IMG/VR virus record: IMGVR_UViG_3300035703_000006
Span: 62,001 to 126,000 of that record
DNA: 64,000 nt
Source of the DNA: a virus
Strand: one strand, 5' to 3'
Shown: positions 1 to 64,000 of the stretch, piece after piece
Layout: every line of letters starts with the position of its first letter
Position numbering within the stretch: the first letter of the stretch is position 1
Translations under genes and position numbers: made by a program
The notes under the pieces: model-generated
Databases searched by the model: none
Told to the model about the DNA's origin: nothing
The model's input: only the letters and a program-made list of their open reading frames with translations

Positions 1-1
1 G

Positions 2-481
2 AATTTTATTCAAAAAGGTCGTGCTCTTGGTGAGCTTGGTCACCCAGATGGGCCAACTTTAAATCTTGATAGAGTTTCTCATAAAATCACTATGCTTGAA
101 AAAAATGGTGATAATTTTATAGGAAAAGCAAAAATTCTTGACACTCCAATGGGAAAAATTGCATCTTCACTTCTTGGAGAAGGTGTAATGCTTGGTGTTT
201 CTTCTCGTGGTGTTGGTTCTCTAATTCCAACTAATGAAGGATATTCTTTAGTTGGCGAAGATTTTATGCTTGCCACTGCAGCAGATATTGTTGCAGATCC
301 CTCTGCCCCTGACGCATTTGTAAATGGAATTATGGAAGGAAAGGAGTGGATTTATGATTCAAATAAAAAATCTTGGGTTGCAGAATCAATTAAAAATATT
401 ATTGAAAAAGATGTAAGGCAAAGACAATTGACTGAACAGAGAAGGTTGCAACATTTTGAAAAGTTTTTAGGTATGCTGTAA
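2..481 (+). CDS. 21: Prohead core protease gp21 (5' partial)
   Basis: The reading frame is open from base 2, so the N-terminus lies outside the window; 159 residues are visible. The T4 gp21 family is a serine protease that matures the prohead by cutting scaffold, capsid and internal proteins after L/I-x-E. Family-like features are the GHPDGPTLNLDRVSH segment (residues 14-28 of the fragment) and the GVSSRGVG segment near the likely nucleophile serine. It is directly followed by gp22 and gp23, the standard T4-like order. The assignment rests on motif plus synteny. Confidence 0.9.
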   Translation, partial: NFIQKGRALGELGHPDGPTLNLDRVSHKITMLEKNGDNFIGKAKILDTPMGKIASSLLGEGVMLGVSSRGVGSLIPTNEGYSLVGEDFMLATAADIVADPSAPDAFVNGIMEGKEWIYDSNKKSWVAESIKNIIEKDVRQRQLTEQRRLQHFEKFLGML

Positions 482-505
482 TTTTATAGTATTAAAATTC
501 TAAAT

Positions 506-513
506 TATAAATA
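506..513 (+). promoter_or_regulatory. Late promoter TATAAATA upstream of gp22
   Basis: Exact T4-type late promoter octamer in the gp21-gp22 gap, 39 nt before the gp22 start. T4-type late promoters need only this -10 element, read by a gp55-containing RNA polymerase; a gp55 gene lies in this window. Confidence 0.75.
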
Positions 514-552
514 AATATAGATTTAAGACATTAGTTAAATCGGAGAGTTCAA

Positions 553-1779
553 ATGTCCCGTGGTAAAAACTTACAAGAAATGGAATCAGACACAAAACAA
601 TCTAAAACTGCTGTAAATGCCGGTGCAAAGGCAGCAGAACCAATGCCAAAGTTAACCACAGGAATTCCTGATGGACAAACCGGCAGTTGGGAAGATCTTG
701 GTGGACCAACACCAGAGAATTATCGTTCCGATGACGATTCATCAAAATTAAAAGATCCTTCTACAACTCTAAAGCAAGTAAAAGATGTTGTAACCAAAGG
801 TGCCAAGGCAGCTGAAGGCATGAAGAAAATGGCTTCACCAGTCAAAGAATCTTCAGAGGAAGATGAAGATGAAGAATTAGTTGAAGATGAATATGAGACA
901 GAAGAAGGTGAAGAAGAACTAGAAGAAGCCCATAAAAAAGAATCTAAAAAGGGCGAAGAAGAAAACGAAGACGAAGAAGAAGACGAAGAAGAAGATGATG
1001 AGGAGGAGGAGGATGAAAAAGAAAAAGCAATGAAAGAAGCTTTTGCAGAAATTGAAGAAGAAATTGAAGAAGATGTTTCTGCACTTCTTTCCGGTGAAGA
1101 TCTTTCTGAAGATTTTAAAGTAAAAGCAAAAACTGTTTTTGAAGCAGCATTGAATGCTAGAACTCAGCAGATCGAAGAAGCAATTCAATATCACTATGAG
1201 CAAAGACTCGTAGAGGAAATTGAATTAGTCAAAGAAGAATTGACAGATAGACTTGATTCCTATCTTGAATATGTTTCAGATGAATGGATTCAAGAAAATG
1301 CTCTTGCTATTGAGCAAGGCATTAAAACTGAAATGACTGAGAGTTTTCTCTCAGGAATGAAAAATCTTTTTGAAGAACATTATGTATCAATCCCTGAAGA
1401 AAAATATAATGTAATTGAGAGTATGGTAGATAAACTTGATGAAATGGAGACTAAACTCAACGAGCAAATCGAAAGAAATGTTGCTCTAAATAAGAGATTA
1501 GCAGAATCAGTTACTGATGTAATTTTTGCTGATGTCACTGAGGGTCTTGCTCTTTCTCAGAAAGACAAACTCGCTTCTCTTGCCGAAAATGTTGAGTTTG
1601 ATAGTGAAGAAGACTATCGTGAGAAACTAGTAACTCTCAGGGAATCTTATTTCCCAAGATATGCTGGTACTCAACTAGATAACTCAGATTATATCGCAGA
1701 AGGTATGGAGTATCATCAAGAGGTTTCAGGGTCAATGGCCCATTATCTTGATGCACTTGGAAGAGTTTCTAAGAAGTGA
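553..1779 (+). CDS. 22: Prohead core scaffold protein gp22
   Basis: 408 residues. The internal scaffold on which the gp23 shell assembles; in T4 it is later degraded by gp21. Residues about 95-160 are an extreme Glu/Asp/Lys-rich tract. The following block (about 175-340) is predicted helical coiled coil and contains the family-like LSEDFKVKAKTVFEAA segment. Flanked by gp21 and gp23. The start follows the SD-like GGAGAG at 542-547. Confidence 0.92.
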   Translation: MSRGKNLQEMESDTKQSKTAVNAGAKAAEPMPKLTTGIPDGQTGSWEDLGGPTPENYRSDDDSSKLKDPSTTLKQVKDVVTKGAKAAEGMKKMASPVKESSEEDEDEELVEDEYETEEGEEELEEAHKKESKKGEEENEDEEEDEEEDDEEEEDEKEKAMKEAFAEIEEEIEEDVSALLSGEDLSEDFKVKAKTVFEAALNARTQQIEEAIQYHYEQRLVEEIELVKEELTDRLDSYLEYVSDEWIQENALAIEQGIKTEMTESFLSGMKNLFEEHYVSIPEEKYNVIESMVDKLDEMETKLNEQIERNVALNKRLAESVTDVIFADVTEGLALSQKDKLASLAENVEFDSEEDYREKLVTLRESYFPRYAGTQLDNSDYIAEGMEYHQEVSGSMAHYLDALGRVSKK

Positions 1780-1788
1780 TTTTTAAAT

Positions 1789-1796
1789 TATAAACA
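1789..1796 (+). promoter_or_regulatory. Late-promoter-like TATAAACA upstream of gp23
   Basis: One mismatch from TATAAATA, 32 nt before the gp23 start, in the position expected for a capsid-gene late promoter. An AAGAGG Shine-Dalgarno at about 1815 follows it. Confidence 0.5.
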
Positions 1797-1828
1797 ATCA
1801 AACTAAAACTTTTAAAGAGGTAAAAAAA

Positions 1829-3262
1829 ATGCAAATGTTCAACGCAGAGCATCTGCAGGAGAAGTGGTCACCACTCCTTGATTATCAGGGTCTAGACCCA
1901 ATCAAAGATTCACATCGCAGAATGGTAACTGCAGTTCTCCTGGAGAATCAAGAAAAATTCCTTCGTGAAGAAAGATCATTTCTTTACGAAACTGGTGCTC
2001 CAACAAGCACAACAGGTTCAACATCCAATACTGCTGGTTTCTCCGGTGGTGCCGTAGCAGGTGGTCCAGTAGCAGGTTTCGACCCTGTTCTGATCTCTCT
2101 GATTCGTCGTTCAATGCCTAACCTGGTCGCATATGACCTCGCAGGTGTTCAACCAATGAATGGTCCTACAGGACTCATCTTCGCAATGCGTTCACGTTAT
2201 ACCAACCAGTCTGGTTCTGAAGCATTCTTTGATGAAGTTGATACTCAGTTCTCTGGTAGAAAGGGTAATCAATCTCAGTATGCAGTCAATCCCGTTGTTG
2301 AAGCTAACGTAGGTTTCGGTACTACTGCTGCTCAAACAGGAAACAATCCTGGTCTTCTAAGTGCTGGTGGTGGACAGCAAGATTATAACGTTGGTGGTGG
2401 TATGTCCACTGCTGATGCAGAAATTCTTGGATCTGATTCTGGTGCAGCATTTAACGAAATGGCATTCTCAATCGAGAAAGTCACCGTTACTGCAAAGTCA
2501 AGAGCACTGAAAGCCGAGTATTCACTTGAGCTTGCACAAGACCTTAAGGCAATTCACGGATTGAATGCTGAGGCAGAACTTGCTAACATTCTCTCAACTG
2601 AAATCCTCGCAGAAATCAATAGAGAAGTTATCAGAACTATCTACAAGACTGCAGAAACTGGTGCTCAGCATAACGTTGCTACCGCAGGTACTTTTGACCT
2701 CGACATCGACTCCAATGGTCGTTGGTCGGTTGAGAAGTTCAAGGGTCTGATCTTCCAGATCGAAAGAGATGCAAACGCAATTGCTCAGCGTACTCGTAGA
2801 GGAAAGGGCAACATCATTATGTGCTCATCTGATGTTGCTTCTGCACTTTCAATGGCTGGTCTCCTTGACTACACCCCTGCACTTAATGCAAATCTTAACG
2901 TAGATGATACTGGCAATACATTTGCTGGTGTTCTCAACGGTAAGTATCGTGTATATATTGACCCATATTCAGGTGGTTCAAACCCAAGTGCTTCTGGTGG
3001 TCAGTATTATGTTGTTGGTTATAAGGGTTCTTCCCCTTATGACGCAGGACTCTTCTACTGCCCATACGTTCCTCTCCAAATGGTTCGTGCCGTTGGTGAG
3101 AACACCTTCCAGCCTAAGATCGGATTCAAGACCCGTTATGGTCTTGTTGCTAATCCATTTGCTGAAGGTAAGTCATCTTCTGCACCTGAATCCACTCTGG
3201 GTCGTATTCAAACTAATAGCAACCGCTACTACAGAAGAGTATTGGTTAAGAATCTTATGTGA
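1829..3262 (+). CDS. 23: Major capsid protein gp23
   Basis: 477 residues; forms the hexamers of the head. T4 gp23 landmarks are present: PNLVAYDLAGVQPMNGPTG near residue 95, the KAEYSLELAQDLKAIHG block near 230, and a C-terminus with GFKTRYGLVANPFAEG. The N-terminal region is expected to be removed by gp21; the best site by alignment to T4 is after FLYE (residues 51-54). Codon use is GC-richer and more optimised than in the neighbours, as usual for a very abundant protein. Followed by a strong terminator. Confidence 0.98.
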   Translation: MQMFNAEHLQEKWSPLLDYQGLDPIKDSHRRMVTAVLLENQEKFLREERSFLYETGAPTSTTGSTSNTAGFSGGAVAGGPVAGFDPVLISLIRRSMPNLVAYDLAGVQPMNGPTGLIFAMRSRYTNQSGSEAFFDEVDTQFSGRKGNQSQYAVNPVVEANVGFGTTAAQTGNNPGLLSAGGGQQDYNVGGGMSTADAEILGSDSGAAFNEMAFSIEKVTVTAKSRALKAEYSLELAQDLKAIHGLNAEAELANILSTEILAEINREVIRTIYKTAETGAQHNVATAGTFDLDIDSNGRWSVEKFKGLIFQIERDANAIAQRTRRGKGNIIMCSSDVASALSMAGLLDYTPALNANLNVDDTGNTFAGVLNGKYRVYIDPYSGGSNPSASGGQYYVVGYKGSSPYDAGLFYCPYVPLQMVRAVGENTFQPKIGFKTRYGLVANPFAEGKSSSAPESTLGRIQTNSNRYYRRVLVKNLM

Positions 3263-3280
3263 GTTTTATCACATTACATC

Positions 3281-3307
3281 AAGAGGTCCGAAAGGACCTC
3301 TTTTTTT
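3281..3307 (+). terminator. Intrinsic terminator after gp23
   Basis: A 9-bp stem AAGAGGTCC / GGACCTCTT closed by a GAAA tetraloop and followed by a T7 tract. Consistent with insulating the very strong capsid transcript. Confidence 0.92.
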
Positions 3308-3312
3308 ATGCA

Positions 3313-3320
3313 AATAAATA
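3313..3320 (+). promoter_or_regulatory. Possible late promoter AATAAATA
   Basis: Matches NATAAATA just after the gp23 terminator, but ends only 9 nt before the next ATG, so any transcript would have almost no leader. Weak call. Confidence 0.3.
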
Positions 3321-3329
3321 AAAATAAAA

Positions 3330-3872
3330 ATGGCTCAGAGTCCTTGGTCAAAACAAATTGATAATAGAAATTTTTTATCCCCTGTAGGATTTAAATTTAC
3401 CTTATCCGAATATCCTAAAGTTGATTTTTTTTCTAATTCATCACAAATTCCAGGAATAAACTTAGGAGTTTCAATTCAATCAAATTATTTAAAAGATATT
3501 CCAATTCCTGGAGATAAAATTTCCTATGATGATTTTTCTTTTGAATTTTATGTAGATGAAAATTTACAAAATTATTTACAAATACATAACTGGATAAGAG
3601 GACTCGGATACCCAAATAGTGTTTCAGAATTTCAAAATTTATTAAATTCTGATGAATTTAATCCAGGAGTTCAAGATGCTAATTTCGGACAATCTGATGG
3701 AAGTTTAATCATCTATAATAGCAATTATAATCCCATAGGACAAGTAAATTTTAGAGGATTATTTCCAGTTTCCTTATCTACTTTAGATTTTACTGCAAAG
3801 GCACAAGATATAAATTTTTTGACTGCAAATGTAACATTCAAATATACTTTATACGATATAATCGTTTATTAA
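3330..3872 (+). CDS. 3: Tail tube-fold protein, probable gp3 tail terminator/completion protein
   Basis: 180 residues. The C-terminal part (VNFRGLFPVSLSTLDF, then alternating beta-strands ending FKYTLYDI) resembles the T4 gp19 tube-protein pattern of a GLWP-like turn followed by beta-strands. In T4-like cyanophages the gene between gp23 and uvsY is usually annotated gp3, the tail completion and sheath-stabilising protein, which has a tube-like fold. The tube fold is seen in the sequence; the gp3 identity is inferred from position. A second gp19-like protein is the alternative. Confidence 0.65.
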   Translation: MAQSPWSKQIDNRNFLSPVGFKFTLSEYPKVDFFSNSSQIPGINLGVSIQSNYLKDIPIPGDKISYDDFSFEFYVDENLQNYLQIHNWIRGLGYPNSVSEFQNLLNSDEFNPGVQDANFGQSDGSLIIYNSNYNPIGQVNFRGLFPVSLSTLDFTAKAQDINFLTANVTFKYTLYDIIVY

Positions 3873-3876
3873 ACTT

Positions 3877-4305
3877 ATGGACATTGATGAAATTCAAACA
3901 TTATGGGAAGAGGATTCAAAAATAGATCCAGATAATCTACATCAAGAATCACTTAAAATTCCTTCTTTACATTCAAAATATTATAAAATATACAATAATA
4001 TTATTCTTCTTAAAAAAATGGAAGAAAATAAATACAAAATTCTTAGGAAGGAAAAATGGTTATATTATTCAGGAAAAGCAGAACCAGAAGTATATAAAAA
4101 TAATCCTTTTGATCATAAAGTATTAAAACCAGATTTAGATAAGTATATGGATGCTGATTCTGATTTACTCAAAATTGCATCTAAAATTGAATACTATCAA
4201 ACTATGATAAATTATTTGGATAGTATTTTAAAGACAATATTAAATAGAACTTATCAAATCAAAAATGCTATTGAATATATGAGATTTACTGCAGGATATG
4301 ACTAA
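3877..4305 (+). CDS. uvsY: UvsY recombination mediator
   Basis: 142 residues (T4 UvsY is 137). Loads UvsX recombinase on gp32-coated single-stranded DNA. A small, charged, helical protein with a conserved N-terminal WEEDSKID segment (residues 10-17) and a basic RKEKWLYYSGKAEPEVY block typical of the family. Starts 5 nt after gp3 and overlaps uvsW by 8 nt, so the genes are probably translationally coupled. Confidence 0.9.
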   Translation: MDIDEIQTLWEEDSKIDPDNLHQESLKIPSLHSKYYKIYNNIILLKKMEENKYKILRKEKWLYYSGKAEPEVYKNNPFDHKVLKPDLDKYMDADSDLLKIASKIEYYQTMINYLDSILKTILNRTYQIKNAIEYMRFTAGYD

Positions 4306-5761
4306 CATTATTATACAAAAAAAGAACGAAATATACTTAAAGGTGGAAACTGAGCCACACATCCATCAAGAACTTTTTGATTATTTTACTTTTGAGGTTC
4401 CTGGTGCAAAATTTATGCCTCAATATAGGAGTAAATATTGGGATGGAAAAATTAGATTATACAGCAGTCATACTGGAGAGATTTATGTTGGTTTGCTTGA
4501 TAAATTAGTTGCTTGGGCAAAGAGATACGAATATTCAGTAGAATTTAAAGAAAATAAATTTTATGGATTGCCATTTGAAGAAAATGAAATGATTTCTTTA
4601 AATGGTATTTCTGATTATATGAATAAAATTTCAAAACATCAACCAAGAGATTATCAAATTGATGCTGTTTATGATGCTTTAAGATACAATCGTAAACTTT
4701 TAATATCCCCAACAGCATCTGGAAAATCACTAATGATTTATACGATTGTAAGATATTTTGTAGATAACAATAAAAATATTTTATTAATTGTTCCAACTAC
4801 ATCATTGGTTGAACAAATGGTAAAAGATTTTACAGATTATGGTTGGGATTCTGATAATTATTGTCATAAAATTTATTCTGGAAAAGAAAAAATTACAAAT
4901 AAACCAGTAGTAGTTACGACTTGGCAATCAATTTATAATCTTCCTAGATCTTTTTATGAAAACTTTGATGTTGTAATTGGAGATGAAGCACATCAATTTA
5001 AATCAAAGTCTCTTGTGGGCATTATGACCAAGATGGATAATGCAAAATATAGATTTGGGTTCACTGGAACTTTAGACGGGTCACAGACGCATAAGTGGGT
5101 ACTTGAGGGACTTTTTGGTCCATCATATAAAGTCACTCAAACAAAAGAACTAATTGAAAAAGGACATCTTTCAAAATTACAAATTAAAATATTATTATTA
5201 AAACACAATTCTCAACAATTCAATGAATATGAGGAAGAAGTTCAATATATCATTGGAAATGAAAAGAGAAACAATTTTATTAAAAATCTTGTATTAGATT
5301 TAAAAGGAAATAGTCTAGTTCTTTTTAATCGTGTCGAATCTCATGGACAAATTCTATATGAACTTATAAATAATTCAGCTTCAAAAAAAAGAAAAGTATT
5401 TTTTGTCCACGGCGGAGTTGACACTGAAACAAGAGAAAAAATAAGAGAAATCACAGAAAAAGAAAATGATGCAATTATTGTTGCATCTTATGGAACATTT
5501 AGCACTGGTATTAATATTAAAAATCTTCATAATGTAATTTTTGCTTCACCATCAAAATCAAGAATTCGCAATCTTCAATCAATAGGTAGAGTTTTAAGAA
5601 AAGGAGAAAACAAAAACAAAGCAATACTTTATGATATTGCAGATGATGCAACATACAAATCAAGAAAAAATTATACTCTTAATCATTTAATCGAAAGAAT
5701 TAAAATATACAATGAGGAAAAATTTAATTATGAAATTTTACAAATTAATTTTAAAAAATAA
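4298..5761 (+). CDS. uvsW: UvsW RNA-DNA and DNA helicase
   Basis: 487 residues (T4 UvsW is 503). Superfamily 2 helicase that unwinds R-loops and branched DNA, helping the switch from origin- to recombination-dependent replication. Motifs in order: an N-terminal wrapped-DNA domain with YRSKYWDGKIRLY, Walker A SPTASGKS (about 137-144), DEAH (about 229-232), GFTGT (motif III, about 251-255), and the C-terminal RecA-like domain with SIGRVLRKG (motif VI). Confidence 0.96.
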   Translation: MTNIIIQKKNEIYLKVETEPHIHQELFDYFTFEVPGAKFMPQYRSKYWDGKIRLYSSHTGEIYVGLLDKLVAWAKRYEYSVEFKENKFYGLPFEENEMISLNGISDYMNKISKHQPRDYQIDAVYDALRYNRKLLISPTASGKSLMIYTIVRYFVDNNKNILLIVPTTSLVEQMVKDFTDYGWDSDNYCHKIYSGKEKITNKPVVVTTWQSIYNLPRSFYENFDVVIGDEAHQFKSKSLVGIMTKMDNAKYRFGFTGTLDGSQTHKWVLEGLFGPSYKVTQTKELIEKGHLSKLQIKILLLKHNSQQFNEYEEEVQYIIGNEKRNNFIKNLVLDLKGNSLVLFNRVESHGQILYELINNSASKKRKVFFVHGGVDTETREKIREITEKENDAIIVASYGTFSTGINIKNLHNVIFASPSKSRIRNLQSIGRVLRKGENKNKAILYDIADDATYKSRKNYTLNHLIERIKIYNEEKFNYEILQINFKK

Positions 5762-6154
5762 ATGGAAGAAGAGTTTTACGGAATTATAAAATTAACTTCT
5801 GGAGAAGAAGTTTTTTCAAAGATATGCCCTTGTGAAGATGATGATGAAACTTTTTTAATGTTAGATTGTCCGGTAACTATGGAAACGATTGTAGTTCGTC
5901 ATTTAGGAATGACTACAATTAAAGTAAGTCCTTGGATTAAAATGAGTGATGAAGATTTATTCATTGTAAAAATGGATAAAATTATAACAATTACAGAAGT
6001 CTCAGATAAAGACTTAATTAAAATGCATACAAAATATGTAAAAGATAAAAATAGAAAATCAAATAAAACAAAGTTATCAGAAAAAATGGGATATCTTTCT
6101 AACATTGCTGATGCCAGAATATCCTTAGAGAAGTTATATAAGTCTAATAACTAA
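5762..6154 (+). CDS. Conserved cyanophage hypothetical, Sm-like beta-barrel candidate
   Basis: 130 residues, no assignable function. Begins directly after the uvsW stop. The first 85 residues follow the pattern K-L-x-SGEEV ... CPV ... SPWIKMSDEDLFIVKMDKIITI, a short beta-barrel-like layout; the rest is basic and helical. The same pattern recurs in the products at 13981 and 14282, so this looks like one of three paralogs. Sm/LSM-like folding is inferred from strand spacing only. Confidence 0.7.
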   Translation: MEEEFYGIIKLTSGEEVFSKICPCEDDDETFLMLDCPVTMETIVVRHLGMTTIKVSPWIKMSDEDLFIVKMDKIITITEVSDKDLIKMHTKYVKDKNRKSNKTKLSEKMGYLSNIADARISLEKLYKSNN

Positions 6155-6209
6155 AAGATATAATTTATCTTCAACCCTAACAGAGTGATTTTAATTGTAT
6201 TTTATTTGT

Positions 6210-6238
6210 TTGTCAAGTTCTCATTGATGTGGTAAAAT
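6210..6238 (+). promoter_or_regulatory. Sigma70-type promoter upstream of gp55
   Basis: TTGTCA (6210-6215), 17-bp spacer, TAAAAT (6233-6238). Lies in the only real gap (6155-6276) of this replication block. Suggests that the late sigma factor is transcribed by host polymerase before late promoters fire. Confidence 0.7.
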
Positions 6239-6276
6239 TGTAGTTATTATCGGTAGTCTTACTCTCTCCTTTACAA

Positions 6277-6747
6277 ATGAATAAAATCAAAAAGAATCCG
6301 CATTACGTAAACAATAAAGACTTTTATGATGCTTTATTGGTTTATAAGAATAAAGTTAAAGCAGCAAAAGAACAAGATTTGCCAGCTCCACCAATAACAA
6401 ATTATCTTGGAGATTGCTTTCTTAAAATAGCAACTCATTTATCTTATCGTCCCAATTTTGTAAATTACATTTTTCGGGAGGATATGATTAGTGATGGAGT
6501 TGAAAATTGTGTTCAATATATTAATAATTTTGATGTAAATAGATCAAATCCATTTGCATATTTTACACAAATTGTATATTATGCTTTCTTGCGTCGTATT
6601 CAAAAAGAGAAAAAGCAGATGGAAATCAAAGAGAAAATTATTGAAAGAAGTGGATATGAGCAGTTATTTTATGTGGATGATGACTCTCCAAATTCTTCTG
6701 ACTATAATACAATCAAAGAAAACATTCAAATGAAATCATATCAATGA
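6277..6747 (+). CDS. 55: gp55 sigma factor for late transcription
   Basis: 156 residues. The T4 gp55 family is a minimal sigma70 relative that directs host RNA polymerase to TATAAATA late promoters. The region 2-like core is visible: EDMISDGVENCVQYINNFD, then NPFAYFTQIVYYAFLRRIQKE, the -10 binding region (residues about 70-115). Region 4 is absent, as in gp55. Matches the many NATAAATA sites in this window. Overlaps gp47 by 4 nt. Confidence 0.95.
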   Translation: MNKIKKNPHYVNNKDFYDALLVYKNKVKAAKEQDLPAPPITNYLGDCFLKIATHLSYRPNFVNYIFREDMISDGVENCVQYINNFDVNRSNPFAYFTQIVYYAFLRRIQKEKKQMEIKEKIIERSGYEQLFYVDDDSPNSSDYNTIKENIQMKSYQ

Positions 6748-7784
6748 AAATCGGACTTATAACTGACACTCATTATAATTTTCGTAAAGCTAATAAAGCA
6801 TTTCACGAATATTTTGAAAAATTTTATAATGATATATTTTTTCCAACTTTAAAGAAAAATAAAATTAAAGTAGTTGTTCACCTTGGTGATGCCTTTGATA
6901 ATCGCAAGGGAGTTGATTACTGGGCATTGCAGTGGGCAAAGAAAAATGTATATGATAAGTTTGAAGAACTTGGAATTAAAGTTTATAGTATTGTTGGAAA
7001 TCACGATGCGTACTATAAAAATACGAATGAAGTAAATTCAATTGATGTTTTATTGAATGAGTATTCAAATATCGTAAAAATATCAGAACCAATTCAAACT
7101 CAAATTGGTGATACTGAATGTGTTTTCTTGCCTTGGATTTGTTCTGACAATGAGAAAGAAGTATTCTCTTTGCTGGAAAAGACAAGTGCAAAGGTTCTAT
7201 TTGGTCACTTGGAATTATCTGGGTTTTCTGTTTATCCAGGACACGTACAGGAAAATGGATTAAGTAAAAATATATTTCAAAAATTTGATAGAGTTTTTTC
7301 TGGTCACTATCATACTTCTAGTAATGATGGAAAAATCTTTTACTTAGGAAATCCATATCAAATGTTTTGGTCGGATGTAAATGATAAAAGAGGATTTCAT
7401 ATTTTAGATACTGATGATTATTCTTTACAAAGAATTGAAAATCCTTATACAATGTTTGAAAAAGTTTACTATAATGATGAATGCGAAGATATTGATTTTT
7501 CCTTATTAAAAAACAAAATGGTTAAACTTTTTGTTGAAAAAAAAGAAAATCATCTAAAGTTTGACAAATTTGTAAGTCAAATTATGAATGCAAATCCTAT
7601 AGAGTTTAAGATTGTTGAAAATTTTGATGTTTATGACGAAAATGTAAATAATGAACAATTTTCGGCAGAAGATACACTTAGCATTTTGGATAAATATGTT
7701 GAAGAAGCTGAATTTAGTTTGGATAAAACAATTATTAAAAATCTTCTAAGAGATGTTTATAAAGAAGCATTAGAAATAGAATAA
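6744..7784 (+). CDS. 47: gp47 recombination nuclease subunit (Mre11-like)
   Basis: 346 residues (T4 gp47 is 339). Partner of gp46 in the SbcCD/Mre11-Rad50-type complex that resects DNA ends. Calcineurin-like phosphoesterase motifs appear in order: ITDTHYN (residues 6-12), HLGDAFDNR (about 48-56), GNHD (about 86-89), FGHLELSG (about 154) and GHYHTSS (about 188). The start ATG overlaps the gp55 stop. Confidence 0.97.
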   Translation: MKIGLITDTHYNFRKANKAFHEYFEKFYNDIFFPTLKKNKIKVVVHLGDAFDNRKGVDYWALQWAKKNVYDKFEELGIKVYSIVGNHDAYYKNTNEVNSIDVLLNEYSNIVKISEPIQTQIGDTECVFLPWICSDNEKEVFSLLEKTSAKVLFGHLELSGFSVYPGHVQENGLSKNIFQKFDRVFSGHYHTSSNDGKIFYLGNPYQMFWSDVNDKRGFHILDTDDYSLQRIENPYTMFEKVYYNDECEDIDFSLLKNKMVKLFVEKKENHLKFDKFVSQIMNANPIEFKIVENFDVYDENVNNEQFSAEDTLSILDKYVEEAEFSLDKTIIKNLLRDVYKEALEIE

Positions 7785-8071
7785 TGTATATACTATCAAT
7801 TAAAGAACAAGAAGATGAAGGTGCTTATGCAGTATTGAATGAAGACGGAGATAAGACTTTGTATATTTTTGAGGAAGAAGATGACGCTTATAGATACGCT
7901 GGACTTTTGGAAGCAGAAGATTATCCAGAAATGTCTGTAGTTGAAGTAGAAGATGAAGTAGCAATAAAAACCTGTGAAGTGTATGGATATAGTTATGCTA
8001 TAATTACCCCTAATGACTTTGTAATACCCCCACGAGATTATGATTCTGTTCAAAAAAATTTCATATCGTAA
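7784..8071 (+). CDS. DUF3110-like cyanobacterial-type protein
   Basis: 95 residues, function unknown. The core YIFEEEDDAYRYAGLLEAED, followed by an EYGYxxxIITP-like segment and a PP motif, matches my recollection of the small DUF3110 proteins of cyanobacteria. Lies between the two subunits of the SbcCD-type nuclease, overlapping gp47 by 1 nt and gp46 by 32 nt. A host-derived gene fixed in the phage core is the likely explanation. Confidence 0.75.
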   Translation: MYILSIKEQEDEGAYAVLNEDGDKTLYIFEEEDDAYRYAGLLEAEDYPEMSVVEVEDEVAIKTCEVYGYSYAIITPNDFVIPPRDYDSVQKNFIS

Positions 8072-9755
8072 TTTTTTATCATCTGGAAATCAACCAACAC
8101 AAATTAATTTGGTTGACAATCAAACAACATTGATTGTTGGTTCTAATGGTTCAGGAAAAAGTACCTTGCTGGATGCTTTATGTTTTGTTCTGTTCAACAA
8201 AGCATTCCGAAAAATTACAAAACCTCAACTTATAAATTCAACTAATTCTAAAGATTGTTTGGTTGAAATTGAATTTAGTATTGGTACTAAAGAATATAAA
8301 GTAGTAAGAGGAATCAAACCAAATATTTTTGAAATTTGGATTGATGGTGTATTACAAAATCAATCTTCTGCTACTACTGACCAACAAAAACAATTAGAGG
8401 AAAGTATTCTTAAATTGAATTATAAATCTTTTACTCAGATTGTGATTCTTGGTAGTGCCTCTTTTGTTCCTTTTATGCAACTCTCTGCTGCAACAAGAAG
8501 GGAAATTGTAGAAGATTTGTTGGATATAAAAATATTTTCTTCTATGAATTCTGTAATTAAAGATAAGATACGTAAATTCAATGAAGAAATAAAAGATTCA
8601 TCTTTTCTTGAAAAATCAACAGAAGAAAAGATTGAAATGCAAAAAAGTTTTATTGAAGAACTTGAGAATCGTGGTAATGCCAATATCAATACCAATAAAG
8701 AAAAGATTGCCAAGTTAGATGCCGAAGTTGCTGATTGCATGACACATATCTCTATAGTTGAGGCATGTCTTTTCAATAAAACTAAATTACAAGAAGAAGT
8801 TATTGGTGCAGGGGATAAGTTGCTGAAACTTAATAATTTAAAAGGCAAAATCTCTCAAAAAGTATCTACAATTACTAAAGAGCATAAGTTTTTTACTGAA
8901 AATTCGGTCTGCCCTACCTGCACTCAGACTATTGAAGAAGAGTTTCGGTTAAATAGAATTACGGACGCTCAAAATAAAGCAAAGGAACTCCAAAAAGGTT
9001 ATCAAGATCTTGAGGAGACTATAAAAGTAGAACAAGAGAGAGAGCGTCAATTCGTTGCTCTATCTACGGAGATTGCAAAACTTACAAATGAGATTTCTCA
9101 AAACAATACTCGGATTTCATTCAACCAAAAACAAATTAGAGATCTTGGAAATGAAATTCAAACTATTACCGAACAATTTAAAAACAGAAATTCTGAAAGA
9201 GATGAATTAAAAAAGTTAGAACAAAAACTTACAGAAATAGTAACAAATAAATCTAAACAAAAAGAAAATATTTCAAATTATGAATTTCTCCATTTGCTAA
9301 TGAAAGATGGAGGGATAAAGGCAAAAATTATACAAAATTATTTGCCTACAATGAATCAACTCATTAATAAGTATTTGCAGTTGATGGATTTTTACATTAA
9401 CTTTACTTTTGATGAAGAATTTAAAGAACTTATAAAATCTCCAATCTATGAAGATTTTAGTTACGAGTCTTTTAGTGAAGGAGAAAAAATGAGAATCAAT
9501 CTCTCAATTTTATTTACCTGGAGGGAAATTGCGAGACTTAAGAATTCTGTAAATACAAATCTCCTTATTTTGGATGAGGTTTTTGATAGTTCTTTGGATT
9601 TTGCTGGAACTGATTATTTTACACGTATCATTAAATTTATTATTAGTAATACTAATGTATTTGTTATATCACATAAGACAGATGAATTAATTGATAAATT
9701 TGATAAAGTAATTAAATTTGAAAAAGTAAAAGGATTTAGTAAAATGATTGACTGA
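8040..9755 (+). CDS. 46: gp46 recombination nuclease subunit (Rad50/SbcC-like ATPase)
   Basis: 571 residues (T4 gp46 is 560). Walker A GSNGSGKST (about 35-43), long coiled-coil arms, a zinc-hook CPTC at about 291-294, the ABC signature FSEGEKMR (about 478) and Walker B LLILDEVFD (about 506). Works with gp47 on DNA ends for recombination and host DNA breakdown. The start overlaps the DUF3110-like gene by 32 nt; the Rad50-like N-terminus (KKISYRNFLSSG) supports this start. Confidence 0.97.
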   Translation: MILFKKISYRNFLSSGNQPTQINLVDNQTTLIVGSNGSGKSTLLDALCFVLFNKAFRKITKPQLINSTNSKDCLVEIEFSIGTKEYKVVRGIKPNIFEIWIDGVLQNQSSATTDQQKQLEESILKLNYKSFTQIVILGSASFVPFMQLSAATRREIVEDLLDIKIFSSMNSVIKDKIRKFNEEIKDSSFLEKSTEEKIEMQKSFIEELENRGNANINTNKEKIAKLDAEVADCMTHISIVEACLFNKTKLQEEVIGAGDKLLKLNNLKGKISQKVSTITKEHKFFTENSVCPTCTQTIEEEFRLNRITDAQNKAKELQKGYQDLEETIKVEQERERQFVALSTEIAKLTNEISQNNTRISFNQKQIRDLGNEIQTITEQFKNRNSERDELKKLEQKLTEIVTNKSKQKENISNYEFLHLLMKDGGIKAKIIQNYLPTMNQLINKYLQLMDFYINFTFDEEFKELIKSPIYEDFSYESFSEGEKMRINLSILFTWREIARLKNSVNTNLLILDEVFDSSLDFAGTDYFTRIIKFIISNTNVFVISHKTDELIDKFDKVIKFEKVKGFSKMID

Positions 9756-9771
9756 CCTTTGATTCTTTGAT

Positions 9772-10152
9772 ATGATTGGTAAAGGTTGCTATGACTTCTT
9801 TACTATGTTTGGACCAGAAGATGAAAAAAATTTCAATGAATTTATACTTACTATGACTGACAATACAAATGCTAATGGTTTCTGGAAATATAATGAAGAT
9901 AAAATCCTGAAACAACTTGAGCAATATATTGCTGGTACTTATAGTCAGCATTATGTTGATCGTACTGGTGGAGGAACAGAGCAAACACTTGATAAGATTA
10001 AACATAATCGTCGTGAAGGGTTTTGTGCTGGTAACGTGACCAAGTATATTGATAGGTATGATACAAAAGGAACTCCTCGTGCTGATCTATTCAAAGTTTT
10101 GCATTACACAATTCTTTTGATTAATCATCTAAATCTTATTGAAAACAAATGA
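9772..10152 (+). CDS. Small phage protein with DUF3310-like C-terminus
   Basis: 126 residues. The C-terminal 50 residues (FCAGNVTKYIDRYDTKG, then a helix containing LFKVLHYTILLINHL) resemble the DUF3310 proteins common in phages near replication genes, whose biochemical role is unclear. Overlaps the first possible gp45 start by 4 nt. The family link is moderate; function unknown. Confidence 0.6.
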   Translation: MIGKGCYDFFTMFGPEDEKNFNEFILTMTDNTNANGFWKYNEDKILKQLEQYIAGTYSQHYVDRTGGGTEQTLDKIKHNRREGFCAGNVTKYIDRYDTKGTPRADLFKVLHYTILLINHLNLIENK

Positions 10153-10169
10153 AATTGAAACCCCAAACT

Positions 10170-10835
10170 ATGAAACTTTCTGAATCTACTATTACTATCC
10201 TTAAGAACTTTGCTTCGATTAATCAATCAGTTTTGGTTAAGACTGGTTCTAGCCTTCGTACTATTTCTGTGATGAAAAACATTCTTGCGGAGGCAGAAAT
10301 TAAAGAAGAATTTCCAAAAGATTTTGCAATTTATGATCTTAATCAATTTTTGAATGGATTGAACTTGCATCAAGATCCAGATCTTGATTTTGCCAATGAT
10401 TCTCACGTAATTATTCGTGAAGGAAAAAGAAGAGTAAAATACTTTTTTGCCGATCCTGAAGTAATTGTTTCTCCGCCAGAAAAGCAAATTTCTCTTCCAT
10501 CTGAAGATGTTTGCTTTCAATTGGAACATTCTCAACTTGATAAACTCATTAAGGCATCTGCAGTTTATCAACTCCCAGATCTTTCTGCAGTTGGTGAAGC
10601 AGGTGTAATTCGTCTAGTTGTTCGTGATAAAAAGAATGACACTTCAAATGAATATTCTATTGTAGTTGGTGAAACTAATTCTACCTTTACTTTTAACTTT
10701 AAGGTAGAAAACATTAAGATCATTCCGGGTACTTATGATGTAGTTGTTTCACGTAAACTTTTGTCTCGTTTCACCAATGAAAAGTACAATTTAAATTACT
10801 ATATTGCTCTGGAACCTGATTCTTCTTTTGAGTAA
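10170..10835 (+). CDS. 45: gp45 sliding clamp
   Basis: 221 residues from this start (T4 gp45 is 228). Trimeric clamp for gp43 polymerase and, in T4, the mobile activator of late transcription with gp33/gp55. The N-terminus MKLSESTITILKNFASIN aligns with T4 gp45, and the C-terminus YYIALEPDSSFE matches the T4 VALEADS ending. An in-frame ATG at 10149 overlaps the previous stop and would add 7 residues; the T4 alignment favours 10170. Confidence 0.95.
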   Translation: MKLSESTITILKNFASINQSVLVKTGSSLRTISVMKNILAEAEIKEEFPKDFAIYDLNQFLNGLNLHQDPDLDFANDSHVIIREGKRRVKYFFADPEVIVSPPEKQISLPSEDVCFQLEHSQLDKLIKASAVYQLPDLSAVGEAGVIRLVVRDKKNDTSNEYSIVVGETNSTFTFNFKVENIKIIPGTYDVVVSRKLLSRFTNEKYNLNYYIALEPDSSFE

Positions 10836-10853
10836 TTTTTGATTTTTTATATT

Positions 10854-11366
10854 ATGAATATTTTTGTCACTTCTCCTTGGCCTGCAGAAAGTGCTATTTG
10901 TCTTCCCGACAAACACATTGTGAAGATGCCTCTAGAGTGTTGCCAGATGCTTTCCATCGTGGCATCAGAAAAATGGGGGCATGGTTATGGTACTCTTCCT
11001 AAAATAGATGGAACCCCTTACAAAACCGAAAAAGGTGCGTTTCGTAATCACCCCTGCACTAAGTGGGCAATAGATAGCATTCATAATGCTTATTGGTTGA
11101 TTAAGTGGGGAATGAACTTGTGTGATGAGTACACGCTACGATACAATAAAGTTCATTCTTGCTACAAGACTCTTGTAGATGCTTACTATCTTTTTCCTAA
11201 AGGTAAGATTACTGAAGTAACACCATTTGCTCGTGCTATGCCAGATGAGTATAAACTTGACACAAGCATTGACACTTTTACTGCTTACAAGATGTATATC
11301 GCATCCAAACCTTGGGTTGCATCTAATTATCTTCGTATGCCAGAACGAAAACCTGAATGGATCTAA
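10854..11366 (+). CDS. Conserved phage protein, possible pyrimidine-dimer glycosylase relative
   Basis: 170 residues from ATG 10854. The N-terminal DKHIVKMPLECCQMLSI block (about 19-35), an HPCTKWA segment and a C-terminal KPEWI ending resemble a phage/bacterial family sometimes annotated as pyrimidine dimer DNA glycosylase. I cannot confirm the catalytic residues. It sits between clamp and clamp-loader genes, so a DNA-maintenance role is plausible. A TTG at 10839 would add 5 residues and is less likely. Confidence 0.5.
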   Translation: MNIFVTSPWPAESAICLPDKHIVKMPLECCQMLSIVASEKWGHGYGTLPKIDGTPYKTEKGAFRNHPCTKWAIDSIHNAYWLIKWGMNLCDEYTLRYNKVHSCYKTLVDAYYLFPKGKITEVTPFARAMPDEYKLDTSIDTFTAYKMYIASKPWVASNYLRMPERKPEWI

Positions 11367-11369
11367 ATT

Positions 11370-12314
11370 ATGACAAGTGAATTTCTTTATGTGGAAAAGT
11401 ATCGTCCTCAAGTGATTGATGACTGTATTCTTCCTGATGATACTAAAAAAACATTTAAGGAGTTTGTGGAGAAAGGAGAAATTCCAAATCTTCTTCTTGC
11501 TGGACCTCCTGGTATTGGTAAAACTACAATCGCAAAAGCATTATGTAATGAATTGGGGGCAGACTATTATGTCATCAACGGATCCGACGAAGGACGTTTC
11601 TTGGATACTGTACGGAACCAGGCAAAAAACTTCGCTTCGACCGTCTCACTTACGGGATCTTCTAAACACAAAGTCATCATCATCGATGAGGCTGATAACA
11701 CAGGAAACGACGTACAACTCCTACTACGGGCGAATATTGAGGCATTTTATAACAACTGCCGATTCATCTTCACCTGTAACTATAAGAACAAAATCATTGA
11801 ACCTCTCCACTCCAGATGTGCCGTCATTGACTTTACAATTAAAGGAAAACAGCGAGTACAACTTGCAGGGAATTTCTTTCAAAGGTTACAATTTATCCTC
11901 AATCAAGAAAAGATTGAGTACGATCAAAAAGTCGTTGCGGAACTCGTATCCAAATATTTTCCCGATTTTCGACGTGTTTTAAACGAGATTCAAAGATACT
12001 CTACTGGAGGTAAAATTGATTCTGGTATTCTTGCATCTTTCTCTGACATTTCTGTAAATGAACTTATTAAAAATCTCAAGGATAAGAACTTTCCTGAAGT
12101 TCGAAAGTGGGTGGTCGGGAACTTGGATAACGACGCTAGTAGTCTACTTCGCAGGGTGTATGACGCCTGTTATGATTGCCTTTCGCCCCAGTCTATCCCT
12201 GCTGCCGTTCTTGTTATTGCTAAGTATCAATACCAATGTGCGTTTGTGGCTGATCAGGAAATTAACCTCCTAGCAGCATTGACAGAAATAATGTGTGAGT
12301 GCGAATTCAAATGA
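11370..12314 (+). CDS. 44: gp44 clamp loader large subunit
   Basis: 314 residues (T4 gp44 is 319). AAA+ ATPase that with gp62 opens and loads gp45. Motifs: an N-terminal EKYRP box (residues 8-12), Walker A GPPGIGKTT (about 45-53), Walker B VIIIDEADN (about 103-111) and an SRC arginine-finger motif (about 147-149). Ends with an ATGA overlap with the next small gene. Confidence 0.97.
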   Translation: MTSEFLYVEKYRPQVIDDCILPDDTKKTFKEFVEKGEIPNLLLAGPPGIGKTTIAKALCNELGADYYVINGSDEGRFLDTVRNQAKNFASTVSLTGSSKHKVIIIDEADNTGNDVQLLLRANIEAFYNNCRFIFTCNYKNKIIEPLHSRCAVIDFTIKGKQRVQLAGNFFQRLQFILNQEKIEYDQKVVAELVSKYFPDFRRVLNEIQRYSTGGKIDSGILASFSDISVNELIKNLKDKNFPEVRKWVVGNLDNDASSLLRRVYDACYDCLSPQSIPAAVLVIAKYQYQCAFVADQEINLLAALTEIMCECEFK

Positions 12315-12517
12315 ATCCATATAAAATTAATAAAGCATCTCTCTATGAGATTCCAATAAAAACAAATCCTGAAAATGTAAAAGAAGCAAATGAAGGTTTG
12401 TTTCGTGCAAAAATGACTCTTCCTGCTGCTGCAAAACATTGTGGTATGACACAGAAAGAGATGAAACTTACTTTTTTTGAATACTTGAAGTATAATAAAC
12501 CTGATTATGAAAGTTGA
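12311..12517 (+). CDS. Small helix-turn-helix-like hypothetical
   Basis: 68 residues. ATG overlaps the gp44 stop. The segment LPAAAKHCGMTQKEMKLTFFE (about 40-60) looks like a helix-turn-helix. Sits between gp44 and gp62 in a coupled operon. No function assigned; DNA binding is inference. Confidence 0.65.
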   Translation: MNPYKINKASLYEIPIKTNPENVKEANEGLFRAKMTLPAAAKHCGMTQKEMKLTFFEYLKYNKPDYES

Positions 12518-12893
12518 ACTTAAAGATTGGTTGAATTCAATCAATCAGACAAAGGTTAATTTAATTGATGAAAATCCTTCACTTGAAAGGGAATATCCTC
12601 CATATGTGATCAATCGGTGCTTTTCTGGTCATATTGATTGTATAATGTTTGCGAATGAAATGAATCAATATCATTTTCTTTCAAAGAAGATGCAATATGA
12701 TTTTTATATAAATAGTCTGAGGAAAAAGAAAAGATTTTCTCCTTGGATTCGTAAAGATACAATTAAAGATATCGATTGCATTAAACTTTATTATGGATAC
12801 AACGATGAAAAGGCAAAGCAAGCTTTGAAAATTTTAACAAAAGAGCAAATCAATTTTATAAAATCAAAATTTGAAACTGGAGGAATGAAATGA
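12507..12893 (+). CDS. 62: gp62 clamp loader small subunit
   Basis: 128 residues, shorter than T4 gp62 (187). Recognised by EYPPYVINRCFSGHIDCIMF (residues 29-48), LRKKKRFSPWIRK and a C-terminal ALKILTKEQINFI block, which fit the T4-like gp62 family. Overlaps the preceding ORF by 11 nt and regA by 4 nt, immediately after gp44 as expected for its complex partner. Confidence 0.9.
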   Translation: MKVELKDWLNSINQTKVNLIDENPSLEREYPPYVINRCFSGHIDCIMFANEMNQYHFLSKKMQYDFYINSLRKKKRFSPWIRKDTIKDIDCIKLYYGYNDEKAKQALKILTKEQINFIKSKFETGGMK

Positions 12894-13330
12894 CTGCTAT
12901 TGTTGAACCTATTGTGAATTGGACTCCTGAACAAATGATTGAGGTGGTTTTAAACGAACCTGATGACTTTTTGAAAGTTCGTGAAACGTTAACTCGTATT
13001 GGAGTTGCCTCACGTAAAGAAAAAAAGATTTATCAGTCTTGTCATATCCTTCATAAGCAAGGTCGATATTATATTGTTCACTTTAAAGAACTTTTTGCAC
13101 TTGATGGTAAGTATGCAAACTTAACATTGAATGATGTTCAAAGAAGAAATAGAATTATTCAACTTTTGTCTGATTGGGGACTTATTACAGTTGTCAAGGC
13201 AGAAAAAATTGTAGATATTGCTCCTTTGAATCAGATTAAAGTTATTTCTTATAAGGAAAAGGGTGATTGGATTCTAGAAACCAAGTATAATATTGGTGCA
13301 AAGAAAAAAAAGGTAGAAGATACCGAATAA
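12890..13330 (+). CDS. regA: RegA translational repressor
   Basis: 146 residues (T4 RegA is 122). RNA-binding repressor of early T4 mRNAs, including clamp and clamp-loader messages. Very close to T4: DDFLKVRETLTRIG, then YQSCHILHKQGRYYIVHFKE (about 48-67), LLSDWGLI and a C-terminal KYNIGAK. The T4 start aligns to the internal ATG at 12935, so the first 15 residues are either an extension or untranslated; the ATGA overlap with gp62 favours 12890. Confidence 0.96.
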   Translation: MTAIVEPIVNWTPEQMIEVVLNEPDDFLKVRETLTRIGVASRKEKKIYQSCHILHKQGRYYIVHFKELFALDGKYANLTLNDVQRRNRIIQLLSDWGLITVVKAEKIVDIAPLNQIKVISYKEKGDWILETKYNIGAKKKKVEDTE

Positions 13331-13336
13331 AAAATG

Positions 13337-13362
13337 GACGGGTTTCCTGCCCGTCTTTTTTT
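13337..13362 (+). terminator. Intrinsic terminator after regA
   Basis: Stem GACGGG (13337-13342) / CCCGTC (13350-13355) followed by a T7 tract. Closes the gp55-to-regA transcription block. Confidence 0.9.
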
Positions 13363-13437
13363 ATGATCTATTATAATTATATACGGATGCCGAAAGGATC
13401 CACACAAAACAAACTCGCTTTTAAAGGAGCTACTATA

Positions 13438-13872
13438 ATGACTAACCTCACAAGGTATACTGCTGCGGATCTTCCTACCTTAATGGATAGAATTACTCGC
13501 AATAGTATTGGGATGGACGAATACTTTGATCGTCTATTCAATCTTCACGAAACTACTTCTAATTATCCACCTTACAATCTTGTGCAAGTCAGCAGTGTTG
13601 AATCTCGTTTAGAAATTGCACTTGCAGGATTTAAGAAATCAGAAGTTAATGTTTTTACCGAATATGGAAAACTTTTTGTTGAGGGGCAAAAAGAAGATAA
13701 AGAAACTAATACTCAATATGTCCATAAAGGTCTGGCTCAAAGAAGTTTCAAAAGATCTTGGACAATTGCAGATGATACTGAGGTAAAAGATGTAATTTTT
13801 GAAGATGGACTTCTTTCAATCCAATTAAGAAAAATTGTCCCTCAGCACCATCAAAGAAAAGATTATCTATAA
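13438..13872 (+). CDS. hsp20: Hsp20-type small heat shock protein
   Basis: 144 residues from ATG 13438, chosen because AAAGGAG lies 8 nt upstream; an upstream in-frame ATG (13363) starts in the terminator tail. The alpha-crystallin domain spans about 45-140: RLEIALAGFKKSEVNV, the GKLFVEGQK strand, FKRSWTIADDTEV and the family A-x-x-x-x-G-L-like DGLLSIQL. An ATP-independent holdase common in T4-like cyanophages. A TATAAT at 13372 could be its -10, but no good -35 is seen. Confidence 0.93.
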   Translation: MTNLTRYTAADLPTLMDRITRNSIGMDEYFDRLFNLHETTSNYPPYNLVQVSSVESRLEIALAGFKKSEVNVFTEYGKLFVEGQKEDKETNTQYVHKGLAQRSFKRSWTIADDTEVKDVIFEDGLLSIQLRKIVPQHHQRKDYL

Positions 13873-13907
13873 ATAATAATTGAATATCGTCGGCGTTTTT
13901 GCCCATT

Positions 13908-13950
13908 GGGGAGGTAACTGGCAAAATCCAGTTGACAACTCCCCTTTTTT
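13908..13950 (+). terminator. Two-part hairpin terminator after hsp20
   Basis: Outer stem GGGGAG (13908-13913) / CTCCCC (13939-13944), inner stem AACTGG / CCAGTT (13916-13921 / 13928-13933), then T6. The next promoter's -35 box lies inside this structure. Confidence 0.85.
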
Positions 13951-13960
13951 GTTGTAAAAT
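13932..13960 (+). promoter_or_regulatory. Sigma70 promoter with -35 inside the terminator
   Basis: TTGACA (13932-13937), exactly 17 bp, TAAAAT (13955-13960). The -35 hexamer overlaps the inner stem and loop of the terminator; the terminator 3' arm and U-tract are the spacer. Drives 13981 onward, probably including gp43. Confidence 0.8.
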
Positions 13961-13980
13961 GTTAAAAAAGTTATAATGAA

Positions 13981-14352
13981 ATGACTATAAAACTTGCAAT
14001 ATTAAAGTCTGGAGAAGATGTAATTGCTGACATCAAAGAACTTATTTCAGAGGATGAAAAAGTAATTTCTTATGTTTTTACTGATCCATTTTGTGTTAAA
14101 TTAGTTGAACCAGAAATTTTAACAGATGCTGATCCTCAAAAAATAAACAGGCAATATAGTTTATCTGTGTATCCTTGGATACCACTTACTGAGCAAAAGG
14201 ATATCGTAGTTAACCCTGACTGGGTTGTTTCTATCGTAGAACCTGCTACGACATTAAAAAAATCTTATGAGGAGAAAGTTTATGGAAGAAGCACAAACAA
14301 AACAATTGATTCAGATTCTAGTACTTCAGAACAACTTGAATCTGATAACTGA
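13981..14352 (+). CDS. Sm-like paralog, conserved cyanophage hypothetical
   Basis: 123 residues. K-SGEDVIADIKE at the start, then DPFCVKLVEPE and YPWIPLTEQKDIVVNPDWVVSI, matching the layout of the product at 5762 (SGEEV ... SPWIKMSDEDLF ... KIITI). The C-terminal tail is Ser/Glu-rich. First gene after the 13932 promoter; overlaps the next paralog by 71 nt. Function unknown. Confidence 0.75.
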   Translation: MTIKLAILKSGEDVIADIKELISEDEKVISYVFTDPFCVKLVEPEILTDADPQKINRQYSLSVYPWIPLTEQKDIVVNPDWVVSIVEPATTLKKSYEEKVYGRSTNKTIDSDSSTSEQLESDN

Positions 14353-14554
14353 AATTGAAGAGATTCTTGTTGATTTTGGTGAACCAAATTGCAAATTGAC
14401 AAATCCTTATATTATAAATGAAGATAAAACCCTTTCTTCTTGGTTAAGTGAATATACAAATGATATTGAAATTATGATTAGTTCAGATAAAATTCTGACA
14501 ATCATTGAACCGAATGGTAAACTACTTGACGAATATTTAAAAATCACAAAATGA
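14282..14554 (+). CDS. Third Sm-like paralog, short
   Basis: 90 residues. ATG 14282 was chosen because AGGAG lies 8 nt upstream at 14269-14273. C-N-PYIIN, then a strand pair ending SSDKILTIIEPNGKLLDEYL, corresponds to the end of the 13981 domain (PDWVVSIVEPATTLKKSYEE). Overlaps 13981 out of frame by 71 nt and gp43 by 4 nt. Function unknown. Confidence 0.65.
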   Translation: MEEAQTKQLIQILVLQNNLNLITEIEEILVDFGEPNCKLTNPYIINEDKTLSSWLSEYTNDIEIMISSDKILTIIEPNGKLLDEYLKITK

Positions 14555-17043
14555 AATTTTACACCAATGTCTATGAAAAATTTAATAAAATTATGGTTCG
14601 TGGATATGACAATGGTGAATATTTTCAAATAGAAGAGGATTATCAACCAACTTTTTTTGTTTCCTCAAATAAAAAAACAAAATATAAAACTCTTGATGGA
14701 TATTTTGTAGAATCAATTCAACCTGGAAAAATTTCTGATTGTAAAGAGTTTCTTGAAAAGTATTCAAATGTAGATGGTTTTAATGTTTATGGTAACGACA
14801 ACTACAAAGCACAATATATTTCCGATAAGTATCCTGAAGATGAAATTAAATTTGACATCACAAAAATTAGATTAGTCACTATTGACATTGAAGTTGCTGC
14901 TGAAAATGGATTTCCTAATGTATTTGATTGTGCAGAAGAAATTTTAACTATAACCCTTCAAAATTATGCAACAAAACAAATTATTTGTTTTGCTAATGGC
15001 AGAGAATATAAAAATACACGTAAAGATGTTGCTTATGTTGAATGTGTTGATGAAGTTGATCTAATTAATAGATTTCTCTCTTTTTGGCAACAACATACAC
15101 CAGATGCCATAACCGGATGGAATTGTGAGTTGTATGATATGCCATATATTGCAGGACGTATAGAAAGGATTCTTGGGGAAAAAGAGGCACGTCGTCTTTC
15201 TCCGTGGGGGAATATTCGCAGAAAGGAACTAGTGATTCAAGGAAGAGAGCAAATTTCTTATGAAATTGCTGGAGTATCTGTAATTGATTATCTTGATTTA
15301 TATAAGAAGTTTACTTATACAAATCAAGAATCTTATCGTCTTGATCATATTGCTTTTGTTGAATTGGGTCAAAAGAAATTAGATCACTCTGAGTTTGATA
15401 CATTTAGGGAATTTTATACAAAAGACTGGCAAAAGTTTGTTGATTATAATATCAAAGACGTTGAACTCGTTGATCAACTGGAAGACAAGATGAAACTTAT
15501 TGAATTGTGTCTTACTATGGCATATGATGCTAAAGTCAATTACAATGATGTTTTTTATCAAGTAAGGACTTGGGATGCAATTATTTACAATTACCTCAAA
15601 AAGCGTAACATTGTAATTCCACCAAAAGACAAATCATCTAAAGATGATAAATTTGCAGGAGCATATGTTAAAGAACCAAATCCTGGAATATACGATTGGG
15701 TAGTTAGTTTTGACCTCAATAGTCTTTATCCTCATCTTATTATGCAATATAATATTTCACCAGAAACTTTAGTTGAAACTAAACATCCATCAGCTTCAGT
15801 TGAAAGAATACTTTCAAAGCAAATAAGTATTGATGGAGAATATTGTGTTTGTGCAAATGGAGCACAATACAGAAAAGATATTAAAGGATTTCTTCCAGAG
15901 TTAATGGAGAAAATGTACAATGATAGAGTAATTTTCAAAAAGAAAATGCTTGCTGCAAAGCAGCAATATGAAAAAACTCCAACTAAAGAATTGGAAAAAG
16001 AAATTGCCCGTTGTAATAATATTCAGATGGCAAAGAAAATTTCTTTGAACTCTGCTTATGGTGCTATTGGTAATCAGTATTTTCGTTATTATAAACTTGC
16101 AAATGCTGAAGCAATTACTTTATCTGGACAAGTATCAATCCGTTGGATTGAAAGTAAAATGAATCAATATCTAAATAAAGTACTAAAATCTGAAAACGTT
16201 GATTATGTTATTGCTTCTGATACTGATTCTATCTATCTCAATATGGGTCCTTTGGTTCAAAGTGTATACCAGGGAAGAGAGAAAACTAGTAAGAAAGTTG
16301 TTGGGTTCCTTGACAAGATCTGTAAAATGGAACTTGAACCTTATATTGAAAGTTCTTACCAAGAATTGGCAGATTATGTAAATGCTTATGCACAAAAGAT
16401 GCAGATGAAACGAGAAAACATTGCTGATCGTGGAATCTGGACTGCCAAAAAAAGATATATTCTTAATGTGTGGGACTCCGAAGGTGTTAGGTATGAGCAA
16501 CCAAAACTTAAGATTATGGGTCTTGAAGCAGTTAAATCATCAACTCCTGCACCTTGTCGTCAAATGATTAAAGATGGTCTTAAACTTATCATGACAAAAA
16601 CCGAAGATGATTTGATTGAATATATTGATACATCAAGAAAAAAATTTAATAGTCTTTCTGTTGAAGAGATTTCTTTTCCAAGAACAGTTAATGATGTTGT
16701 AAAACATAAAGCACAATCTACAATTTATGGAAAAGGAACCCCAATTCATGTTAGAGGTGCTCTTCTTTATAATCATATAATCAAAGAAAAAAATCTTGAT
16801 AAAAAATATGCAACTATTCAAAATGGTGAAAAGATAAAATTTTGTTATCTTAAACTTCCAAATCCAATTCGTGAAAATGTCATATCATATATTCAAGAAT
16901 TTCCAAAAGAATTGGCACTGGACAAATACATTGATTATGAATTACAATTTAATAAAGCATTTTTAGAACCAATGAGGGTTATTCTTGATGCTATTGGTTG
17001 GAAAGTTGAAAAAACTATAAGTTTAGAATCATTTTTTGCCTAA
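14551..17043 (+). CDS. 43: gp43 DNA polymerase (family B)
   Basis: 830 residues (T4 gp43 is 898). Replicative polymerase with 3'-5' proofreading. Exonuclease motif I is TIDIEVAAE with D112 and E114; polymerase motif A is DLNSLYPHLIM (about 389), motif B KISLNSAYGAIGN (about 496) and motif C SDTDSIY with D557 and D559. Continuous with no intein or split, unlike T4-like phages that divide this gene. ATGA overlap upstream. Confidence 0.98.
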   Translation: MKFYTNVYEKFNKIMVRGYDNGEYFQIEEDYQPTFFVSSNKKTKYKTLDGYFVESIQPGKISDCKEFLEKYSNVDGFNVYGNDNYKAQYISDKYPEDEIKFDITKIRLVTIDIEVAAENGFPNVFDCAEEILTITLQNYATKQIICFANGREYKNTRKDVAYVECVDEVDLINRFLSFWQQHTPDAITGWNCELYDMPYIAGRIERILGEKEARRLSPWGNIRRKELVIQGREQISYEIAGVSVIDYLDLYKKFTYTNQESYRLDHIAFVELGQKKLDHSEFDTFREFYTKDWQKFVDYNIKDVELVDQLEDKMKLIELCLTMAYDAKVNYNDVFYQVRTWDAIIYNYLKKRNIVIPPKDKSSKDDKFAGAYVKEPNPGIYDWVVSFDLNSLYPHLIMQYNISPETLVETKHPSASVERILSKQISIDGEYCVCANGAQYRKDIKGFLPELMEKMYNDRVIFKKKMLAAKQQYEKTPTKELEKEIARCNNIQMAKKISLNSAYGAIGNQYFRYYKLANAEAITLSGQVSIRWIESKMNQYLNKVLKSENVDYVIASDTDSIYLNMGPLVQSVYQGREKTSKKVVGFLDKICKMELEPYIESSYQELADYVNAYAQKMQMKRENIADRGIWTAKKRYILNVWDSEGVRYEQPKLKIMGLEAVKSSTPAPCRQMIKDGLKLIMTKTEDDLIEYIDTSRKKFNSLSVEEISFPRTVNDVVKHKAQSTIYGKGTPIHVRGALLYNHIIKEKNLDKKYATIQNGEKIKFCYLKLPNPIRENVISYIQEFPKELALDKYIDYELQFNKAFLEPMRVILDAIGWKVEKTISLESFFA

Positions 17044-17180
17044 TGGAATTACCTATTACCGAGAAAGAGTTAGAAACAATTATTATGTCTTTAAAGGATA
17101 AACAATATTCTCTTTACTCTAAACTTTGGTCATATAAAATTAACAATTTAAACAAGGAGAAAAAGAATGGATTTTCTTAA
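17043..17180 (+). CDS. Small hypothetical between gp43 and uvsX
   Basis: 45 residues. ATG overlaps the gp43 stop (TAATG) and the frame ends 14 nt inside uvsX. Charged and helical ([20 protein letters not shown]). Translational coupling and exact packing support a real gene. Function unknown. Confidence 0.55.
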
Positions 17181-18171
17181 AGATATTGTAAAAGAAATTG
17201 GTGGGGAATATACACAACTCGCTGCTGATATTGATGAGACCGAGACTTATGTTGACACAGGTTCGTATATTTTTAATGCACTGGTTTCAGGTAGTATATT
17301 TGGTGGTGTATCTGGCAATAAGATTACTACTATTGCTGGAGAGTCTTCTACTGGAAAGACTTTCTTTTCTCTCGCTGTGGTTAAGAATTTTTTGGATAAC
17401 AACCCCGATGGGTATTGTCTCTATTTTGATACTGAAGCTGCTGTAACAAAATCTTTACTTCAAAGTCGTGGTCTTGATATTAATAGAATTGTTGTAGTTA
17501 ATGTTGTGACCATAGAAGAGTTTCGTTCAAAGGCACTTAAGGCAGTTGATTTGTACCTAAAGAAAAAAGAAACAGAACGAAAACCCTGTATGTTTGTTCT
17601 TGATTCTTTAGGGATGCTATCAACAGAAAAAGAAATTCAAGATGCTTTAGATGATAAACAAGTTCGTGATATGACAAAATCTCAATTAGTGAAGGGTGCA
17701 TTCAGAATGCTAACTCTTAAGTTGGGACAAGCAAAAATTCCTATGATTGTTACTAATCACACTTATGATGTTGTGGGGTCTTATGTTCCTATGAAAGAGA
17801 TGAGTGGTGGTTCGGGTCTTAAATATGCTGCATCCACAATTATCTATTTGTCTAAGAAAAAAGAAAAAGACGGCACAGAAGTCGTGGGTAATATTATTAA
17901 AGCAACTACACACAAGTCAAGACTAAGTAAAGAAAATAAAACGGTAGAAATCCGTCTTTATTATGATGAAAGAGGATTGGACAAGTATTATGGTCTTCTT
18001 GACCTTGCTGAAAAATATGAAATATTTAAAAAAGTGGGAACAAGATATGACATCGGTGATGGGACAACTCAATTTGGAAAAACTATAAACGAAAATCCAG
18101 AAAAATATTTTACTCCACAAATTATGCAAGCAATTGATGAAGCAGCTAAGAATGAATTCACTTATGGGTGA
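17167..18171 (+). CDS. uvsX: UvsX RecA-like recombinase
   Basis: 334 residues (T4 UvsX is 391). ATP-dependent strand exchange on single-stranded DNA. Walker A GESSTGKT (58-65), Walker B FVLDSLG near 145, and a conserved [12 protein letters not shown] segment near 214. SD AAGGAG 7 nt before ATG. The shorter C-terminus is normal for cyanophage UvsX. Confidence 0.96.
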
Positions 18172-18722
18172 TGAATAATATTAGAGTCATAAAAACTGGA
18201 ATTGATGTATCTAAAATTTTAGATCAATTAAAACAATATCCAGAAGATTGGGGTTCTCAAAAGAATATTAAAGATAAAAAAATAGAACAACTTGACCCAA
18301 CAAAATATGCTGTTACAGTTGATGTTCTTCAACTAATAATGGGTGGAATTGAAAAAGAAGGACAATACGTTGGAAATACCGAGATTTGTATACAAACACC
18401 AGCATATGAAAAGCACACAGAGATTCTTAAATTTTTAAAAACATATTTTAAGAAAATACGTCGATGTGCTTTTCTTGCTTTACCAGTTGGTGAAATTGTT
18501 GGAACACATATTGATGAAGGAACTTATTATCTTACAAAAGATAGATACCACCTTTCCATTCAGGGAAAATACAGGTATAGTGTAGGAGATGAAACTATGA
18601 TTGTAAAACCTGGAACTTTTTTTTGGTTCAATAATAAACTTCCCCATAGTGCTGAAAATATTGGTGATGAGGTTAGAATTACTTTTGTATTTGATGCACC
18701 TCATCACAAAAAAAATCCATAG
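18171..18722 (+). CDS. Aspartyl/asparaginyl beta-hydroxylase-like 2OG-Fe(II) oxygenase
   Basis: 183 residues from ATG 18171 (the preceding in-frame GTG would add one residue). The double-stranded beta-helix core is visible, with iron ligands H113 and D115 in GTHIDEG and distal H159 in LPHSAEN, plus R169 in DEVRITFVF as the likely 2-oxoglutarate anchor. Overlaps the uvsX stop and precedes gp41. The substrate cannot be read from the sequence. Confidence 0.8.
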   Translation: MNNIRVIKTGIDVSKILDQLKQYPEDWGSQKNIKDKKIEQLDPTKYAVTVDVLQLIMGGIEKEGQYVGNTEICIQTPAYEKHTEILKFLKTYFKKIRRCAFLALPVGEIVGTHIDEGTYYLTKDRYHLSIQGKYRYSVGDETMIVKPGTFFWFNNKLPHSAENIGDEVRITFVFDAPHHKKNP

Positions 18723-18733
18723 TTAGAGGAGAA

Positions 18734-20113
18734 ATGGAAAAAGTTGAAACTACGATTCTTAGAAATCTCTTATTTAATAATGATTATTGTAGAAAGGTGT
18801 TGCCTTTTATAAAAAATGAATATTTTGAGAATCTTCACGAGAAAGTAGTTTTTGAGGAGATTTGTAAATTTATTGTTGCATATGAGCAACTTGCAACTAA
18901 AGAAGTTCTTTTGATTGAAACAGAAAAAAGGACTGATATTACAGAGGATACTTACAAAGTTATTTGTGATTATATTTCTAAACTTGATGATGCTCCAGCA
19001 GATAATCAATGGCTGATAGATACTACTGAAAAATGGTGTAGGGACAGAGCAATTTATCTTGCACTGATGGAATCTATTAAGATTGCTGACGGACAAGATG
19101 AAAAGAAATCAAGAGATTCTATTCCAGCAATTTTACAAGAAGCACTTGCTGTAGGATTTGATAGTCACATTGGACACGATTACTTAAAGGATTACTTAGA
19201 AAGATATGAATCTTATCACCGAAAGGAAGATAAAATCCCATTTGATTTGGAGTATTTTAACAAAATTACCAAAGGGGGTCTCCCTAACAAAACTCTTAAT
19301 ATCGCACTTGCTGGTACAGGTGTCGGGAAATCTTTATTCATGTGCCATATGGCTAGCTCCGTCTTGCTCCAAGGACGGAACGTTCTGTACATTACGCTTG
19401 AAATGGCAGAAGAGAAAATTGCTGAACGAATTGACGCAAATCTCTTGAATGTAAATATTAAAGATATTGAAACATTACCAAAAATGATGTTTGATACCAA
19501 AGTAAATAATATTGCAAAGAAGACACAAGGAACTTTGATTATTAAAGAGTATCCAACTGCTTCAGCACACGCAGGTCATTTTAGGGCACTTTTAAATGAA
19601 CTATCTCTTAAGAAATCATTTAAACCTGATATTATTTTCATTGACTACCTTAATATTTGTGGTTCCTCAAGATATAAGAGTAATTTTTCAGTTAACTCTT
19701 ACTCTTATGTTAAAGCAATTGCAGAAGAACTTCGTGGTCTTGCGGTTGAATCAAATGTTCCTATCGTTTCAGCCACCCAGACTACTCGTAGTGGTTTTTC
19801 TAGCTCTGACCCTGACCTTACTGATACTAGTGAGTCCTTTGGTCTTCCTGCTACTGCTGATCTTATGTTTGCCCTTATTAGCACAGAAGAGTTAGAACAA
19901 CTTGGGCAGATTATGGTAAAGCAATTGAAGAACCGATATAATGATCCAACAATGAATAAAAGATTTGTTGTTGGGATTGATAGGGCAAAAATGCGTCTTT
20001 ATGATGTTGAACAAAGTGCTCAAAAAGATATACTTGACTCTGGACAAGATGAAGAGTATGATAATAATGAAAATAAAAAATCTAAAAAGTCGTTTGAAGG
20101 ATTTAAATTTTAA
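18734..20113 (+). CDS. 41: gp41 replicative helicase
   Basis: 459 residues (T4 gp41 is 475). DnaB-family hexameric helicase that partners gp61 primase at the fork. N-terminal helical domain, Walker A LAGTGVGKS (about 191-199), the YITLEMAEEKIAERI helix, Walker B IIFIDYLNIC (about 303) and a Q-T-T-R motif (about 351). The C-terminus is acidic then basic, ending FEGFKF. SD GAGGAG. Confidence 0.97.
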   Translation: MEKVETTILRNLLFNNDYCRKVLPFIKNEYFENLHEKVVFEEICKFIVAYEQLATKEVLLIETEKRTDITEDTYKVICDYISKLDDAPADNQWLIDTTEKWCRDRAIYLALMESIKIADGQDEKKSRDSIPAILQEALAVGFDSHIGHDYLKDYLERYESYHRKEDKIPFDLEYFNKITKGGLPNKTLNIALAGTGVGKSLFMCHMASSVLLQGRNVLYITLEMAEEKIAERIDANLLNVNIKDIETLPKMMFDTKVNNIAKKTQGTLIIKEYPTASAHAGHFRALLNELSLKKSFKPDIIFIDYLNICGSSRYKSNFSVNSYSYVKAIAEELRGLAVESNVPIVSATQTTRSGFSSSDPDLTDTSESFGLPATADLMFALISTEELEQLGQIMVKQLKNRYNDPTMNKRFVVGIDRAKMRLYDVEQSAQKDILDSGQDEEYDNNENKKSKKSFEGFKF

Positions 20114-20529
20114 TGGAAACTGCTAAACACGTTAATTTTAATAAGTATGCTGAGTTTGTGGATGCTGTAACTTCTGATGCATCCAAAGATTTTCTTGCAC
20201 TCTCTGACCGATTGGTTGAACTTGATGAGAAGGGTGCTAATATTGAACGACTCCTTACTGCTGCTGTTGGTATTAATGCCGAAGGTGGTGAATTTATGGA
20301 AATTGTCAAAAAGATGGTCTTTCAAGGTAAACCATATAATGAAGACAACCGAGAACACCTGATTATTGAACTTGGGGATATTATGTGGTATGTTGCTCAG
20401 GCTTGTCTTGCACTCAATGTAAGTCTTGATGATGTAGTTGCTCGTAACGTGCAAAAACTTCTCAAGCGTTATCCTGAAGGTGCTTTTGATGTTTACTTCT
20501 CTGAAAATCGTGCTTCTGACGACCGATGA
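20113..20529 (+). CDS. mazG: MazG nucleotide pyrophosphohydrolase
   Basis: 138 residues. All-alpha NTP pyrophosphatase with the Mg-binding pattern EGGEFMEIVKK (about 57-67) and ELGDIMWYVAQ (about 86-96). Cyanophage MazG has been discussed as altering host nucleotide or stringent signals; the preferred substrate is not readable here. TAATG overlap with gp41. Confidence 0.94.
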   Translation: METAKHVNFNKYAEFVDAVTSDASKDFLALSDRLVELDEKGANIERLLTAAVGINAEGGEFMEIVKKMVFQGKPYNEDNREHLIIELGDIMWYVAQACLALNVSLDDVVARNVQKLLKRYPEGAFDVYFSENRASDDR

Positions 20530-20681
20530 CTGAAACTTCTTGGCCTTATAACCATAGGCATTCTTCTGAACTTTGGAATATTACTGCTGAAATACTTACA
20601 GAACTTTCCCGAAGAGATGAAGTTAAGTATCGTGTAAAGGCAACAGAAGAATCTGTAAAGAAAAAATTGGAGGTACTATGA
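20526..20681 (+). CDS. Small hypothetical (51 aa)
   Basis: 51 residues. ATGA overlap with mazG and with the next gene. Starts MTETSWPYNHRHSSELWNI; the rest is charged helix. Fits the coupled-operon pattern. Function unknown. Confidence 0.6.
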   Translation: MTETSWPYNHRHSSELWNITAEILTELSRRDEVKYRVKATEESVKKKLEVL

Positions 20682-20860
20682 CTAAAGAAAAACAAGTAAC
20701 AATTAAAATGGATGTTCGTTCTGCTGCCGCAGTTCGTCAAATTCTTTTTGAATCTCAAAAGGGATACACTTATGATGAAGTATGTGTACCTCCAAGAATT
20801 TCAGATATTCGTGTAGTTATTTCTAATCTTGATGATGCAATCGGTAAAGTAGTTGAATAA
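20678..20860 (+). CDS. Small hypothetical (60 aa)
   Basis: 60 residues. GGAGG lies 5 nt before ATG. Contains MDVRSAAAVRQILFESQKG and RISDIRVVISNLDDAI; alpha/beta in appearance. Last gene of the replication block, ending at a terminator. Function unknown. Confidence 0.65.
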   Translation: MTKEKQVTIKMDVRSAAAVRQILFESQKGYTYDEVCVPPRISDIRVVISNLDDAIGKVVE

Positions 20861-20872
20861 TAAAAAAAATAT

Positions 20873-20910
20873 CCCCTAATTTTCTAAATAAGAAAAGTTA
20901 GGGGTTTTTT
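20873..20910 (+). terminator. Intrinsic terminator after the gp43-mazG block
   Basis: Stem CCCCTAA (20873-20879) / TTAGGGG (20898-20904) extended by TTTTC / GAAAA, then T6. The next gene starts 2 nt after the U-tract. Confidence 0.9.
20883..20890 (+). promoter_or_regulatory. Late-promoter variant TCTAAATA in the terminator loop
   Basis: One base off NATAAATA, lying in the loop of the terminator, 21 nt before the ATG at 20912. The same variant and spacing recur at 56123 and, on the minus strand, at 61841. Inferred. Confidence 0.45.
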
Positions 20911-20911
20911 A

Positions 20912-21679
20912 ATGTCCGCACAAGCAGCTGCAGCAGGAAAGAATTATGAAACTGCACTTAGAAATAAATTGAATGCAGTATTCAAAAATATTCCAAGGAC
21001 TGCTGGATATTCATCTGGTCCTGATATAACCATACCTTCAGTGAATAATCCTGGCCAATCTTTGTTGGTAGAAGCAAAAACAACAACAGGTGCTGATTTT
21101 GGACAAAAAGCAATAACATTTAATGGAAGTTCTTGGGTTCCATCAAGTAAAAGAGATGAAGTCGCAGATATATCTGCTTTATATAATTATCTTTTTAACA
21201 CTTATTCTATCGGGAGTTTAATAGCAGATGCCTGGGACCTTCCGAATAAAAATATAACTGCAGAAGATTTACAAGAAGCAATCAATGTAAAACAACTTTC
21301 TAAACTTTTATATTATGAAAAAATACTTAAGCAGGCAACGGGGAGGGCAAACCCATTTCCTACAAAAACATTAGTTCAGGGTCCAAAAATTTCCGATAGT
21401 ATCATTAATTATTATAATTCTAAAGGAATTTATTATATTCAAATTAGAAATAGTGGATTTTATGTTATGGGTGAAGACGTAAAAAATTTGAGAGGTCTTT
21501 TGGGAATAAACATACCTTCCTTTAATCCCACTACTGCTGAATTAGTTTTGAGAGGAAAATCAAGTTTATCCCAACGTACATATAGTCCAACTTTAACCTT
21601 TAAGTCTTCTGGTCTTCCAGCAAGTCAATATAGTTTAGATAATGGCACTTTAATTAATTTACTACATAGTAAATTATAA
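20912..21679 (+). CDS. PD-(D/E)XK nuclease-like protein
   Basis: 255 residues. The N-terminal 60 residues fit the restriction-endonuclease fold: E13 in an opening helix, D38 in GPDITIP, then LLVEAK with E54 and K56 (D ... E-x-K). The remainder (about 150-255) is unassigned. The gene starts immediately after a terminator, so its expression probably comes from the loop-embedded late motif. Holliday-junction, DNA-trimming or packaging roles are all possible. Confidence 0.6.
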   Translation: MSAQAAAAGKNYETALRNKLNAVFKNIPRTAGYSSGPDITIPSVNNPGQSLLVEAKTTTGADFGQKAITFNGSSWVPSSKRDEVADISALYNYLFNTYSIGSLIADAWDLPNKNITAEDLQEAINVKQLSKLLYYEKILKQATGRANPFPTKTLVQGPKISDSIINYYNSKGIYYIQIRNSGFYVMGEDVKNLRGLLGINIPSFNPTTAELVLRGKSSLSQRTYSPTLTFKSSGLPASQYSLDNGTLINLLHSKL

Positions 21680-21682
21680 ATA
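21675..21682 (+). promoter_or_regulatory. Late promoter TATAAATA
   Basis: Exact octamer overlapping the stop codon of the preceding gene, 19 nt before the ATG at 21702. Confidence 0.8.
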
Positions 21683-21701
21683 CTTAAAAACTATAGTAGT
21701 A

Positions 21702-22901
21702 ATGAAGAGTTTTGCTCAATTTGTAAAAGAAGCAGTAGAAACCCTTGCATCTACCGAAGCAAAAAATCGTGGTCTTGTTGGAAACGGGCACGGAGACTGG
21801 TATGATAAGCAAGGAAATTTTGTTGCGAAAACGGTTAAGGGAAAATTAAAGTTTTTTGGTCAGGGTGATACAAAATCACAAGATGGAGTTCCTGGAGAAG
21901 AAGTAAAGCAACAAAGTCGTTCTGCACAAACACAAACACAACCAACTACGACAGAACAACCACCAGCAGAACAAACTGGTAATGGAATTGTGATGGTTTT
22001 GGGAAGATTCAATCCTCCATCTAAAAATCACCAACAATTATTAAAGGCTGGATTTAATAATGCAAAAAGAATGGGATATGAGTATAGAATATATCCAAGT
22101 AGAATACAGGATGGACAAGCAAATCCATTAAGTCCAAAGACAAAGATTTCTCTTATGAGGATGATGTTTAAGGAATATTCTGATTATATTGTTGATAGTG
22201 AAGAAACAAGAACTATTTTTGATGCATTAGTTTCAATTTATAATGATGGGTATACTGACGTTACTATTGTAGTTGGTCAAGATAGATTGGGTGAGTTTCA
22301 AAGTTTAGTTCATAAGGGTGAGGGACAAGATTATCAATTTAATAATATTCAAGTAATATCTGCTGGTGTTAAGGATCCTGATGGTGAAGTTGAAGACCCA
22401 GGATCTTCTGCAAAGATGAGAACAGCAGCAGCAATAGGAGATTACGCAACTTTTGCTCAGGGAATTCCTTCTGGAGTCAAGCAAGTAGATAAAGAAAAGA
22501 TATTTAATATGGTATCAAAATCTATGAATGTTACTGAGGACACTGAAGTTTGGAGAATTGTTCCAGAACTTGATTATGATGGAATGAGATGGAATTATAA
22601 AAATAATGGTCTTTTTGAAGTTGGTACATTTGTTGAGAGTTTGAGTAGTGGTCTTGTTGGGAAAGTATTCCGTAGAGGTTCTAATTATTTGATTTGTGTA
22701 ACAGAAGACGGAAAAATGTTTAAGAATTGGTTGAAGGATGTTCGTGAAGTTTATGAGGTTGGGACTTGTAAATACAGAAAACACGCACAAGAAATAACAC
22801 CAGAAGAACCTGTAGTTTCTTTTACTGATGTTGAAATTAAGGAAACTATGCCAAAGAAAAAGATAAATATCAATAGGAAAAATTTATCTACAAAAAGATG
22901 A
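21702..22901 (+). CDS. Nucleotidyltransferase-fold protein with capsid-targeting-like leader
   Basis: 399 residues. Residues 1-11 (MKSFAQFVKEA) closely resemble the T4 internal-protein leader MKTYQEFIAEA, which gp21 removes after residue 10. Residues 95-245 look like an NMN/phosphopantetheine adenylyltransferase-type Rossmann domain: GRFNPPSKNH (101-110, Ser in place of the first His), VGQDRLGEF (191-199) and GSSAKMR (234-240). A C-terminal SH3-like segment includes GKMFKNWLKDVREV. Behind a perfect late promoter. Packaging and injection are inferred; the nucleotide substrate is unknown. Confidence 0.75.
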   Translation: MKSFAQFVKEAVETLASTEAKNRGLVGNGHGDWYDKQGNFVAKTVKGKLKFFGQGDTKSQDGVPGEEVKQQSRSAQTQTQPTTTEQPPAEQTGNGIVMVLGRFNPPSKNHQQLLKAGFNNAKRMGYEYRIYPSRIQDGQANPLSPKTKISLMRMMFKEYSDYIVDSEETRTIFDALVSIYNDGYTDVTIVVGQDRLGEFQSLVHKGEGQDYQFNNIQVISAGVKDPDGEVEDPGSSAKMRTAAAIGDYATFAQGIPSGVKQVDKEKIFNMVSKSMNVTEDTEVWRIVPELDYDGMRWNYKNNGLFEVGTFVESLSSGLVGKVFRRGSNYLICVTEDGKMFKNWLKDVREVYEVGTCKYRKHAQEITPEEPVVSFTDVEIKETMPKKKININRKNLSTKR

Positions 22902-24478
22902 AGGATTGGACAGAGATTATTTCTGAAGCAAGAGATAGAAACAAAGAAAAGGAAGAAAGAAAGAGAAGACTTAAAATTGCTAAAACAGCAATGAAAGGCT
23001 CTGCTGCTCTGGGTAAGAGTAAAACTGGAAAAAAAGAAGATAAAAAAGATTCCAGATATTTGGATTATCTTGAACGTCGTCAGGCAACAAGAGAGCAAGA
23101 AATTGCAAAACAAAGAGAACAGGAGGAGATAAATAAAAAACAAAAATTAATAAGATCAAAAGAAAAAAATTTAGAAAAATCAAAAGAAAGAATTAAATCA
23201 GCACTTGGTGGGGTAAATACCGATACTATTGGTGCCGAGGAAGGTGGAGCAACTGCCACAATGAAGGCACTTGGCAATTTAGGTTCTCTTGCTGGTGGAT
23301 TGGCAAAAGCAGCAATTCATACTCCTGGATATCTTAAAGCAAAACGAGATCTCAAAACGGCAAAAGAAACTGAAGTTACTTCAAATCAACCAGAAAAAGC
23401 AAGAGAAAGAAAAAAACCAGGAAGACCAAAAAGACCTGGAACACCTTCATCTTCTCAACAATCTCAATCCCCATCATCAAATACAAATCAAAAGAAACTC
23501 GTACCTGCAACTAAAAGACTTGTTCCTGCAACTAAAAGACTTCCACCATCTGGTGGTGTTCCTGAAGGTTTACGAGGACCAAAGGCAATGACTTTAGGGC
23601 AAAGAGCAAGACAAAATCCAAAAATTAGAGCAGGTTTGATTTCGCAAAGAATGAATACTGAAGAGTTTTCAAATTGGAGACAAGAATTTACAGAAGAATT
23701 TTTATTTGAGATTGACGAATTAAAAAACGATAAAAATAAAAAGACCGATAAAAAGTCTAAAGTTGTTGATGTGATGAAAGGAACTAATTCAAAAATTGTT
23801 GAGATCAATCCAAACATTTCTGAAGACCATAAAGAAATTGCAAGTGGTCAGAAAAAAGATGATGAGGGATATATGGCAAATGTTGAATTGGATCAAATGG
23901 AAAGAGCAATCAAAGCACTTCGTAAAAAAATAAAAAAAGCGGATATGCAGATGCCTGCTTGGGTACAATCAAAAATTACAAGAGCCGCAGATTATATTGA
24001 TACTGCTTCTGAATATTTGCAAAGTGATGAAAGTGTTGATGAGTCCTATGAGAGTGAAACTTTTCGTCAACATTCAAGATCTGAATTAAATTTGCCAAGT
24101 AGTTCTTCTTCATCTACTACAAAGTCTTTTTTGAAAAGAATGAAAGAATTGAATATGAATCCAGGTAAACCAAAAAAGAAAAAGAAAAAGAAAGATATGA
24201 GTGAAGCAGTTGATAAAAATGCAATGAAGTGCAACAAACCAAAAGCACAAGCACACGGATCTGGTGAGACTGGAAAATCTCACATTGTAAAGGCTTGTGA
24301 AGGTGGAACTGAAAAAATTATTCGTTTTGGTCAACTTGGTGTAAAAGGTTCACCAAAAAAGGAAGGTGAGTCTAAAGCATATGCAAGTCGTCGTCATAGA
24401 TTTCAAACAAGACACGCAAAGAATATATCAAAAGGTAAAATGTCCGCTGCTTATTGGGCAAATAAAGTTAAGTGGTGA
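22898..24478 (+). CDS. Basic, probably head-packaged protein with capsid-targeting-like leader
   Basis: 526 residues, strongly Lys/Arg-rich. Residues 1-11 (MKDWTEIISEA) fit the capsid-targeting pattern with a consensus gp21 site I-S-E after residue 10. Residues 1-130 are charged coiled coil, about 165-230 is Pro/Ser/Gln-rich with a duplicated LVPATKR unit, about 250-390 is helical, and the C-terminal 85 residues form a separate conserved-looking domain (IVKACEGGTEKIIRFGQLG ... RHAKNISKGKMSAAYWANK). ATGA overlap with 21702. DNA binding inside the head is inference. Confidence 0.7.
   Translation: MKDWTEIISEARDRNKEKEERKRRLKIAKTAMKGSAALGKSKTGKKEDKKDSRYLDYLERRQATREQEIAKQREQEEINKKQKLIRSKEKNLEKSKERIKSALGGVNTDTIGAEEGGATATMKALGNLGSLAGGLAKAAIHTPGYLKAKRDLKTAKETEVTSNQPEKARERKKPGRPKRPGTPSSSQQSQSPSSNTNQKKLVPATKRLVPATKRLPPSGGVPEGLRGPKAMTLGQRARQNPKIRAGLISQRMNTEEFSNWRQEFTEEFLFEIDELKNDKNKKTDKKSKVVDVMKGTNSKIVEINPNISEDHKEIASGQKKDDEGYMANVELDQMERAIKALRKKIKKADMQMPAWVQSKITRAADYIDTASEYLQSDESVDESYESETFRQHSRSELNLPSSSSSSTTKSFLKRMKELNMNPGKPKKKKKKKDMSEAVDKNAMKCNKPKAQAHGSGETGKSHIVKACEGGTEKIIRFGQLGVKGSPKKEGESKAYASRRHRFQTRHAKNISKGKMSAAYWANKVKW
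23498..23539 (+). repeat. Tandem 21-nt repeat encoding LVPATKR twice
   Basis: Two consecutive near-identical units (23498-23518 and 23519-23539) within the linker of the preceding CDS. Confidence 0.85.
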
Positions 24479-24494
24479 TTAACGACTAGTTTCA

Positions 24495-24502
24495 GATAAA
24501 TA
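24495..24502 (+). promoter_or_regulatory. Late promoter GATAAATA
   Basis: Matches NATAAATA, 25 nt before the ATG at 24528. Confidence 0.7.
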
Positions 24503-24527
24503 AATTTGAATCTAATATGGAGGGATT

Positions 24528-24701
24528 ATGGGAGCAGTAGTTGCGGTGGTAAAACCACTAATTCTTCAAATTGCTACACATCCAGCAGTTAAAAATCTTG
24601 TTCTTGATTTACTTAAAAAGTATGTTGATAGCACAGATAATAGTATTGACAATGCTGTCTATGAAATGGTTAAAGATCTTCTCTTTAAACCGCAGAAATG
24701 A
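24528..24701 (+). CDS. Small hypothetical (57 aa)
   Basis: 57 residues with SD GGAGGG 6 nt upstream. Hydrophobic N-terminal half (AVVAVVKPLILQIA) and an amphipathic C-terminal helix with acidic residues. Overlaps the next small membrane-protein gene by 4 nt. The pair could be membrane-acting, but no family is recognised. Confidence 0.6.
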   Translation: MGAVVAVVKPLILQIATHPAVKNLVLDLLKKYVDSTDNSIDNAVYEMVKDLLFKPQK

Positions 24702-24862
24702 TTACTTGTTTTGTGACTAATTGGGGAGTGACCATTATTCTTGGATTGTTGTTAACTGCATCTGAGTGGTTAGCAAAAACAAAAAGATTTGAAGAAAATG
24801 GTTTGCTCGATTTATTTTCAAAATTTTTAAAAATTGTTTTACATAAAGAAGACAAAAAGTAA
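24698..24862 (+). CDS. Small membrane protein (54 aa)
   Basis: 54 residues. One predicted transmembrane helix (NWGVTIILGLLLTASEWL, residues 8-25) followed by a charged cytoplasmic tail. ATGA-coupled to the preceding gene; the terminator stem begins inside its last codons. Function unknown. Confidence 0.55.
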   Translation: MITCFVTNWGVTIILGLLLTASEWLAKTKRFEENGLLDLFSKFLKIVLHKEDKK

Positions 24863-24877
24863 AGGTCTTCTTTTTTT
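24846..24877 (+). terminator. Intrinsic terminator fused to the next late promoter
   Basis: Stem AAGAAGAC / GTCTTCTT (5' arm 24846-24853, 3' arm from 24865) with a T7 tract to 24877, whose last T is the first base of TATAAATA. Confidence 0.85.
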
Positions 24878-24884
24878 ATAAATA
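24877..24884 (+). promoter_or_regulatory. Late promoter TATAAATA
   Basis: Exact octamer beginning in the terminator U-tract, 31 nt before the ATG at 24916. Confidence 0.8.
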
Positions 24885-24915
24885 TCAATATAAGAAAAAC
24901 TTACGGAAAAAAAAA

Positions 24916-25806
24916 ATGGCACTTTGGGGTAAGGCAGACGGCATTTTTTCACCAGGAACAATCAGTGTAGATTATGCCAATAAAACAATTACTGGTTCTG
25001 GTACTTCATTTAGAGCAGTAGGTGTTACAACTGGTGCAACAATCACCATTGGTGCTGGAGGTACTTTTGGAAATGCAGTAATTTCTGGTATTACTTCTGA
25101 GACCCAAATTTCAATTGCAACTACTCAATATTTGAGTGGTGCTGCTATTGCAGGAATTGCATATTCAATTTCACAAAAACCAGTTTATACTTTAGAGGAT
25201 TCGAACTTTGCTACAATAACTGGTGCTGGAAATTCATCATCAACAAACCGAGTTTATGGTGTTGATGAGTTTGAGCAAACTGCTGCTACTGAGTCTGGTT
25301 CTAAGTATGCTGCAGCACACGCAGGGTGGGTAGGAGTTCACACTTATATTGATTGCGATAATCAACTGAGAGTTAAAACAGAAGTTCTAGTTGCAATGTC
25401 TGGTATTAGTACCAGTGCTCTTCCAACATATTCAGCAACTGGTGATGCTGATGATGATTTAGTATATGCAGATAATTACATTACCATTAGTGTTCAACCA
25501 ACTGCTTTGGTTGGAGTTGCTACAACAGCAGCTCAATCATTCGCAGTTACTGCTGCAGCAAACGATTCTGCGGCACTTTCTTATCAGTGGCAGTTCTCAA
25601 CTGCTGCTGTTGGAGCAGCATTTACCAATGTTACAACTGGATTGCTTGGTGGTCTTATTTACACCAACCCAACTACAGCAACTCTTGGAATTGCAGCAAC
25701 AACTACAACTGCTAACAGACCTAATGGTTACTACTTCAGAGTTAATATTACCACTGCTGCTGGTGCTGCGAAGACATCCGATACAGCAAGACTCACTTAT
25801 GCATAA
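24916..25806 (+). CDS. Virion structural protein with Ig-like C-terminal domain
   Basis: 296 residues, very Ala/Thr/Gly-rich, no long helices. The N-terminal part has beta-type G-S-G-T-S-F segments. Residues about 195-296 look like an immunoglobulin-like domain: SYQWQFS near 226, then YYFRVNITTAAGAAKTSDTARLTY at the end (the usual W then Y-x-C/R pattern). Such domains decorate phage heads, necks or tails and bind weakly to surfaces. Own late promoter; placement on the virion is inferred. Confidence 0.75.
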   Translation: MALWGKADGIFSPGTISVDYANKTITGSGTSFRAVGVTTGATITIGAGGTFGNAVISGITSETQISIATTQYLSGAAIAGIAYSISQKPVYTLEDSNFATITGAGNSSSTNRVYGVDEFEQTAATESGSKYAAAHAGWVGVHTYIDCDNQLRVKTEVLVAMSGISTSALPTYSATGDADDDLVYADNYITISVQPTALVGVATTAAQSFAVTAAANDSAALSYQWQFSTAAVGAAFTNVTTGLLGGLIYTNPTTATLGIAATTTTANRPNGYYFRVNITTAAGAAKTSDTARLTYA

Positions 25807-25813
25807 TTGATAT

Positions 25814-26185
25814 ATGAGATTTAATGAATTGAATGAAGATAATTATTTAATGTTTGCAATTAAGCATTATGATAATCCACAATCTTTGACTCAAGATGAT
25901 TTTTATGAAGATCTAAAAAGATTTAATTGGATTAATAGATTACTGAAAAAATATAAATCATCCGGAACATTAAATATTCATCTTTTAATTAATCACTTTA
26001 TAATTCTTTATAATGTATTTGGTGATGCTACAACACCTTTGTTATTTTATAAAGTTGATAGTCAATTTTGGAGTATTCTTAAAACTTTTATTGTTTATTT
26101 GGGAAGACTTCCAGAATATCCAAAAACTGATGTTCATAGCATACCAGTAGATATAGATTTTCTAAAGCAATTAAATGTAGTCTAA
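25814..26185 (+). CDS. Conserved hypothetical (123 aa)
   Basis: 123 residues. All-helical with many aromatic residues: AIKHYDNPQ, then DDFYEDLKRFNWINRLLKKY and HFIILYNVFGDATTPLLFYK. Reminiscent of a conserved T4-like cyanophage gene of unknown function near the baseplate/virion cluster. TAATG overlap with the next gene. Confidence 0.7.
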   Translation: MRFNELNEDNYLMFAIKHYDNPQSLTQDDFYEDLKRFNWINRLLKKYKSSGTLNIHLLINHFIILYNVFGDATTPLLFYKVDSQFWSILKTFIVYLGRLPEYPKTDVHSIPVDIDFLKQLNVV

Positions 26186-26406
26186 TGGATAAAGTAGATA
26201 GATTAATTAAAATTATTCGGAATATTAAAGAGGAAATGGGATCTCCTGTGATTGCTAATTCTACAAACAATCCAAATGGACCAATTAATATCGCAGGGTT
26301 GCCACCAGACCAACCACCAGTTGATTTGAGAAGAGGAAAAAGAAGAAACTGGAATCCATTTTTTAAAGATCTTGCAAAAATGCAAAGAAGAAAACCATTG
26401 CGATAA
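26185..26406 (+). CDS. Small basic hypothetical (73 aa)
   Basis: 73 residues. N-terminal helix, then a Pro/Asn/Gly-rich linker (NNPNGPINIAGLPPDQPPVD) and a basic end RRGKRRNW ... KMQRRKPLR. Coupled to both neighbours. Possibly a small virion protein; function unknown. Confidence 0.65.
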   Translation: MDKVDRLIKIIRNIKEEMGSPVIANSTNNPNGPINIAGLPPDQPPVDLRRGKRRNWNPFFKDLAKMQRRKPLR

Positions 26407-26410
26407 AAAA

Positions 26411-26833
26411 ATGTTTCAATCATCATCTACCGAAACAAAGATAGCATTACTAGAAGAACGCATTAATGTTTACGAACAGATGATGGAAAGAATTGATACA
26501 GCAATTCAAAAAATTGGTGAGACGAGTCAAAATATTAGTCAAATGCTTGCTATTCATAATGAAAAGATTGAACAATGTAACCGAACTGATAATATTATTG
26601 TCACTATGATTGAAGATATTAAAAGATCTTCAAAAGAACAGCACGATCAGATAAGTAAAGAATTGGGAGAAAGGATAGATAAAGTAGAGGAAAAGGTAGA
26701 AGGTATATCAAAATTTAGATGGCAAGTATTGGGTGGATTGGCAGTTGTTGCCATTATTATTAGATTTGTTCCACCAGTTTTCTCTTTCTTGACACCACAA
26801 CAAGAACCAAGTAGAATAGAAAGAACGAAGTGA
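26411..26833 (+). CDS. Coiled-coil membrane-anchored hypothetical
   Basis: 140 residues from ATG 26411. An upstream in-frame ATG (26372) overlaps the previous gene by 35 nt and is less likely. Residues 7-105 are heptad-like coiled coil (KIALLEERINVYEQMMERID), then a transmembrane segment (QVLGGLAVVAIIIRFV, about 110-125) and a short tail. Resembles bacterial and phage membrane coiled-coil proteins; function unknown. Confidence 0.7.
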   Translation: MFQSSSTETKIALLEERINVYEQMMERIDTAIQKIGETSQNISQMLAIHNEKIEQCNRTDNIIVTMIEDIKRSSKEQHDQISKELGERIDKVEEKVEGISKFRWQVLGGLAVVAIIIRFVPPVFSFLTPQQEPSRIERTK

Positions 26834-26845
26834 TATTCTATTACA

Positions 26846-27850
26846 ATGAGTTTAGTTGATTCCAAATATATTGGACTTGTATCTTCACGTCTTCAAAAAT
26901 TTAAACAAGTAAAGAATGGTCTTTATAATTTTAGATGTCCTTATTGTGGAGATTCTCAACGACACAAGAATAAAGCAAGGGGATATATCTACAAGTTAAA
27001 AAATGATCACAATTATAAATGTCATAATTGTGGTGTATCAAGAACATTTACAAATTTTTTAAAGGATTTGGATTCATCACTTTATGATCAATATGTGATG
27101 GAAAGATATAAAAGTGGAATTACTGGAAAAAATTCTAATACCCCAACTCCAAAATTTGAATTTGAAAAACCTATTTTTGAAAAAAAATACAAGATAGATC
27201 TGCCGACAATAGCAGAGCTAAATACTGAGCATCCAGCAAAGTTGTATTTACAAAATAGAAAAATTCCAGAAAAATTTTTAGAACAATTGTATTATTGTGA
27301 AAATTTTAAACAATGGACAAATGAACAAAAATACACCTTTAAAACTACTGATCAAGATGAACCAAGAATTATAATTCCTCTCATTAATAATGGAGAAGTA
27401 TTTGGTTTTCAGGGTCGTAGTTTAAAGAAAAATTCTAAAGTTAAATACATTACAATTATTTTAAATGATGCTCATCCAAAAATTTATGGACTTGATTCCG
27501 CAGATTGGGAAAAGACATTATATATTACAGAGGGTCCATTTGATAGTATGTTCATAAACAATTCTATTGCTATGGTCGGTGCTGATATTGATAAAATGTT
27601 TTTATTACACCATTTTGATGTAGATTTTGTGATGGTCTATGATAATGAAAAAAGGAATAAACAAATTGTAGAAAGAATGGAAAAGGCAATTGATCTTAAA
27701 TTGCCTATTGTAATTTGGCCATCAGAAATTAGGGAAAAGGATATTAATGAAATGGTATTAGCTGGACTTGATGTTAATCCTGTGTTAAAATCAAACACAT
27801 ATTCTGGTTTAGAAGCAAAAGCAAAACTTATTGGTTGGAAACGAGTATGA
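26846..27850 (+). CDS. 61: gp61 DNA primase
   Basis: 334 residues (T4 gp61 is 342). Makes RNA primers with gp41. N-terminal zinc-binding CPYCGDSQ (about 32-39) and CHNCG (about 60-64), then a TOPRIM-like domain with YITEGPFDSMF (about 226-236) and VYDNEKRNK (about 265). ATGA overlap with nrdA. Confidence 0.95.
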   Translation: MSLVDSKYIGLVSSRLQKFKQVKNGLYNFRCPYCGDSQRHKNKARGYIYKLKNDHNYKCHNCGVSRTFTNFLKDLDSSLYDQYVMERYKSGITGKNSNTPTPKFEFEKPIFEKKYKIDLPTIAELNTEHPAKLYLQNRKIPEKFLEQLYYCENFKQWTNEQKYTFKTTDQDEPRIIIPLINNGEVFGFQGRSLKKNSKVKYITIILNDAHPKIYGLDSADWEKTLYITEGPFDSMFINNSIAMVGADIDKMFLLHHFDVDFVMVYDNEKRNKQIVERMEKAIDLKLPIVIWPSEIREKDINEMVLAGLDVNPVLKSNTYSGLEAKAKLIGWKRV

Positions 27851-30147
27851 GCAACGGACTAAAGGTTAAAAAAAGAAATGGTTCAATTGAATCTCTTGAT
27901 CTTGATAAAATGCATTTGATGGTGGAAGAATCTTGCAGAAATCTTGCAGGAGTTTCTGCGTCTCAAGTAGAAATGCAGTCTGGTATTCAGTTTTATGATG
28001 GAATTACCACAGCAGAAATTCAAGAAATTCTTATTCGTAGTGCTAGTGATCTTATTGATTTAGATCATCCAAACTATCAGTTTGTTGCAGCAAGATTGCT
28101 TTTATTTTCTTTGAGAAAGAGTCTTTATGGTGGAATTGATTACAATCCCCATCTTTATGAACATATTTTGACTTGTGTAAATAAAGAAATTTATGATGAG
28201 CAAATTTTAGTTAAATACTCTAAAGAAGATATTGACAGAGCAAATTCTTTTATTGATCACGAAAGAGATATGCTTTTTACTTATGCAGGTCTTAGACAAG
28301 TCATTGATAAATATTTGGTGCAGGACAGGAGTTCTGGAAAAGTATATGAAACTCCTCAGTTTATGTACATTATGATTGCTTTGACTATCTTTGCAGAGTA
28401 TCCAAAAGAGACTCGGTTGGAATATGTTCGTAGGTATTATAATGCAATTTCAAAACACAAAATCAACATTCCTACACCAATCATGGCAGGGGTTAGAACC
28501 CCACTTCGTCAATTTGCAAGTTGCGTTCTTGTTGATGTTGATGATACCCTTGACAGCATCTTCAGTTCTGATATGGCAATTGGTCGCTATGTTGCACAAA
28601 GAGCAGGAATTGGTATTAACGCAGGCAGAATCCGTGGCATCAACAGCAAAATCAGAGGTGGAGAAGTACAGCATACAGGCGTTGTACCATTTCTCAAGAA
28701 GTTTGAAGCAACTGTCCGATGCTGTACACAAAATGGCATTAGAGGTGGAAGTGCGACAGTGCACTTCCCAATCTGGCACCAAGAAATAGAGGATATTCTT
28801 GTATTAAAGAATAATAAAGGAACTGAAGATAATCGTGTTCGTAAGTTAGACTACAGTATCCAAATTTCTAAACTTTTCTATGAACGATTCATCCGCAACG
28901 AACAAATCTCACTCTTCTCTCCACACGACGTTCCTGGTCTGTATGATGCTTTTGGTACTGATGGATTTGATGAGTTATACAATGTTTATGAACGAGATGA
29001 GTCTATTCCAAGAAAAACTATTGGCGGTCAAGAACTCTTTTTGGAACTCTTAAAAGAAAGAGCAGAGACAGGTCGTATTTATATTATGAATATTGATCAT
29101 TGTAACTTTCATAGTTCTTTTAAAGATAAAGTTGAAATGAGCAATTTGTGTCAGGAAATTACACTTCCAACAATTCCACTTCAACATATTGATGACCCTA
29201 ACGGAGAAATTGCTCTTTGTATTCTTTCTGCTATTAATGTTGGTAAAGTAAAGTCTGATGAAGAATTTGAAGAACTTTGTGATCTTTCAGTAAGAGGTCT
29301 TGAAGAACTAATTGATTACCAAAATTATCCAGTAAAAGCAGCAGAAATTTCTACAAAGGCACGTCGTTCATTGGGTGTTGGGTTCATTGGGCTAGCACAT
29401 TATCTTGCAAAACTTGGATTTAGATATGATTCTCAAGAGGCATGGGATGCAGTTCATGGACTCTCAGAATCTTTTCAATACTATCTTTTAAAATCTTCTA
29501 ATCAAATTGCTAAAGAAAAAGGTTCTTGTGAATACTTTTCTAGAACAAAGTATTCTGATGGAATTTTACCCATTGATACATATAAAAGGGACGTAGATGA
29601 AATTACATCTGTAAAATATCAGCATGATTGGGAAAGTTTACGAACCGACATTCAGGCATATGGTCTACGACATTCAACATTGTCCGCACAGATGCCATCG
29701 GAGAGCAGTTCCGTTGTGTCAAATGCAACAAATGGAATTGAACCACCTAGAGGATTCTTGTCCATTAAAAAGAGCAAGAAAGGACCCCTTAAGCAAATTG
29801 TTCCCCAATACGGAACTCTTAAAAACAACTATACGTTGCTTTGGGATATGCCTAGCAATACTGGGTATATTAATATTGTTGCAGTTATGCAAAAATTCTT
29901 TGATCAAGCAATTTCTGGAAACTGGTCCTATAATCCAGAGAATTATGAAAACAATGAAGTTCCTGTGTCAGTAATGGCACAAGATCTTCTTAATACATAT
30001 AAGTATGGATGGAAAACTTCTTATTATCAAAATACTTATGATAATAAGACTGATGAAATTAAGGAACCATCACAAAATATCAATGATTTAATTGACGAAA
30101 TCTTAAGTTCAAAAGGAGAGGACGATTGTGACAGTTGTAAAATTTAG
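27847..30147 (+). CDS. nrdA: Ribonucleotide reductase class Ia alpha subunit
   Basis: 766 residues from ATG 27847. Reduces NDPs to dNDPs for phage DNA synthesis. An intact N-terminal ATP-cone resembles E. coli NrdA (KKRNGSIESLDLDKMH, then QFYDGITTAEIQE). Active-site cysteines appear in FASCVLVDVDDTL, SNLCQEI and ALCILSAINVG, and the C-terminal redox pair is CDSCKI. A TTG at 27835 is rejected because ATG 27847 overlaps the gp61 stop and matches family length. Confidence 0.98.
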   Translation: MSNGLKVKKRNGSIESLDLDKMHLMVEESCRNLAGVSASQVEMQSGIQFYDGITTAEIQEILIRSASDLIDLDHPNYQFVAARLLLFSLRKSLYGGIDYNPHLYEHILTCVNKEIYDEQILVKYSKEDIDRANSFIDHERDMLFTYAGLRQVIDKYLVQDRSSGKVYETPQFMYIMIALTIFAEYPKETRLEYVRRYYNAISKHKINIPTPIMAGVRTPLRQFASCVLVDVDDTLDSIFSSDMAIGRYVAQRAGIGINAGRIRGINSKIRGGEVQHTGVVPFLKKFEATVRCCTQNGIRGGSATVHFPIWHQEIEDILVLKNNKGTEDNRVRKLDYSIQISKLFYERFIRNEQISLFSPHDVPGLYDAFGTDGFDELYNVYERDESIPRKTIGGQELFLELLKERAETGRIYIMNIDHCNFHSSFKDKVEMSNLCQEITLPTIPLQHIDDPNGEIALCILSAINVGKVKSDEEFEELCDLSVRGLEELIDYQNYPVKAAEISTKARRSLGVGFIGLAHYLAKLGFRYDSQEAWDAVHGLSESFQYYLLKSSNQIAKEKGSCEYFSRTKYSDGILPIDTYKRDVDEITSVKYQHDWESLRTDIQAYGLRHSTLSAQMPSESSSVVSNATNGIEPPRGFLSIKKSKKGPLKQIVPQYGTLKNNYTLLWDMPSNTGYINIVAVMQKFFDQAISGNWSYNPENYENNEVPVSVMAQDLLNTYKYGWKTSYYQNTYDNKTDEIKEPSQNINDLIDEILSSKGEDDCDSCKI

Positions 30148-30175
30148 AGTCAATTCAGAAGAGGGAATTAAGGGT

Positions 30176-31306
30176 ATGACTGTATTTAATACAACCTCTG
30201 TAGATTTTAAAAAACAACCAATGTTTTTTGGTAATCCTCTTGGCGTACAAAGATATGATCAATACAAGTATCCCGTCTTTGACAAATTGACCCAACAGCA
30301 ATTAGGTTACTTTTGGAGACCTGAGGAGGTCTCCCTCCAAAAAGATCGTGCAGATTATCAGACACTGAGACCTGAACAAAAACACATTTTTACATCTAAT
30401 CTTAAATATCAAATTCTTCTTGATTCGGTTCAAGGAAGAGGTCCTGGTATGGCATTTATTCCATATTGCTCTCTTCCTGAATTGGAAGCTTGTATGACTG
30501 TGTGGGAGTTTATGGAGATGATTCATTCTAGATCTTATACGTATATTATCAAAAATGTGTATGCAGATCCTACAGAAGTATTTGATACTATCTTAAATAA
30601 TGAAAGGATTCTTGAGAGAGCATCTTCAGTTACTGAAGCATATGATGATTTTATTAATGCTGCACAGAGATATGGTACATCTAATGAGTGGATTTTTGCA
30701 CAAGAAAATGCTGGTTATGCAAGAGAAGATCGTATTGAATTAAAAAGAAAACTTTATCGTGCTATTGCAAATGTCAACATTCTCGAAGGTATCAGGTTTT
30801 ATGTTTCGTTCGCTTGCAGCTTTGCATTTGGTGAACTCAAACTTATGGAAGGATCAGCTAAAATTATCTCTCTCATCGCAAGAGACGAAAATCAGCACCT
30901 TGTCATTACTCAAAACATCCTCAATAAGTGGAGTGAAGGGGATGATCCAGAGATGCAGCAAATTGCTAAAGAGGAACAAGATTGGGTAATCAATCAATTT
31001 AAAAATTGTGTAAATCAAGAAAAGTCTTGGGCACAATACTTATTTAAAGATGGATCCATGATTGGTTTAAATGATAAACTTCTTAACAATTATGTTGAGT
31101 GGATTGCAAATCGTCGTATGAAATCTATTGGCATTAAACCAATTTATGATATTTCTGCAAAGAATAATCCTCTTCCTTGGACTGAGCATTGGATTAGTTC
31201 TAAGGGACTCCAAGTTGCTCCGCAAGAAACAGAAGTTGAATCTTATGTTGTTGGTGGCATTAAACAGGATGTCACAAAAGATTCTTTTAGTGGATTTAAA
31301 CTTTAA
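30176..31306 (+). CDS. nrdB: Ribonucleotide reductase class Ia beta subunit
   Basis: 376 residues from ATG 30176, the same length as E. coli NrdB. Holds the di-iron tyrosyl radical. MEMIHSRSYTYI carries the iron ligands Glu and His and the radical Tyr, and LIARDENQH supplies later ligands. C-terminal SFSGFKL resembles the alpha-binding tail. A GTG at 30128 lies inside nrdA and would add a non-homologous extension. A GAGGGA SD-like stretch lies about 10 nt upstream of the ATG. Confidence 0.97.
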   Translation: MTVFNTTSVDFKKQPMFFGNPLGVQRYDQYKYPVFDKLTQQQLGYFWRPEEVSLQKDRADYQTLRPEQKHIFTSNLKYQILLDSVQGRGPGMAFIPYCSLPELEACMTVWEFMEMIHSRSYTYIIKNVYADPTEVFDTILNNERILERASSVTEAYDDFINAAQRYGTSNEWIFAQENAGYAREDRIELKRKLYRAIANVNILEGIRFYVSFACSFAFGELKLMEGSAKIISLIARDENQHLVITQNILNKWSEGDDPEMQQIAKEEQDWVINQFKNCVNQEKSWAQYLFKDGSMIGLNDKLLNNYVEWIANRRMKSIGIKPIYDISAKNNPLPWTEHWISSKGLQVAPQETEVESYVVGGIKQDVTKDSFSGFKL

Positions 31307-31332
31307 ATTTGTAACAAAAAATACAAAAAAAC

Positions 31333-31362
31333 TTGACTATATAACTGCAGAAGAGGTATAGT
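31333..31362 (+). promoter_or_regulatory. Sigma70 promoter upstream of the riboswitch-like leader
   Basis: TTGACT (31333-31338), 18 bp, TATAGT (31357-31362). The predicted start (about 31369-31370) is the first base of the aptamer. A perfect 7-bp inverted repeat with a 3-nt centre (31352-31368) covers the -10 box and could be an operator. Confidence 0.8.
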
Positions 31363-31369
31363 ACCTCTA

Positions 31370-31424
31370 ACGTTCATTTGCTATTTGCAAATAGCAAACG
31401 GAAGTAAGCCGACTCGGAACGGAT
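31370..31424 (+). ncRNA. Downstream-peptide (glutamine) riboswitch
   Basis: P1 is CGTTC (31371-31375) with GGAACG (31416-31421); a long inner hairpin with a perfect 22-bp palindrome spans 31377-31398; the conserved core ACGGAAGTA is at 31398-31406, followed by AGCC and CTCGGAACGGA. This matches the Downstream-peptide motif of marine cyanobacteria, a relative of the glnA aptamer shown to bind L-glutamine. It directly precedes a short peptide ORF, as its name implies. Recognised from memory; needs a covariance-model search. Confidence 0.8.
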
Positions 31425-31450
31425 CAAAACCTACTATAGGTCGTTCATCT

Positions 31451-31603
31451 ATGGAAGCACTCATTCTAACTTGCTTGCAGGCACAATTAATTGTTGGGAG
31501 AATTCATAAACAGGAAATTCCCAAACAAGTAAAGAATGATTTAATTTGGGAGATTAAACAAATTTCTCCCAAAGAGTGCAAAATAGACGCAAAAGCCGAC
31601 TGA
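31451..31603 (+). CDS. Downstream peptide of the glutamine riboswitch (50 aa)
   Basis: 50 residues. Starts MEALILTCLQAQLIVGRI and ends with a charged half (EIKQISPKECKIDAKAD). Picocyanobacterial-looking short protein. Lies 27 nt after the aptamer, so translation or readthrough is likely controlled by glutamine. The frame is open upstream to 31337 but without an ATG. Function unknown. Confidence 0.65.
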   Translation: MEALILTCLQAQLIVGRIHKQEIPKQVKNDLIWEIKQISPKECKIDAKAD

Positions 31604-31641
31604 AGGAACGCTCTTTAACCTCAAAATTAAGGAGAACCCTA

Positions 31642-31800
31642 ATGTCTAAAGTCGTTTATAGAGGTTGTCAGTATGACACCGAAGATGCAAAAAAAGAGTA
31701 TATATCCTGGTATAACCAAACTCATGCCCCTGCACATCCACAAAATACATATCGTGGAGTAGCATATCGTCCATGCAAAAACATGGAGGTGCAAAAATGA
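31642..31800 (+). CDS. YRG-repeat small protein, DUF4278-like
   Basis: 52 residues. AAGGAG lies 8 nt upstream of ATG 31642. Two YRG units (VVYRGCQYDTE at 4-14 and TYRGVAYRP at 36-44) resemble the cyanobacterial DUF4278 signature Y-R-G-x-x-Y. Same transcript as the riboswitch. Function unknown. Confidence 0.65.
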   Translation: MSKVVYRGCQYDTEDAKKEYISWYNQTHAPAHPQNTYRGVAYRPCKNMEVQK

Positions 31801-31898
31801 ATACTTACTTCGTTCTTTATCTTAAGAGAAAAGCAAAAAAAGAAAAACTTCTTAAACTTGCACAATTAAATATGGCAAAGCAACCACAAGTTGCTTGA
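31797..31898 (+). CDS. Tiny basic peptide (33 aa)
   Basis: 33 residues, ATGA-coupled to the YRG protein. N-terminal NTYFVLYLKRK, then Lys-rich helix. Supported mainly by coupling and by ending just before a terminator. Confidence 0.4.
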   Translation: MNTYFVLYLKRKAKKEKLLKLAQLNMAKQPQVA

Positions 31899-31902
31899 AT
31901 TT

Positions 31903-31928
31903 AGAGGGGCATTTGTCCCTCTTTTTTT
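31903..31928 (+). terminator. Intrinsic terminator fused to a late promoter
   Basis: Stem AGAGGG / CCCTCT (31903-31908 / 31917-31922), then T7 ending at 31928, which is also the first T of the next TATAAATA. Confidence 0.88.
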
Positions 31929-31935
31929 ATAAATA
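31928..31935 (+). promoter_or_regulatory. Late promoter TATAAATA
   Basis: Exact octamer overlapping the terminator U-tract, 20 nt before the ATG at 31956. Confidence 0.8.
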
Positions 31936-31955
31936 ACTAAAAATAGTCTAAAAAG

Positions 31956-33173
31956 ATGTCCCTAAGAAATTCATATAAAAGTTTTTATAGTGAAGGTATT
32001 GCTGCAGAGCATCCAGACGTTGCTGGACAAAAAGAATTTGCCAAGAAAGCAGATGCTGAAGTTGCTCGCAGAAAAGCAGCAAGAGCAAAAAAAGCAGGAC
32101 CACAACTTCCAAGTTTTGTTGCGTCAGTAAGAAAAGAAGAAACTGAACTTGATGAAAAGATTGATGTAGGTGCTAATGTTAGTAAAACAATCAGTGATTT
32201 TGTTCATTCAAAAAGCAAAACATTCAAAGGTGACACTAAAAAACAAAGAATTAAAAGAGCACTTGGTGCTTATTATGCAGCACAAAAAGAAGAAACAGAA
32301 AACATGTATAATTACATCATTGAAACGTTAGTTGCTGCTGATTACGCAGAGAATTATGAGGCAGCAAAAGTAATGTTTGAGCACATTAGTGATGAGTTTG
32401 CTTCTACTATCCTCGAAGAATATATTGAAGAAAAGGCAAGAGGAACTAGAAAGAAATCATCTGTTCACGCATATGATGTCGATGAGACTCTTTTTGGCCA
32501 CGGAAAAAAAGGAAAACCAAACGTTCAGGTTCACGTAAAAGATGAGTCTGGAAAGAGAGTTCAAAGTTTAAGTAACCAGGAGTTTAACACTCATAAACTT
32601 CAGAAAGGTCATTCTTATGACTTTAGTGAATTCCAAAGTGCTAAGAAGTTTAGAGAAACTTCAACACCAAATAAAAGAGTGATTAAAGATATTAAGAGAA
32701 AGCAAGCAAGAGGTCAAAACGTTCATTTGATTACTGCTCGTTCTAAGTTTGATGATCCTAAAGAGTTTCACTCACATCTACAAAAACACGGAGTTAATGT
32801 TCCTTTGAAAAACATTCATTACACTGGTGGAATGAGAGGTGGTGATATTGGTAAGAAAAAAGTTGATGTTGCAAATGCAGTAGCAAAGCAAAGTGGTGCC
32901 AAGACTACACATATGTACGATGATGCTGCCAAAGTTCACAAAGCATTTGAGAAAGAAAGGGAAGAAAATCCTACATCAAAGACAATCAAAACTCATATGG
33001 TTGCACCAGGGGCAGATGGTGAGTCAAGAGTTCGTTCTTTCCAAGCAACTAAAGGTGGAACCACTGGTGGTCCGAAAAAGACCACTAAACAAAAGCAACG
33101 TGCAAGAAAGAAAGCAAGAAAGAATATGGGTGAAGAGATGACCTCTTATGAATACTGGAAGCAATTTATTTGA
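31956..33173 (+). CDS. Probable virion protein with HAD-like phosphatase domain
   Basis: 405 residues, basic. Residues 60-115 contain a VGANVSKTISDFVHSKSK-type block, and 117-158 a helical module (YNYIIETLVAADYAENYEAA) shared with the next protein. Residues 168-335 read as a HAD domain: AYDVDETLF with D174 and D176, LITAR (258-262), a K pair at 301-302, and YDDAAKVHK (321-329). The C-terminus is Lys/Arg-rich. Own late promoter suggests a virion role; the phosphatase substrate is unknown and activity is inferred. Confidence 0.7.
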   Translation: MSLRNSYKSFYSEGIAAEHPDVAGQKEFAKKADAEVARRKAARAKKAGPQLPSFVASVRKEETELDEKIDVGANVSKTISDFVHSKSKTFKGDTKKQRIKRALGAYYAAQKEETENMYNYIIETLVAADYAENYEAAKVMFEHISDEFASTILEEYIEEKARGTRKKSSVHAYDVDETLFGHGKKGKPNVQVHVKDESGKRVQSLSNQEFNTHKLQKGHSYDFSEFQSAKKFRETSTPNKRVIKDIKRKQARGQNVHLITARSKFDDPKEFHSHLQKHGVNVPLKNIHYTGGMRGGDIGKKKVDVANAVAKQSGAKTTHMYDDAAKVHKAFEKEREENPTSKTIKTHMVAPGADGESRVRSFQATKGGTTGGPKKTTKQKQRARKKARKNMGEEMTSYEYWKQFI

Positions 33174-33179
33174 TAAATA
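33172..33179 (+). promoter_or_regulatory. Late promoter GATAAATA
   Basis: Overlaps the stop of the preceding gene (TGATAAATA), 27 nt before ATG 33207. Confidence 0.7.
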
Positions 33180-33206
33180 AGTATATAAAAGTACTTTTTG
33201 TGTAGA

Positions 33207-34862
33207 ATGAAAAAGCAAGACTTGGATGCTTTAGCAAGTTTATATGAGAGTGTTTATTCATCTATAGAGAGTGGTGAATATTTAGTTGAAGGTCCTTATG
33301 ATGCTGCTAATGTGAGGAGAGCACAACAATCGCAGCAAGGAAGAGATTCATTAAGAAACATAGGTGGATTTGCTGGATTAGCACAAGCAGCAAGAGCAGC
33401 TGGTGATACTGCTGGTGCTAAAAGATACATGCAAAAATCTCAACAAATTGGAGATCAAAGAAGAGCATCTGTTGCAAGAGCAAATGCTGAACAGAGAGCA
33501 TCTTCTGCTGCAAGAAGACAACAGGATATTGCTGCTTATCAACAAGCATTTGGGAGAAAACCAAATTCAAAACCAATTCAACCATCTGCATTAGCAGGTA
33601 GAGTTAGTAGCACCAGCGATATTGCAGCATTAAGAAGAGGACAAGAACAAGCAAGACAAAATCAACTGGCAGCAGCATCAAGAAAGACAGGATCGGGGGG
33701 TAATACAATACCAGTAGCAGCACCAGGATCAGCAACTTTTGCATCAACATCACAAAAACCAGTGGTTAGAAGTGTTATTGAAAAACCTCCATCAAAACCA
33801 CCAAAATCACCAACACCAGCAATTGGAAAACTTGGGAGCACCACATTTGAAAGAAGAACTCCAACTTCTGCTGAATTAAAAGCAGCACAAGCAGAACGTG
33901 CAAAACAAGAAGCATCAGGGCAAGATACTAGTTCTGTAAAGAATGCAGAAAAGGCACTTCAAGCAGCACAGAGGACAAATCTTCCTACAACTGGACCATC
34001 TCCTGCAATACCTGATTTGAAGAGTGTAAATGCAGATTTAGCAAAATTCACTCCAAGAGATATGAATAAATATCCAATAAAAACACCAAATCCTATAAAT
34101 AATACAAAACCTTCACAAACAATGAAAAGTTCTTACGAATGGCCTTCTGCAAAAACAATTAGAGATATTGCAGATGCTTATTCTTCAATCTATGAAGCAA
34201 AGAAAAAAGTAGACCAGGACCAAGATGGTGATAAGGATAAAGACTTTGCGGATGTAATGATTGCAAGAATGATGGCATCTGGAATGTCAAGAGCAGAAGC
34301 AATCGCAGCAGTTAGAAATAAAGAATATAATGAAGAGTATGAATTAGATGAAGCAACCAGAATGAGAAAGGAACTTGGTAAAGAAGGTGAAACCAGAGTT
34401 CGTGGAGAACTTGCTGCACGTTCAAGAGCATATCAACGTTCTGGTAGTATAGATAGAACCATTGCTGGAGCAGAAGCAGCAGCAGATAGAATTACTCCAA
34501 GAGGACGTAATGAAAGTCCAGGTGAGTATAAACAGAGAATGCAAAAACGTTCTAGAACTTTAAGAGGACTTGCAGCATCGAGAAGAGGTTCGGTAAGAGA
34601 TAAACCTAGAGCAGGCATGAGAGGGTATGCTGCTAAGGTAGAAGGTCCAGATAAGGAGTTACAGACAGCAAGACAAAGAGCAATGTCAGCAGGAACTCTA
34701 ACTCCAAAAGAGAAGAAACAATTAGGTGAAGAGTATCAAATTTATGAAATTGTAGCATCATATCTTTTAGAAAACAACTTTGCAGAAACAATTAATGATG
34801 CAAATGTAATCATTGAAAATATGAGTGAAGTTTGGTTAGAAGAAATCTTAAATAATAATTGA
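33207..34862 (+). CDS. Large Ala/Gln/Arg-rich probable virion protein
   Basis: 551 residues from ATG 33207; a TTG at 33198 is less likely. The N-terminal 30 residues end EYLVE-G, a consensus gp21 site (L26-V-E28). Residues about 40-310 are low-complexity Ala/Gln/Arg/Pro. An EF-hand-like acidic loop DQDQDGDKDKDF follows near 340. The C-terminal 42 residues (IYEIVASYLLENNFAETIND ... MSEVWLEEIL) repeat the helical module of the previous protein. Function unknown; head or injected protein is inferred. Confidence 0.65.
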   Translation: MKKQDLDALASLYESVYSSIESGEYLVEGPYDAANVRRAQQSQQGRDSLRNIGGFAGLAQAARAAGDTAGAKRYMQKSQQIGDQRRASVARANAEQRASSAARRQQDIAAYQQAFGRKPNSKPIQPSALAGRVSSTSDIAALRRGQEQARQNQLAAASRKTGSGGNTIPVAAPGSATFASTSQKPVVRSVIEKPPSKPPKSPTPAIGKLGSTTFERRTPTSAELKAAQAERAKQEASGQDTSSVKNAEKALQAAQRTNLPTTGPSPAIPDLKSVNADLAKFTPRDMNKYPIKTPNPINNTKPSQTMKSSYEWPSAKTIRDIADAYSSIYEAKKKVDQDQDGDKDKDFADVMIARMMASGMSRAEAIAAVRNKEYNEEYELDEATRMRKELGKEGETRVRGELAARSRAYQRSGSIDRTIAGAEAAADRITPRGRNESPGEYKQRMQKRSRTLRGLAASRRGSVRDKPRAGMRGYAAKVEGPDKELQTARQRAMSAGTLTPKEKKQLGEEYQIYEIVASYLLENNFAETINDANVIIENMSEVWLEEILNNN

Positions 34863-34880
34863 TAAAACTTATATATACCT

Positions 34881-34904
34881 CACCCCTTGACAGGGGTGTT
34901 TTTT
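34881..34904 (+). terminator. Intrinsic terminator with TTGACA loop
   Basis: Stem CACCCC (34881-34886) / GGGGTG (34893-34898) with loop TTGACA and a T6 tract (34899-34904). Confidence 0.9.
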
Positions 34905-34915
34905 ATGTCTATAAT
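34887..34915 (+). promoter_or_regulatory. Perfect-consensus sigma70 promoter whose -35 is the terminator loop
   Basis: TTGACA (34887-34892), exactly 17 bp, TATAAT (34910-34915). The hexamer is the hairpin loop, and the 3' arm plus U-tract is the spacer. Predicted start about 34922. Confidence 0.85.
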
Positions 34916-34946
34916 GACTCTGTGGAGTTTCAAGATTATTTGTATC

Positions 34947-34954
34947 TATAAATA
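34947..34954 (+). promoter_or_regulatory. Late promoter TATAAATA
   Basis: Exact octamer, 25 nt before ATG 34980, downstream of the early promoter, giving a tandem early-late arrangement. Confidence 0.78.
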
Positions 34955-34979
34955 TCTTGAATATTCTTAAGACCCCATA

Positions 34980-35429
34980 ATGAGTTATGAAAACCCTTGG
35001 ATGTACCAAGGAAATGTATTTGATACCGATAATATTCAAGATAACTTTGGTTTTGTATATCTTATATCTTGTAATAAGAATGGTCGAAAATATTGGGGAA
35101 GAAAGTATTTTTGGTCTTTTAGAACTCCTCCAGGAAAAAAGAGAAAAGTAAAACAGGAATCTGATTGGAAAAAGTATTATGGTTCTTGTCCTGAATTAAA
35201 AGAAGATATAAAGAAATACGGAAAGGAATTTTTTAGTAGAGAGATTATAAGTCTTCATAAGACAAAAGGAAAATGTAATTATGAAGAGACTAAACAATTA
35301 TTTTTAAATAATGTCTTAACTGAGTCTCTTGACAATGGAGTCCCTGCGTACTATAATTCAAATATACTTTCAAGATACTTCAGGAAGGATTACTTTAATG
35401 AAACTTCAAATCAAGAAAATATGCAATGA
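34980..35429 (+). CDS. GIY-YIG-type endonuclease-like protein
   Basis: 149 residues. Residues 22-45 read GFVYLISCNKNGRKYWGRKY, a GIY-YIG core (GxVY ... YWG), with later KYYGSCPELKEDIKKYG and a candidate catalytic Glu in NYEETKQLF (about 99-107). Resembles small free-standing homing-type nucleases of T4-like phages. It lacks an obvious DNA-binding tail, so it could also be a repair-type GIY-YIG protein. Transcribed from early and late promoters. Confidence 0.65.
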   Translation: MSYENPWMYQGNVFDTDNIQDNFGFVYLISCNKNGRKYWGRKYFWSFRTPPGKKRKVKQESDWKKYYGSCPELKEDIKKYGKEFFSREIISLHKTKGKCNYEETKQLFLNNVLTESLDNGVPAYYNSNILSRYFRKDYFNETSNQENMQ

Positions 35430-35595
35430 TATAATCAGTGATAGGATTGATCGTATGCATGTTTTGTGTGATGAGGGTAACTTTATAGATGCTCAAAGTG
35501 TTTATAGTGAGATTCGTGATTGGGTAATTCAAAAAGAAAATCTTGAAGTTCTATCTCTAGATTATATCAAAGATTATTTTATTGATTTTGAGTGA
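35398..35595 (+). CDS. Small helical hypothetical (65 aa)
   Basis: 65 residues. ATG 35398 has AGGAAGG 8 nt upstream and overlaps the previous gene by 32 nt out of frame. Helical, with RIDRMHVLCDEGNFIDAQSV, a helix-hairpin layout also seen in the 56994 ORF (KHLEANQLYQKY). Function unknown. Confidence 0.65.
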   Translation: MKLQIKKICNDIISDRIDRMHVLCDEGNFIDAQSVYSEIRDWVIQKENLEVLSLDYIKDYFIDFE

Positions 35596-35617
35596 AATCT
35601 AAATAATCTGATATAAT
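35588..35617 (+). promoter_or_regulatory. Sigma70-type promoter for the 35761 lysozyme-like gene
   Basis: TTGAGT (35588-35593), 18 bp, TATAAT (35612-35617). The ~135-nt leader that follows (35624-35760) folds into several small hairpins, e.g. CAATC / GATTG, CCTTC / GAAGG and GTATA / TATAC. Confidence 0.65.
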
Positions 35618-35760
35618 GCAAAAATCCTTTTTGGATTCCTATTATGAGTAGGTTTTAATATTATTAGATTTTGATCGTGACAATCAGAGCCGTGGAGATT
35701 GCCTTCTGAGAAGAAGGTATACCCCTTTCTCTATACGGATGTAGAGTTCAATTAAATTTA

Positions 35761-36423
35761 ATGCAATCAATCTTTACAGTAGCCTTGCCCCTTTTGGCAA
35801 CGGTTACAACCAGCACGGCATCACTGCCATTCGTCAACTACAAGATGCAAGGACCTCCTCCTCCAGTTGATGTTAAACCATTTTCTGTTATTAAAGAGTT
35901 TGATCTTGTAGATGAAAAGAAGACAGCAATCCGAGAGGTTGCTCCCGAAAAACCAAAAGAGAAAAGGTTAATTTGTAAAGGGTGTTCAGAACATGAAAAC
36001 CTTGCTTTGGATTACTTCCAAGAACAAGGAATTAAAGACAGAAACGCCCTTGCTACCATTATGGGCAATATTAAGCAAGAATCTATGTTTGTGCCTAATA
36101 TTTGTGAAGGTGGTAGCAGAACCAGTTGGAGTAACTGCGGTCGTGGTTACGGACTGATTCAATGGACATCTGCCAACCGATATTATGGATTGGGTGACTT
36201 TGCTAGAAAGTTTGGTGGTTCTCCATCAAGCATTCACACGCAACTTCGTTATCTTACGAATGAAGTCCAATGGAAAGACATTGAGAGTCGTATGAAGACT
36301 CCTGGTAAGTCTATCAATCGTTACATGGACTATGCGTATAGTTGGATTGGTTGGGGGCATCATGGTGCTCGTACATCTTATGCACATGATTATGCTTCTA
36401 AACTGATTACGGTAGAAGTTTGA
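35761..36423 (+). CDS. Exported tail-lysozyme-type muralytic protein
   Basis: 220 residues. N-terminal signal-like segment (IFTVALPLLATVTTSTASLP), a Pro/Lys linker, then a catalytic domain from about 75: NALATIMGNIKQESMFVPN with the likely catalytic Glu in KQES, GYGLIQWTSANRYYGL, and LTNEVQWK. This matches the phage tail lysozyme-like glycosidase fold. The signal peptide suggests export to the periplasm rather than a tail component. The role in cell-wall digestion is inferred. Confidence 0.8.
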   Translation: MQSIFTVALPLLATVTTSTASLPFVNYKMQGPPPPVDVKPFSVIKEFDLVDEKKTAIREVAPEKPKEKRLICKGCSEHENLALDYFQEQGIKDRNALATIMGNIKQESMFVPNICEGGSRTSWSNCGRGYGLIQWTSANRYYGLGDFARKFGGSPSSIHTQLRYLTNEVQWKDIESRMKTPGKSINRYMDYAYSWIGWGHHGARTSYAHDYASKLITVEV

Positions 36424-36439
36424 TACAATAGAATAAAAG

Positions 36440-36458
36440 GGAGGATTAATATCCTCCT
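36440..36458 (+). other. Hairpin between the lysozyme gene and tRNA-Gly
   Basis: Perfect stem GGAGGAT / ATCCTCC with a tiny loop, without a U-tract. May be a processing signal or weak terminator. Confidence 0.5.
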
Positions 36459-36464
36459 GTAAGT

Positions 36465-36535
36465 GCGGATATGGTGTAGTGGTAACATACCATCCTTCCA
36501 AGTTGTAGTCACGGGTTCGAATCCCGTTATCCGCT
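36465..36535 (+). tRNA. tRNA-Gly (anticodon TCC)
   Basis: Acceptor GCGGATA (36465-36471) pairs with TATCCGC (36528-36534); D-stem GTGT/ACAT with one GU; anticodon loop CTTCCAA (36495-36501); T-stem ACGGG/CCCGT with TTCGAAT loop. CCA is not encoded. The anticodon stem CCATC/GTTGT has two mismatches (U30-U40 and C27-U43), which is unusual. Reads GGA codons, common in this AT-rich genome. Confidence 0.9.
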
Positions 36536-36559
36536 TCGGGAATTCAATTCCCGATAAAT

Positions 36560-36567
36560 TCTAAATA
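36560..36567 (+). promoter_or_regulatory. Possible variant late promoter TCTAAATA
   Basis: Same NCTAAATA variant as at 20883 and 56123, but 109 nt before the next start. Low confidence. Confidence 0.25.
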
Positions 36568-36612
36568 GAACAAGTGATGAAACCTCAAATACTCGTTGAG
36601 TCACTGAATTAC

Positions 36613-36655
36613 GGAGTTAGTCGAAACTCCTTACATCCGCAGGTATTATTCTGCG
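36613..36655 (+). promoter_or_regulatory. Structured leader of the 36677 gene
   Basis: Two hairpins: GGAGTT / AACTCC (36613-36630) and CGCAG / CTGCG (36638-36655), 22 nt before ATG. Role unknown; could stabilise the mRNA of a secreted protein. Confidence 0.45.
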
Positions 36656-36676
36656 AGAAACTATAGAGGTACTATT

Positions 36677-37045
36677 ATGTTTAAATCCGCATTCGCAGCT
36701 GTTGCTGCTACTCCTTTCCTTGCTTCGGCTGCATTTGCTGGCCCTTATGTTGAGAGCAAGACCACCGCTGCTGCTGTTGATGGTGATTACAAGGGTGCTC
36801 AAACCGAACTTCGTGTTGGTTATGAGCAAAAGACCGCTGGGGGCACAACCATCTTCGGTGAAATTGGACCTGGTTATGAATTTGTGAATGGTGGTGATGG
36901 GCAAGGTGTTGCTGTTGGTGAAGTTGGTGTAAATTTCCCGATTGCTAAGCAACTCTCTGGTAAAGTAAAAGTTGCTGGTGAGTATGGATTCAATTCTGAG
37001 GTCTTTGCTCTTGGTGGTGAAGTAAAAGTTCGTTACGCTTTTTGA
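36677..37045 (+). CDS. Putative outer-membrane beta-barrel protein
   Basis: 122 residues. Typical signal peptide (FKSAFAAVAATPFLASAAFA) with cleavage before GPYVES. The mature part is alternating beta-strand (ELRVGYEQK, TIFGEIGPGYEF, GEVGVNFPIA, VKVAGEYGF, GGEVKVRYAF) and ends in Phe, the C-terminal signature of outer-membrane barrels. GC-richer codons than neighbours. Too short for a porin, sized for a 6-8 strand barrel. Phage-directed change of the host surface is inference. Confidence 0.65.
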   Translation: MFKSAFAAVAATPFLASAAFAGPYVESKTTAAAVDGDYKGAQTELRVGYEQKTAGGTTIFGEIGPGYEFVNGGDGQGVAVGEVGVNFPIAKQLSGKVKVAGEYGFNSEVFALGGEVKVRYAF

Positions 37046-37068
37046 TAAAAAACTCATAAGTTGAGTAG

Positions 37069-37096
37069 AAGCACCTCTTCGTGAGGTGCTTTTTTA
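37069..37096 (+). terminator. Intrinsic terminator after the barrel gene
   Basis: Stem AAGCACCTC / GAGGTGCTT (37069-37077 / 37083-37091) with a TTCGT loop, then a T tract. A late promoter follows 7 nt later. Confidence 0.92.
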
Positions 37097-37102
37097 TTGT
37101 AT

Positions 37103-37110
37103 AATAAATA
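37103..37110 (+). promoter_or_regulatory. Late promoter AATAAATA
   Basis: Matches NATAAATA, 27 nt before ATG 37138. Confidence 0.65.
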
Positions 37111-37137
37111 AGTAAAATATTTGAAAAATTATAGAAT

Positions 37138-37395
37138 ATGGAAAATATAAAAATTAGATGTCGTTCTTGTGGAAAAGAATTAGAGGGACATCCGACTAAA
37201 ACTATAACTTGTGGTTGTTCAAATATGGCAACTATTCGTGGTGGAGTCATATCTGCATTGGATTTAAGTAATGTTATAATGTTAAATTCTATTAATAAAA
37301 AAGAAAAAACAGGTGTCCTTACATCTGAAGATATTGCTTGGCAAGAAGCACGTCGGCAAAGAAAAGTAAAAAAATTAGATTTTGATGTCCGTTAA
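37138..37395 (+). CDS. Zinc-ribbon-like small protein
   Basis: 85 residues. N-terminal CRSC (8-11) and CGC (24-26) fit a four-Cys zinc knuckle; the rest is a strand SALDLSNVIML and a basic helix EARRQRKVKKLDFDVR. Looks like a conserved T4-like cyanophage gene. Function unknown; RNA or DNA contact is inference. Confidence 0.7.
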   Translation: MENIKIRCRSCGKELEGHPTKTITCGCSNMATIRGGVISALDLSNVIMLNSINKKEKTGVLTSEDIAWQEARRQRKVKKLDFDVR

Positions 37396-37419
37396 TTGTG
37401 TCTTTATATCAACACAAAC

Positions 37420-37450
37420 TTGACATCCGTAAGGTGCTCACTAGTATAAC
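37420..37450 (+). promoter_or_regulatory. Sigma70-type promoter with ACTAGT repeats
   Basis: TTGACA (37420-37425), then either AGTATA (17 bp) or TATAAC (19 bp, 37445-37450). Two ACTAGT palindromes (37440-37445 and 37449-37454) flank the -10, a possible operator. Drives the tiny-ORF run. Confidence 0.65.
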
Positions 37451-37473
37451 TAGTAGTATTCATCTCAAAACTT

Positions 37474-37623
37474 ATGGATCAACATACATACGATAATTGG
37501 GTGAAGATTAAAGAAACTTTTGAAGCTTCTGGAAATCTGGATAATATGTTTTATAAAAGAGCAGTTGAAATTGTGAAAACCAGAAGAGACCCTTTGGCAA
37601 AGTTTCTTGGAGATGAAACGTGA
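37474..37623 (+). CDS. Small hypothetical (49 aa)
   Basis: 49 residues, first gene after the 37420 promoter. Helical and charged (NWVKIKETFEASGNLDNMFY, then VKTRRDPLAKFLGDE). TGATG junction with the next gene. Function unknown. Confidence 0.55.
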   Translation: MDQHTYDNWVKIKETFEASGNLDNMFYKRAVEIVKTRRDPLAKFLGDET

Positions 37624-37826
37624 TGGAACCTTTTGATGATGATTATATGACTCGTACAGAAGTTCAGGAGATGATCGATGCTGCTATACGAAGGCACAAT
37701 CGAAATGCTTCCATTATTTCTATGTGCGTTGGTTGGGTGGTTCTTGCTTTATTTGCTGAGGGACTTTTGAGACTTGTAGGAGTGATTCCCCCACTACTTC
37801 CTTTTCTTAAAATTACATTGAACTAA
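37623..37826 (+). CDS. Small single-span membrane protein (67 aa)
   Basis: 67 residues. Charged N-terminal half, then one long hydrophobic stretch (ISMCVGWVVLALFAEGLLRL, about 32-51) and IPPLLPFL. Coupled to both neighbours. Function unknown. Confidence 0.55.
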   Translation: MEPFDDDYMTRTEVQEMIDAAIRRHNRNASIISMCVGWVVLALFAEGLLRLVGVIPPLLPFLKITLN

Positions 37827-37939
37827 TGGTATCAATTACAGAAGAAGATTTAAAAGAATTACAAAGAATAGTTTTACAACAGAAGATAGACGAATTATTT
37901 GAAGAACCATCTACTTACGAGGATGAAGAAGATGAGTAG
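37826..37939 (+). CDS. Tiny acidic hypothetical (37 aa)
   Basis: 37 residues, TAATG-coupled. Very acidic end (EEPSTYEDEEDE). Supported by coupling only. Confidence 0.4.
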   Translation: MVSITEEDLKELQRIVLQQKIDELFEEPSTYEDEEDE

Positions 37940-38021
37940 CACTATTTTCAACGCAATCTGTATTTTTAGTCTCATAGCAATTTTTATAAATTGGGGACTT
38001 CACAATGCCTATCCACAATAA
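37932..38021 (+). CDS. Tiny membrane peptide (29 aa)
   Basis: 29 residues, one hydrophobic helix (IFNAICIFSLIAIFINWG). Overlaps both neighbours. Supported by coupling only. Confidence 0.35.
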   Translation: MSSTIFNAICIFSLIAIFINWGLHNAYPQ

Positions 38022-38202
38022 GAAGTATCAGTTTGCAATGTCGGCATTTGTAAGAATGTACGGGCATGGTGTGACTTATAATCATGATATCAGGCAGTTT
38101 TGTATAGAATGGTCTGAGTGGGGTGTAAATGCTCCTCTATCAGGTCTTGATGAGGTAGACCAATATTTTTACTATGAATATAAAAACTGGAGAGGTAGAT
38201 GA
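38005..38202 (+). CDS. Small hypothetical (65 aa)
   Basis: 65 residues, rich in Tyr and Trp (YGHGVTYNHDIRQFCIEWSE, then YFYYEYKNWRGR). Short cytoplasmic protein. Function unknown. Confidence 0.55.
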   Translation: MPIHNKKYQFAMSAFVRMYGHGVTYNHDIRQFCIEWSEWGVNAPLSGLDEVDQYFYYEYKNWRGR

Positions 38203-38321
38203 TTTTTCATATTGTAGAGGCACTTGCAGCAAGTCCGATCTGGTTAGGTCTTTGTGGAGGGGGATTGATTATTCCTCCAGTTATTGGTATAATTTTGATT
38301 CATAACTCATTTAAATCTTAG
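38199..38321 (+). CDS. Tiny membrane peptide (40 aa)
   Basis: 40 residues, Gly/Ile-rich hydrophobic core (WLGLCGGGLIIPPVIGIILI). ATGA-coupled. The glycan operon starts 11 nt later. Confidence 0.4.
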   Translation: MIFHIVEALAASPIWLGLCGGGLIIPPVIGIILIHNSFKS

Positions 38322-38332
38322 TAATTAATTTT

Positions 38333-39352
38333 ATGAAAAAAGTATTGGTCACTGGTGGTGCAGGATTTATTGCACATCATTTGATTTCTCAAATTATTAA
38401 AAACACTGATTGGGAAATTATTAGTTTAGATCGTCTTGATTTTAGTGGAAATTTAAATCGTCTTCATGATGTTCTTAAAGACTTTTCTGTTGAAGAAAAA
38501 TCAAGAGTGAAAGTTGTATTTCATGATTTAAAAGCAGCAATTAATCCACTCATTGCTGCTGATATTGGTAAAGTTGATTATATTTTGCATCTTGCTGCAG
38601 GTTCTCATGTAGATAGAAGTATAGAATATCCACTTGAATTTGTGATGGATAATGTTGTGGCAACATGCAATATTCTTGATTTTGCTAGAAGTCTTGATAA
38701 TCTTGAAAGATTTGTTTATTTTAGTACGGATGAAGTTTTTGGACCTGCTCCAAAAGGAATTAATTATCAAGAAAATGATAGATACAATTCAACAAATCCT
38801 TATAGTGCAACAAAAGCAGGTGGGGAAGAACTTGCAGTAGCATTTGAAAACACATATGGATTGCCTGTGTATATTACTCATACGATGAATGTCTTTGGGC
38901 AAAGACAGCATCCAGAAAAATACATTCCGATGTGCATTAAAAAAATTCGTGATGGAGAAACTATTACAATTCATAGTGATCCAAGTAAAACTATTCCTGG
39001 ATCAAGGCATTATATTCATGCAGAAGATGTCGCTGATGCTCTTTTGTTCCTTTTAAATCGACCTACAATTACTGAAAAAAATTGGGGAGATGCTAAATGC
39101 CCTAAATTTAATATTGTTGGAGCAGAGGAATTAAATAATCTTCAACTTGCACAAATAATTGCTGATGTTCAAGGAAGGGAATTGAAATACGAAATGATCG
39201 ATTTTCATTCTGCACGTCCTGGACACGATCTTCGTTATGCTTTGTCTGGTGAAAAAATGAAGCAAATAGGGTGGGTTCCTAAAGATATACGTGATAGAAT
39301 CCGTGAGGTTGTTGAATGGACTCTTGCAAATGAACGTTGGATTAAACTATGA
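38333..39352 (+). CDS. dTDP-glucose 4,6-dehydratase-like SDR (RmlB type)
   Basis: 339 residues. Extended SDR: NAD-binding TGGAGFI (7-13), [11 protein letters not shown] (about 87-97), STDEVFG (about 133-139) and catalytic Y-x-x-x-K in [13 protein letters not shown]. Family members dehydrate nucleotide-sugars to 4-keto-6-deoxy sugars. First gene of the glycan operon, ATGA-coupled to gmd. The nucleotide (dTDP, CDP or UDP) cannot be told from sequence. Confidence 0.82.
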
Positions 39353-40350
39353 AAATCGCACTCATCACTGGAATTACTGGGCAAGATGGTTCCTATCTTG
39401 CGGAATTACTTTTGGAAAAAAGATATGAAGTTCATGGTATTATTCGGAGGTCTTCTCTTATTAATACTCATAGAATTGATCATATTTACAACCGCATTAA
39501 ATTACATTATGGTGACCTCACCGACTCTACTAACTTAGTAAGAGTAATTCAGCAGGTACAACCTGATGAAATTTATAATCTTGGTGCCCAAAGTCATGTG
39601 AAAGTGTCTTTTGAGATGCCTGAATATACAGGTATGGTTGATGGTTTAGGGACTTTACGTGTTCTTGAGGCAGTGCGTCTCTTGGGTATGGAGAATAAAG
39701 TTCGCATCTATCAAGCATCAACTTCTGAAATGTTTGGTTTGGTTCAAGAAATACCCCAAAAGGAAACTACTCCATTTTACCCTCGTAGTCCTTACGGATG
39801 TGCAAAGGTTTATGGTTACTGGGTGACTAAAAACTATCGTGAGGCATATGGAATGTATGCTTGTACTGGAATTCTTTTTAATCACGAATCCCCTCGTCGT
39901 GGTGAAACCTTTGTCACTAGGAAAATAACTCGTGGACTCTCTCGTATTTCAGTTGGTATGCAAGATTGTTTGTATCTTGGAAATCTAAATGCAAAAAGAG
40001 ATTGGGGTCATGCTAAAGATTTTGTGAGGGCAATGTGGATGATGCTTCAGCAAGATAATCCAGAAGATTATGTAATTGCTACTGGAAAACAATATTCTGT
40101 AAAAGAATTTGTAAATGCTGCTGGACCTTATTTTGGACTTCATATAAATTGGGAAGGTGAAGGATTGGATGAAGTTGGAATTGAAAAATTTAGTGGAAGA
40201 CCAATCATTAAAGTTGATTCAAAATACTTTAGACCAACAGAAGTAGAAACTTTACTTGGTGATGCATCAAAAGCAAAAAACGAATTAGGTTGGGAACCAG
40301 AGATTTCTTTTGATCAATTAGTTGAGGATATGTGTATTCATGGACAATAA
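39349..40350 (+). CDS. gmd: GDP-mannose 4,6-dehydratase
   Basis: 333 residues. First step of GDP-L-fucose synthesis. [15 protein letters not shown] (8-22), the [15 protein letters not shown] loop (about 35-49), QASTSEMFG (about 121-129) and [15 protein letters not shown] with catalytic Tyr and Lys. Immediately followed by fucose synthase. Confidence 0.95.
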
Positions 40351-41260
40351 TTCTAAAGTATTGGTTGCTGGTGCCAATGGAATGGTTGGATCAGCAATCG
40401 TGAGAAACCTTGAAAGTAAAGGGTACACCAATATCATTAAAGGAACCCGTGATGATGTTGACTTCACGAATCAAGATGAAACGGAAAGATATTTCTATTC
40501 AGAAGAACCTGAGTATGTCTTTGTTGCTGCTGCTAAGGTTGGTGGCATTATGGCAAACAATAACTATAAGGCAGATTTTTTGACTGAGAATCTTCAAATT
40601 CAAACTAATTTGATTCAACAATCTTATAATTATGGAGTAAAGAAACTTTTGTTCCTAGGTTCTTCCTGCATCTATCCTAAGTTTGCAACTCAACCAATCA
40701 TGGAAGATCAATTGATGACTGGTTCTTTAGAACCAACTAATGATGCTTATGCGATTGCTAAGATTGCTGGTATTATGATGTGCCAAGCATATCGTCAGCA
40801 GCACGGGTTTAATGCCATCTCACTGATGCCTACGAATCTTTATGGTCCTAATGATAACTTTGATTTAGAGACCTCACACGTCCTTCCTGCAATGATTGCG
40901 AAGTTTCATAATGCCAAAGAATCTGTAACCCTTTGGGGTGATGGTTCTGCGATGCGTGAGTTTCTTCACGTCGATGATTTAGCAGAAGCATGTTATGTTT
41001 GTATGCAGAACTATGATGGACCAGGGCATATTAATGTTGGTACAGGTGAAGATGTTAGAATTTGGGAACTTGCAAATATTATTGCCGATGTCGTTGGTTA
41101 TGATCGTGATATTAACTGGGATTTTACTAAACCAAATGGAACTCCTAGAAAAGTTCTTAATGTAGATAAAATTAAGTCTTTTGGATGGGAACCAAAAATA
41201 ACTCTTAAAGAAGGAATTAAAAGTACTTATCAATGGTATGTTGAAAATGTTGTCTCATAA
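40340..41260 (+). CDS. fcl: GDP-L-fucose synthase
   Basis: 306 residues from ATG 40340 (an upstream frame start at 40322 lies in gmd). Epimerase/reductase converting the Gmd product to GDP-L-fucose. [12 protein letters not shown] (11-22), [12 protein letters not shown] (about 98-109), YAIAKIAG (about 131-138) and LPTNLYGP-type [10 protein letters not shown]. Uses NADPH by family precedent. Confidence 0.95.
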
Positions 41261-42047
41261 TTTTCCAAACATTTATTGTGCGAGTTTAAAAGAAAGCACT
41301 GAAAGACAAGAAAACATAAGAAAACAATTTTTAGAAAATAATATTGAGTCATTTCAATTTCTTTTATCGGAAAGATTTGAAAATACTAATGATATAATTG
41401 AAGGTGAAAAGACTTTTTATCTTGATGATGGAACAAAGGGAGCAGTAACCTCACATCTAAGAATGATTAAGCATTGGTACTACAATACTAATGAACCTTA
41501 TGGATTTTTCTGTGAAGATGATTTAAGTTTAGAAACAATTAAATGTTGGAATTTTACTTGGGATGAATTTGTTAAAAATTTACCAAAAGATTGGGATTGT
41601 ATTCAATTAATGTGTGCAAGTGAAAATGCTGGTGACATAAGACTTAGAAAAAGAAACTGGGATGATTTTTCTGTTGGTGCTTATATCTTGACAAGAAAAT
41701 TTGCAAAAGTGTTAATTGACACTTTTATTAAAGATAATAAATTTTTACTTGAGTTTCCAGATAATCCAGATTGGGTTCCTTTGGCAGAACATTTGATTTA
41801 TTATACTCCTAAAAGTGTTATAGATAGTGTAGAATTGCAATATAATGTTTTTGTACTTCCTTTATTTGTAGAAGAAATAAAATTTAATACTACATTTTTT
41901 GATAGAAAATCAAAATATTGGGGAGAAGATACTGGAGTATATCAAGAAACTCACAAAGGACATCATATTGATTCTTACCATAAAGTTTTAAATTGGTGGA
42001 AAACAACTGGTAAAAATTTAACCATTCAAGAAATTATGAATTTATGA
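41238..42047 (+). CDS. GT25-type glycosyltransferase
   Basis: 269 residues; ATG 41250 is a possible alternative start. Family 25 features: N-terminal IYCASLKESTERQENIRKQF, a GAVTSHLRMIKHW block and metal-binding CEDDLSL (about 91-97), then GAYILTRKFAKVL. GT25 enzymes typically add sugars to LPS cores. Overlaps fcl by 23 nt. Confidence 0.82.
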   Translation: MLKMLSHNFPNIYCASLKESTERQENIRKQFLENNIESFQFLLSERFENTNDIIEGEKTFYLDDGTKGAVTSHLRMIKHWYYNTNEPYGFFCEDDLSLETIKCWNFTWDEFVKNLPKDWDCIQLMCASENAGDIRLRKRNWDDFSVGAYILTRKFAKVLIDTFIKDNKFLLEFPDNPDWVPLAEHLIYYTPKSVIDSVELQYNVFVLPLFVEEIKFNTTFFDRKSKYWGEDTGVYQETHKGHHIDSYHKVLNWWKTTGKNLTIQEIMNL

Positions 42048-42709
42048 AATTTTTAACATTTTTAAATAGTGGGTGTATTGAAATATGTAAAAATATGTTG
42101 AAGTCTGCTGAAAATGTAGACATTAATATGGACGATTTTTATATTGCTTGTTTGGATGAGAATTCTTATCAACATTTTAAGCAATATAAAAATTCTTTTT
42201 TGCATATTGATCAACCCATTCTGGAATATCAAGATTGGACCTTTGATGAAAATAGTGGTTTTCGTCAAATTGTAAAAAATAAATGGAAAATTATTCAAAA
42301 AATTTATCAAGAACACAAACAATTATGTTGGGTTGACACTGACATTGTTTTTGTTCAAAACCCTGTAGAATCTATATCTGGACACCAAGAAGTTTTGTTT
42401 CAAGGTGATTCCCCTGGATCTACTTTGTGTTCTGGGTTTATGGTTTTTAATGACACAAAAGAGTGTGAAGATATCGTAAATGAATGTGCTTTGATTTCAA
42501 ATGCTGATGATCAATTAGTTATTAATGAGATAGCATTAAAAAAATATTCAACTTCTATTGCAATTTTAAATCGTGACTTGTTTCCAAATGGATATGCATA
42601 TTATACTGAGGGTAAGAAAGAAAATGCTTTAATTGTTCATAATAATTGGATGGTTGGTGTTGATACTAAAATTCAAAAATTTAAGGAGGAAAACTTATGG
42701 TACTTATGA
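42044..42709 (+). CDS. Nucleotide-diphospho-sugar transferase (GT77/PF03407-like)
   Basis: 221 residues. VDTDIVFVQNP carries the DxD metal motif (about 97-107), then LCSGFMVFN, ADDQLVIN, NRDLFPNGYAYY and HNNWMVGVDTKIQKF, the classical order of this family. The acceptor is unknown. Confidence 0.8.
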   Translation: MKFLTFLNSGCIEICKNMLKSAENVDINMDDFYIACLDENSYQHFKQYKNSFLHIDQPILEYQDWTFDENSGFRQIVKNKWKIIQKIYQEHKQLCWVDTDIVFVQNPVESISGHQEVLFQGDSPGSTLCSGFMVFNDTKECEDIVNECALISNADDQLVINEIALKKYSTSIAILNRDLFPNGYAYYTEGKKENALIVHNNWMVGVDTKIQKFKEENLWYL

Positions 42710-43566
42710 AGAATGATGCATTGAGACCTGCATCAATATCTCCAACTTATCCTCCATATCATACTGGAGAGTATCTAGAAGAATATTTTTTTAGAAGATG
42801 GAATGAAGAAAATATTCAAACAAATAGAGAATATATTGATGTTTTTTGGACAAATAATTTTTGCAATGCAACTTTTGCTGGACAAACATATCAAAATATT
42901 CAAGAAGAATTAAACAATACACTTTTGCCCAATGGAAAATATTTTACAGTTTCCCAATTTGATGATGGACCTTTTGAAAAATTTCCAGAAGATACTTTGA
43001 TTTTTTCTGCAGGTGGCAATCGGGAAGGGAAAAATATTATTCCGATTCCTTTAATTTGTAGTCCAATTCCAAAAGATTTAATTGAACAAAAAGAAAAAAC
43101 TATTTTTTGTTCATTTGTTGGGTCTAGAAATACTCATCACATTCGTATGGATATGTGTAAGTATCTTTCAGATAAAGAAGGATATGAAATATCTGCAGGA
43201 AACTGGTCTACTGAAGTCCCTATGGATAATCTTAAAAGATTTGTTGACATAACTTGCTCAAGTAAATTTGCACTTGCTCCAAGGGGATATGGAAAGCAAA
43301 GTTTTAGAATGTATGAAATTCTTCAACTTGGGGCAGTTCCTGTTTATGTTTCTGATGAACATTATCTTCCTTGGATGGATGAATTGGATTGGAATGAGTT
43401 TTGTGTTCCTATCAATGAAGATGAAATTGAAGAAATTGATATTATATTAAAATCTATTTCTGATGTAGAATATAATAAATTGTTGGAGAATGGAAAAAAA
43501 GTTTATCAAGAGTACTTTACTCTTGAAGGTATGTTTGAAAACATTGTGAAGAGGATTTTAAAATGA
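42697..43566 (+). CDS. Exostosin-like glycosyltransferase (GT47-like)
   Basis: 289 residues, strong SD AAGGAGGA 6 nt before ATG. The C-terminal half has the exostosin signature KFALAPRGYGKQSFRMYEIL, then QLGAVPVYVSDEHYLPW. GT-B fold with an inverting mechanism by family precedent. Overlaps 42044 by 13 nt. Confidence 0.82.
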   Translation: MVLMKNDALRPASISPTYPPYHTGEYLEEYFFRRWNEENIQTNREYIDVFWTNNFCNATFAGQTYQNIQEELNNTLLPNGKYFTVSQFDDGPFEKFPEDTLIFSAGGNREGKNIIPIPLICSPIPKDLIEQKEKTIFCSFVGSRNTHHIRMDMCKYLSDKEGYEISAGNWSTEVPMDNLKRFVDITCSSKFALAPRGYGKQSFRMYEILQLGAVPVYVSDEHYLPWMDELDWNEFCVPINEDEIEEIDIILKSISDVEYNKLLENGKKVYQEYFTLEGMFENIVKRILK

Positions 43567-44336
43567 AATATTTTATGGTAATAGCTTCTTATCCGGATTG
43601 GAGGCAAGATTTTTTCAATGAAAATATGTCTCCAAGAAATAAAGAGTATTGTAAACTTCATGATTTTGAATACATAGAAATTACAGAAAAACTTGAACCA
43701 ATAAGAGGTAGAGTTGGTTGGATTAAAGCATTTAAAGTACAAGAATTGTTAAAAACAACTTTAAAAGATGGTGATGTTTTAACGTGTCTTGATGCCGATA
43801 TGGCAATTGTAAAAAAAGAAATTTTATATGCTCCTGATGAAAATAAATCTTTTGCTTATGCAATTGATTCTGGAAATACTCATTGTATGGGTTCTTATTC
43901 TCTCCGTGCAAATGATTGGAGTAGAAAATTATTTGATCTAATTGTTGATGAAAACAGATATAATTTTCTCAATGATCAAATGACAATTCATGAAAGATTT
44001 GGAACATATAGTAGTTTTTGGAAAGAATTTTATGATCAAGCATCTTGGTATTCTTTGGCTGGAATTAAAAGACATTCTGACAAATCTTTTTGGGAATATT
44101 CTGATTATGGATGGCATTCGGATAAAACAGCAACCGGTAAAGTCAATGAATGGTGCGAATATACATTAGAAGAATTACATGAGAATGTTCAAATTTTTCC
44201 AACGTCTTGGAACGTCACAGAACTTGAAGGGGAATCCTCTTGTGAATTCCTAATAAATAAAACACCAAGAGAAGATGTGATTATTCGTCATTTTGCTGGT
44301 GGACAACAATGGAGAAAGGAGTGGTTTAACCAATGA
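43563..44336 (+). CDS. Glycosyltransferase, galactosyl/GMA12-like GT-A fold
   Basis: 257 residues. GT-A DxD in LTCLDADMAIVKKE (about 73-86), GWIKAFKVQELL upstream and HFAGGQQWRKEW at the C-terminus, a pattern seen in GT34-like and related phage enzymes. The family assignment is approximate. Confidence 0.7.
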   Translation: MKYFMVIASYPDWRQDFFNENMSPRNKEYCKLHDFEYIEITEKLEPIRGRVGWIKAFKVQELLKTTLKDGDVLTCLDADMAIVKKEILYAPDENKSFAYAIDSGNTHCMGSYSLRANDWSRKLFDLIVDENRYNFLNDQMTIHERFGTYSSFWKEFYDQASWYSLAGIKRHSDKSFWEYSDYGWHSDKTATGKVNEWCEYTLEELHENVQIFPTSWNVTELEGESSCEFLINKTPREDVIIRHFAGGQQWRKEWFNQ

Positions 44337-44956
44337 AAAAAGTTTTTTTGGATTGTGGTACTAATCTTGGACAAGGATTTTTGCAATTTTTAGATAAAAA
44401 GATAATAGATGAGACTTTTGAAATTCATTGTTTTGAACCAAATCCTCATGCCTTAGAATTTTCAAAAAAAAGATTTTCTGAAAAAGAATACGAAAAATAT
44501 AAAATAAATTATCATGAAGTTGCTTTATGGATTGAAGAATGTACTAAAGTATTGACTTTGGAATCATTTGATGGTGAATATTATGATCAACATACCGGTC
44601 AATATCTTGGAAGTGATTTAAAATCTGGTGGAGCTACAAATATTATGGGAGATCTTTGGGAAAAACCACAATGGATAAAGGACGAATGGTTATTCAAAGA
44701 TATTGAAGTTAATTGTATTAATTTTTCTAATTTTTTGAAAAAAAATATTAGTGAAAATGATTATGTAATTTGTAAAATGGATATTGAAGGATCTGAGTAT
44801 GAAGTTCTTGGAAAAATGATAGACGATGGTACGATTGATTTAATCAATGAAATTTATATTGAGTGGCATAATCATATGTTAAAGGAAAACTATAATGATC
44901 AAATTTTTATTGATGAAATGAAAAAAAGAAATATTAAGGTTGGTGATTGGATTTGA
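44333..44956 (+). CDS. FkbM-family methyltransferase
   Basis: 207 residues. SAM-binding LDCGTNLGQG (6-15), CFEPNPHALEF, and KMDIEGSEYEVLGKM (about 145-159), the FkbM hallmark. O-methylates sugars in glycan pathways by family precedent. ATGA-coupled. Confidence 0.88.
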   Translation: MKKVFLDCGTNLGQGFLQFLDKKIIDETFEIHCFEPNPHALEFSKKRFSEKEYEKYKINYHEVALWIEECTKVLTLESFDGEYYDQHTGQYLGSDLKSGGATNIMGDLWEKPQWIKDEWLFKDIEVNCINFSNFLKKNISENDYVICKMDIEGSEYEVLGKMIDDGTIDLINEIYIEWHNHMLKENYNDQIFIDEMKKRNIKVGDWI

Positions 44957-44958
44957 TT

Positions 44959-45579
44959 ATGAAAACGTTTATATGTCATTGGAAAAAGTTAAAAGAAAGA
45001 AAAAAATATATTTTAGAAGTTTTAGAAGAAGAAAAAATTTTTGATTATGAGTTTGTAACAGATTTTGACACTAATGATTGGGATATTGATGCTATTAAAT
45101 TAGAATATCCAAATATATTTGGGAATAATCCTTGTGGAAGAAAATTAAAATATTCCGAAATCTCATTATCCCTTAAGCACATTAAAATTATAAAAGATAT
45201 ATTTTTAAATTATGATTATGCTCTAATATTGGAAGATGATGTTATTCTTTGTGATGATTTTAAGGAAGAATTTGAAAAATCTTTTTCTCAGTTACCAAAT
45301 GATTGGGATTTAGCTTGGGTTGGTACATGTTGCAATTTACATGCTCCAATTGTTGGGCAACAAAGGGTATATAAAATGAATGGATCAAGATGTACTCATG
45401 CTTATATTATGAGCAAGAAATGTGCTTCCAAAATATTAGAAGAATTGAAATATTGTAATGATGGAGCAGATTTTTATTATAATTATTTAATAGAAAAATT
45501 TAATTTAAATAACTATTGGTTTGAACCTTCACTAGCAATTCAAAATCCTAATTACAAGACTACAATTCAAAATAATTAA
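44959..45579 (+). CDS. GT25-type glycosyltransferase (second copy)
   Basis: 206 residues from ATG 44959. ISLSLKHIKIIKDIF, then ALILEDDVILCDDF with the metal-binding EDD, and GSRCTHAYIMSKKCA, the expected GT25 order. A TTG at 44947 is inside the previous gene. Confidence 0.82.
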   Translation: MKTFICHWKKLKERKKYILEVLEEEKIFDYEFVTDFDTNDWDIDAIKLEYPNIFGNNPCGRKLKYSEISLSLKHIKIIKDIFLNYDYALILEDDVILCDDFKEEFEKSFSQLPNDWDLAWVGTCCNLHAPIVGQQRVYKMNGSRCTHAYIMSKKCASKILEELKYCNDGADFYYNYLIEKFNLNNYWFEPSLAIQNPNYKTTIQNN

Positions 45580-45580
45580 T

Positions 45581-46435
45581 ATGAAAATTTCTTTTGTTGA
45601 TTTTTGGCAGTACCCAAAACAATTTGATCCAAATAATAATTTTTTTATCCATAGCATTAAAAAACTTTTTGAAAATGTTGAAGTTGTTGACCCAGAAGAT
45701 GCTGATGTAATGTTTTTTAGCGTTTTTGGTAATGAAAATTTAATGTATAAAAATTGTAAAAAAATATTTTTTACAGGAGAAAATTTAAAACCAGATTTTA
45801 AAAAATGTGATTACTCTTTAAGTTTTGAGTTTGATAATTACGATGGTAAAAATTTTAGATTACCTTTATGGTATCTTTATATTGATTGGTTTGGTGTTGG
45901 TAGTTATGGAAATCCTGATTGGTTAATACCAGAAAATTACCTTTATCAAGAGAATGAGTTCACGAAAAAGAAGAAAAATAATTTTTGTACAATAGTTTAT
46001 GGTTCTCCCGTCGAATCTAGAATTAATGCCATTCAAAAAATATCAAAGTATAAAAAAGTAGATGTATTTGGAAAAGCAAATCGAAATCACTATCTTCCAG
46101 ATGGGGAAAAATACAAATTAAATTTGTTATCTGATTATAAATTTTCTTTATGTTATGAGAATTCTGTTTCTCCTGGTTATCATACAGAAAAATTATTGCA
46201 CGGAAAAGTTGCGGGAAATGTTCCAATATACTATGGAAGTGAGACCGTCAATAATGATTTTAACTCTAAGTGTTTTATTAATACAATAAATATGACAGAT
46301 GAGCAATTTGTTGATATAATTGAACAAATTGATAAAGATTCAGGATATTATTGTTCAATAAGTAAAGAACCTTTATTTAAAAATAAAATCAATATTAATT
46401 CTGTGATCGAAAATTTCTATAAAATTTTAAATTAA
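45581..46435 (+). CDS. GT10 alpha-1,3/4-fucosyltransferase-like
   Basis: 284 residues. FTGENLKPDFKKCDYSLSFE (about 65-84) and KFSLCYENSVSPGYHTEKLL, then GKVAGNVPIYYG, the family 10 donor-binding signature. It would use the GDP-L-fucose made by gmd/fcl upstream. Confidence 0.9.
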   Translation: MKISFVDFWQYPKQFDPNNNFFIHSIKKLFENVEVVDPEDADVMFFSVFGNENLMYKNCKKIFFTGENLKPDFKKCDYSLSFEFDNYDGKNFRLPLWYLYIDWFGVGSYGNPDWLIPENYLYQENEFTKKKKNNFCTIVYGSPVESRINAIQKISKYKKVDVFGKANRNHYLPDGEKYKLNLLSDYKFSLCYENSVSPGYHTEKLLHGKVAGNVPIYYGSETVNNDFNSKCFINTINMTDEQFVDIIEQIDKDSGYYCSISKEPLFKNKININSVIENFYKILN

Positions 46436-46446
46436 GGAGAATTGAA

Positions 46447-46989
46447 ATGCCATTAAATCCTGATGGAAATTTATTAAATGAATATGTTAAAAATAGAAAA
46501 ATAAAAGTTTTTATTGAGACTGGGACAGCAGATGGTGATGGAGTACAATGTGCTTTAGATGCTGGATTTGAAAAAATTTATAGTATTGAATTAAATTCAA
46601 GTCTTTTTGAAAAATGCAAAAAAAGATTTGAAAATAATGAAAACGTTAATTTAATATGTGGAAGTTCTGAAATTGAATTGCCAAAAATATTGGAAAATAT
46701 TGATGAATCTTTTGTTCTATGGTTGGATGCACATTTTTCTGGAGGTGATTATATTGGTGAATTGATGGATATATATTTACCTAAAGAAATAACATCTATA
46801 ATAAAATTTTCAAAAAAGTTTGAAAATAGTGTTGTTATGATAGACGATATGAATCATTTTAAAAATAATAATGGTTTTTATAATCAAATTGAAAATCTTA
46901 TAAATCAACTTAAAGGTACAGGAGAAATTAGATACTATGATTATTTGTGTCCAACACATTTAGTGTCTACTTATTTGATTAAAGATTAA
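46447..46989 (+). CDS. Class I SAM-dependent methyltransferase-like
   Basis: 180 residues. SAM-site-like FIETGTADGDGVQCAL (about 22-37), YSIELNSSLFEKCKKRF, VLWLDAHFSGGDY and MIDDMNHF. The two acidic motifs fit a metal-dependent Methyltransf_24-type enzyme. Substrate unknown; SD AAGGAG. Confidence 0.75.
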   Translation: MPLNPDGNLLNEYVKNRKIKVFIETGTADGDGVQCALDAGFEKIYSIELNSSLFEKCKKRFENNENVNLICGSSEIELPKILENIDESFVLWLDAHFSGGDYIGELMDIYLPKEITSIIKFSKKFENSVVMIDDMNHFKNNNGFYNQIENLINQLKGTGEIRYYDYLCPTHLVSTYLIKD

Positions 46990-46999
46990 ATTTAAAATT

Positions 47000-47824
47000 A
47001 TGGAAAATATTACTATAGTGACAGCATTTTATGATATTGGAAGAGAAGATTGGAGTTCTTATAGTAGAAAAAATGAAGAATACTTTCGTTGTTTTAAATT
47101 ATTATGCCAATTGAAAAATAAAATTATAGTATTCAGTCAAAGTAAATTCAAAAAACAATTTGATGATATTATAGACAATATCAAATCTGATTTAATAGTT
47201 TTTTATGATGATAAAATTATTGACAATGAATTATATATTAAAAAAATAAATAAAATTCAAAAAAGTTCAGAATATTTGGATGGTATTTTGACACCAAATT
47301 GTCCAGAGTATTGGAATCCTTATTATGTTTATGTAAATTTTTTAAAAAGCGATTTTTGTTTGGAGGCAATAAAAAGAGTTCCTGAAATTGGTGATTTTGT
47401 ATCTTGGATAGATTTTGGATATGTAAAAAAACAAGAACAAATTCCAAATTCTAAACTATGGAGTTATGACTTTGACGATAAAATACACTTTTGGTGTATA
47501 AAAGATATACCTCAAGAAATAAATTTAGTTCATACAATTAAAACTAATACTGTTTATATTCAGGGATGCCATATTGTAGCGACAAAAAATAAATGGATTA
47601 TTTTAAATGAATTAATGAATAATCAAATTGAATATTTATTTTTAAATAACTTAATTGATGACGATCAAACACTAATGTTGATGTCTTATATTTCTGATAT
47701 AAAAAACTTTAAAATACATAGTGAGAATATAAATTATCAAGATTTGGATTGGTTTTTTATATTTCAATATTATAATAAAAATTGTGATTTGGATAGAAAA
47801 CAAGAAATGGAGTTTCGTAAATGA
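47000..47824 (+). CDS. HtrL/YibB-type glycosyltransferase-like
   Basis: 274 residues. N-terminal ITIVTAFYDIGREDW ... EEYF (4-29) is the HtrL/WlaTC-type signature; WIDFGYVK and a GCHIVATK segment follow later. Family members modify surface polysaccharides. Very AT-rich. Confidence 0.72.
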   Translation: MENITIVTAFYDIGREDWSSYSRKNEEYFRCFKLLCQLKNKIIVFSQSKFKKQFDDIIDNIKSDLIVFYDDKIIDNELYIKKINKIQKSSEYLDGILTPNCPEYWNPYYVYVNFLKSDFCLEAIKRVPEIGDFVSWIDFGYVKKQEQIPNSKLWSYDFDDKIHFWCIKDIPQEINLVHTIKTNTVYIQGCHIVATKNKWIILNELMNNQIEYLFLNNLIDDDQTLMLMSYISDIKNFKIHSENINYQDLDWFFIFQYYNKNCDLDRKQEMEFRK

Positions 47825-48714
47825 AATTTTTAATGTTAACCAAACCAGATCATGGTGAATATCTCTCTGACATGGTTTTGCACGCTTTTAGATTTTCGGA
47901 GCATGAAATAATTGACTATCCTAGATCTTGGTATATGTATAAAGAGGATCTAAATAAAGATAATTTTGATCCTGTTGGTAAAGTTTCTGGAAATGGATTT
48001 ACATTATTTGGTACTTTACCTAAAGACAATTCGGTGGATCGAGATGATATTGAAAATAAAATTATAAATTCTTATTTTGATTATATTATTTTCCAGAGAT
48101 GTGATTTTAGTTATGATTTGGAAGAACTAGTTTTTGAATATTATTCAAATGATAAAATAATTTTACTAGATGGTCATGATGTTGATTATTTGTTTACTAA
48201 TAGAATAAATAAAGGAATTTATTTTAAAAGAGAATATACTTCATATTCCGATAAAGTATATCCAATTTCTTTTGCTTTTCCTAAGGAAAAAATAAATTTA
48301 TATTCCGAGGAAAAAACAAAGAATATTTCGGATATCATTCCAGGGCAAACTACTTTAGGCACTTACAAATATTTGACTGAAGAAAGTTATTATAGAGAAT
48401 ATTTACAAAGTAATTTTGCCTTAACTATGAAAAAATCTGGTTGGGATTGTATGAGGCATTATGAAATTATAGCTAATAAATGTATTCCTATTTTTCAAAA
48501 TATTGAGTATTGTCCAACTGAAACAATGAAAACACTTCCAAAAGATTTATTTTTCAAAGTTAATTGTTATATCAATGAAAAAGGAGTGGAATGGTTTTCT
48601 GAAAATCAGATTTATGAAGAAATGAATAATCAAATATTTAATCATTTTGTTGATAAATGCACAACCGAAAAACTATCTGAGTATATTTTAAATGTTATTG
48701 GAGAAATAAAATGA
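47821..48714 (+). CDS. Putative glycosyltransferase, GT-B-like
   Basis: 297 residues. Middle DGHDVDYLF, and late KKSGWDCMRHYEIIANKCIP, then IFQNIEYCP, resembling the donor-side end of phage GT-B enzymes. No family named with confidence; context supports glycan work. Confidence 0.6.
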   Translation: MKFLMLTKPDHGEYLSDMVLHAFRFSEHEIIDYPRSWYMYKEDLNKDNFDPVGKVSGNGFTLFGTLPKDNSVDRDDIENKIINSYFDYIIFQRCDFSYDLEELVFEYYSNDKIILLDGHDVDYLFTNRINKGIYFKREYTSYSDKVYPISFAFPKEKINLYSEEKTKNISDIIPGQTTLGTYKYLTEESYYREYLQSNFALTMKKSGWDCMRHYEIIANKCIPIFQNIEYCPTETMKTLPKDLFFKVNCYINEKGVEWFSENQIYEEMNNQIFNHFVDKCTTEKLSEYILNVIGEIK

Positions 48715-49562
48715 TTAGTGTTTCACTTTATGGAAGATTGGGAAATCATTTATTTCAATATGCCGTTTGTAGGACAATAGCAGAAACTAATTCATATGAG
48801 TATCATATACCTAGAAATTTTCTTGGAATTTTTTTTGGATGTAATTTGGGTGTTGAAAACGATAATACTAATAAAGTATATCCAAAATTAAATAATCATG
48901 ATGCAATTCAGAGATATGATGAAAAAATGATGAGTATTGCAGATGGAACTAAACTTGAAGGATATTTTCAAACGGAAAAATACTTTTTGCACAATAGAGA
49001 AAATATTTTAAAGTGGTTTTATGTTCCTGATAATCCTTCATTGATGCAAGAACTTGAAATTGATGACAATACTTGTGTGTTGAATATTAGGGGAAATGAA
49101 TATAAGAATATAAAAGATGTTTTTCTAAACATTGATTTTTGGAAACATTCTATGGATTATATGAAAAAAATAAATCCAAATATAAAGTTTTTAATTGTTA
49201 CTGATGATTTAGAATTATCTAGAAATTGGTTCCCAGATATTAAAGTTTATCATGGTGGAACAGTAAATGATTTTACTTTAATTAATAAAGCAAAATATTT
49301 AATCATTGCAAACTCTACTTTTTCTTGGTGGGCTGCATGGTTAAATGAAAATGCAAATCTTATAATAGCACCAAAATACTGGTTTAGATATAATGTTAGT
49401 GAATCTTTTTGGTCACCAGGGGATGCAATAACAAAAAAATTTAGTTACATGGATAGAAGTGGAAGTCTTCAAACTAGTGAAGAATGCGAAAAAGAAATTA
49501 CAGAAAAAAATTATGAAGATCTTGCTGAATATTTAATTAGTATTGGATGTGAAGTAGCATGA
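48711..49562 (+). CDS. GT11 alpha-1,2-fucosyltransferase-like
   Basis: 283 residues. N-terminal YGRLGNHLFQYA (7-18), central LNIRGNEYK (family HxRRGDY-like position), and NSTFSWWAAWLNENANLIIA (about 201-220), all GT11 hallmarks. A second fucosyltransferase in the same operon as gmd, fcl and GT10. Confidence 0.92.
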   Translation: MISVSLYGRLGNHLFQYAVCRTIAETNSYEYHIPRNFLGIFFGCNLGVENDNTNKVYPKLNNHDAIQRYDEKMMSIADGTKLEGYFQTEKYFLHNRENILKWFYVPDNPSLMQELEIDDNTCVLNIRGNEYKNIKDVFLNIDFWKHSMDYMKKINPNIKFLIVTDDLELSRNWFPDIKVYHGGTVNDFTLINKAKYLIIANSTFSWWAAWLNENANLIIAPKYWFRYNVSESFWSPGDAITKKFSYMDRSGSLQTSEECEKEITEKNYEDLAEYLISIGCEVA

Positions 49563-50179
49563 ATTTAGTATTAGTGACATCATGCGTACATCAATATTCA
49601 GGATATTCTTTTTACGATTCGGAAACAAGAATTAAACAGTTGATAGAATTGACAATTGATTCAGTTAGAAAAAAAATTCCAAATTCTTATATTGTCATTT
49701 TAGAAGGAAGTGAGGTTTCTCCAGAAGAGATTAAAATTTTAAAAAATAATTCTGATCAATTATTTTTACACAATGTGAAGGGGCTTGATAAAAGTTCTGG
49801 AGAAGTATCTTTAATTTTTAATTTCTTAAATTCTTTAGATTTTAAAAAAATTTATAAAAAAATTGATAATTTGATCAAAATATCTGGCAGATATTATCTA
49901 CTTGAAAATTATAATTTTGATATGTATGCCGGTTGTGTTATAAAAAATAATAAAAAAGAGTGGTCAAATGAATATGCGTCAGAGACTAGATACTATAAAG
50001 TAAGTAAAAATAAAATAGATGATTACATTAATAATTTACATAATTTAATTGTTAATGGAATGCACCGAGATATTGAGCATAGTTTTTATTTTTATAATGT
50101 TGTTACTCCAACAAATACAATTGATAAAATAGGTATTGGTGGACTTTGTGGGGTTGATGGAGTTTATGTTGAGGATTAA
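49559..50179 (+). CDS. Hypothetical glycan-operon protein
   Basis: 206 residues. VLVTSCVHQYSGYSFYDSET and later LIKISGRYYLLENYN, reminiscent of glycosyltransferase-like proteins that carry a K-x-S-G-R-Y motif. No firm family. Coupled to both neighbours. Confidence 0.6.
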   Translation: MNLVLVTSCVHQYSGYSFYDSETRIKQLIELTIDSVRKKIPNSYIVILEGSEVSPEEIKILKNNSDQLFLHNVKGLDKSSGEVSLIFNFLNSLDFKKIYKKIDNLIKISGRYYLLENYNFDMYAGCVIKNNKKEWSNEYASETRYYKVSKNKIDDYINNLHNLIVNGMHRDIEHSFYFYNVVTPTNTIDKIGIGGLCGVDGVYVED

Positions 50180-50182
50180 TTT

Positions 50183-50713
50183 ATGAAAGTTGGTAAAGGT
50201 ACGTATGGACATGAAAATATTTCAATTAACAAAAGTCCAGAAACAAATTATGATTTATATATTGGTAATTTTTGTTCCATTGGTACTAATTTGAGTGTTT
50301 ATCTTGGGGGTCATCATAATTATAAATGGATGACTACATATCCATTTGGATTAAAATATGATCATTTAAAATCTGTAAATGGTGTAGGTTGTGTTTATCA
50401 TAATGGTGATGTTATAATTGAAAATGATGTTTGGATTGGGATTAATTGTACTGTAATGTCGGGAGTAACAATATCAAATGGTGCAGTTGTTGCTGCAAAT
50501 TCTCATGTAGTAAAGGATGTTGAACCATATTCTATTGTTGGTGGAAATCCAGCAAAACATATTAAATATAGATTTAATAAAAATATTATCAATAAATTGT
50601 TAGAAATAAAGTGGTGGAATCTTGATGATGAGAATTTAAATAAACTTTTGCCAATACTTTGTTCTGACAATTATGACGAACTTTTAAAAATAGATTCAAA
50701 TTATTTGATATAA
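50183..50713 (+). CDS. Hexapeptide-repeat acetyltransferase
   Basis: 176 residues. Left-handed beta-helix: IGNFCSIGTNLSVYLGG, then HNGDVIIENDVWIGINCTVM and GAVVAANSHVVKDVEPYSIV, ending GGNPAKHIKYRF. Xenobiotic/sugar O-acetyltransferase family (CatB/WbbJ-like); probably acetylates a sugar of the glycan. Confidence 0.88.
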   Translation: MKVGKGTYGHENISINKSPETNYDLYIGNFCSIGTNLSVYLGGHHNYKWMTTYPFGLKYDHLKSVNGVGCVYHNGDVIIENDVWIGINCTVMSGVTISNGAVVAANSHVVKDVEPYSIVGGNPAKHIKYRFNKNIINKLLEIKWWNLDDENLNKLLPILCSDNYDELLKIDSNYLI

Positions 50714-50724
50714 AGGAGATTAAA

Positions 50725-51261
50725 ATGATTGATGAAAAATGCTCTGGTTATGGTATAGTCGATTTAGTTAAAAAACTAAATCAACAAAATATAATTGGAC
50801 TTGAAATAGGATGTGCTGAAGGAAATACAACAAAACATCTATTGTCAAATATTTCAAATTTAAAGTTATATGGAATTGATCCGTATACTGAATATATTGA
50901 TTGGAATGGTTATGATTTAAATAGTGATCATATGGATAGAACTACTAAAAAATTTGAAGAAAATATTAAAGATTACAAAAATAGACACCATCTATATAAA
51001 AATTTTTCCGATGATGTAGTTGACAAATTTGAAAATAATAGTTTGGACTTTATTTTTATTGATGGTCTTCATACTTATGAACAAGTATTAAAAGATTGTA
51101 GAAATTATTATTCTAAAGTTAAAAGTGGGGGAATATTCTCTGGACATGATTATACTGCAATTGAAGCAGTTAATAGAGCAGTAGTTGAATTTGCTACTGA
51201 GGTTGAAATTCCAGAAATTTTTGATGTAGAAGTTGATGTTTGGTATTGGATTAAACCGTGA
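50725..51261 (+). CDS. SAM-dependent methyltransferase (Methyltransf_24-like)
   Basis: 178 residues. LEIGCAEGNTTKHLL (about 25-39), YGIDPYTEY, FIFIDGLHTYEQVLKD (about 110-125) and GGIFSGHDY, a complete metal-dependent methyltransferase order. Substrate unknown. Confidence 0.85.
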   Translation: MIDEKCSGYGIVDLVKKLNQQNIIGLEIGCAEGNTTKHLLSNISNLKLYGIDPYTEYIDWNGYDLNSDHMDRTTKKFEENIKDYKNRHHLYKNFSDDVVDKFENNSLDFIFIDGLHTYEQVLKDCRNYYSKVKSGGIFSGHDYTAIEAVNRAVVEFATEVEIPEIFDVEVDVWYWIKP

Positions 51262-52205
51262 AAATAGCATTTCATGATAATTGTCTTTCAATAAGAGGAA
51301 CTACTGTTGCAATTTTTGATTACGCATATTGGACTAGAAAATATTTAAATATTGAACCTATTATTGTTTATAATAAGAATCTTTCTACTAATGATTTACA
51401 TGGATTCAATAAATGTTCTTCTGAATTTTCTGTTTTTAATTACGAAAGTTTTGATGAAGTTGACACTATTTTATTAAATCAAAAATGTGATGCTTTTTTT
51501 GCAATAAAAGGAGGAAAGTATGATGGAGTTATATCAAATGAAGTGAAAAATTTTATTTGCGCTGTTTCAAGTAATTGCACAAAAAACGACATTCATGGTA
51601 ATGTTTTTGCTATGGGATCAGATTGGTTGTCCAAAATTACTGGGATACCTTCTGTTCCTCATGTAGTTTACCTTCCTAATCATGATTTTGATATGAGAGA
51701 TGAACTTGGAATACCAAGAGAATCGTTAGTTTTTGGAAGAAACGGTGGATGGGAAACATTTGATATACCTTTTGTGAAACAATCAATCATGGAAGTTTTA
51801 GATAAAAGAAAAGATATATGGTTTCTTTTTCAATACACTGAACCATTTTATTATCATGAAAGAATAATATACCTTGATCCAAATTATGATTTAAATGAAA
51901 AGGTAAAATTTATAAACACTTGTGATGCAATGATACACGCAAGATACATTGGAGAATCATTTGGTTTATCGTGTGCGGAATTTTCTATCAAAAACAAACC
52001 AGTAATAACTTGGTATAATTCTCCAGAAAGAAATCATATAGATACTTTAGGAGAAAAGGGAATTTATTACAAAGATAAAGCAGATATTGATCATATACTT
52101 TACAATATTGATAAATTTGAAATAAATCAATTGGAATGGAATTGCTATCAAAATTATTCTCCAGAAAAAGTAGTTCAAAAATTTAAAGAAGTTTATTTAG
52201 ATTGA
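51258..52205 (+). CDS. GT4-like glycosyltransferase
   Basis: 315 residues. GT-B layout: an N-terminal GTTVAIFDYAYW, a linker with YLPNHDFDMRDELG, FGRNGGWETFDIP and a donor site HARYIGESFGLSCAEFSIKN with the E-x7-E-like pattern of family 4. Acceptor unknown. Confidence 0.78.
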   Translation: MKIAFHDNCLSIRGTTVAIFDYAYWTRKYLNIEPIIVYNKNLSTNDLHGFNKCSSEFSVFNYESFDEVDTILLNQKCDAFFAIKGGKYDGVISNEVKNFICAVSSNCTKNDIHGNVFAMGSDWLSKITGIPSVPHVVYLPNHDFDMRDELGIPRESLVFGRNGGWETFDIPFVKQSIMEVLDKRKDIWFLFQYTEPFYYHERIIYLDPNYDLNEKVKFINTCDAMIHARYIGESFGLSCAEFSIKNKPVITWYNSPERNHIDTLGEKGIYYKDKADIDHILYNIDKFEINQLEWNCYQNYSPEKVVQKFKEVYLD

Positions 52206-52206
52206 T

Positions 52207-53100
52207 ATGAAATCATTAGTAACTGGTGGTGCCGGATTTATTGGATCGCACATTGTAGATAAATTATTAGAATTAGGTCATGAAGTCATTGTGGTTGACA
52301 ATGAATTTTCTGACGTTCATGAACAATTCTATTGGAATCAAAAAGCAAAAAATTATAAATATGATATTCGTGATTATGAAAATACAAGACCTCTTTATGA
52401 GGGGGTTGATTATGTTTTCCATACTGCAGCAGAAGCAAGGATACAACCAGCAATTTTGAATCCTATTGAAGCAGTTAGCATTAATTGTGTTGGCACTGCT
52501 ACGGTTCTTCAATGTGCTCGTGAAGCGGGAGTTAAAAAAGTTATGTATTCATCAACTTCTTCTGGATATGGATTAAACGAACCACCTAATCATGAGAATC
52601 AACCAGACGATTGCTTAAACCCTTATTCTGTATCTAAAGTTGCAGGGGAAAAACTTTGTAAAATGTATACAAAGTTGTTTGGATTAAAAACAGTAGTTTT
52701 TAGGTACTTTAATGTTTATGGTGAAAGACAGCCACTTAGAGGTCAATATGCTCCAGTAGTCGGTATTTTTCTTCGTCAACGTGCCTCTGATGAACCTCTA
52801 ACCATTGTTGGTGATGGTGAACAAAGAAGAGATTTCACTCACGTATCTGATATTGTTCAAGCAAATATTCTTGCCGCAACTAAAGATGTTGAAGATAAGT
52901 TCTATGGTGGTACTTATAATGTCGGATGTGGTGTAAATTATTCTATTAATGAAATTGCTGATATTATTTCTGATAATCAAATACATATACCACCTAGAAT
53001 CGGGGAATCTAGAATTACTCTTGCTAATAATGGAAAATTAAGAACTATTTTTGGGTGGAGGTCACAAGTTAATTTAATGGATTGGATTAAAACGCAATGA
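52207..53100 (+). CDS. NAD-dependent sugar epimerase/dehydratase
   Basis: 297 residues. Extended SDR with GGAGFIGSHIVD (7-18), SSTSSGYG, and NPYSVSKVAGEKL with catalytic Tyr and Lys, then YFNVYGERQPLRGQYAPVV. UDP-glucose/galactose 4-epimerase type. Substrate unresolved. Confidence 0.82.
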   Translation: MKSLVTGGAGFIGSHIVDKLLELGHEVIVVDNEFSDVHEQFYWNQKAKNYKYDIRDYENTRPLYEGVDYVFHTAAEARIQPAILNPIEAVSINCVGTATVLQCAREAGVKKVMYSSTSSGYGLNEPPNHENQPDDCLNPYSVSKVAGEKLCKMYTKLFGLKTVVFRYFNVYGERQPLRGQYAPVVGIFLRQRASDEPLTIVGDGEQRRDFTHVSDIVQANILAATKDVEDKFYGGTYNVGCGVNYSINEIADIISDNQIHIPPRIGESRITLANNGKLRTIFGWRSQVNLMDWIKTQ

Positions 53101-53798
53101 ATTTATTAATAGAATATTTCAGATCTGATGATTATCAAAGACATAGTGAATATTTAACTTGCATTCACGAAAATTTAGAAAATCAATATATTAAAAAAAT
53201 ATATGTTTTTATTTCTGATGACTCTAAATTAAATTTTGAATCGGAAAAAATAGAAATAATTAAAAGAGAAGAGAGACCAACATATAAAGATCTTTTTCAA
53301 TTTTGTAATGAAAATTTAAAAGACGAAATTTGTATTATTTCAAATGCAGATATTATTCTTGATGAAACACTCTATCATGTTCAAAATGCAAATTTAGATA
53401 ATGTTTTTGTTGCATTAACTAGATGGGAAGTATTTTGTGAAAATCGTGAATGGTGTATTGCACCATTTAATAATTCATCTTCTCAAGATGTTTGGATGTT
53501 CAAAACACCAATCATTACAAATGATGAAATGAAATTTACTTTAGGGAAACCAGGTTGCGATAATAAAATTGCTAAAATTATGGCAGATATTAATTATGAG
53601 GTTAGAAATCCTGCAAATCAAATTGTAGCATCACATTTTCATATTTCTGGGCATCGAACTTATGATTGGAAAGATGATAGAGTCCCTGGTCCTTATCTTT
53701 GTTTAGTTCCAAATGATGACATAAATCAAAAAACAGAGTATATTGAAATTGATGGATTTGATGCACAAGGAAGAGCATATAGGATAGAAAAACAATGA
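53097..53798 (+). CDS. Glycosyltransferase-like hypothetical
   Basis: 233 residues. CIISNADIILDETL (about 81-94) sits where a GT-A metal motif is expected, and SSSQDVWMFKTP follows; ends in FHISGHRTYDWK. Looks like a GT-A protein with a non-classical NAD motif. Activity uncertain. Confidence 0.6.
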   Translation: MNLLIEYFRSDDYQRHSEYLTCIHENLENQYIKKIYVFISDDSKLNFESEKIEIIKREERPTYKDLFQFCNENLKDEICIISNADIILDETLYHVQNANLDNVFVALTRWEVFCENREWCIAPFNNSSSQDVWMFKTPIITNDEMKFTLGKPGCDNKIAKIMADINYEVRNPANQIVASHFHISGHRTYDWKDDRVPGPYLCLVPNDDINQKTEYIEIDGFDAQGRAYRIEKQ

Positions 53799-54595
53799 AA
53801 GTAGGAATTATTGGAAATGGATTTGTTGGTAATGCAATTTATCAAAACATAAAAGATAAAATTGAAAACTTGTTTGTATTTGATGTTGATGAAAACAAAA
53901 GTATTAGTTCATATGATGATACAATCAGATCAGATATAGTTTTTGTATGTCTCCCTACACCAATGAAAGATAAAATGGGGGGAGAATGTAATTTGGCTTA
54001 TATTGATAATTTTTTTAATTCTCTTCCAGAAAATCTTGATGGTATTTTTGTTATTAAATCTACTATTCCGATTGGCACAACAAAAAAACTCTCAGATAAA
54101 AGAAAAGACTTAAAAATAATTCATAATCCAGAATTTTTAACTGCACGAAATTCTGTTGAAGATTTTAATAATGCTGATAGAAATATTATTGGTGGAGAGA
54201 AAGAATCATCTAAAAAATTAGAATTTTTTTATTCTCAATATTTTCCGCACATCTCTACTTTTTTAGTTTCTTCTGATGAATCTGAAGCAATAAAATATTT
54301 TTCCAATACATATCTTTCTGTTAAGGTTGCTTATTTTAATTTAATGTATGATCTTTGCGAGAAAATCGGAATCAATTTTGAGAATGTTAGAAATTGTGTT
54401 TCTTTAGATAAACGAATAGGTGAATCTCATACTTTTGTTCCTGGTATAGATGGTGATCGTGGGTTTGGTGGAACTTGTTTTCCTAAAGATTTAAATGCAC
54501 TTAATGATACTTTTAAACAGCATAATTTAAATAAATCTATTTTAGAAGAAATTTGGAAATATAATATGCAAATACGAAATGTTATTGATTGGTGA
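53795..54595 (+). CDS. Short UDP-glucose/GDP-mannose dehydrogenase-like
   Basis: 266 residues, much shorter than typical family members (about 390-450). NAD-binding GIIGNGFVGNAI (4-15), VFVCLPTPM, IKSTIPIGTT and catalytic Cys in GGTCFPKDLNAL are present; the C-terminal nucleotide-sugar domain is missing. Last gene of the glycan operon, ending at the terminator. Confidence 0.8.
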   Translation: MKVGIIGNGFVGNAIYQNIKDKIENLFVFDVDENKSISSYDDTIRSDIVFVCLPTPMKDKMGGECNLAYIDNFFNSLPENLDGIFVIKSTIPIGTTKKLSDKRKDLKIIHNPEFLTARNSVEDFNNADRNIIGGEKESSKKLEFFYSQYFPHISTFLVSSDESEAIKYFSNTYLSVKVAYFNLMYDLCEKIGINFENVRNCVSLDKRIGESHTFVPGIDGDRGFGGTCFPKDLNALNDTFKQHNLNKSILEEIWKYNMQIRNVIDW

Positions 54596-54619
54596 CATAA
54601 TAAGCATAAATACTTACTT

Positions 54620-54645
54620 GGGGTGCTTGACACCCCTTTCTTTTT
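54620..54645 (+). terminator. Intrinsic terminator of the glycan operon
   Basis: Stem GGGGTG (54620-54625) / CACCCC (54631-54636) with loop CTTGA, then TTTCTTTTT. Confidence 0.88.
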
Positions 54646-54655
54646 GCTATATAGT
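54627..54655 (+). promoter_or_regulatory. Sigma70 promoter with -35 inside the terminator hairpin
   Basis: TTGACA (54627-54632), exactly 17 bp, TATAGT (54650-54655). The -35 spans loop and 3' arm of the terminator; the U-tract is the spacer. Drives the hli-petF cassette from about 54662. Confidence 0.85.
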
Positions 54656-54681
54656 TTTGTTGTAAATCTTTACAAAAGATA

Positions 54682-54891
54682 ATGTCTGTAACAAAAAATG
54701 AATTTGGGCAAATGAATATGTGGGCAAAGGAACCTGCAATGTATATGACGAAAGAAGATCTCGAACGTTATGGTATTGAACCCTATGCTGAAAAAGCGGA
54801 GAAAATGAATGGACGTTGGGCAATGCTCGGTTTTATTGCTGCTATTGTTTCTTATGCTAGCACTGGGAAACTCTTTTTCGGAGTCTTCTGA
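54682..54891 (+). CDS. hli: High-light-inducible protein (Hli)
   Basis: 69 residues. One transmembrane helix with the chlorophyll-binding motif EKMNGRWAMLGFIAAIVSY (about 39-57), ending GKLFFGVF. Hli proteins bind pigments near photosystem II assembly complexes and help dissipate light energy. Confidence 0.95.
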   Translation: MSVTKNEFGQMNMWAKEPAMYMTKEDLERYGIEPYAEKAEKMNGRWAMLGFIAAIVSYASTGKLFFGVF

Positions 54892-54977
54892 TGACTGAAA
54901 CAATCTTCACAATCACTGGGGTTGCGTTCCTAGTGCTTCTGTGCTATTCTGTTGAGAAAGTTTGCGAAACTTACTGA
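54891..54977 (+). CDS. Tiny membrane peptide (28 aa)
   Basis: 28 residues, single hydrophobic helix (IFTITGVAFLVLLCYS). TGATG junction with hli and 6 nt before petF. Position in a photosynthesis cassette suggests a thylakoid peptide; unproven. Confidence 0.45.
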   Translation: MTETIFTITGVAFLVLLCYSVEKVCETY

Positions 54978-54983
54978 AACTTT

Positions 54984-55274
54984 ATGACTTTCAACGTTAC
55001 TCTCCGTTCCGCTGATGGAACCGAAACCACTATTCAATGCCCCGAAGATCAATACATTCTTGAAGCTGCTGAGGAAGCAGGTGTTGACCTTCCTTATTCT
55101 TGTAAGGCAGGTGCTTGTTCTTCCTGCGCTGGTAAAGTAATCTCTGGTGAGATTGATAACGAAGAACAATCTTTCCTAGATGACGATCAGATGGCAGAAG
55201 GATTTGCTCTTCTTTGTGTAGCATATCCAAAATCTGATTGTGTGATCCTCACCGAACAGGAAGAAAATCTGTGA
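54984..55274 (+). CDS. petF: Plant-type [2Fe-2S] ferredoxin
   Basis: 96 residues. Cluster ligands C40, C45, C48 ([10 protein letters not shown]) and C78 (LLCVAYP). Carries electrons from photosystem I to reductases such as ribonucleotide reductase partners and bilin reductases; phage copies are known in cyanophages. No signal or fusion. Confidence 0.96.
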
Positions 55275-55435
55275 GTGCTGGAATGCTTGGGCAACTGAGT
55301 CTTGCCCTTCAAGAACTTGTAGAATCTGGTGTCTGGTCTAATGATGACGAACTCAAAGTTTGTGTAGCAGGCACTCTACCTAAAGACAAATTTATTGTAA
55401 TTCAAAACACTACTAAAAGGGAGAAAATCAAATGA
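55271..55435 (+). CDS. Small hypothetical in the hli-petF cassette
   Basis: 54 residues if started at GTG 55271, which overlaps the petF stop; 50 from ATG 55283. Contains [18 protein letters not shown] and [14 protein letters not shown]. Function unknown. Confidence 0.6.
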
Positions 55436-55551
55436 AATTTGGATGGACTGAACAAAACGAACGACTGAATGGACGACTTGCAATGGTGGGATTTGTAATT
55501 GCCGTTGGGACATATCTCACCACTGGGCAAGTAATTCCAGGTGTATTTTGA
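55432..55551 (+). CDS. hli: Short high-light-inducible protein (second hli)
   Basis: 39 residues. Minimal Hli: NERLNGRLAMVGFVIAVGTY (10-29) with the pigment-binding E-x-x-N-G-R-x-A-M pattern, ending QVIPGVF. SD AGGGAG. Confidence 0.93.
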   Translation: MKFGWTEQNERLNGRLAMVGFVIAVGTYLTTGQVIPGVF

Positions 55552-55562
55552 TGGAGGTCAAG

Positions 55563-56093
55563 ATGCGTAAGGAAGATTATCAAATTCCTCATGAAGTTGA
55601 ATTTGTATTTCGTGAAAATGGTGAGTTTGTAAATAGAACTGCTGCTGAACTTTTCGATGGGAAGCGTGTGGTCTTGTTTAGCTTGCCTGGTGCTTTCACT
55701 CCTACTTGCAGTGCCTATCAGTTACCTGGATTCGAAGAGAAATATGACGACTTTCGTAGTCTTGGCATCGACGATATTTACTGCATCTCTGTTAATGATG
55801 GGTTTGTGATGAATGCCTGGGGGCAGGATCAGAACATTGAGAAAGTAAAACTCATTCCAGATGGCAATGCATATTTCACACGTTCTATGGGTATGCTCGT
55901 CAATAAGTCTAACCTTGGTTTCGGCAGTCGCTCTTGGCGTTATGCTGCGGTCGTGGATAACGGAATCATCGAAAAACTATTCGTTGAGGAGGGTATGCGT
56001 GACAATGCCGATTCGGATCCGTATGAAGAAACTACGCCAGAGAATGTTCTGAATTATATTCGTTCTTCTGTGTTGGAATTAGAACTAGTTTGA
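55563..56093 (+). CDS. Peroxiredoxin (Prx5-like)
   Basis: 176 residues. GGAGG at 55554 favours ATG 55563 over ATG 55551. Peroxidatic Cys in LPGAFTPTCS (about 43-52) and the supporting R in SRSWRYAAVVDNG. Reduces peroxides; fits a photosynthesis-maintenance cassette. Atypical-2-Cys or 1-Cys type cannot be settled. Confidence 0.9.
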   Translation: MRKEDYQIPHEVEFVFRENGEFVNRTAAELFDGKRVVLFSLPGAFTPTCSAYQLPGFEEKYDDFRSLGIDDIYCISVNDGFVMNAWGQDQNIEKVKLIPDGNAYFTRSMGMLVNKSNLGFGSRSWRYAAVVDNGIIEKLFVEEGMRDNADSDPYEETTPENVLNYIRSSVLELELV

Positions 56094-56115
56094 AACAATA
56101 AGAAATAATATTAAG

Positions 56116-56147
56116 ACTCTGCTCTAAATATTGAGCAGAGTTTTTTT
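56116..56147 (+). terminator. Intrinsic terminator after peroxiredoxin
   Basis: Stem ACTCTGCTC / GAGCAGAGT (56116-56124 / 56133-56141), then T7. The loop carries TAAATAT. Confidence 0.92.
56123..56130 (+). promoter_or_regulatory. Late-promoter variant TCTAAATA in the terminator loop
   Basis: NCTAAATA variant 22 nt before ATG 56153, inside the terminator. Same design as at 20883. Confidence 0.45.
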
Positions 56148-56152
56148 ATGCC

Positions 56153-56317
56153 ATGCCAAGAGGACAATTGACCAAAGATATTGTAAAGTGTGAAATTCTA
56201 AAAATAAAAAATAATTTGGATAAAGAGTGGATGAATAAAAATGGATATGATCCAAAATGGTTAGCACATCAATACCTAAATAAAGTCTTAGATAAAATTG
56301 AAGAGTATAGATATTAA
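56153..56317 (+). CDS. Small conserved hypothetical (54 aa)
   Basis: 54 residues. MPRGQLTKDIVKCEILKIK and a Tyr-rich WLAHQYLNKVLDKIEEYRY tail look like a recurring cyanophage small protein. Sits just after a terminator. Function unknown. Confidence 0.6.
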   Translation: MPRGQLTKDIVKCEILKIKNNLDKEWMNKNGYDPKWLAHQYLNKVLDKIEEYRY

Positions 56318-56323
56318 TAAATA
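56316..56323 (+). promoter_or_regulatory. Late promoter AATAAATA
   Basis: Matches NATAAATA, overlapping the preceding stop, 24 nt before ATG 56348. Confidence 0.7.
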
Positions 56324-56347
56324 TTTCAGGCGAGTTTTGGGAAAAAA

Positions 56348-57019
56348 ATGACCTTAGATCTTCATAACTTTTTTAAGTATTATGATGATGGTAATTCAAA
56401 CCATGTGGCAGCAGTTCAGTGGTTGGAAGATAATCTTCCTGCTAACTTCATGGATGACTCTGAGACTGAATGGATTGGAATCTTTAGAACTAAACCACCC
56501 ACACCTGCAGTTCTAGCAGTTCCATATTTTAATCAAGTAGATAACTACAGAGATGCACATAGAACATGCAACTCTTCATCATGTGCCATGTGTCTTGCTT
56601 TCCTTAAGCCAGGAAGCATTAAAGGCGACGATGAGTATGTCAAGAAAGTATTTGCGATTGGCGATACTACAGACCATGCAGTACAGACGAAAGTTCTCGC
56701 AGGTTATGGAGTTAAGTCACACTTTAGCTACAATCTTTCTTTTGCTGATGTTGATAAAAGTCTTGACGCTGGGAAACCTGTCGTTATTGGTATTCTCCAC
56801 AGGGGTTCTCTTTCTGCACCTACTGGTGGGCACATGTGTGTTGTAATTGGTAAAACACCAGATGGTAAGGGATATTATGTAAACGATCCTTATGGTTCTC
56901 TGAACGATAACTATACTGGTCCTGTGACTAATGGTAAGAAGACCATTTACACCAAAGCAGTTCTTAAGCACCGCTGGTGTCCAGGAGGCAACGATGGATG
57001 GGGCAGAATCTTCGATTAA
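56348..57019 (+). CDS. C39-like cysteine peptidase with shared N-terminal module
   Basis: 223 residues. Residues 1-50 (LDLHNFFKYYDDGNSNHVAA, then VQWLEDNLP) are shared with the lysozyme at 57118. The catalytic half looks papain-like: CNSSSCAMCLAF (about 75-86), GGHMCVVIG (about 159-167) and VNDPYGS (about 178-184) supply Cys, His and Asn/Asp. Probably an endopeptidase acting on peptidoglycan or a virion-associated hydrolase. Late promoter upstream. Confidence 0.72.
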   Translation: MTLDLHNFFKYYDDGNSNHVAAVQWLEDNLPANFMDDSETEWIGIFRTKPPTPAVLAVPYFNQVDNYRDAHRTCNSSSCAMCLAFLKPGSIKGDDEYVKKVFAIGDTTDHAVQTKVLAGYGVKSHFSYNLSFADVDKSLDAGKPVVIGILHRGSLSAPTGGHMCVVIGKTPDGKGYYVNDPYGSLNDNYTGPVTNGKKTIYTKAVLKHRWCPGGNDGWGRIFD

Positions 57020-57131
57020 TTTTAAAAGAAAAATACTTAAGATCATTAAAGATCTTACGAACAATGGAAAGCATTTAGAAGCAAATCAACTTTATCAAAA
57101 ATATTTTGGAGGCAAAAATGGCAAGAATTGA
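56994..57131 (+). CDS. Small hypothetical between peptidase and lysozyme
   Basis: 45 residues. AGGAGG 5 nt before ATG, overlapping the peptidase end out of frame and the lysozyme start by 14 nt. Contains LTNNGKHLEANQLYQKYFG, a helical motif also seen at 35398. Function unknown. Confidence 0.5.
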   Translation: MDGAESSINFKRKILKIIKDLTNNGKHLEANQLYQKYFGGKNGKN

Positions 57132-57786
57132 TTTACATAACTTTTTTAAATTTTATGATGAAAAGAATCCCAATCATGTCAAGGCAGTTCAGTGGTTAGA
57201 AGACAATTTACCAGTTAAGTTTCTTGAGGATAATGTAGATTGGGCTGAGATTTATAGAGGAAAAAAGACTAGTGCTGCACCAGCATCTACTCCTGCTGCA
57301 GCATCGGTAGTTGGTGGTGATGATGTACCTCAAATGGGTATTAAATTAGTTAAAGAATTTGAAGGATGCAGATTGAATGCATACCCTGATCCTCTTTCTG
57401 GTGGTCTCCCGATTACAATCGGTTGGGGATCCACCCGAAACAAGAATGGTCAACCATTTAAAATGGGTGATACAATCACTCAAGCGGAAGCAGATGAACT
57501 TTTAATTGAGGAAGCAAAGCATCATTTTCTTCCTGCATTGCGTAAAATCCCACATTGGAGTGAAATGTCAGATGGAAAAAGAGGAGCTCTGCTCAGCTTT
57601 GCTTATAATCTTGGTGCCGGTTTTTACGGTGGTGATAACTTTAATACTATTACTCGGGTCTTGAAGAATAAAGAATGGGACAAAGTTCCAGACGCTTTAT
57701 ACCTCTACAGAAATCCTGGTTCTAACGTAGAAGCAGGACTTGCTCGTAGAAGAAAAGCAGAAGGTGAATCTTGGAAAAAAGGTTAA
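57118..57786 (+). CDS. GH24 lysozyme (endolysin) with shared N-terminal module
   Basis: 222 residues from ATG 57118 (GGAGG upstream). N-terminal module IDLHNFFKFYDEKNPNHVKA (4-23), a Pro/Ala linker (52-65), then GH24: KEFEGCRLNAYPD, PITIGWGST, ALLSFAYNLGAG, with catalytic Glu, Asp and Thr spaced as expected. Cleaves peptidoglycan for lysis. Confidence 0.92.
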   Translation: MARIDLHNFFKFYDEKNPNHVKAVQWLEDNLPVKFLEDNVDWAEIYRGKKTSAAPASTPAAASVVGGDDVPQMGIKLVKEFEGCRLNAYPDPLSGGLPITIGWGSTRNKNGQPFKMGDTITQAEADELLIEEAKHHFLPALRKIPHWSEMSDGKRGALLSFAYNLGAGFYGGDNFNTITRVLKNKEWDKVPDALYLYRNPGSNVEAGLARRRKAEGESWKKG

Positions 57787-57804
57787 ACCTCACACTTAAG
57801 GACA

Positions 57805-58164
57805 ATGGCAGAACAACAAAAAAAGGCACAATGTATGAGCACTATCGTTAGAATTACAGTTTTGAGTTGGAGTGCTGCTCTACTCACAGCATCTTATGCT
57901 GGACTATTATCTAAAATGGATCCAACTTTTATTGCTACGGTATTTACTGCCGCAGCAGCAACCTTTGGAGTTGATACTCTGAAGAAAGGAGATGATAAAG
58001 ATGGAGATCAACCAAATAGACAACCTGAGATCACCTCAGTTGAACCAACTCCAGAACCAGAACCTCCAGCAGATATCGCAGTCGCAAGTACCTCAACTGA
58101 GGGTTGCCCAAACTGTGATCCAGGAGATACCCCAGACTATAGTAGATCGTCTAGGGCAGTCTAA
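57805..58164 (+). CDS. Putative holin (two transmembrane segments)
   Basis: 119 residues. Two hydrophobic segments, IVRITVLSWSAALLTASYAG (about 13-32) and FIATVFTAAAATFG (about 42-55), then an acidic Pro/Glu tail. Follows the lysozyme by 18 nt, the classic lysis order. The tail is encoded within a 164-nt overlap with the next gene in another frame. Confidence 0.6.
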   Translation: MAEQQKKAQCMSTIVRITVLSWSAALLTASYAGLLSKMDPTFIATVFTAAAATFGVDTLKKGDDKDGDQPNRQPEITSVEPTPEPEPPADIAVASTSTEGCPNCDPGDTPDYSRSSRAV

Positions 58165-58894
58165 TTCACTTAGACCTCCAGTTACAAAGAGTTTGGCACT
58201 TCCTATTTTTGAAGTGCCAAACTTTACTTTAGATTATCCTGTGATTGATGTTCCAACACAGGAAGAGTTTGATGCTGCAGTAAAAGCAGATAAAGAAAAA
58301 CAACAACAGGAAATTGATAAACCAAGAGGATTGCCTGATACCTCCCCTCCTCAATTGCCTCAAGCACTTCAAACTCCCCCTTCTCAAACGCCCATTGCTG
58401 AAATACCAGCAGATAAACCTCAACTAACATTTGCCATCGGTGGAGTCGATATTAATCTACCTGATCCTTCTCTTGTTGCTACGGCAGGTGCTGTCGCAGT
58501 AGTTACGACTGCTGCAACTATGACTGCAACAACTGCACTTAATGCCCTTAAGAATGCAGCAGAACCATTAATTAAAGAGGCGACTAAGAATAAGTTTAAA
58601 ATCAAAATTAAACAAGTTAAACCAGTTCTGCATTATGTTTTAGCAGAAGGGGGTCATATTGATATTTTTGAGTATTCTTCTGAAGGAACTAAAATGATTG
58701 GTCAAACGGATAACGTAGAGCAATACATCCGTGACCAGGTTGAAATTAATGCCTTGTATGAGATTGATAATAAGATCATTATTGATGATGTAATCTCAAA
58801 TAAATTTACAAAAGAAGGGCAGAAGAGATTTAAACCTCTCTTTGCCCCTGCAAAAAAAATTGCTAAAAAACTTTCAGCAAGATTATCTTTTTAA
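58001..58894 (+). CDS. Conserved hypothetical, partly membrane-associated
   Basis: 297 residues from ATG 58001 (ATG 57992 is possible; an AAAGGAG lies at 57984-57990). Q/P-rich N-terminus, FEVPNFTLDYPVIDVPTQEE (about 70-90), a hydrophobic Ala/Thr segment (SLVATAGAVAVVTTAATMTA), and a basic C-terminal domain (NKFKIKIKQVKPVLH ... KFTKEGQKRFKPLFAPAKKI). Could be a virion or lysis accessory protein; unknown. Confidence 0.6.
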   Translation: MEINQIDNLRSPQLNQLQNQNLQQISQSQVPQLRVAQTVIQEIPQTIVDRLGQSNSLRPPVTKSLALPIFEVPNFTLDYPVIDVPTQEEFDAAVKADKEKQQQEIDKPRGLPDTSPPQLPQALQTPPSQTPIAEIPADKPQLTFAIGGVDINLPDPSLVATAGAVAVVTTAATMTATTALNALKNAAEPLIKEATKNKFKIKIKQVKPVLHYVLAEGGHIDIFEYSSEGTKMIGQTDNVEQYIRDQVEINALYEIDNKIIIDDVISNKFTKEGQKRFKPLFAPAKKIAKKLSARLSF

Positions 58895-58960
58895 AAATCT
58901 ATATTTGAAACGACCCAGGAAATAATTGCTGCTGGTATATAAGCAATTATGTTATATAAG

Positions 58961-59001
58961 GAATCAAGGAGAAAATTATTAAATCTTGATTCCTTTTTTT
59001 C
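58961..59001 (+). terminator. Terminator at the convergence of two transcription units
   Basis: Stem GGAATCAAG / CTTGATTCC with a 16-nt loop, then T7 on the plus strand. Minus-strand genes converge on it, but that strand lacks a clean U-tract. Confidence 0.8.
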
Positions 59002-59017
59002 TTCTTTCTTTTTTTCT

Positions 59018-59239
59018 TCAGACTTTTGTATTGTTTGAGTCATTTTTCTTTTTTAATTTGAATGCAGCATCACCAAGAAATGATCCCACAGCAAGAGTAA
59101 GAACCTTGGCATATGCATCTCTGTTTGTGGATTCCAATTCCACCATTCCTTCACTACGAATGGCAACGGATTCTACTGCAGAAATCATACAGGCACTCCA
59201 AACAATAAGAAATAATCTAACGATATTGAAGTAAATCAT
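59018..59239 (-). CDS. Small membrane protein (73 aa)
   Basis: 73 residues. Two hydrophobic parts: an N-terminal segment (IVRLFLIVWSACMISAV) and AKVLTLAVGSFLGDAAFKLK. Last gene of the minus-strand block; overlaps the nuclease by 4 nt. Unrelated-looking to known holins, but topology fits a pinholin-like or antiholin role. Unknown. Confidence 0.5.
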   Translation of the reverse strand: MIYFNIVRLFLIVWSACMISAVESVAIRSEGMVELESTNRDAYAKVLTLAVGSFLGDAAFKLKKKNDSNNTKV

Positions 59240-59649
59240 TTTTTTCTAATTTGCTTAAGAACATCAAAATTCTTGTTTTTTGTCCCACCATCATAGGCAA
59301 GGGCATAACCTTCAGTAATCATTTGTTCATTCAATGATGTTGCTTCTCCGTTAATAAACAAATGCCCTATAATACGACCATACTTTTCTGTAGAATCTGG
59401 AAGTTCTGTTTTGATAATAATATCTTTAGCACCTTCTACTCGATGCTTCAACCATTCTTTTGATTCTAAACCAAGTGCCTTTTCTTTGAGGTCTGTTGTT
59501 CTACTTTCTGGAGTATCTACACCAGCAAGACGAATGCGTTTTGTGAGGGAGATATCAAACCCCAAATCAATATCTGCGTCAATCGTATCACCATCGACGA
59601 CTTTGTGAATTTCACGAATTCTGTAAATATAAGGATCTTTGTTTTCCAT
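59236..59649 (-). CDS. Staphylococcal-nuclease-like thermonuclease
   Basis: 137 residues. SNase fold order: KVVDGDTIDADI, RIRLAGVDTPESR (about 38-50), KEWLKHRVEG, YGRIIGHLFING (about 91-102) and ALAYDGG. The two Arg, Glu and Asp expected for catalysis are present. No signal peptide is evident. Confidence 0.92.
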   Translation of the reverse strand: MENKDPYIYRIREIHKVVDGDTIDADIDLGFDISLTKRIRLAGVDTPESRTTDLKEKALGLESKEWLKHRVEGAKDIIIKTELPDSTEKYGRIIGHLFINGEATSLNEQMITEGYALAYDGGTKNKNFDVLKQIRKK

Positions 59650-59861
59650 CAGAAGGGTAAACCGAACTTCTGAGTATTTAGTTTGGGAATAGGTAATTTT
59701 TCAAATGCCTTATTGACTTGATTCTCTACAACTTTACCAACGAACTGCTCTGGGTTGTTGAGAATTGCTTCTGCTTTTTTATAAGTCACATAAGCACCAT
59801 AACAAAGTGCTCCACTAATCACTAAACTCGTTGTGGATAAAATAAGTGCTAGGTGTTTCAT
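59649..59861 (-). CDS. Small membrane-anchored protein (70 aa)
   Basis: 70 residues. N-terminal hydrophobic anchor (LALILSTTSLVISGALCYGA) then an amphipathic helix with VENQVNKAFEKLP and a PIPKLNTQKF tail. Overlaps the nuclease start by 1 nt. Function unknown. Confidence 0.6.
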   Translation of the reverse strand: MKHLALILSTTSLVISGALCYGAYVTYKKAEAILNNPEQFVGKVVENQVNKAFEKLPIPKLNTQKFGLPF

Positions 59862-59879
59862 TTTTTCTTTCCTCCTTTT

Positions 59880-60041
59880 TTAATCGTTCTTTTGTCGGGA
59901 CGAGAGTGTCCGTTCTTGTGAATCCATTTTGCCATCCTTCATTTCCTCATGTGCTAGTTTTAATATGTAGTAGATTACATATGCTGTAAAAATAAGACCA
60001 CAACTTAATATAATTACTACTCCCCAAGGAAATACGTTCAT
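59880..60041 (-). CDS. Small membrane protein (53 aa)
   Basis: 53 residues. One transmembrane helix (GVVIILSCGLIFTAYVIYYI) and a charged C-terminus. Overlaps the next gene by 4 nt (ATGA). Function unknown. Confidence 0.5.
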   Translation of the reverse strand: MNVFPWGVVIILSCGLIFTAYVIYYILKLAHEEMKDGKMDSQERTLSSRQKND

Positions 60042-60235
60042 TCTCTTCCCTCTTCTTTATGAATCCAAACTTTCAAATTCTTTACATATTTTCTTAATAT
60101 TTCTGCTTGTGATAAGTGCCAGTCATCTCCAGTCTTGATATAGTTCTTAATGTGCTCATCAACAGCATCAAGACATTTTTTAATTACTGGATTCCAGGGT
60201 TCTCTAATTGGAGTATTCCATTCTCTTTTGGACAT
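60038..60235 (-). CDS. Conserved hypothetical (65 aa)
   Basis: 65 residues. REPWNPVIKKCLDAVDEHIK, then YIKTGDDWHLSQAEILRKYV; helical, soluble. Looks like a recurrent cyanophage small protein. Function unknown. Confidence 0.65.
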   Translation of the reverse strand: MSKREWNTPIREPWNPVIKKCLDAVDEHIKNYIKTGDDWHLSQAEILRKYVKNLKVWIHKEEGRE

Positions 60236-60336
60236 AAGTATTCAATAGTATAAAGTTGTCCTTTGTGTATAAAATCAATCTTACATAAATTCGGACCAAT
60301 CATAACATTACCAGCAATTAAAATTTCTAATAACAT
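60184..60336 (-). CDS. Possible small protein (50 aa)
   Basis: 50 residues, MLLEILIAGNVMIGPNLCKI then IDFIHKGQLYTIEYLCPK. Coupled (TAATG) to the upstream basic peptide but overlaps the 60038 gene by 52 nt. Moderate support. Confidence 0.4.
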   Translation of the reverse strand: MLLEILIAGNVMIGPNLCKIDFIHKGQLYTIEYLCPKENGILQLENPGIQ

Positions 60337-60449
60337 TATTTCTTTTTGCCTCCATTTTTTGCTTTCTTGGCAGTTGCATTACCTTGATTTTGTTTAGGTT
60401 GCTTTCCACCACCAGATCCTTTCTTACCTTTATTTGCGGACTTGGACAT
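60336..60449 (-). CDS. Tiny Lys-rich peptide (37 aa)
   Basis: 37 residues, about one-third Lys, with GSGGGKQPKQNQGN. Overlaps the end of the upstream secreted-protein gene by 20 nt. DNA or RNA binding possible; unknown. Confidence 0.45.
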   Translation of the reverse strand: MSKSANKGKKGSGGGKQPKQNQGNATAKKAKNGGKKK

Positions 60450-61053
60450 TTTCTTGCATTTTTGGAGACTTAATATTTATTGAATTTGCGGGATCTATTG
60501 TAACAATTTTTGGTGGTTGTATGATGACATCGGAACATACTTTTGCATATGGACTTGTGGGGTGAAAGTCAATTCCACCTTTTTTTGCTTCTCCACATTT
60601 CAATAGTCTTACTAATTCAAAGTCAAGTCTTGCTTTTGCTGCTTCTGCGTCTTGTCTTGCAATCTCTGTACGAACTCTTTGCTTGCATAGTTCTTGTAAT
60701 GAACCATCTATGGGAATTGAGATTCCAGCAGATATTCCCGTATTCAGAGAGTTTTGTTGATATGATGTTGGATCTGTGTTATTGGAAAGGCTGTTGTATC
60801 CAAAAGTTTGAATATTAAATGTTGAACCTTGGCATGATACTCCTCCACCATAAGTATTCACAGCAAAAGGACCTTGTAGTACCTGAACGGCCTGGTTTGT
60901 GACATTACCAGTTGCAGATGCTGAAGGTCCTGCTATATTTGTATTTGAAGGTGCCTGTTGTGCATAGGCAGAGGAACACAATAATAAAGTTATTGTGTAA
61001 ATACTGAGATGCTGTTTGTAACCGATTCTTCTACGGTTTTGCGATCTATCCAT
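60430..61053 (-). CDS. Secreted hypothetical (third of cluster)
   Basis: 207 residues. Signal-like segment IYTITLLLCSSAYAQQ after a basic n-region. Mature part Ser/Thr/Asn/Gly-rich (GPSASATGNVTNQAVQVLQG, NTYGGGVSCQGSTFNIQTFG), two Cys pairs, then an Arg/Glu helix and a Pro-rich end. Overlaps the previous gene by 64 nt. Resembles secreted cyanophage proteins of unknown role. Confidence 0.65.
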   Translation of the reverse strand: MDRSQNRRRIGYKQHLSIYTITLLLCSSAYAQQAPSNTNIAGPSASATGNVTNQAVQVLQGPFAVNTYGGGVSCQGSTFNIQTFGYNSLSNNTDPTSYQQNSLNTGISAGISIPIDGSLQELCKQRVRTEIARQDAEAAKARLDFELVRLLKCGEAKKGGIDFHPTSPYAKVCSDVIIQPPKIVTIDPANSINIKSPKMQENVQVRK

Positions 61054-61352
61054 GTTTCTTTAGAAATTCCAGGAGTCAATTGAGTCTCACTAAACTGGAA
61101 CGGAGCACCTTGATTAATGATTGTATAGTTCGCACCTGGACCTGGACGATCTGGGATATTGATATTAGTACCAGTGACTGTATAAGATGTCCCAGTAGAA
61201 TATTCTATTTGTTTAATAACTTCAATCACTTCAGTGCGAGTTTTAGTCTCGGAAGTAATTGTTCCACTTGTAAAGTTAGGAGTGACTGAACCAGCATACG
61301 AAGGAGCAATAACTCCCAAGACTGCAACCAGTCCGAGAGTTATATGTTTCAT
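60990..61352 (-). CDS. Secreted hypothetical, paralog of 61349
   Basis: 120 residues. Signal peptide HITLGLVAVLGVIAPSYAG. Core SYTVTGTNINIPD, then YTIINQGAPFQFSETQ, aligns with SYSVSGTNIQSSA and YSINTAGQAFTFSES of the 61349 product. Overlaps both neighbours. Function unknown; beta-rich. Confidence 0.7.
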   Translation of the reverse strand: MKHITLGLVAVLGVIAPSYAGSVTPNFTSGTITSETKTRTEVIEVIKQIEYSTGTSYTVTGTNINIPDRPGPGANYTIINQGAPFQFSETQLTPGISKETWIDRKTVEESVTNSISVFTQ

Positions 61353-61810
61353 TTGAATACACTTAATTCAATACTACGTTGTGCTGTAGCAGTTGTACCA
61401 GAACCACCAGCAGTAATAGTAGGAACACCTGTACCTGATAATGTACCAGCGAGAGTACCTTTTTCTCCACCGATCTGAGTAACACTATCACCATAAAGAT
61501 TTGGTGAAGCAATCTGTCCTGAGGTAACTGTCTGAGAAGTTACATCAACATCAGCAGCATTGAAACTTTCTGAGAAAGTAAATGCTTGACCTGCTGTATT
61601 GATTGAGTATGTTCCTGCACCAGCAACACCGCCAAATGCAGATGATTGAATGTTGGTTCCTGAAACAGAATATGATGCTCCAATTCTCGTGGATTGAACC
61701 GCAGCACCCTGTACACCCAATTGAACAGAATCAGTGATTTTGGATGTAATTTCAGCAGCACTTACAGGAGTAACAAAGAATAACGAAAAGGCTAAAAAGA
61801 GTCTTTTCAT
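61349..61810 (-). CDS. Secreted hypothetical, first of the minus-strand block
   Basis: 153 residues. Signal peptide RLFLAFSLFFVTPVSA. Gly/Ser/Thr-rich beta-type mature part (GVQGAAVQSTRIGASYSVSG, YSINTAGQAFTFSES, TAGGSGTTATAQRSIELS). Could form an extracellular or surface layer; unknown. Behind the minus-strand NCTAAATA site. Confidence 0.7.
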   Translation of the reverse strand: MKRLFLAFSLFFVTPVSAAEITSKITDSVQLGVQGAAVQSTRIGASYSVSGTNIQSSAFGGVAGAGTYSINTAGQAFTFSESFNAADVDVTSQTVTSGQIASPNLYGDSVTQIGGEKGTLAGTLSGTGVPTITAGGSGTTATAQRSIELSVFK

Positions 61811-61833
61811 TTTTTTGTGACGAACACTACTTT

Positions 61834-61841
61834 TATTTAGT
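61834..61841 (-). promoter_or_regulatory. Late-promoter variant ACTAAATA (minus strand)
   Basis: NCTAAATA reading on the minus strand, 23 nt before ATG 61810. Spacing matches the other late promoters. Confidence 0.5.
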
Positions 61842-61851
61842 TCTTAGAGGC

Positions 61852-61880
61852 TTGACAGGAAGGATGGTGCGTAGTATGAT
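61852..61880 (+). promoter_or_regulatory. Sigma70 promoter of psbA
   Basis: TTGACA (61852-61857), exactly 17 bp, TATGAT (61875-61880). Near-consensus; start about 61887, giving a leader of about 167 nt. Confidence 0.85.
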
Positions 61881-61885
61881 AAATA
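61878..61885 (+). promoter_or_regulatory. Late promoter GATAAATA overlapping the psbA -10
   Basis: NATAAATA sharing 3 bases with TATGAT. Would keep psbA expressed by gp55 polymerase late in infection. Confidence 0.6.
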
Positions 61886-61978
61886 GGTAAACAAATGTTA
61901 CGAAATCAAAACAATTCTTAACATTGTTAAACACCCGATTAACCGAGACCTATGGGTGTATAAATTACGTCTCTCATG

Positions 61979-62001
61979 CCCACACTGGAGGGTGGTGTGG
62001 G
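61979..62001 (+). promoter_or_regulatory. Hairpin in the psbA leader
   Basis: Stem CCCACAC / GTGTGGG, followed by a smaller CCAG / CTGG hairpin (about 62019-62032). Possible translation control of psbA. Confidence 0.5.
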
Positions 62002-62053
62002 AAATAACGTACTATCCAGTTCCCCCTGGACTTTTACTTACCCTTTAACGAAA

Positions 62054-63394
62054 ATGACTGCTTCTATTGCACAACGCAATTCTACTACTAATCTCTGGGA
62101 ATCTTTTTGCCAGTGGGTTACTTCAACCGATAACCGCCTTTATGTGGGTTGGTTCGGTGTTCTTATGATTCCAACGTTGCTTGCTGCAACGACTTGCTTC
62201 ATCATCGCATTCATCGGTGCTCCCCCTGTGGACATTGATGGAATTCGTGAACCCGTTGCTGGTTCACTCATGTACGGAAACAACATCATCTCTGGTGCTG
62301 TGATTCCTTCGTCCAACGCAATTGGACTGCACTTTTACCCCATCTGGGAAGCTGCTTCTCTAGATGAATGGCTTTACAATGGTGGACCTTTCCAACTGGT
62401 AGTGTTCCACTTCCTCATTGGTATTTACTGCTATATGGGTCGTGAGTGGGAACTTTCATATCGTCTAGGTATGCGTCCTTGGATCATGGTTGCTTACTCT
62501 GCACCTGTTGCTGCTGCAAGCGCAGTGTTCCTGGTCTATCCTTTTGGTCAAGGTTCTTTCTCTGATGCAATGCCTCTAGGTATCTCTGGCACCTTTAACT
62601 ACATGCTTGTGTTCCAGGCAGAGCACAACATCCTGATGCACCCCTTCCATATGCTTGGAGTTGCTGGTGTGTTTGGTGGTTCTCTGTTCTCTGCTATGCA
62701 TGGATCTCTTGTTACCTCCTCACTGGTTCGTGAAACCACTGAGAATGAGTCACAGAACTATGGTTACAAGTTCGGTCAAGAAGAAGAGACTTACAATATT
62801 GTTGCTGCTCATGGTTATTTCGGACGCCTTATTTTCCAATACGCTTCCTTCAATAACTCCCGTTCGCTGCACTTCTTCCTCGCTGCCTGGCCTGTTGTCG
62901 GTATCTGGTTTACTGCTCTTGGTGTAAGCACTATGGCTTTTAACCTTAATGGATTTAATTTCAACCAGTCTATCGTTGATGGTCAGGGTAAGGTTATTAA
63001 CACTTGGGCTGACGTTCTGAACCGTGCAGGTCTGGGCATGGAAGTGATGCACGAGCGCAACGCTAGATTTGTTGGTGTTGTTGCCTAGTAATAGGCATTA
63101 GAAAAATCGGGTTAAACGGGGAAACTCTCAAGTAGACAATCCCGTACCAAGTCAGAAAGGGTTTAAGTTTTCTGAAAGGTCTAACGACTAGGTAGTGAGT
63201 CCCAACAATAATCTACCCACGAATGCCCGACTCCTTAATAAACATAAGGATGAAGAGATAGTCTGAACTTACTGGCGACAGTAAGAAGTAAAGAATAAAG
63301 AGTCTTTACGATAACACAATTGCACAATTTCCCTCTTGACCTCGCAGCAGCAGAAGCAACACCAGTTGCTCTTACTGCTCCAACCATCGGTTGA
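62054..63394 (+). CDS. psbA: Photosystem II D1 protein, split by a group I intron
   Basis: Join of 62054-63064 and 63323-63394 gives 361 codons, 360 residues, the normal D1 length. ATG 62054 is chosen because MTASIAQRN ... [11 protein letters not shown] matches D1; ATG 61976 would add 26 unrelated residues. Exon 1 ends MHERNA; exon 2 starts HNFPLDLA and ends VALTAPTIG, restoring the D1 C-terminus with the Mn-cluster ligand region and processing site. Phage D1 replaces damaged host D1 during infection. Residue numbering is +1 to Synechocystis D1. Confidence 0.97.
63065..63322 (+). mobile_element. Group I intron in psbA (258 nt)
   Basis: Exon 1 ends with T (63064) and the intron ends with G (63322), as in group I introns. 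P1 pairs exon AACGCT (63059-63064) with intron GGTGTT (63074-63079), with the U-G at the splice site. ACGGG/CCCGT (63116-63120 / 63141-63145) fits P5-P4, and GACTA (63186-63190) pairs with TAGTC (63259-63263) as P7, followed by the usual AGATAGTCTGA core. No ORF inside. S-PM2 carries a psbA intron of the same class. Confidence 0.93.
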
Positions 63395-63420
63395 GTTTCT
63401 TAAAAACTGAATAATAATCA

Positions 63421-63447
63421 GAGAGACCTTTACGGGTCTCTTTTTTT
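63421..63447 (+). terminator. Intrinsic terminator after psbA
   Basis: Stem AGAGACC / GGTCTCT (about 63422-63428 / 63435-63441), then T7. Confidence 0.9.
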
Positions 63448-63458
63448 GTGGTATAATA

Positions 63459-63466
63459 TATAAATA
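63459..63466 (+). promoter_or_regulatory. Late promoter TATAAATA upstream of the endonuclease
   Basis: Exact octamer 26 nt before ATG 63493; a TATAAT (63452-63457) overlaps just upstream and could act as a sigma70 -10. Confidence 0.72.
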
Positions 63467-63492
63467 GTTATGGAAAGTTATGAGCAACCTTT

Positions 63493-64000
63493 ATGGATTT
63501 GCACCAACTAGTAATATCTGAATGTGATAGAAGAGGATTGGAACTAATTCATCTTCCTGAAAAACTTGTTCGTCGTTCTACTGATGTGATTGTAAGTTGC
63601 CCTTGCACAGGTCAACGAAATATGAGCATAAGAAACTTTATTGTGACCTATGAAAAAGGTGGTGAAGCATTCTGTTGTAAAAGAAAAGCAAAAATTGGAA
63701 AGAATAATCCAGCATTTGGGAAACCAACTTGGAATGCAGGAACTGTTGGTGTATCAAAGAGTTATGGATTTTTCGGTTTTAAAGAAGAATGGTCTGATAG
63801 AGAAGATTACTTGTATTTTATTGAAACCATTTATGGAACATACAAGATAGGAAGGTCTTTTCATGGAATAAAATATCGTTTTACTGAAACTATAAAAGAA
63901 CTTGGTGAATGGAAAGCAACTCATAAAGAAGTGTTTGATTGTGAGAGATACATTTTGGATGCATATAAGCAGTATCAAAAGAAGATTAGTGGTATAATTG
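63493..64000 (+). CDS. Free-standing homing endonuclease candidate (3' partial)
   Basis: 169 residues visible, frame open to the window end. N-terminal Cys pairs C36-P-C38 and C61-C62 suggest a zinc-bound segment. Residues 67-83 (KIGKNNPAFGKPTWNAG) look like a NUMOD3 DNA-binding motif. Residues 106-122 (YLYFIETIYGTYKIGRS) are a GIY-YIG core, with Glu in ERYILDAYKQY as candidate metal ligand. Placed right after the intron-bearing psbA, like F-CphI in S-PM2, which cuts intronless psbA. Specificity here is inferred. Confidence 0.8.
   Translation, partial: MDLHQLVISECDRRGLELIHLPEKLVRRSTDVIVSCPCTGQRNMSIRNFIVTYEKGGEAFCCKRKAKIGKNNPAFGKPTWNAGTVGVSKSYGFFGFKEEWSDREDYLYFIETIYGTYKIGRSFHGIKYRFTETIKELGEWKATHKEVFDCERYILDAYKQYQKKISGII

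Follow-up and report, generated by a model that had tools for sequence, protein, structure and literature searches.

Here we describe two adjacent cyanophage genes whose predicted products open with leaders that we interpret, with a probability of roughly 0.84, as capsid-targeting sequences akin to those of the T4 internal proteins, cleaved by the prohead protease gp21. The observations behind this interpretation are the leader itself, its conservation at functional positions, its repeated occurrence on basic proteins unrelated to one another, and its fit with the virion proteomes of phages that carry orthologues; binding to the prohead core, a cut between Glu10 and Ala11, and injection into the host are inferred by analogy and remain putative.

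In phage T4, mutagenesis of IPIII assigned residues 4 and 7 of the leader to targeting and residues 8 and 10 to processing (PMC9026906), and T4 leaders suffice to package and deliver foreign proteins (PMC9026906, PMC3012670). IPIII and the other two internal proteins of T4 all act as inhibitors of restriction systems (PMC12373910). By analogy, the two cyanophage proteins would be made late in infection, their leader helix would bind the gp22-based prohead core, and the proteins would be enclosed in the prohead, where gp21 would cut after Glu10 to give mature forms starting at Ala11. In this mature form they would remain with the DNA in the head and be carried into the next host along with it.

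The locus and its leader motif

The window analyzed here is a stretch of 64,000 nucleotides (positions 62001-126000) of a 247 kb cyanophage record, G000, which is related to the freshwater phage S-SRM01 and to the Kyanoviridae. An earlier note had proposed two leader-bearing genes in it, and both open reading frames and both leaders lie exactly where that note had placed them (Table 1), the start codon of the second gene overlapping the stop of the first (ATGA). Both genes had been assigned to a late promoter. A T4-type late-promoter-like site, TATAAATA, does precede the first gene, but the second has none of its own and, given the overlap, would ride on the transcript of the first. Sites of this type number 11 on the plus strand of the window and one on the minus strand, with 4.5 expected per strand, and another of them lies at position 506, ahead of gp22. 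A fixed late promoter ahead of leader genes in general could not be demonstrated: among the matches listed from the database scan described below, TATAAATA precedes 7 of 85 leader open reading frames (ORFs) and 62 of 624 background ORFs. A shorter form of the site, [CT]TAAATA, which stands before 31/85 leader ORFs and 51/624 background ORFs among the same matches, is suggestive only. As for gp21, said by the note to be encoded in the window, its C-terminal 159 residues are, but the remainder of the gene, including its start, lies upstream. The gp22 scaffold is the predicted prohead-core partner of the leader.

Table 1. Features of the locus (window coordinates)
Feature	Position	Strand	Remarks
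gp21 prohead protease, C-terminal part	2..481	+	similarity to S-CREM2 gp143; predicted processing enzyme
gp22 scaffold	553..1779	+	synteny and similarity to S-CREM2 gp144 and S-SCSM1 ORF41
gp23 major capsid protein	1829..3262	+	T4-type gp23 also found in related records
T4-type late-promoter-like site TATAAATA	21675..21682	+	upstream of first gene; consensus match only
First cargo ORF	21702..22901	+	399 aa; phrog_395, E 9.8e-77
Leader MKSFAQFVKE	21702..21731	+	predicted capsid-targeting sequence; predicted cut E10/A11, after nt 21731
GHG segment KNRGLVGNGHGDWYDKQGNFVAKTVKGKLKFFG	21762..21860	+	residues 21-53; most conserved part of first protein
Nucleotidyltransferase domain	21978..22511	+	residues about 93-270
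C-terminal small beta domain	22569..22754	+	residues about 290-351; phrog_22379/phrog_4808
Second cargo ORF	22898..24478	+	526 aa; very basic, pI 10.0
Leader MKDWTEIISE	22898..22927	+	predicted capsid-targeting sequence; predicted cut E10/A11, after nt 22927
C-terminal 94 aa domain of second protein	24194..24475	+	residues 433-526; phrog_7595

The likeness to the T4 IPII/IPIII leader MKTYQEFIAE-A, on which the note had relied, holds at the targeting (4, 7) and processing (8, 10) positions: the first protein has F4 and F7 followed by VKE-A, which spans the processing positions 8, 10 and 11, and the second has W4 and I7 followed by ISE-A. The pattern M..[FY]..[FY]h.EA, scanned at the DNA level with the reversed pattern as a control, gave four forward matches in the source record, none on the reverse strand and none with the reversed control. 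A variant allowing W4/I7 also picks position 84898 of the record, equivalent to 22898 of the window, and removal of the final Ala gains one match, MKTFKEFIEES at 218964. The record carries at least six leader genes, all on the plus strand (50875, 83702, 84898, 216333, 216788 and 218964), with mature parts that are mutually unrelated; one of the leaders, MKTYQEFISEA, is a single residue off T4 MKTYQEFIAEA.

T4 itself, the positive control, yielded exactly two matches, IPIII (66415) and a neighbouring gene with an identical leader, and KVP40 and RB49 yielded one each. The pattern had no match in six non-T4 phages (phiKZ, SPO1, P1, P-SSP7, S-CBS2 and Felix O1), and the reversed control pattern none in all 20 records searched. 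A second match in S-CREM2 (132446) lies inside nrdA and is probably due to chance. Among 622 distinct ORFs of relatives, chosen irrespective of leader presence, the motif stands at residue 4 in 19, a figure that includes two additional copies of the first protein; other offsets had a mean of 0.012 matches each, with zero at the neighbouring ones. Because the strand and reversed controls are zero and the motif is concentrated at residue 4 in this way, the resemblance is far beyond chance.

Several further genes carry leaders or leader-like stretches. A leader-gene cluster at 216333-219332 of the source record (L086:9334-12333) encodes proteins of 152 aa (pI 10.4), 440 aa (pI 10.0) and 122 aa (pI 9.6), and the gene at 50875 (L082/L087), adjoining a neck/tail-sheath-stabiliser-like gene, encodes a leader protein of 399 aa and pI 9.6. 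Near 215500-216300 (L085:232-1026), a 264 aa basic protein with an HNH region resembling HHITPTHYSAK contains an internal leader-like KKTFEEFVSEA at residues about 73-83, and its true start may be downstream of the call. A different recurrent N-terminus, approximately MxxxDLxxLSEAYxxVY and including a SEA-type site, occurs at 33198-34862 of the window, in L086:12528-13358 and in S-SCSM1 ORF89, one carrier having been detected in S-SCSM1 virions. S-SCSM1 ORF93 (L232:41626-41835), a basic virion protein of 69 aa, has a leader-like C-terminus, KKKRTFKEFLEYIE. The mature parts of leader ORFs in L100:3736-4529, L141:1085-1591, L110 and L157 open with YHGT/HYT, reminiscent of ADP-ribosyltransferase-like domains; those tested had no Pfam match.

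Conservation and architecture of the cargo

The first cargo consists of the leader, a GHG segment, a nucleotidyltransferase domain of the HIGH superfamily (NMNAT/cytidylyltransferase-like), and a C-terminal small beta domain. Lack of leader conservation in homologues had been named in the earlier note as a result that would refute its claim; for this protein the leader is present at 80/80 orthologue loci in IMG/VR, many of them near-identical. Across 23 diverse orthologues, down to about 36% identity, M1, F7, E10 and A11 are invariant, K2 and F4 are more than 90% conserved, residue 8 is always I, V, L or F, and positions 3, 5, 6 and 9 are variable. The conserved positions are thus the residues that T4 mutagenesis assigns to targeting and processing.

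The nucleotidyltransferase fold suggested for this cargo is upheld by structure prediction: the AlphaFold2 model (mean pLDDT 69, core mostly 73-92) is Rossmann-like, and NadD and PPAT are the top Foldseek matches of its middle domain (E 5.6e-6, probability 1.00). No match to the window protein itself was found in Pfam, nor any in a PDB sequence search with the alignment of its orthologues. The (H/T)xGH active-site motif is degenerate in the window clade, where it reads SKNH (residues 107-110 of the window protein), and intact in other cyanophage orthologues as TxGH or HxGH; since SKNH replaces the motif, enzymatic activity is uncertain here. The pI of the protein is only 8.2, and its small beta domain exists in S-PM2 as a separate 91 aa protein.

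Downstream of the leader, the GHG segment (consensus GHGDWYD...VAKTVxGKLKF) has a mean column entropy of 0.66 among first-protein orthologues, compared with 1.40 for the catalytic domain. With the window protein as query, the segment is found in S-CREM2 ORF14 (E 4e-8, apparently in two copies), S-CREM2 ORF12 (E 6e-6) and S-CRM01 g128 (E 7e-4), and it is common to nucleotidyltransferase, kinase-like and nuclease-like proteins. In the loci L077-L081 the nucleotidyltransferase core is reduced, and leader, GHG segment and C-terminal domain are retained. Because it occurs on different cargo and is kept in these core-reduced proteins, the segment is a module that moves with the leader from one cargo to another; the idea that it also helps in packaging or unfolding is guesswork.

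The very basic nature claimed for the second cargo is borne out by its computed pI (Table 1). The protein is lysine-rich, of low complexity, and variable in length among relatives. Most of the family retain its leader, in the form M[KR]xWxE[IV]I[SKQ]EA or MTYWEKYI[SF]E[EAS], but it is lost or changed in L020, L021, L037 and L041. The W4 and I7 of this leader differ from the T4 residues, which counts against a T4-type reading of it. The phrog_7595 domain at the C-terminus stands alone in marine podoviruses, for example SIO1 and KBS-S-2A, a spread independent of E. coli.

A scan of IMG/VR with the canonical leader pattern hit at least 119 stretches, and the 80 loci examined gave 88 ORFs. Among the matches listed, leader ORFs of at least 100 aa (n = 73) have a median pI of 10.1, against 5.8 in 624 neighbours (P = 1e-27). 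Seventy representatives from these listed matches span 48 PHROG families, with Pfam assignments to cytidylyltransferase (5), DUF5661 (3), double-psi beta-barrel/RlpA (3), zeta-toxin/P-loop kinase (2), GNAT (2), and others; the PHROG family "internal head protein" was matched by four, as expected with T4-type enterophages among the matches listed. A T4-type gp23 or DNA polymerase was seen on 7 of 15 large leader-bearing contigs. Restriction of the leader to T4-like phages is not proven, because the other eight are fragments with neither gene.

One alternative accepts that the leaders bind the core and are cut by gp21, and assigns the cargo to head assembly or to condensation of DNA inside the capsid, not to injected effectors. 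T4 gp67 and gp68 and the basic internal proteins are precedents for such a role. It would suit a second cargo that is so lysine-rich, simple in composition and variable in length, and also the observation that most canonical-leader ORFs, among the matches listed, are basic. The same leader, however, stands on a nucleotidyltransferase, a SAM lyase, a kinase, GNAT acetyltransferases and zeta-toxin-like kinases, and the T4 leader proteins of known role work in the host cell (PMC12373910, PMC9391042), so that we hold this alternative to be unlikely.

Virion proteomes of related phages

Packaging, which the earlier note had expected of both proteins, finds support for the first only, in published virion mass spectrometry of its orthologues (PMC3037559, PMC9602691, PMC10665884). 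The cytidylyltransferase T4-GC190, which in S-SM1 has the leader MKKFSAFLNEA, was detected in S-SM1 virions and not found in S-PM2 virions (Sullivan et al., PMC3037559). The S-PM2 orthologue has neither leader nor GHG segment, and its non-detection may stem from lower sensitivity, the S-PM2 study having missed true structural proteins too. Orthologues with leaders are virion proteins also in S-SCSM1 (ORF91, MKSFLQFLKEA; PMC9602691) and S-CREM2 (ORF154, MKNFSSFLTEA; PMC10665884). S-CBWM1, for which a virion NMNAT has been cited, was not retained as support, since no orthologue of the window protein could be detected in it.

Five of the six leader ORFs of S-CREM2 are virion proteins, compared with 52/219 coding sequences overall (Fisher P = 0.003), and the association among non-structural coding sequences has P = 1.4e-4; the motif was relaxed partly after inspection of the data, and both P values are indicative only. 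The virion proteins concerned are the SAM lyase ORF6, ORF13, the kinase-like ORF14, ORF136 and ORF154, and several leaders in this phage lack Ala at position 11. S-CREM2 ORF12 (L088:7704-10313, minus strand), likewise detected in virions, has the motif at residues 18-25, a GHG segment and an HNH-like stretch; its annotation as "Cas9" or CRISPR nuclease was not adopted, no Pfam domain being found, and we term it nuclease-like only. S-SCSM1 offers too few cases to replicate the mass-spectrometric association with any power, as it has only two leader coding sequences, ORF91, which was detected, and ORF30 (106 aa), which was not. The authors of the virion studies allow for contamination by abundant proteins (PMC9602691, PMC10665884).

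Such carry-over, not excludable according to those authors, leaves some room for the possibility that the leader, a conserved N-terminal helix, does something else, such as binding a common chaperone or a component of replication or of the tail, and plays no part in capsid targeting, its likeness to T4 being due to descent or convergence and its detection in virions to contamination or tail association. The motif is short, and S-SCSM1 offers just one detected and one undetected case. Yet MKTYQEFISEA in the source record is nearly identical to the T4 leader, the conserved residues are exactly those mapped in T4, the six non-T4 phages lack the motif, and mass spectrometry agrees with the leader in S-SM1, S-SCSM1, S-CREM2 and S-PM2; we consider this explanation highly improbable. 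Chance likeness of two N-termini, conceivable insofar as only about five positions are constrained, is ruled out by a positional enrichment of several hundred-fold or more and by reversed controls at zero, and the leader is kept in orthologues with as little as about 35% identity.

Known delivery systems and significance

Delivery by a capsid-targeting leader, as we propose it here, resembles the system of T4 IPI, IPII and IPIII (Mullaney and Black; PMC9026906, PMC3012670) in a ten-residue N-terminal leader with an aromatic residue 4, Phe7, a hydrophobic residue 8 and Glu10 followed by Ala, in an encoded gp21-type protease, and in basic cargo that varies between genes and is apparently expressed from late genes. 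It differs in that the host is a cyanobacterium, the cargo is far larger, with enzymes among it, the leader is often separated from the enzyme by a conserved GHG segment, and cut and injection are inferred. The virion cytidylyltransferase/NMNAT proteins (T4-GC190, S-SCSM1 ORF91 and S-CREM2 ORF154) are orthologous to the first cargo, carry the same leader and were found in purified virions, whereas the window clade has SKNH instead of (H/T)xGH, and the published accounts give no targeting signal. The view that the cargo was undescribed is only partly right, the nucleotidyltransferase having been known from those virion reports, which noted no targeting signal. A description of the leader in cyanophages was not found in the open-licence PMC literature, subscription papers and preprints being outside the scope of that search.

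In phage P1, too, an injected protein, DarB (PMC9024508), is loaded into the head by a signal at its N-terminus, but the sequence of that signal is unrelated, P1 has no separate scaffold, and the Dar proteins share no leader. T4 Alt, head-packaged ADP-ribosyltransferases and NAD-related phage proteins (PMC9503650) are comparable as enzymes delivered with DNA and linked to NAD biochemistry; their packaging, in contrast, has been inferred from gene context or fusion to a head protein, and NadV, the usual partner of phage NadM, was sought for NAD+ salvage and not found in the source record. The first cargo might, as a guess, restore NAD+ instantly on entry, opposing NAD-depleting defences, or modify a nucleotide-containing host target, and the second may be a DNA-binding protein or one directed at host defences.

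For T4-like cyanophages at large, we lean towards a general delivery address, a T4-type leader often accompanied by a GHG segment, that is placed on a large and varied set of enzymes, so that a phage injects a battery of effectors with its DNA. The enzymes so addressed would, with the same rather modest confidence, include nucleotidyltransferase, SAM lyase, protein-kinase-like, HNH-like and RlpA-like proteins, GNAT acetyltransferases and zeta-toxin-like kinases, and it seems somewhat probable that the address alone lets the injected set be read from sequence.

Cyanophage proteomes have reported metabolic enzymes in virions without deciding between cargo and contamination, a question that a leader matching that of T4 at each residue would settle. 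With such a leader, candidate injected proteins of highly abundant marine and freshwater phages could be listed from sequence, and the leader would serve as a ready fusion tag to load proteins into cyanophage heads. It would also extend a system of enteric phages to the phages of cyanobacteria, whose host defences, possible targets of such proteins, are little known.
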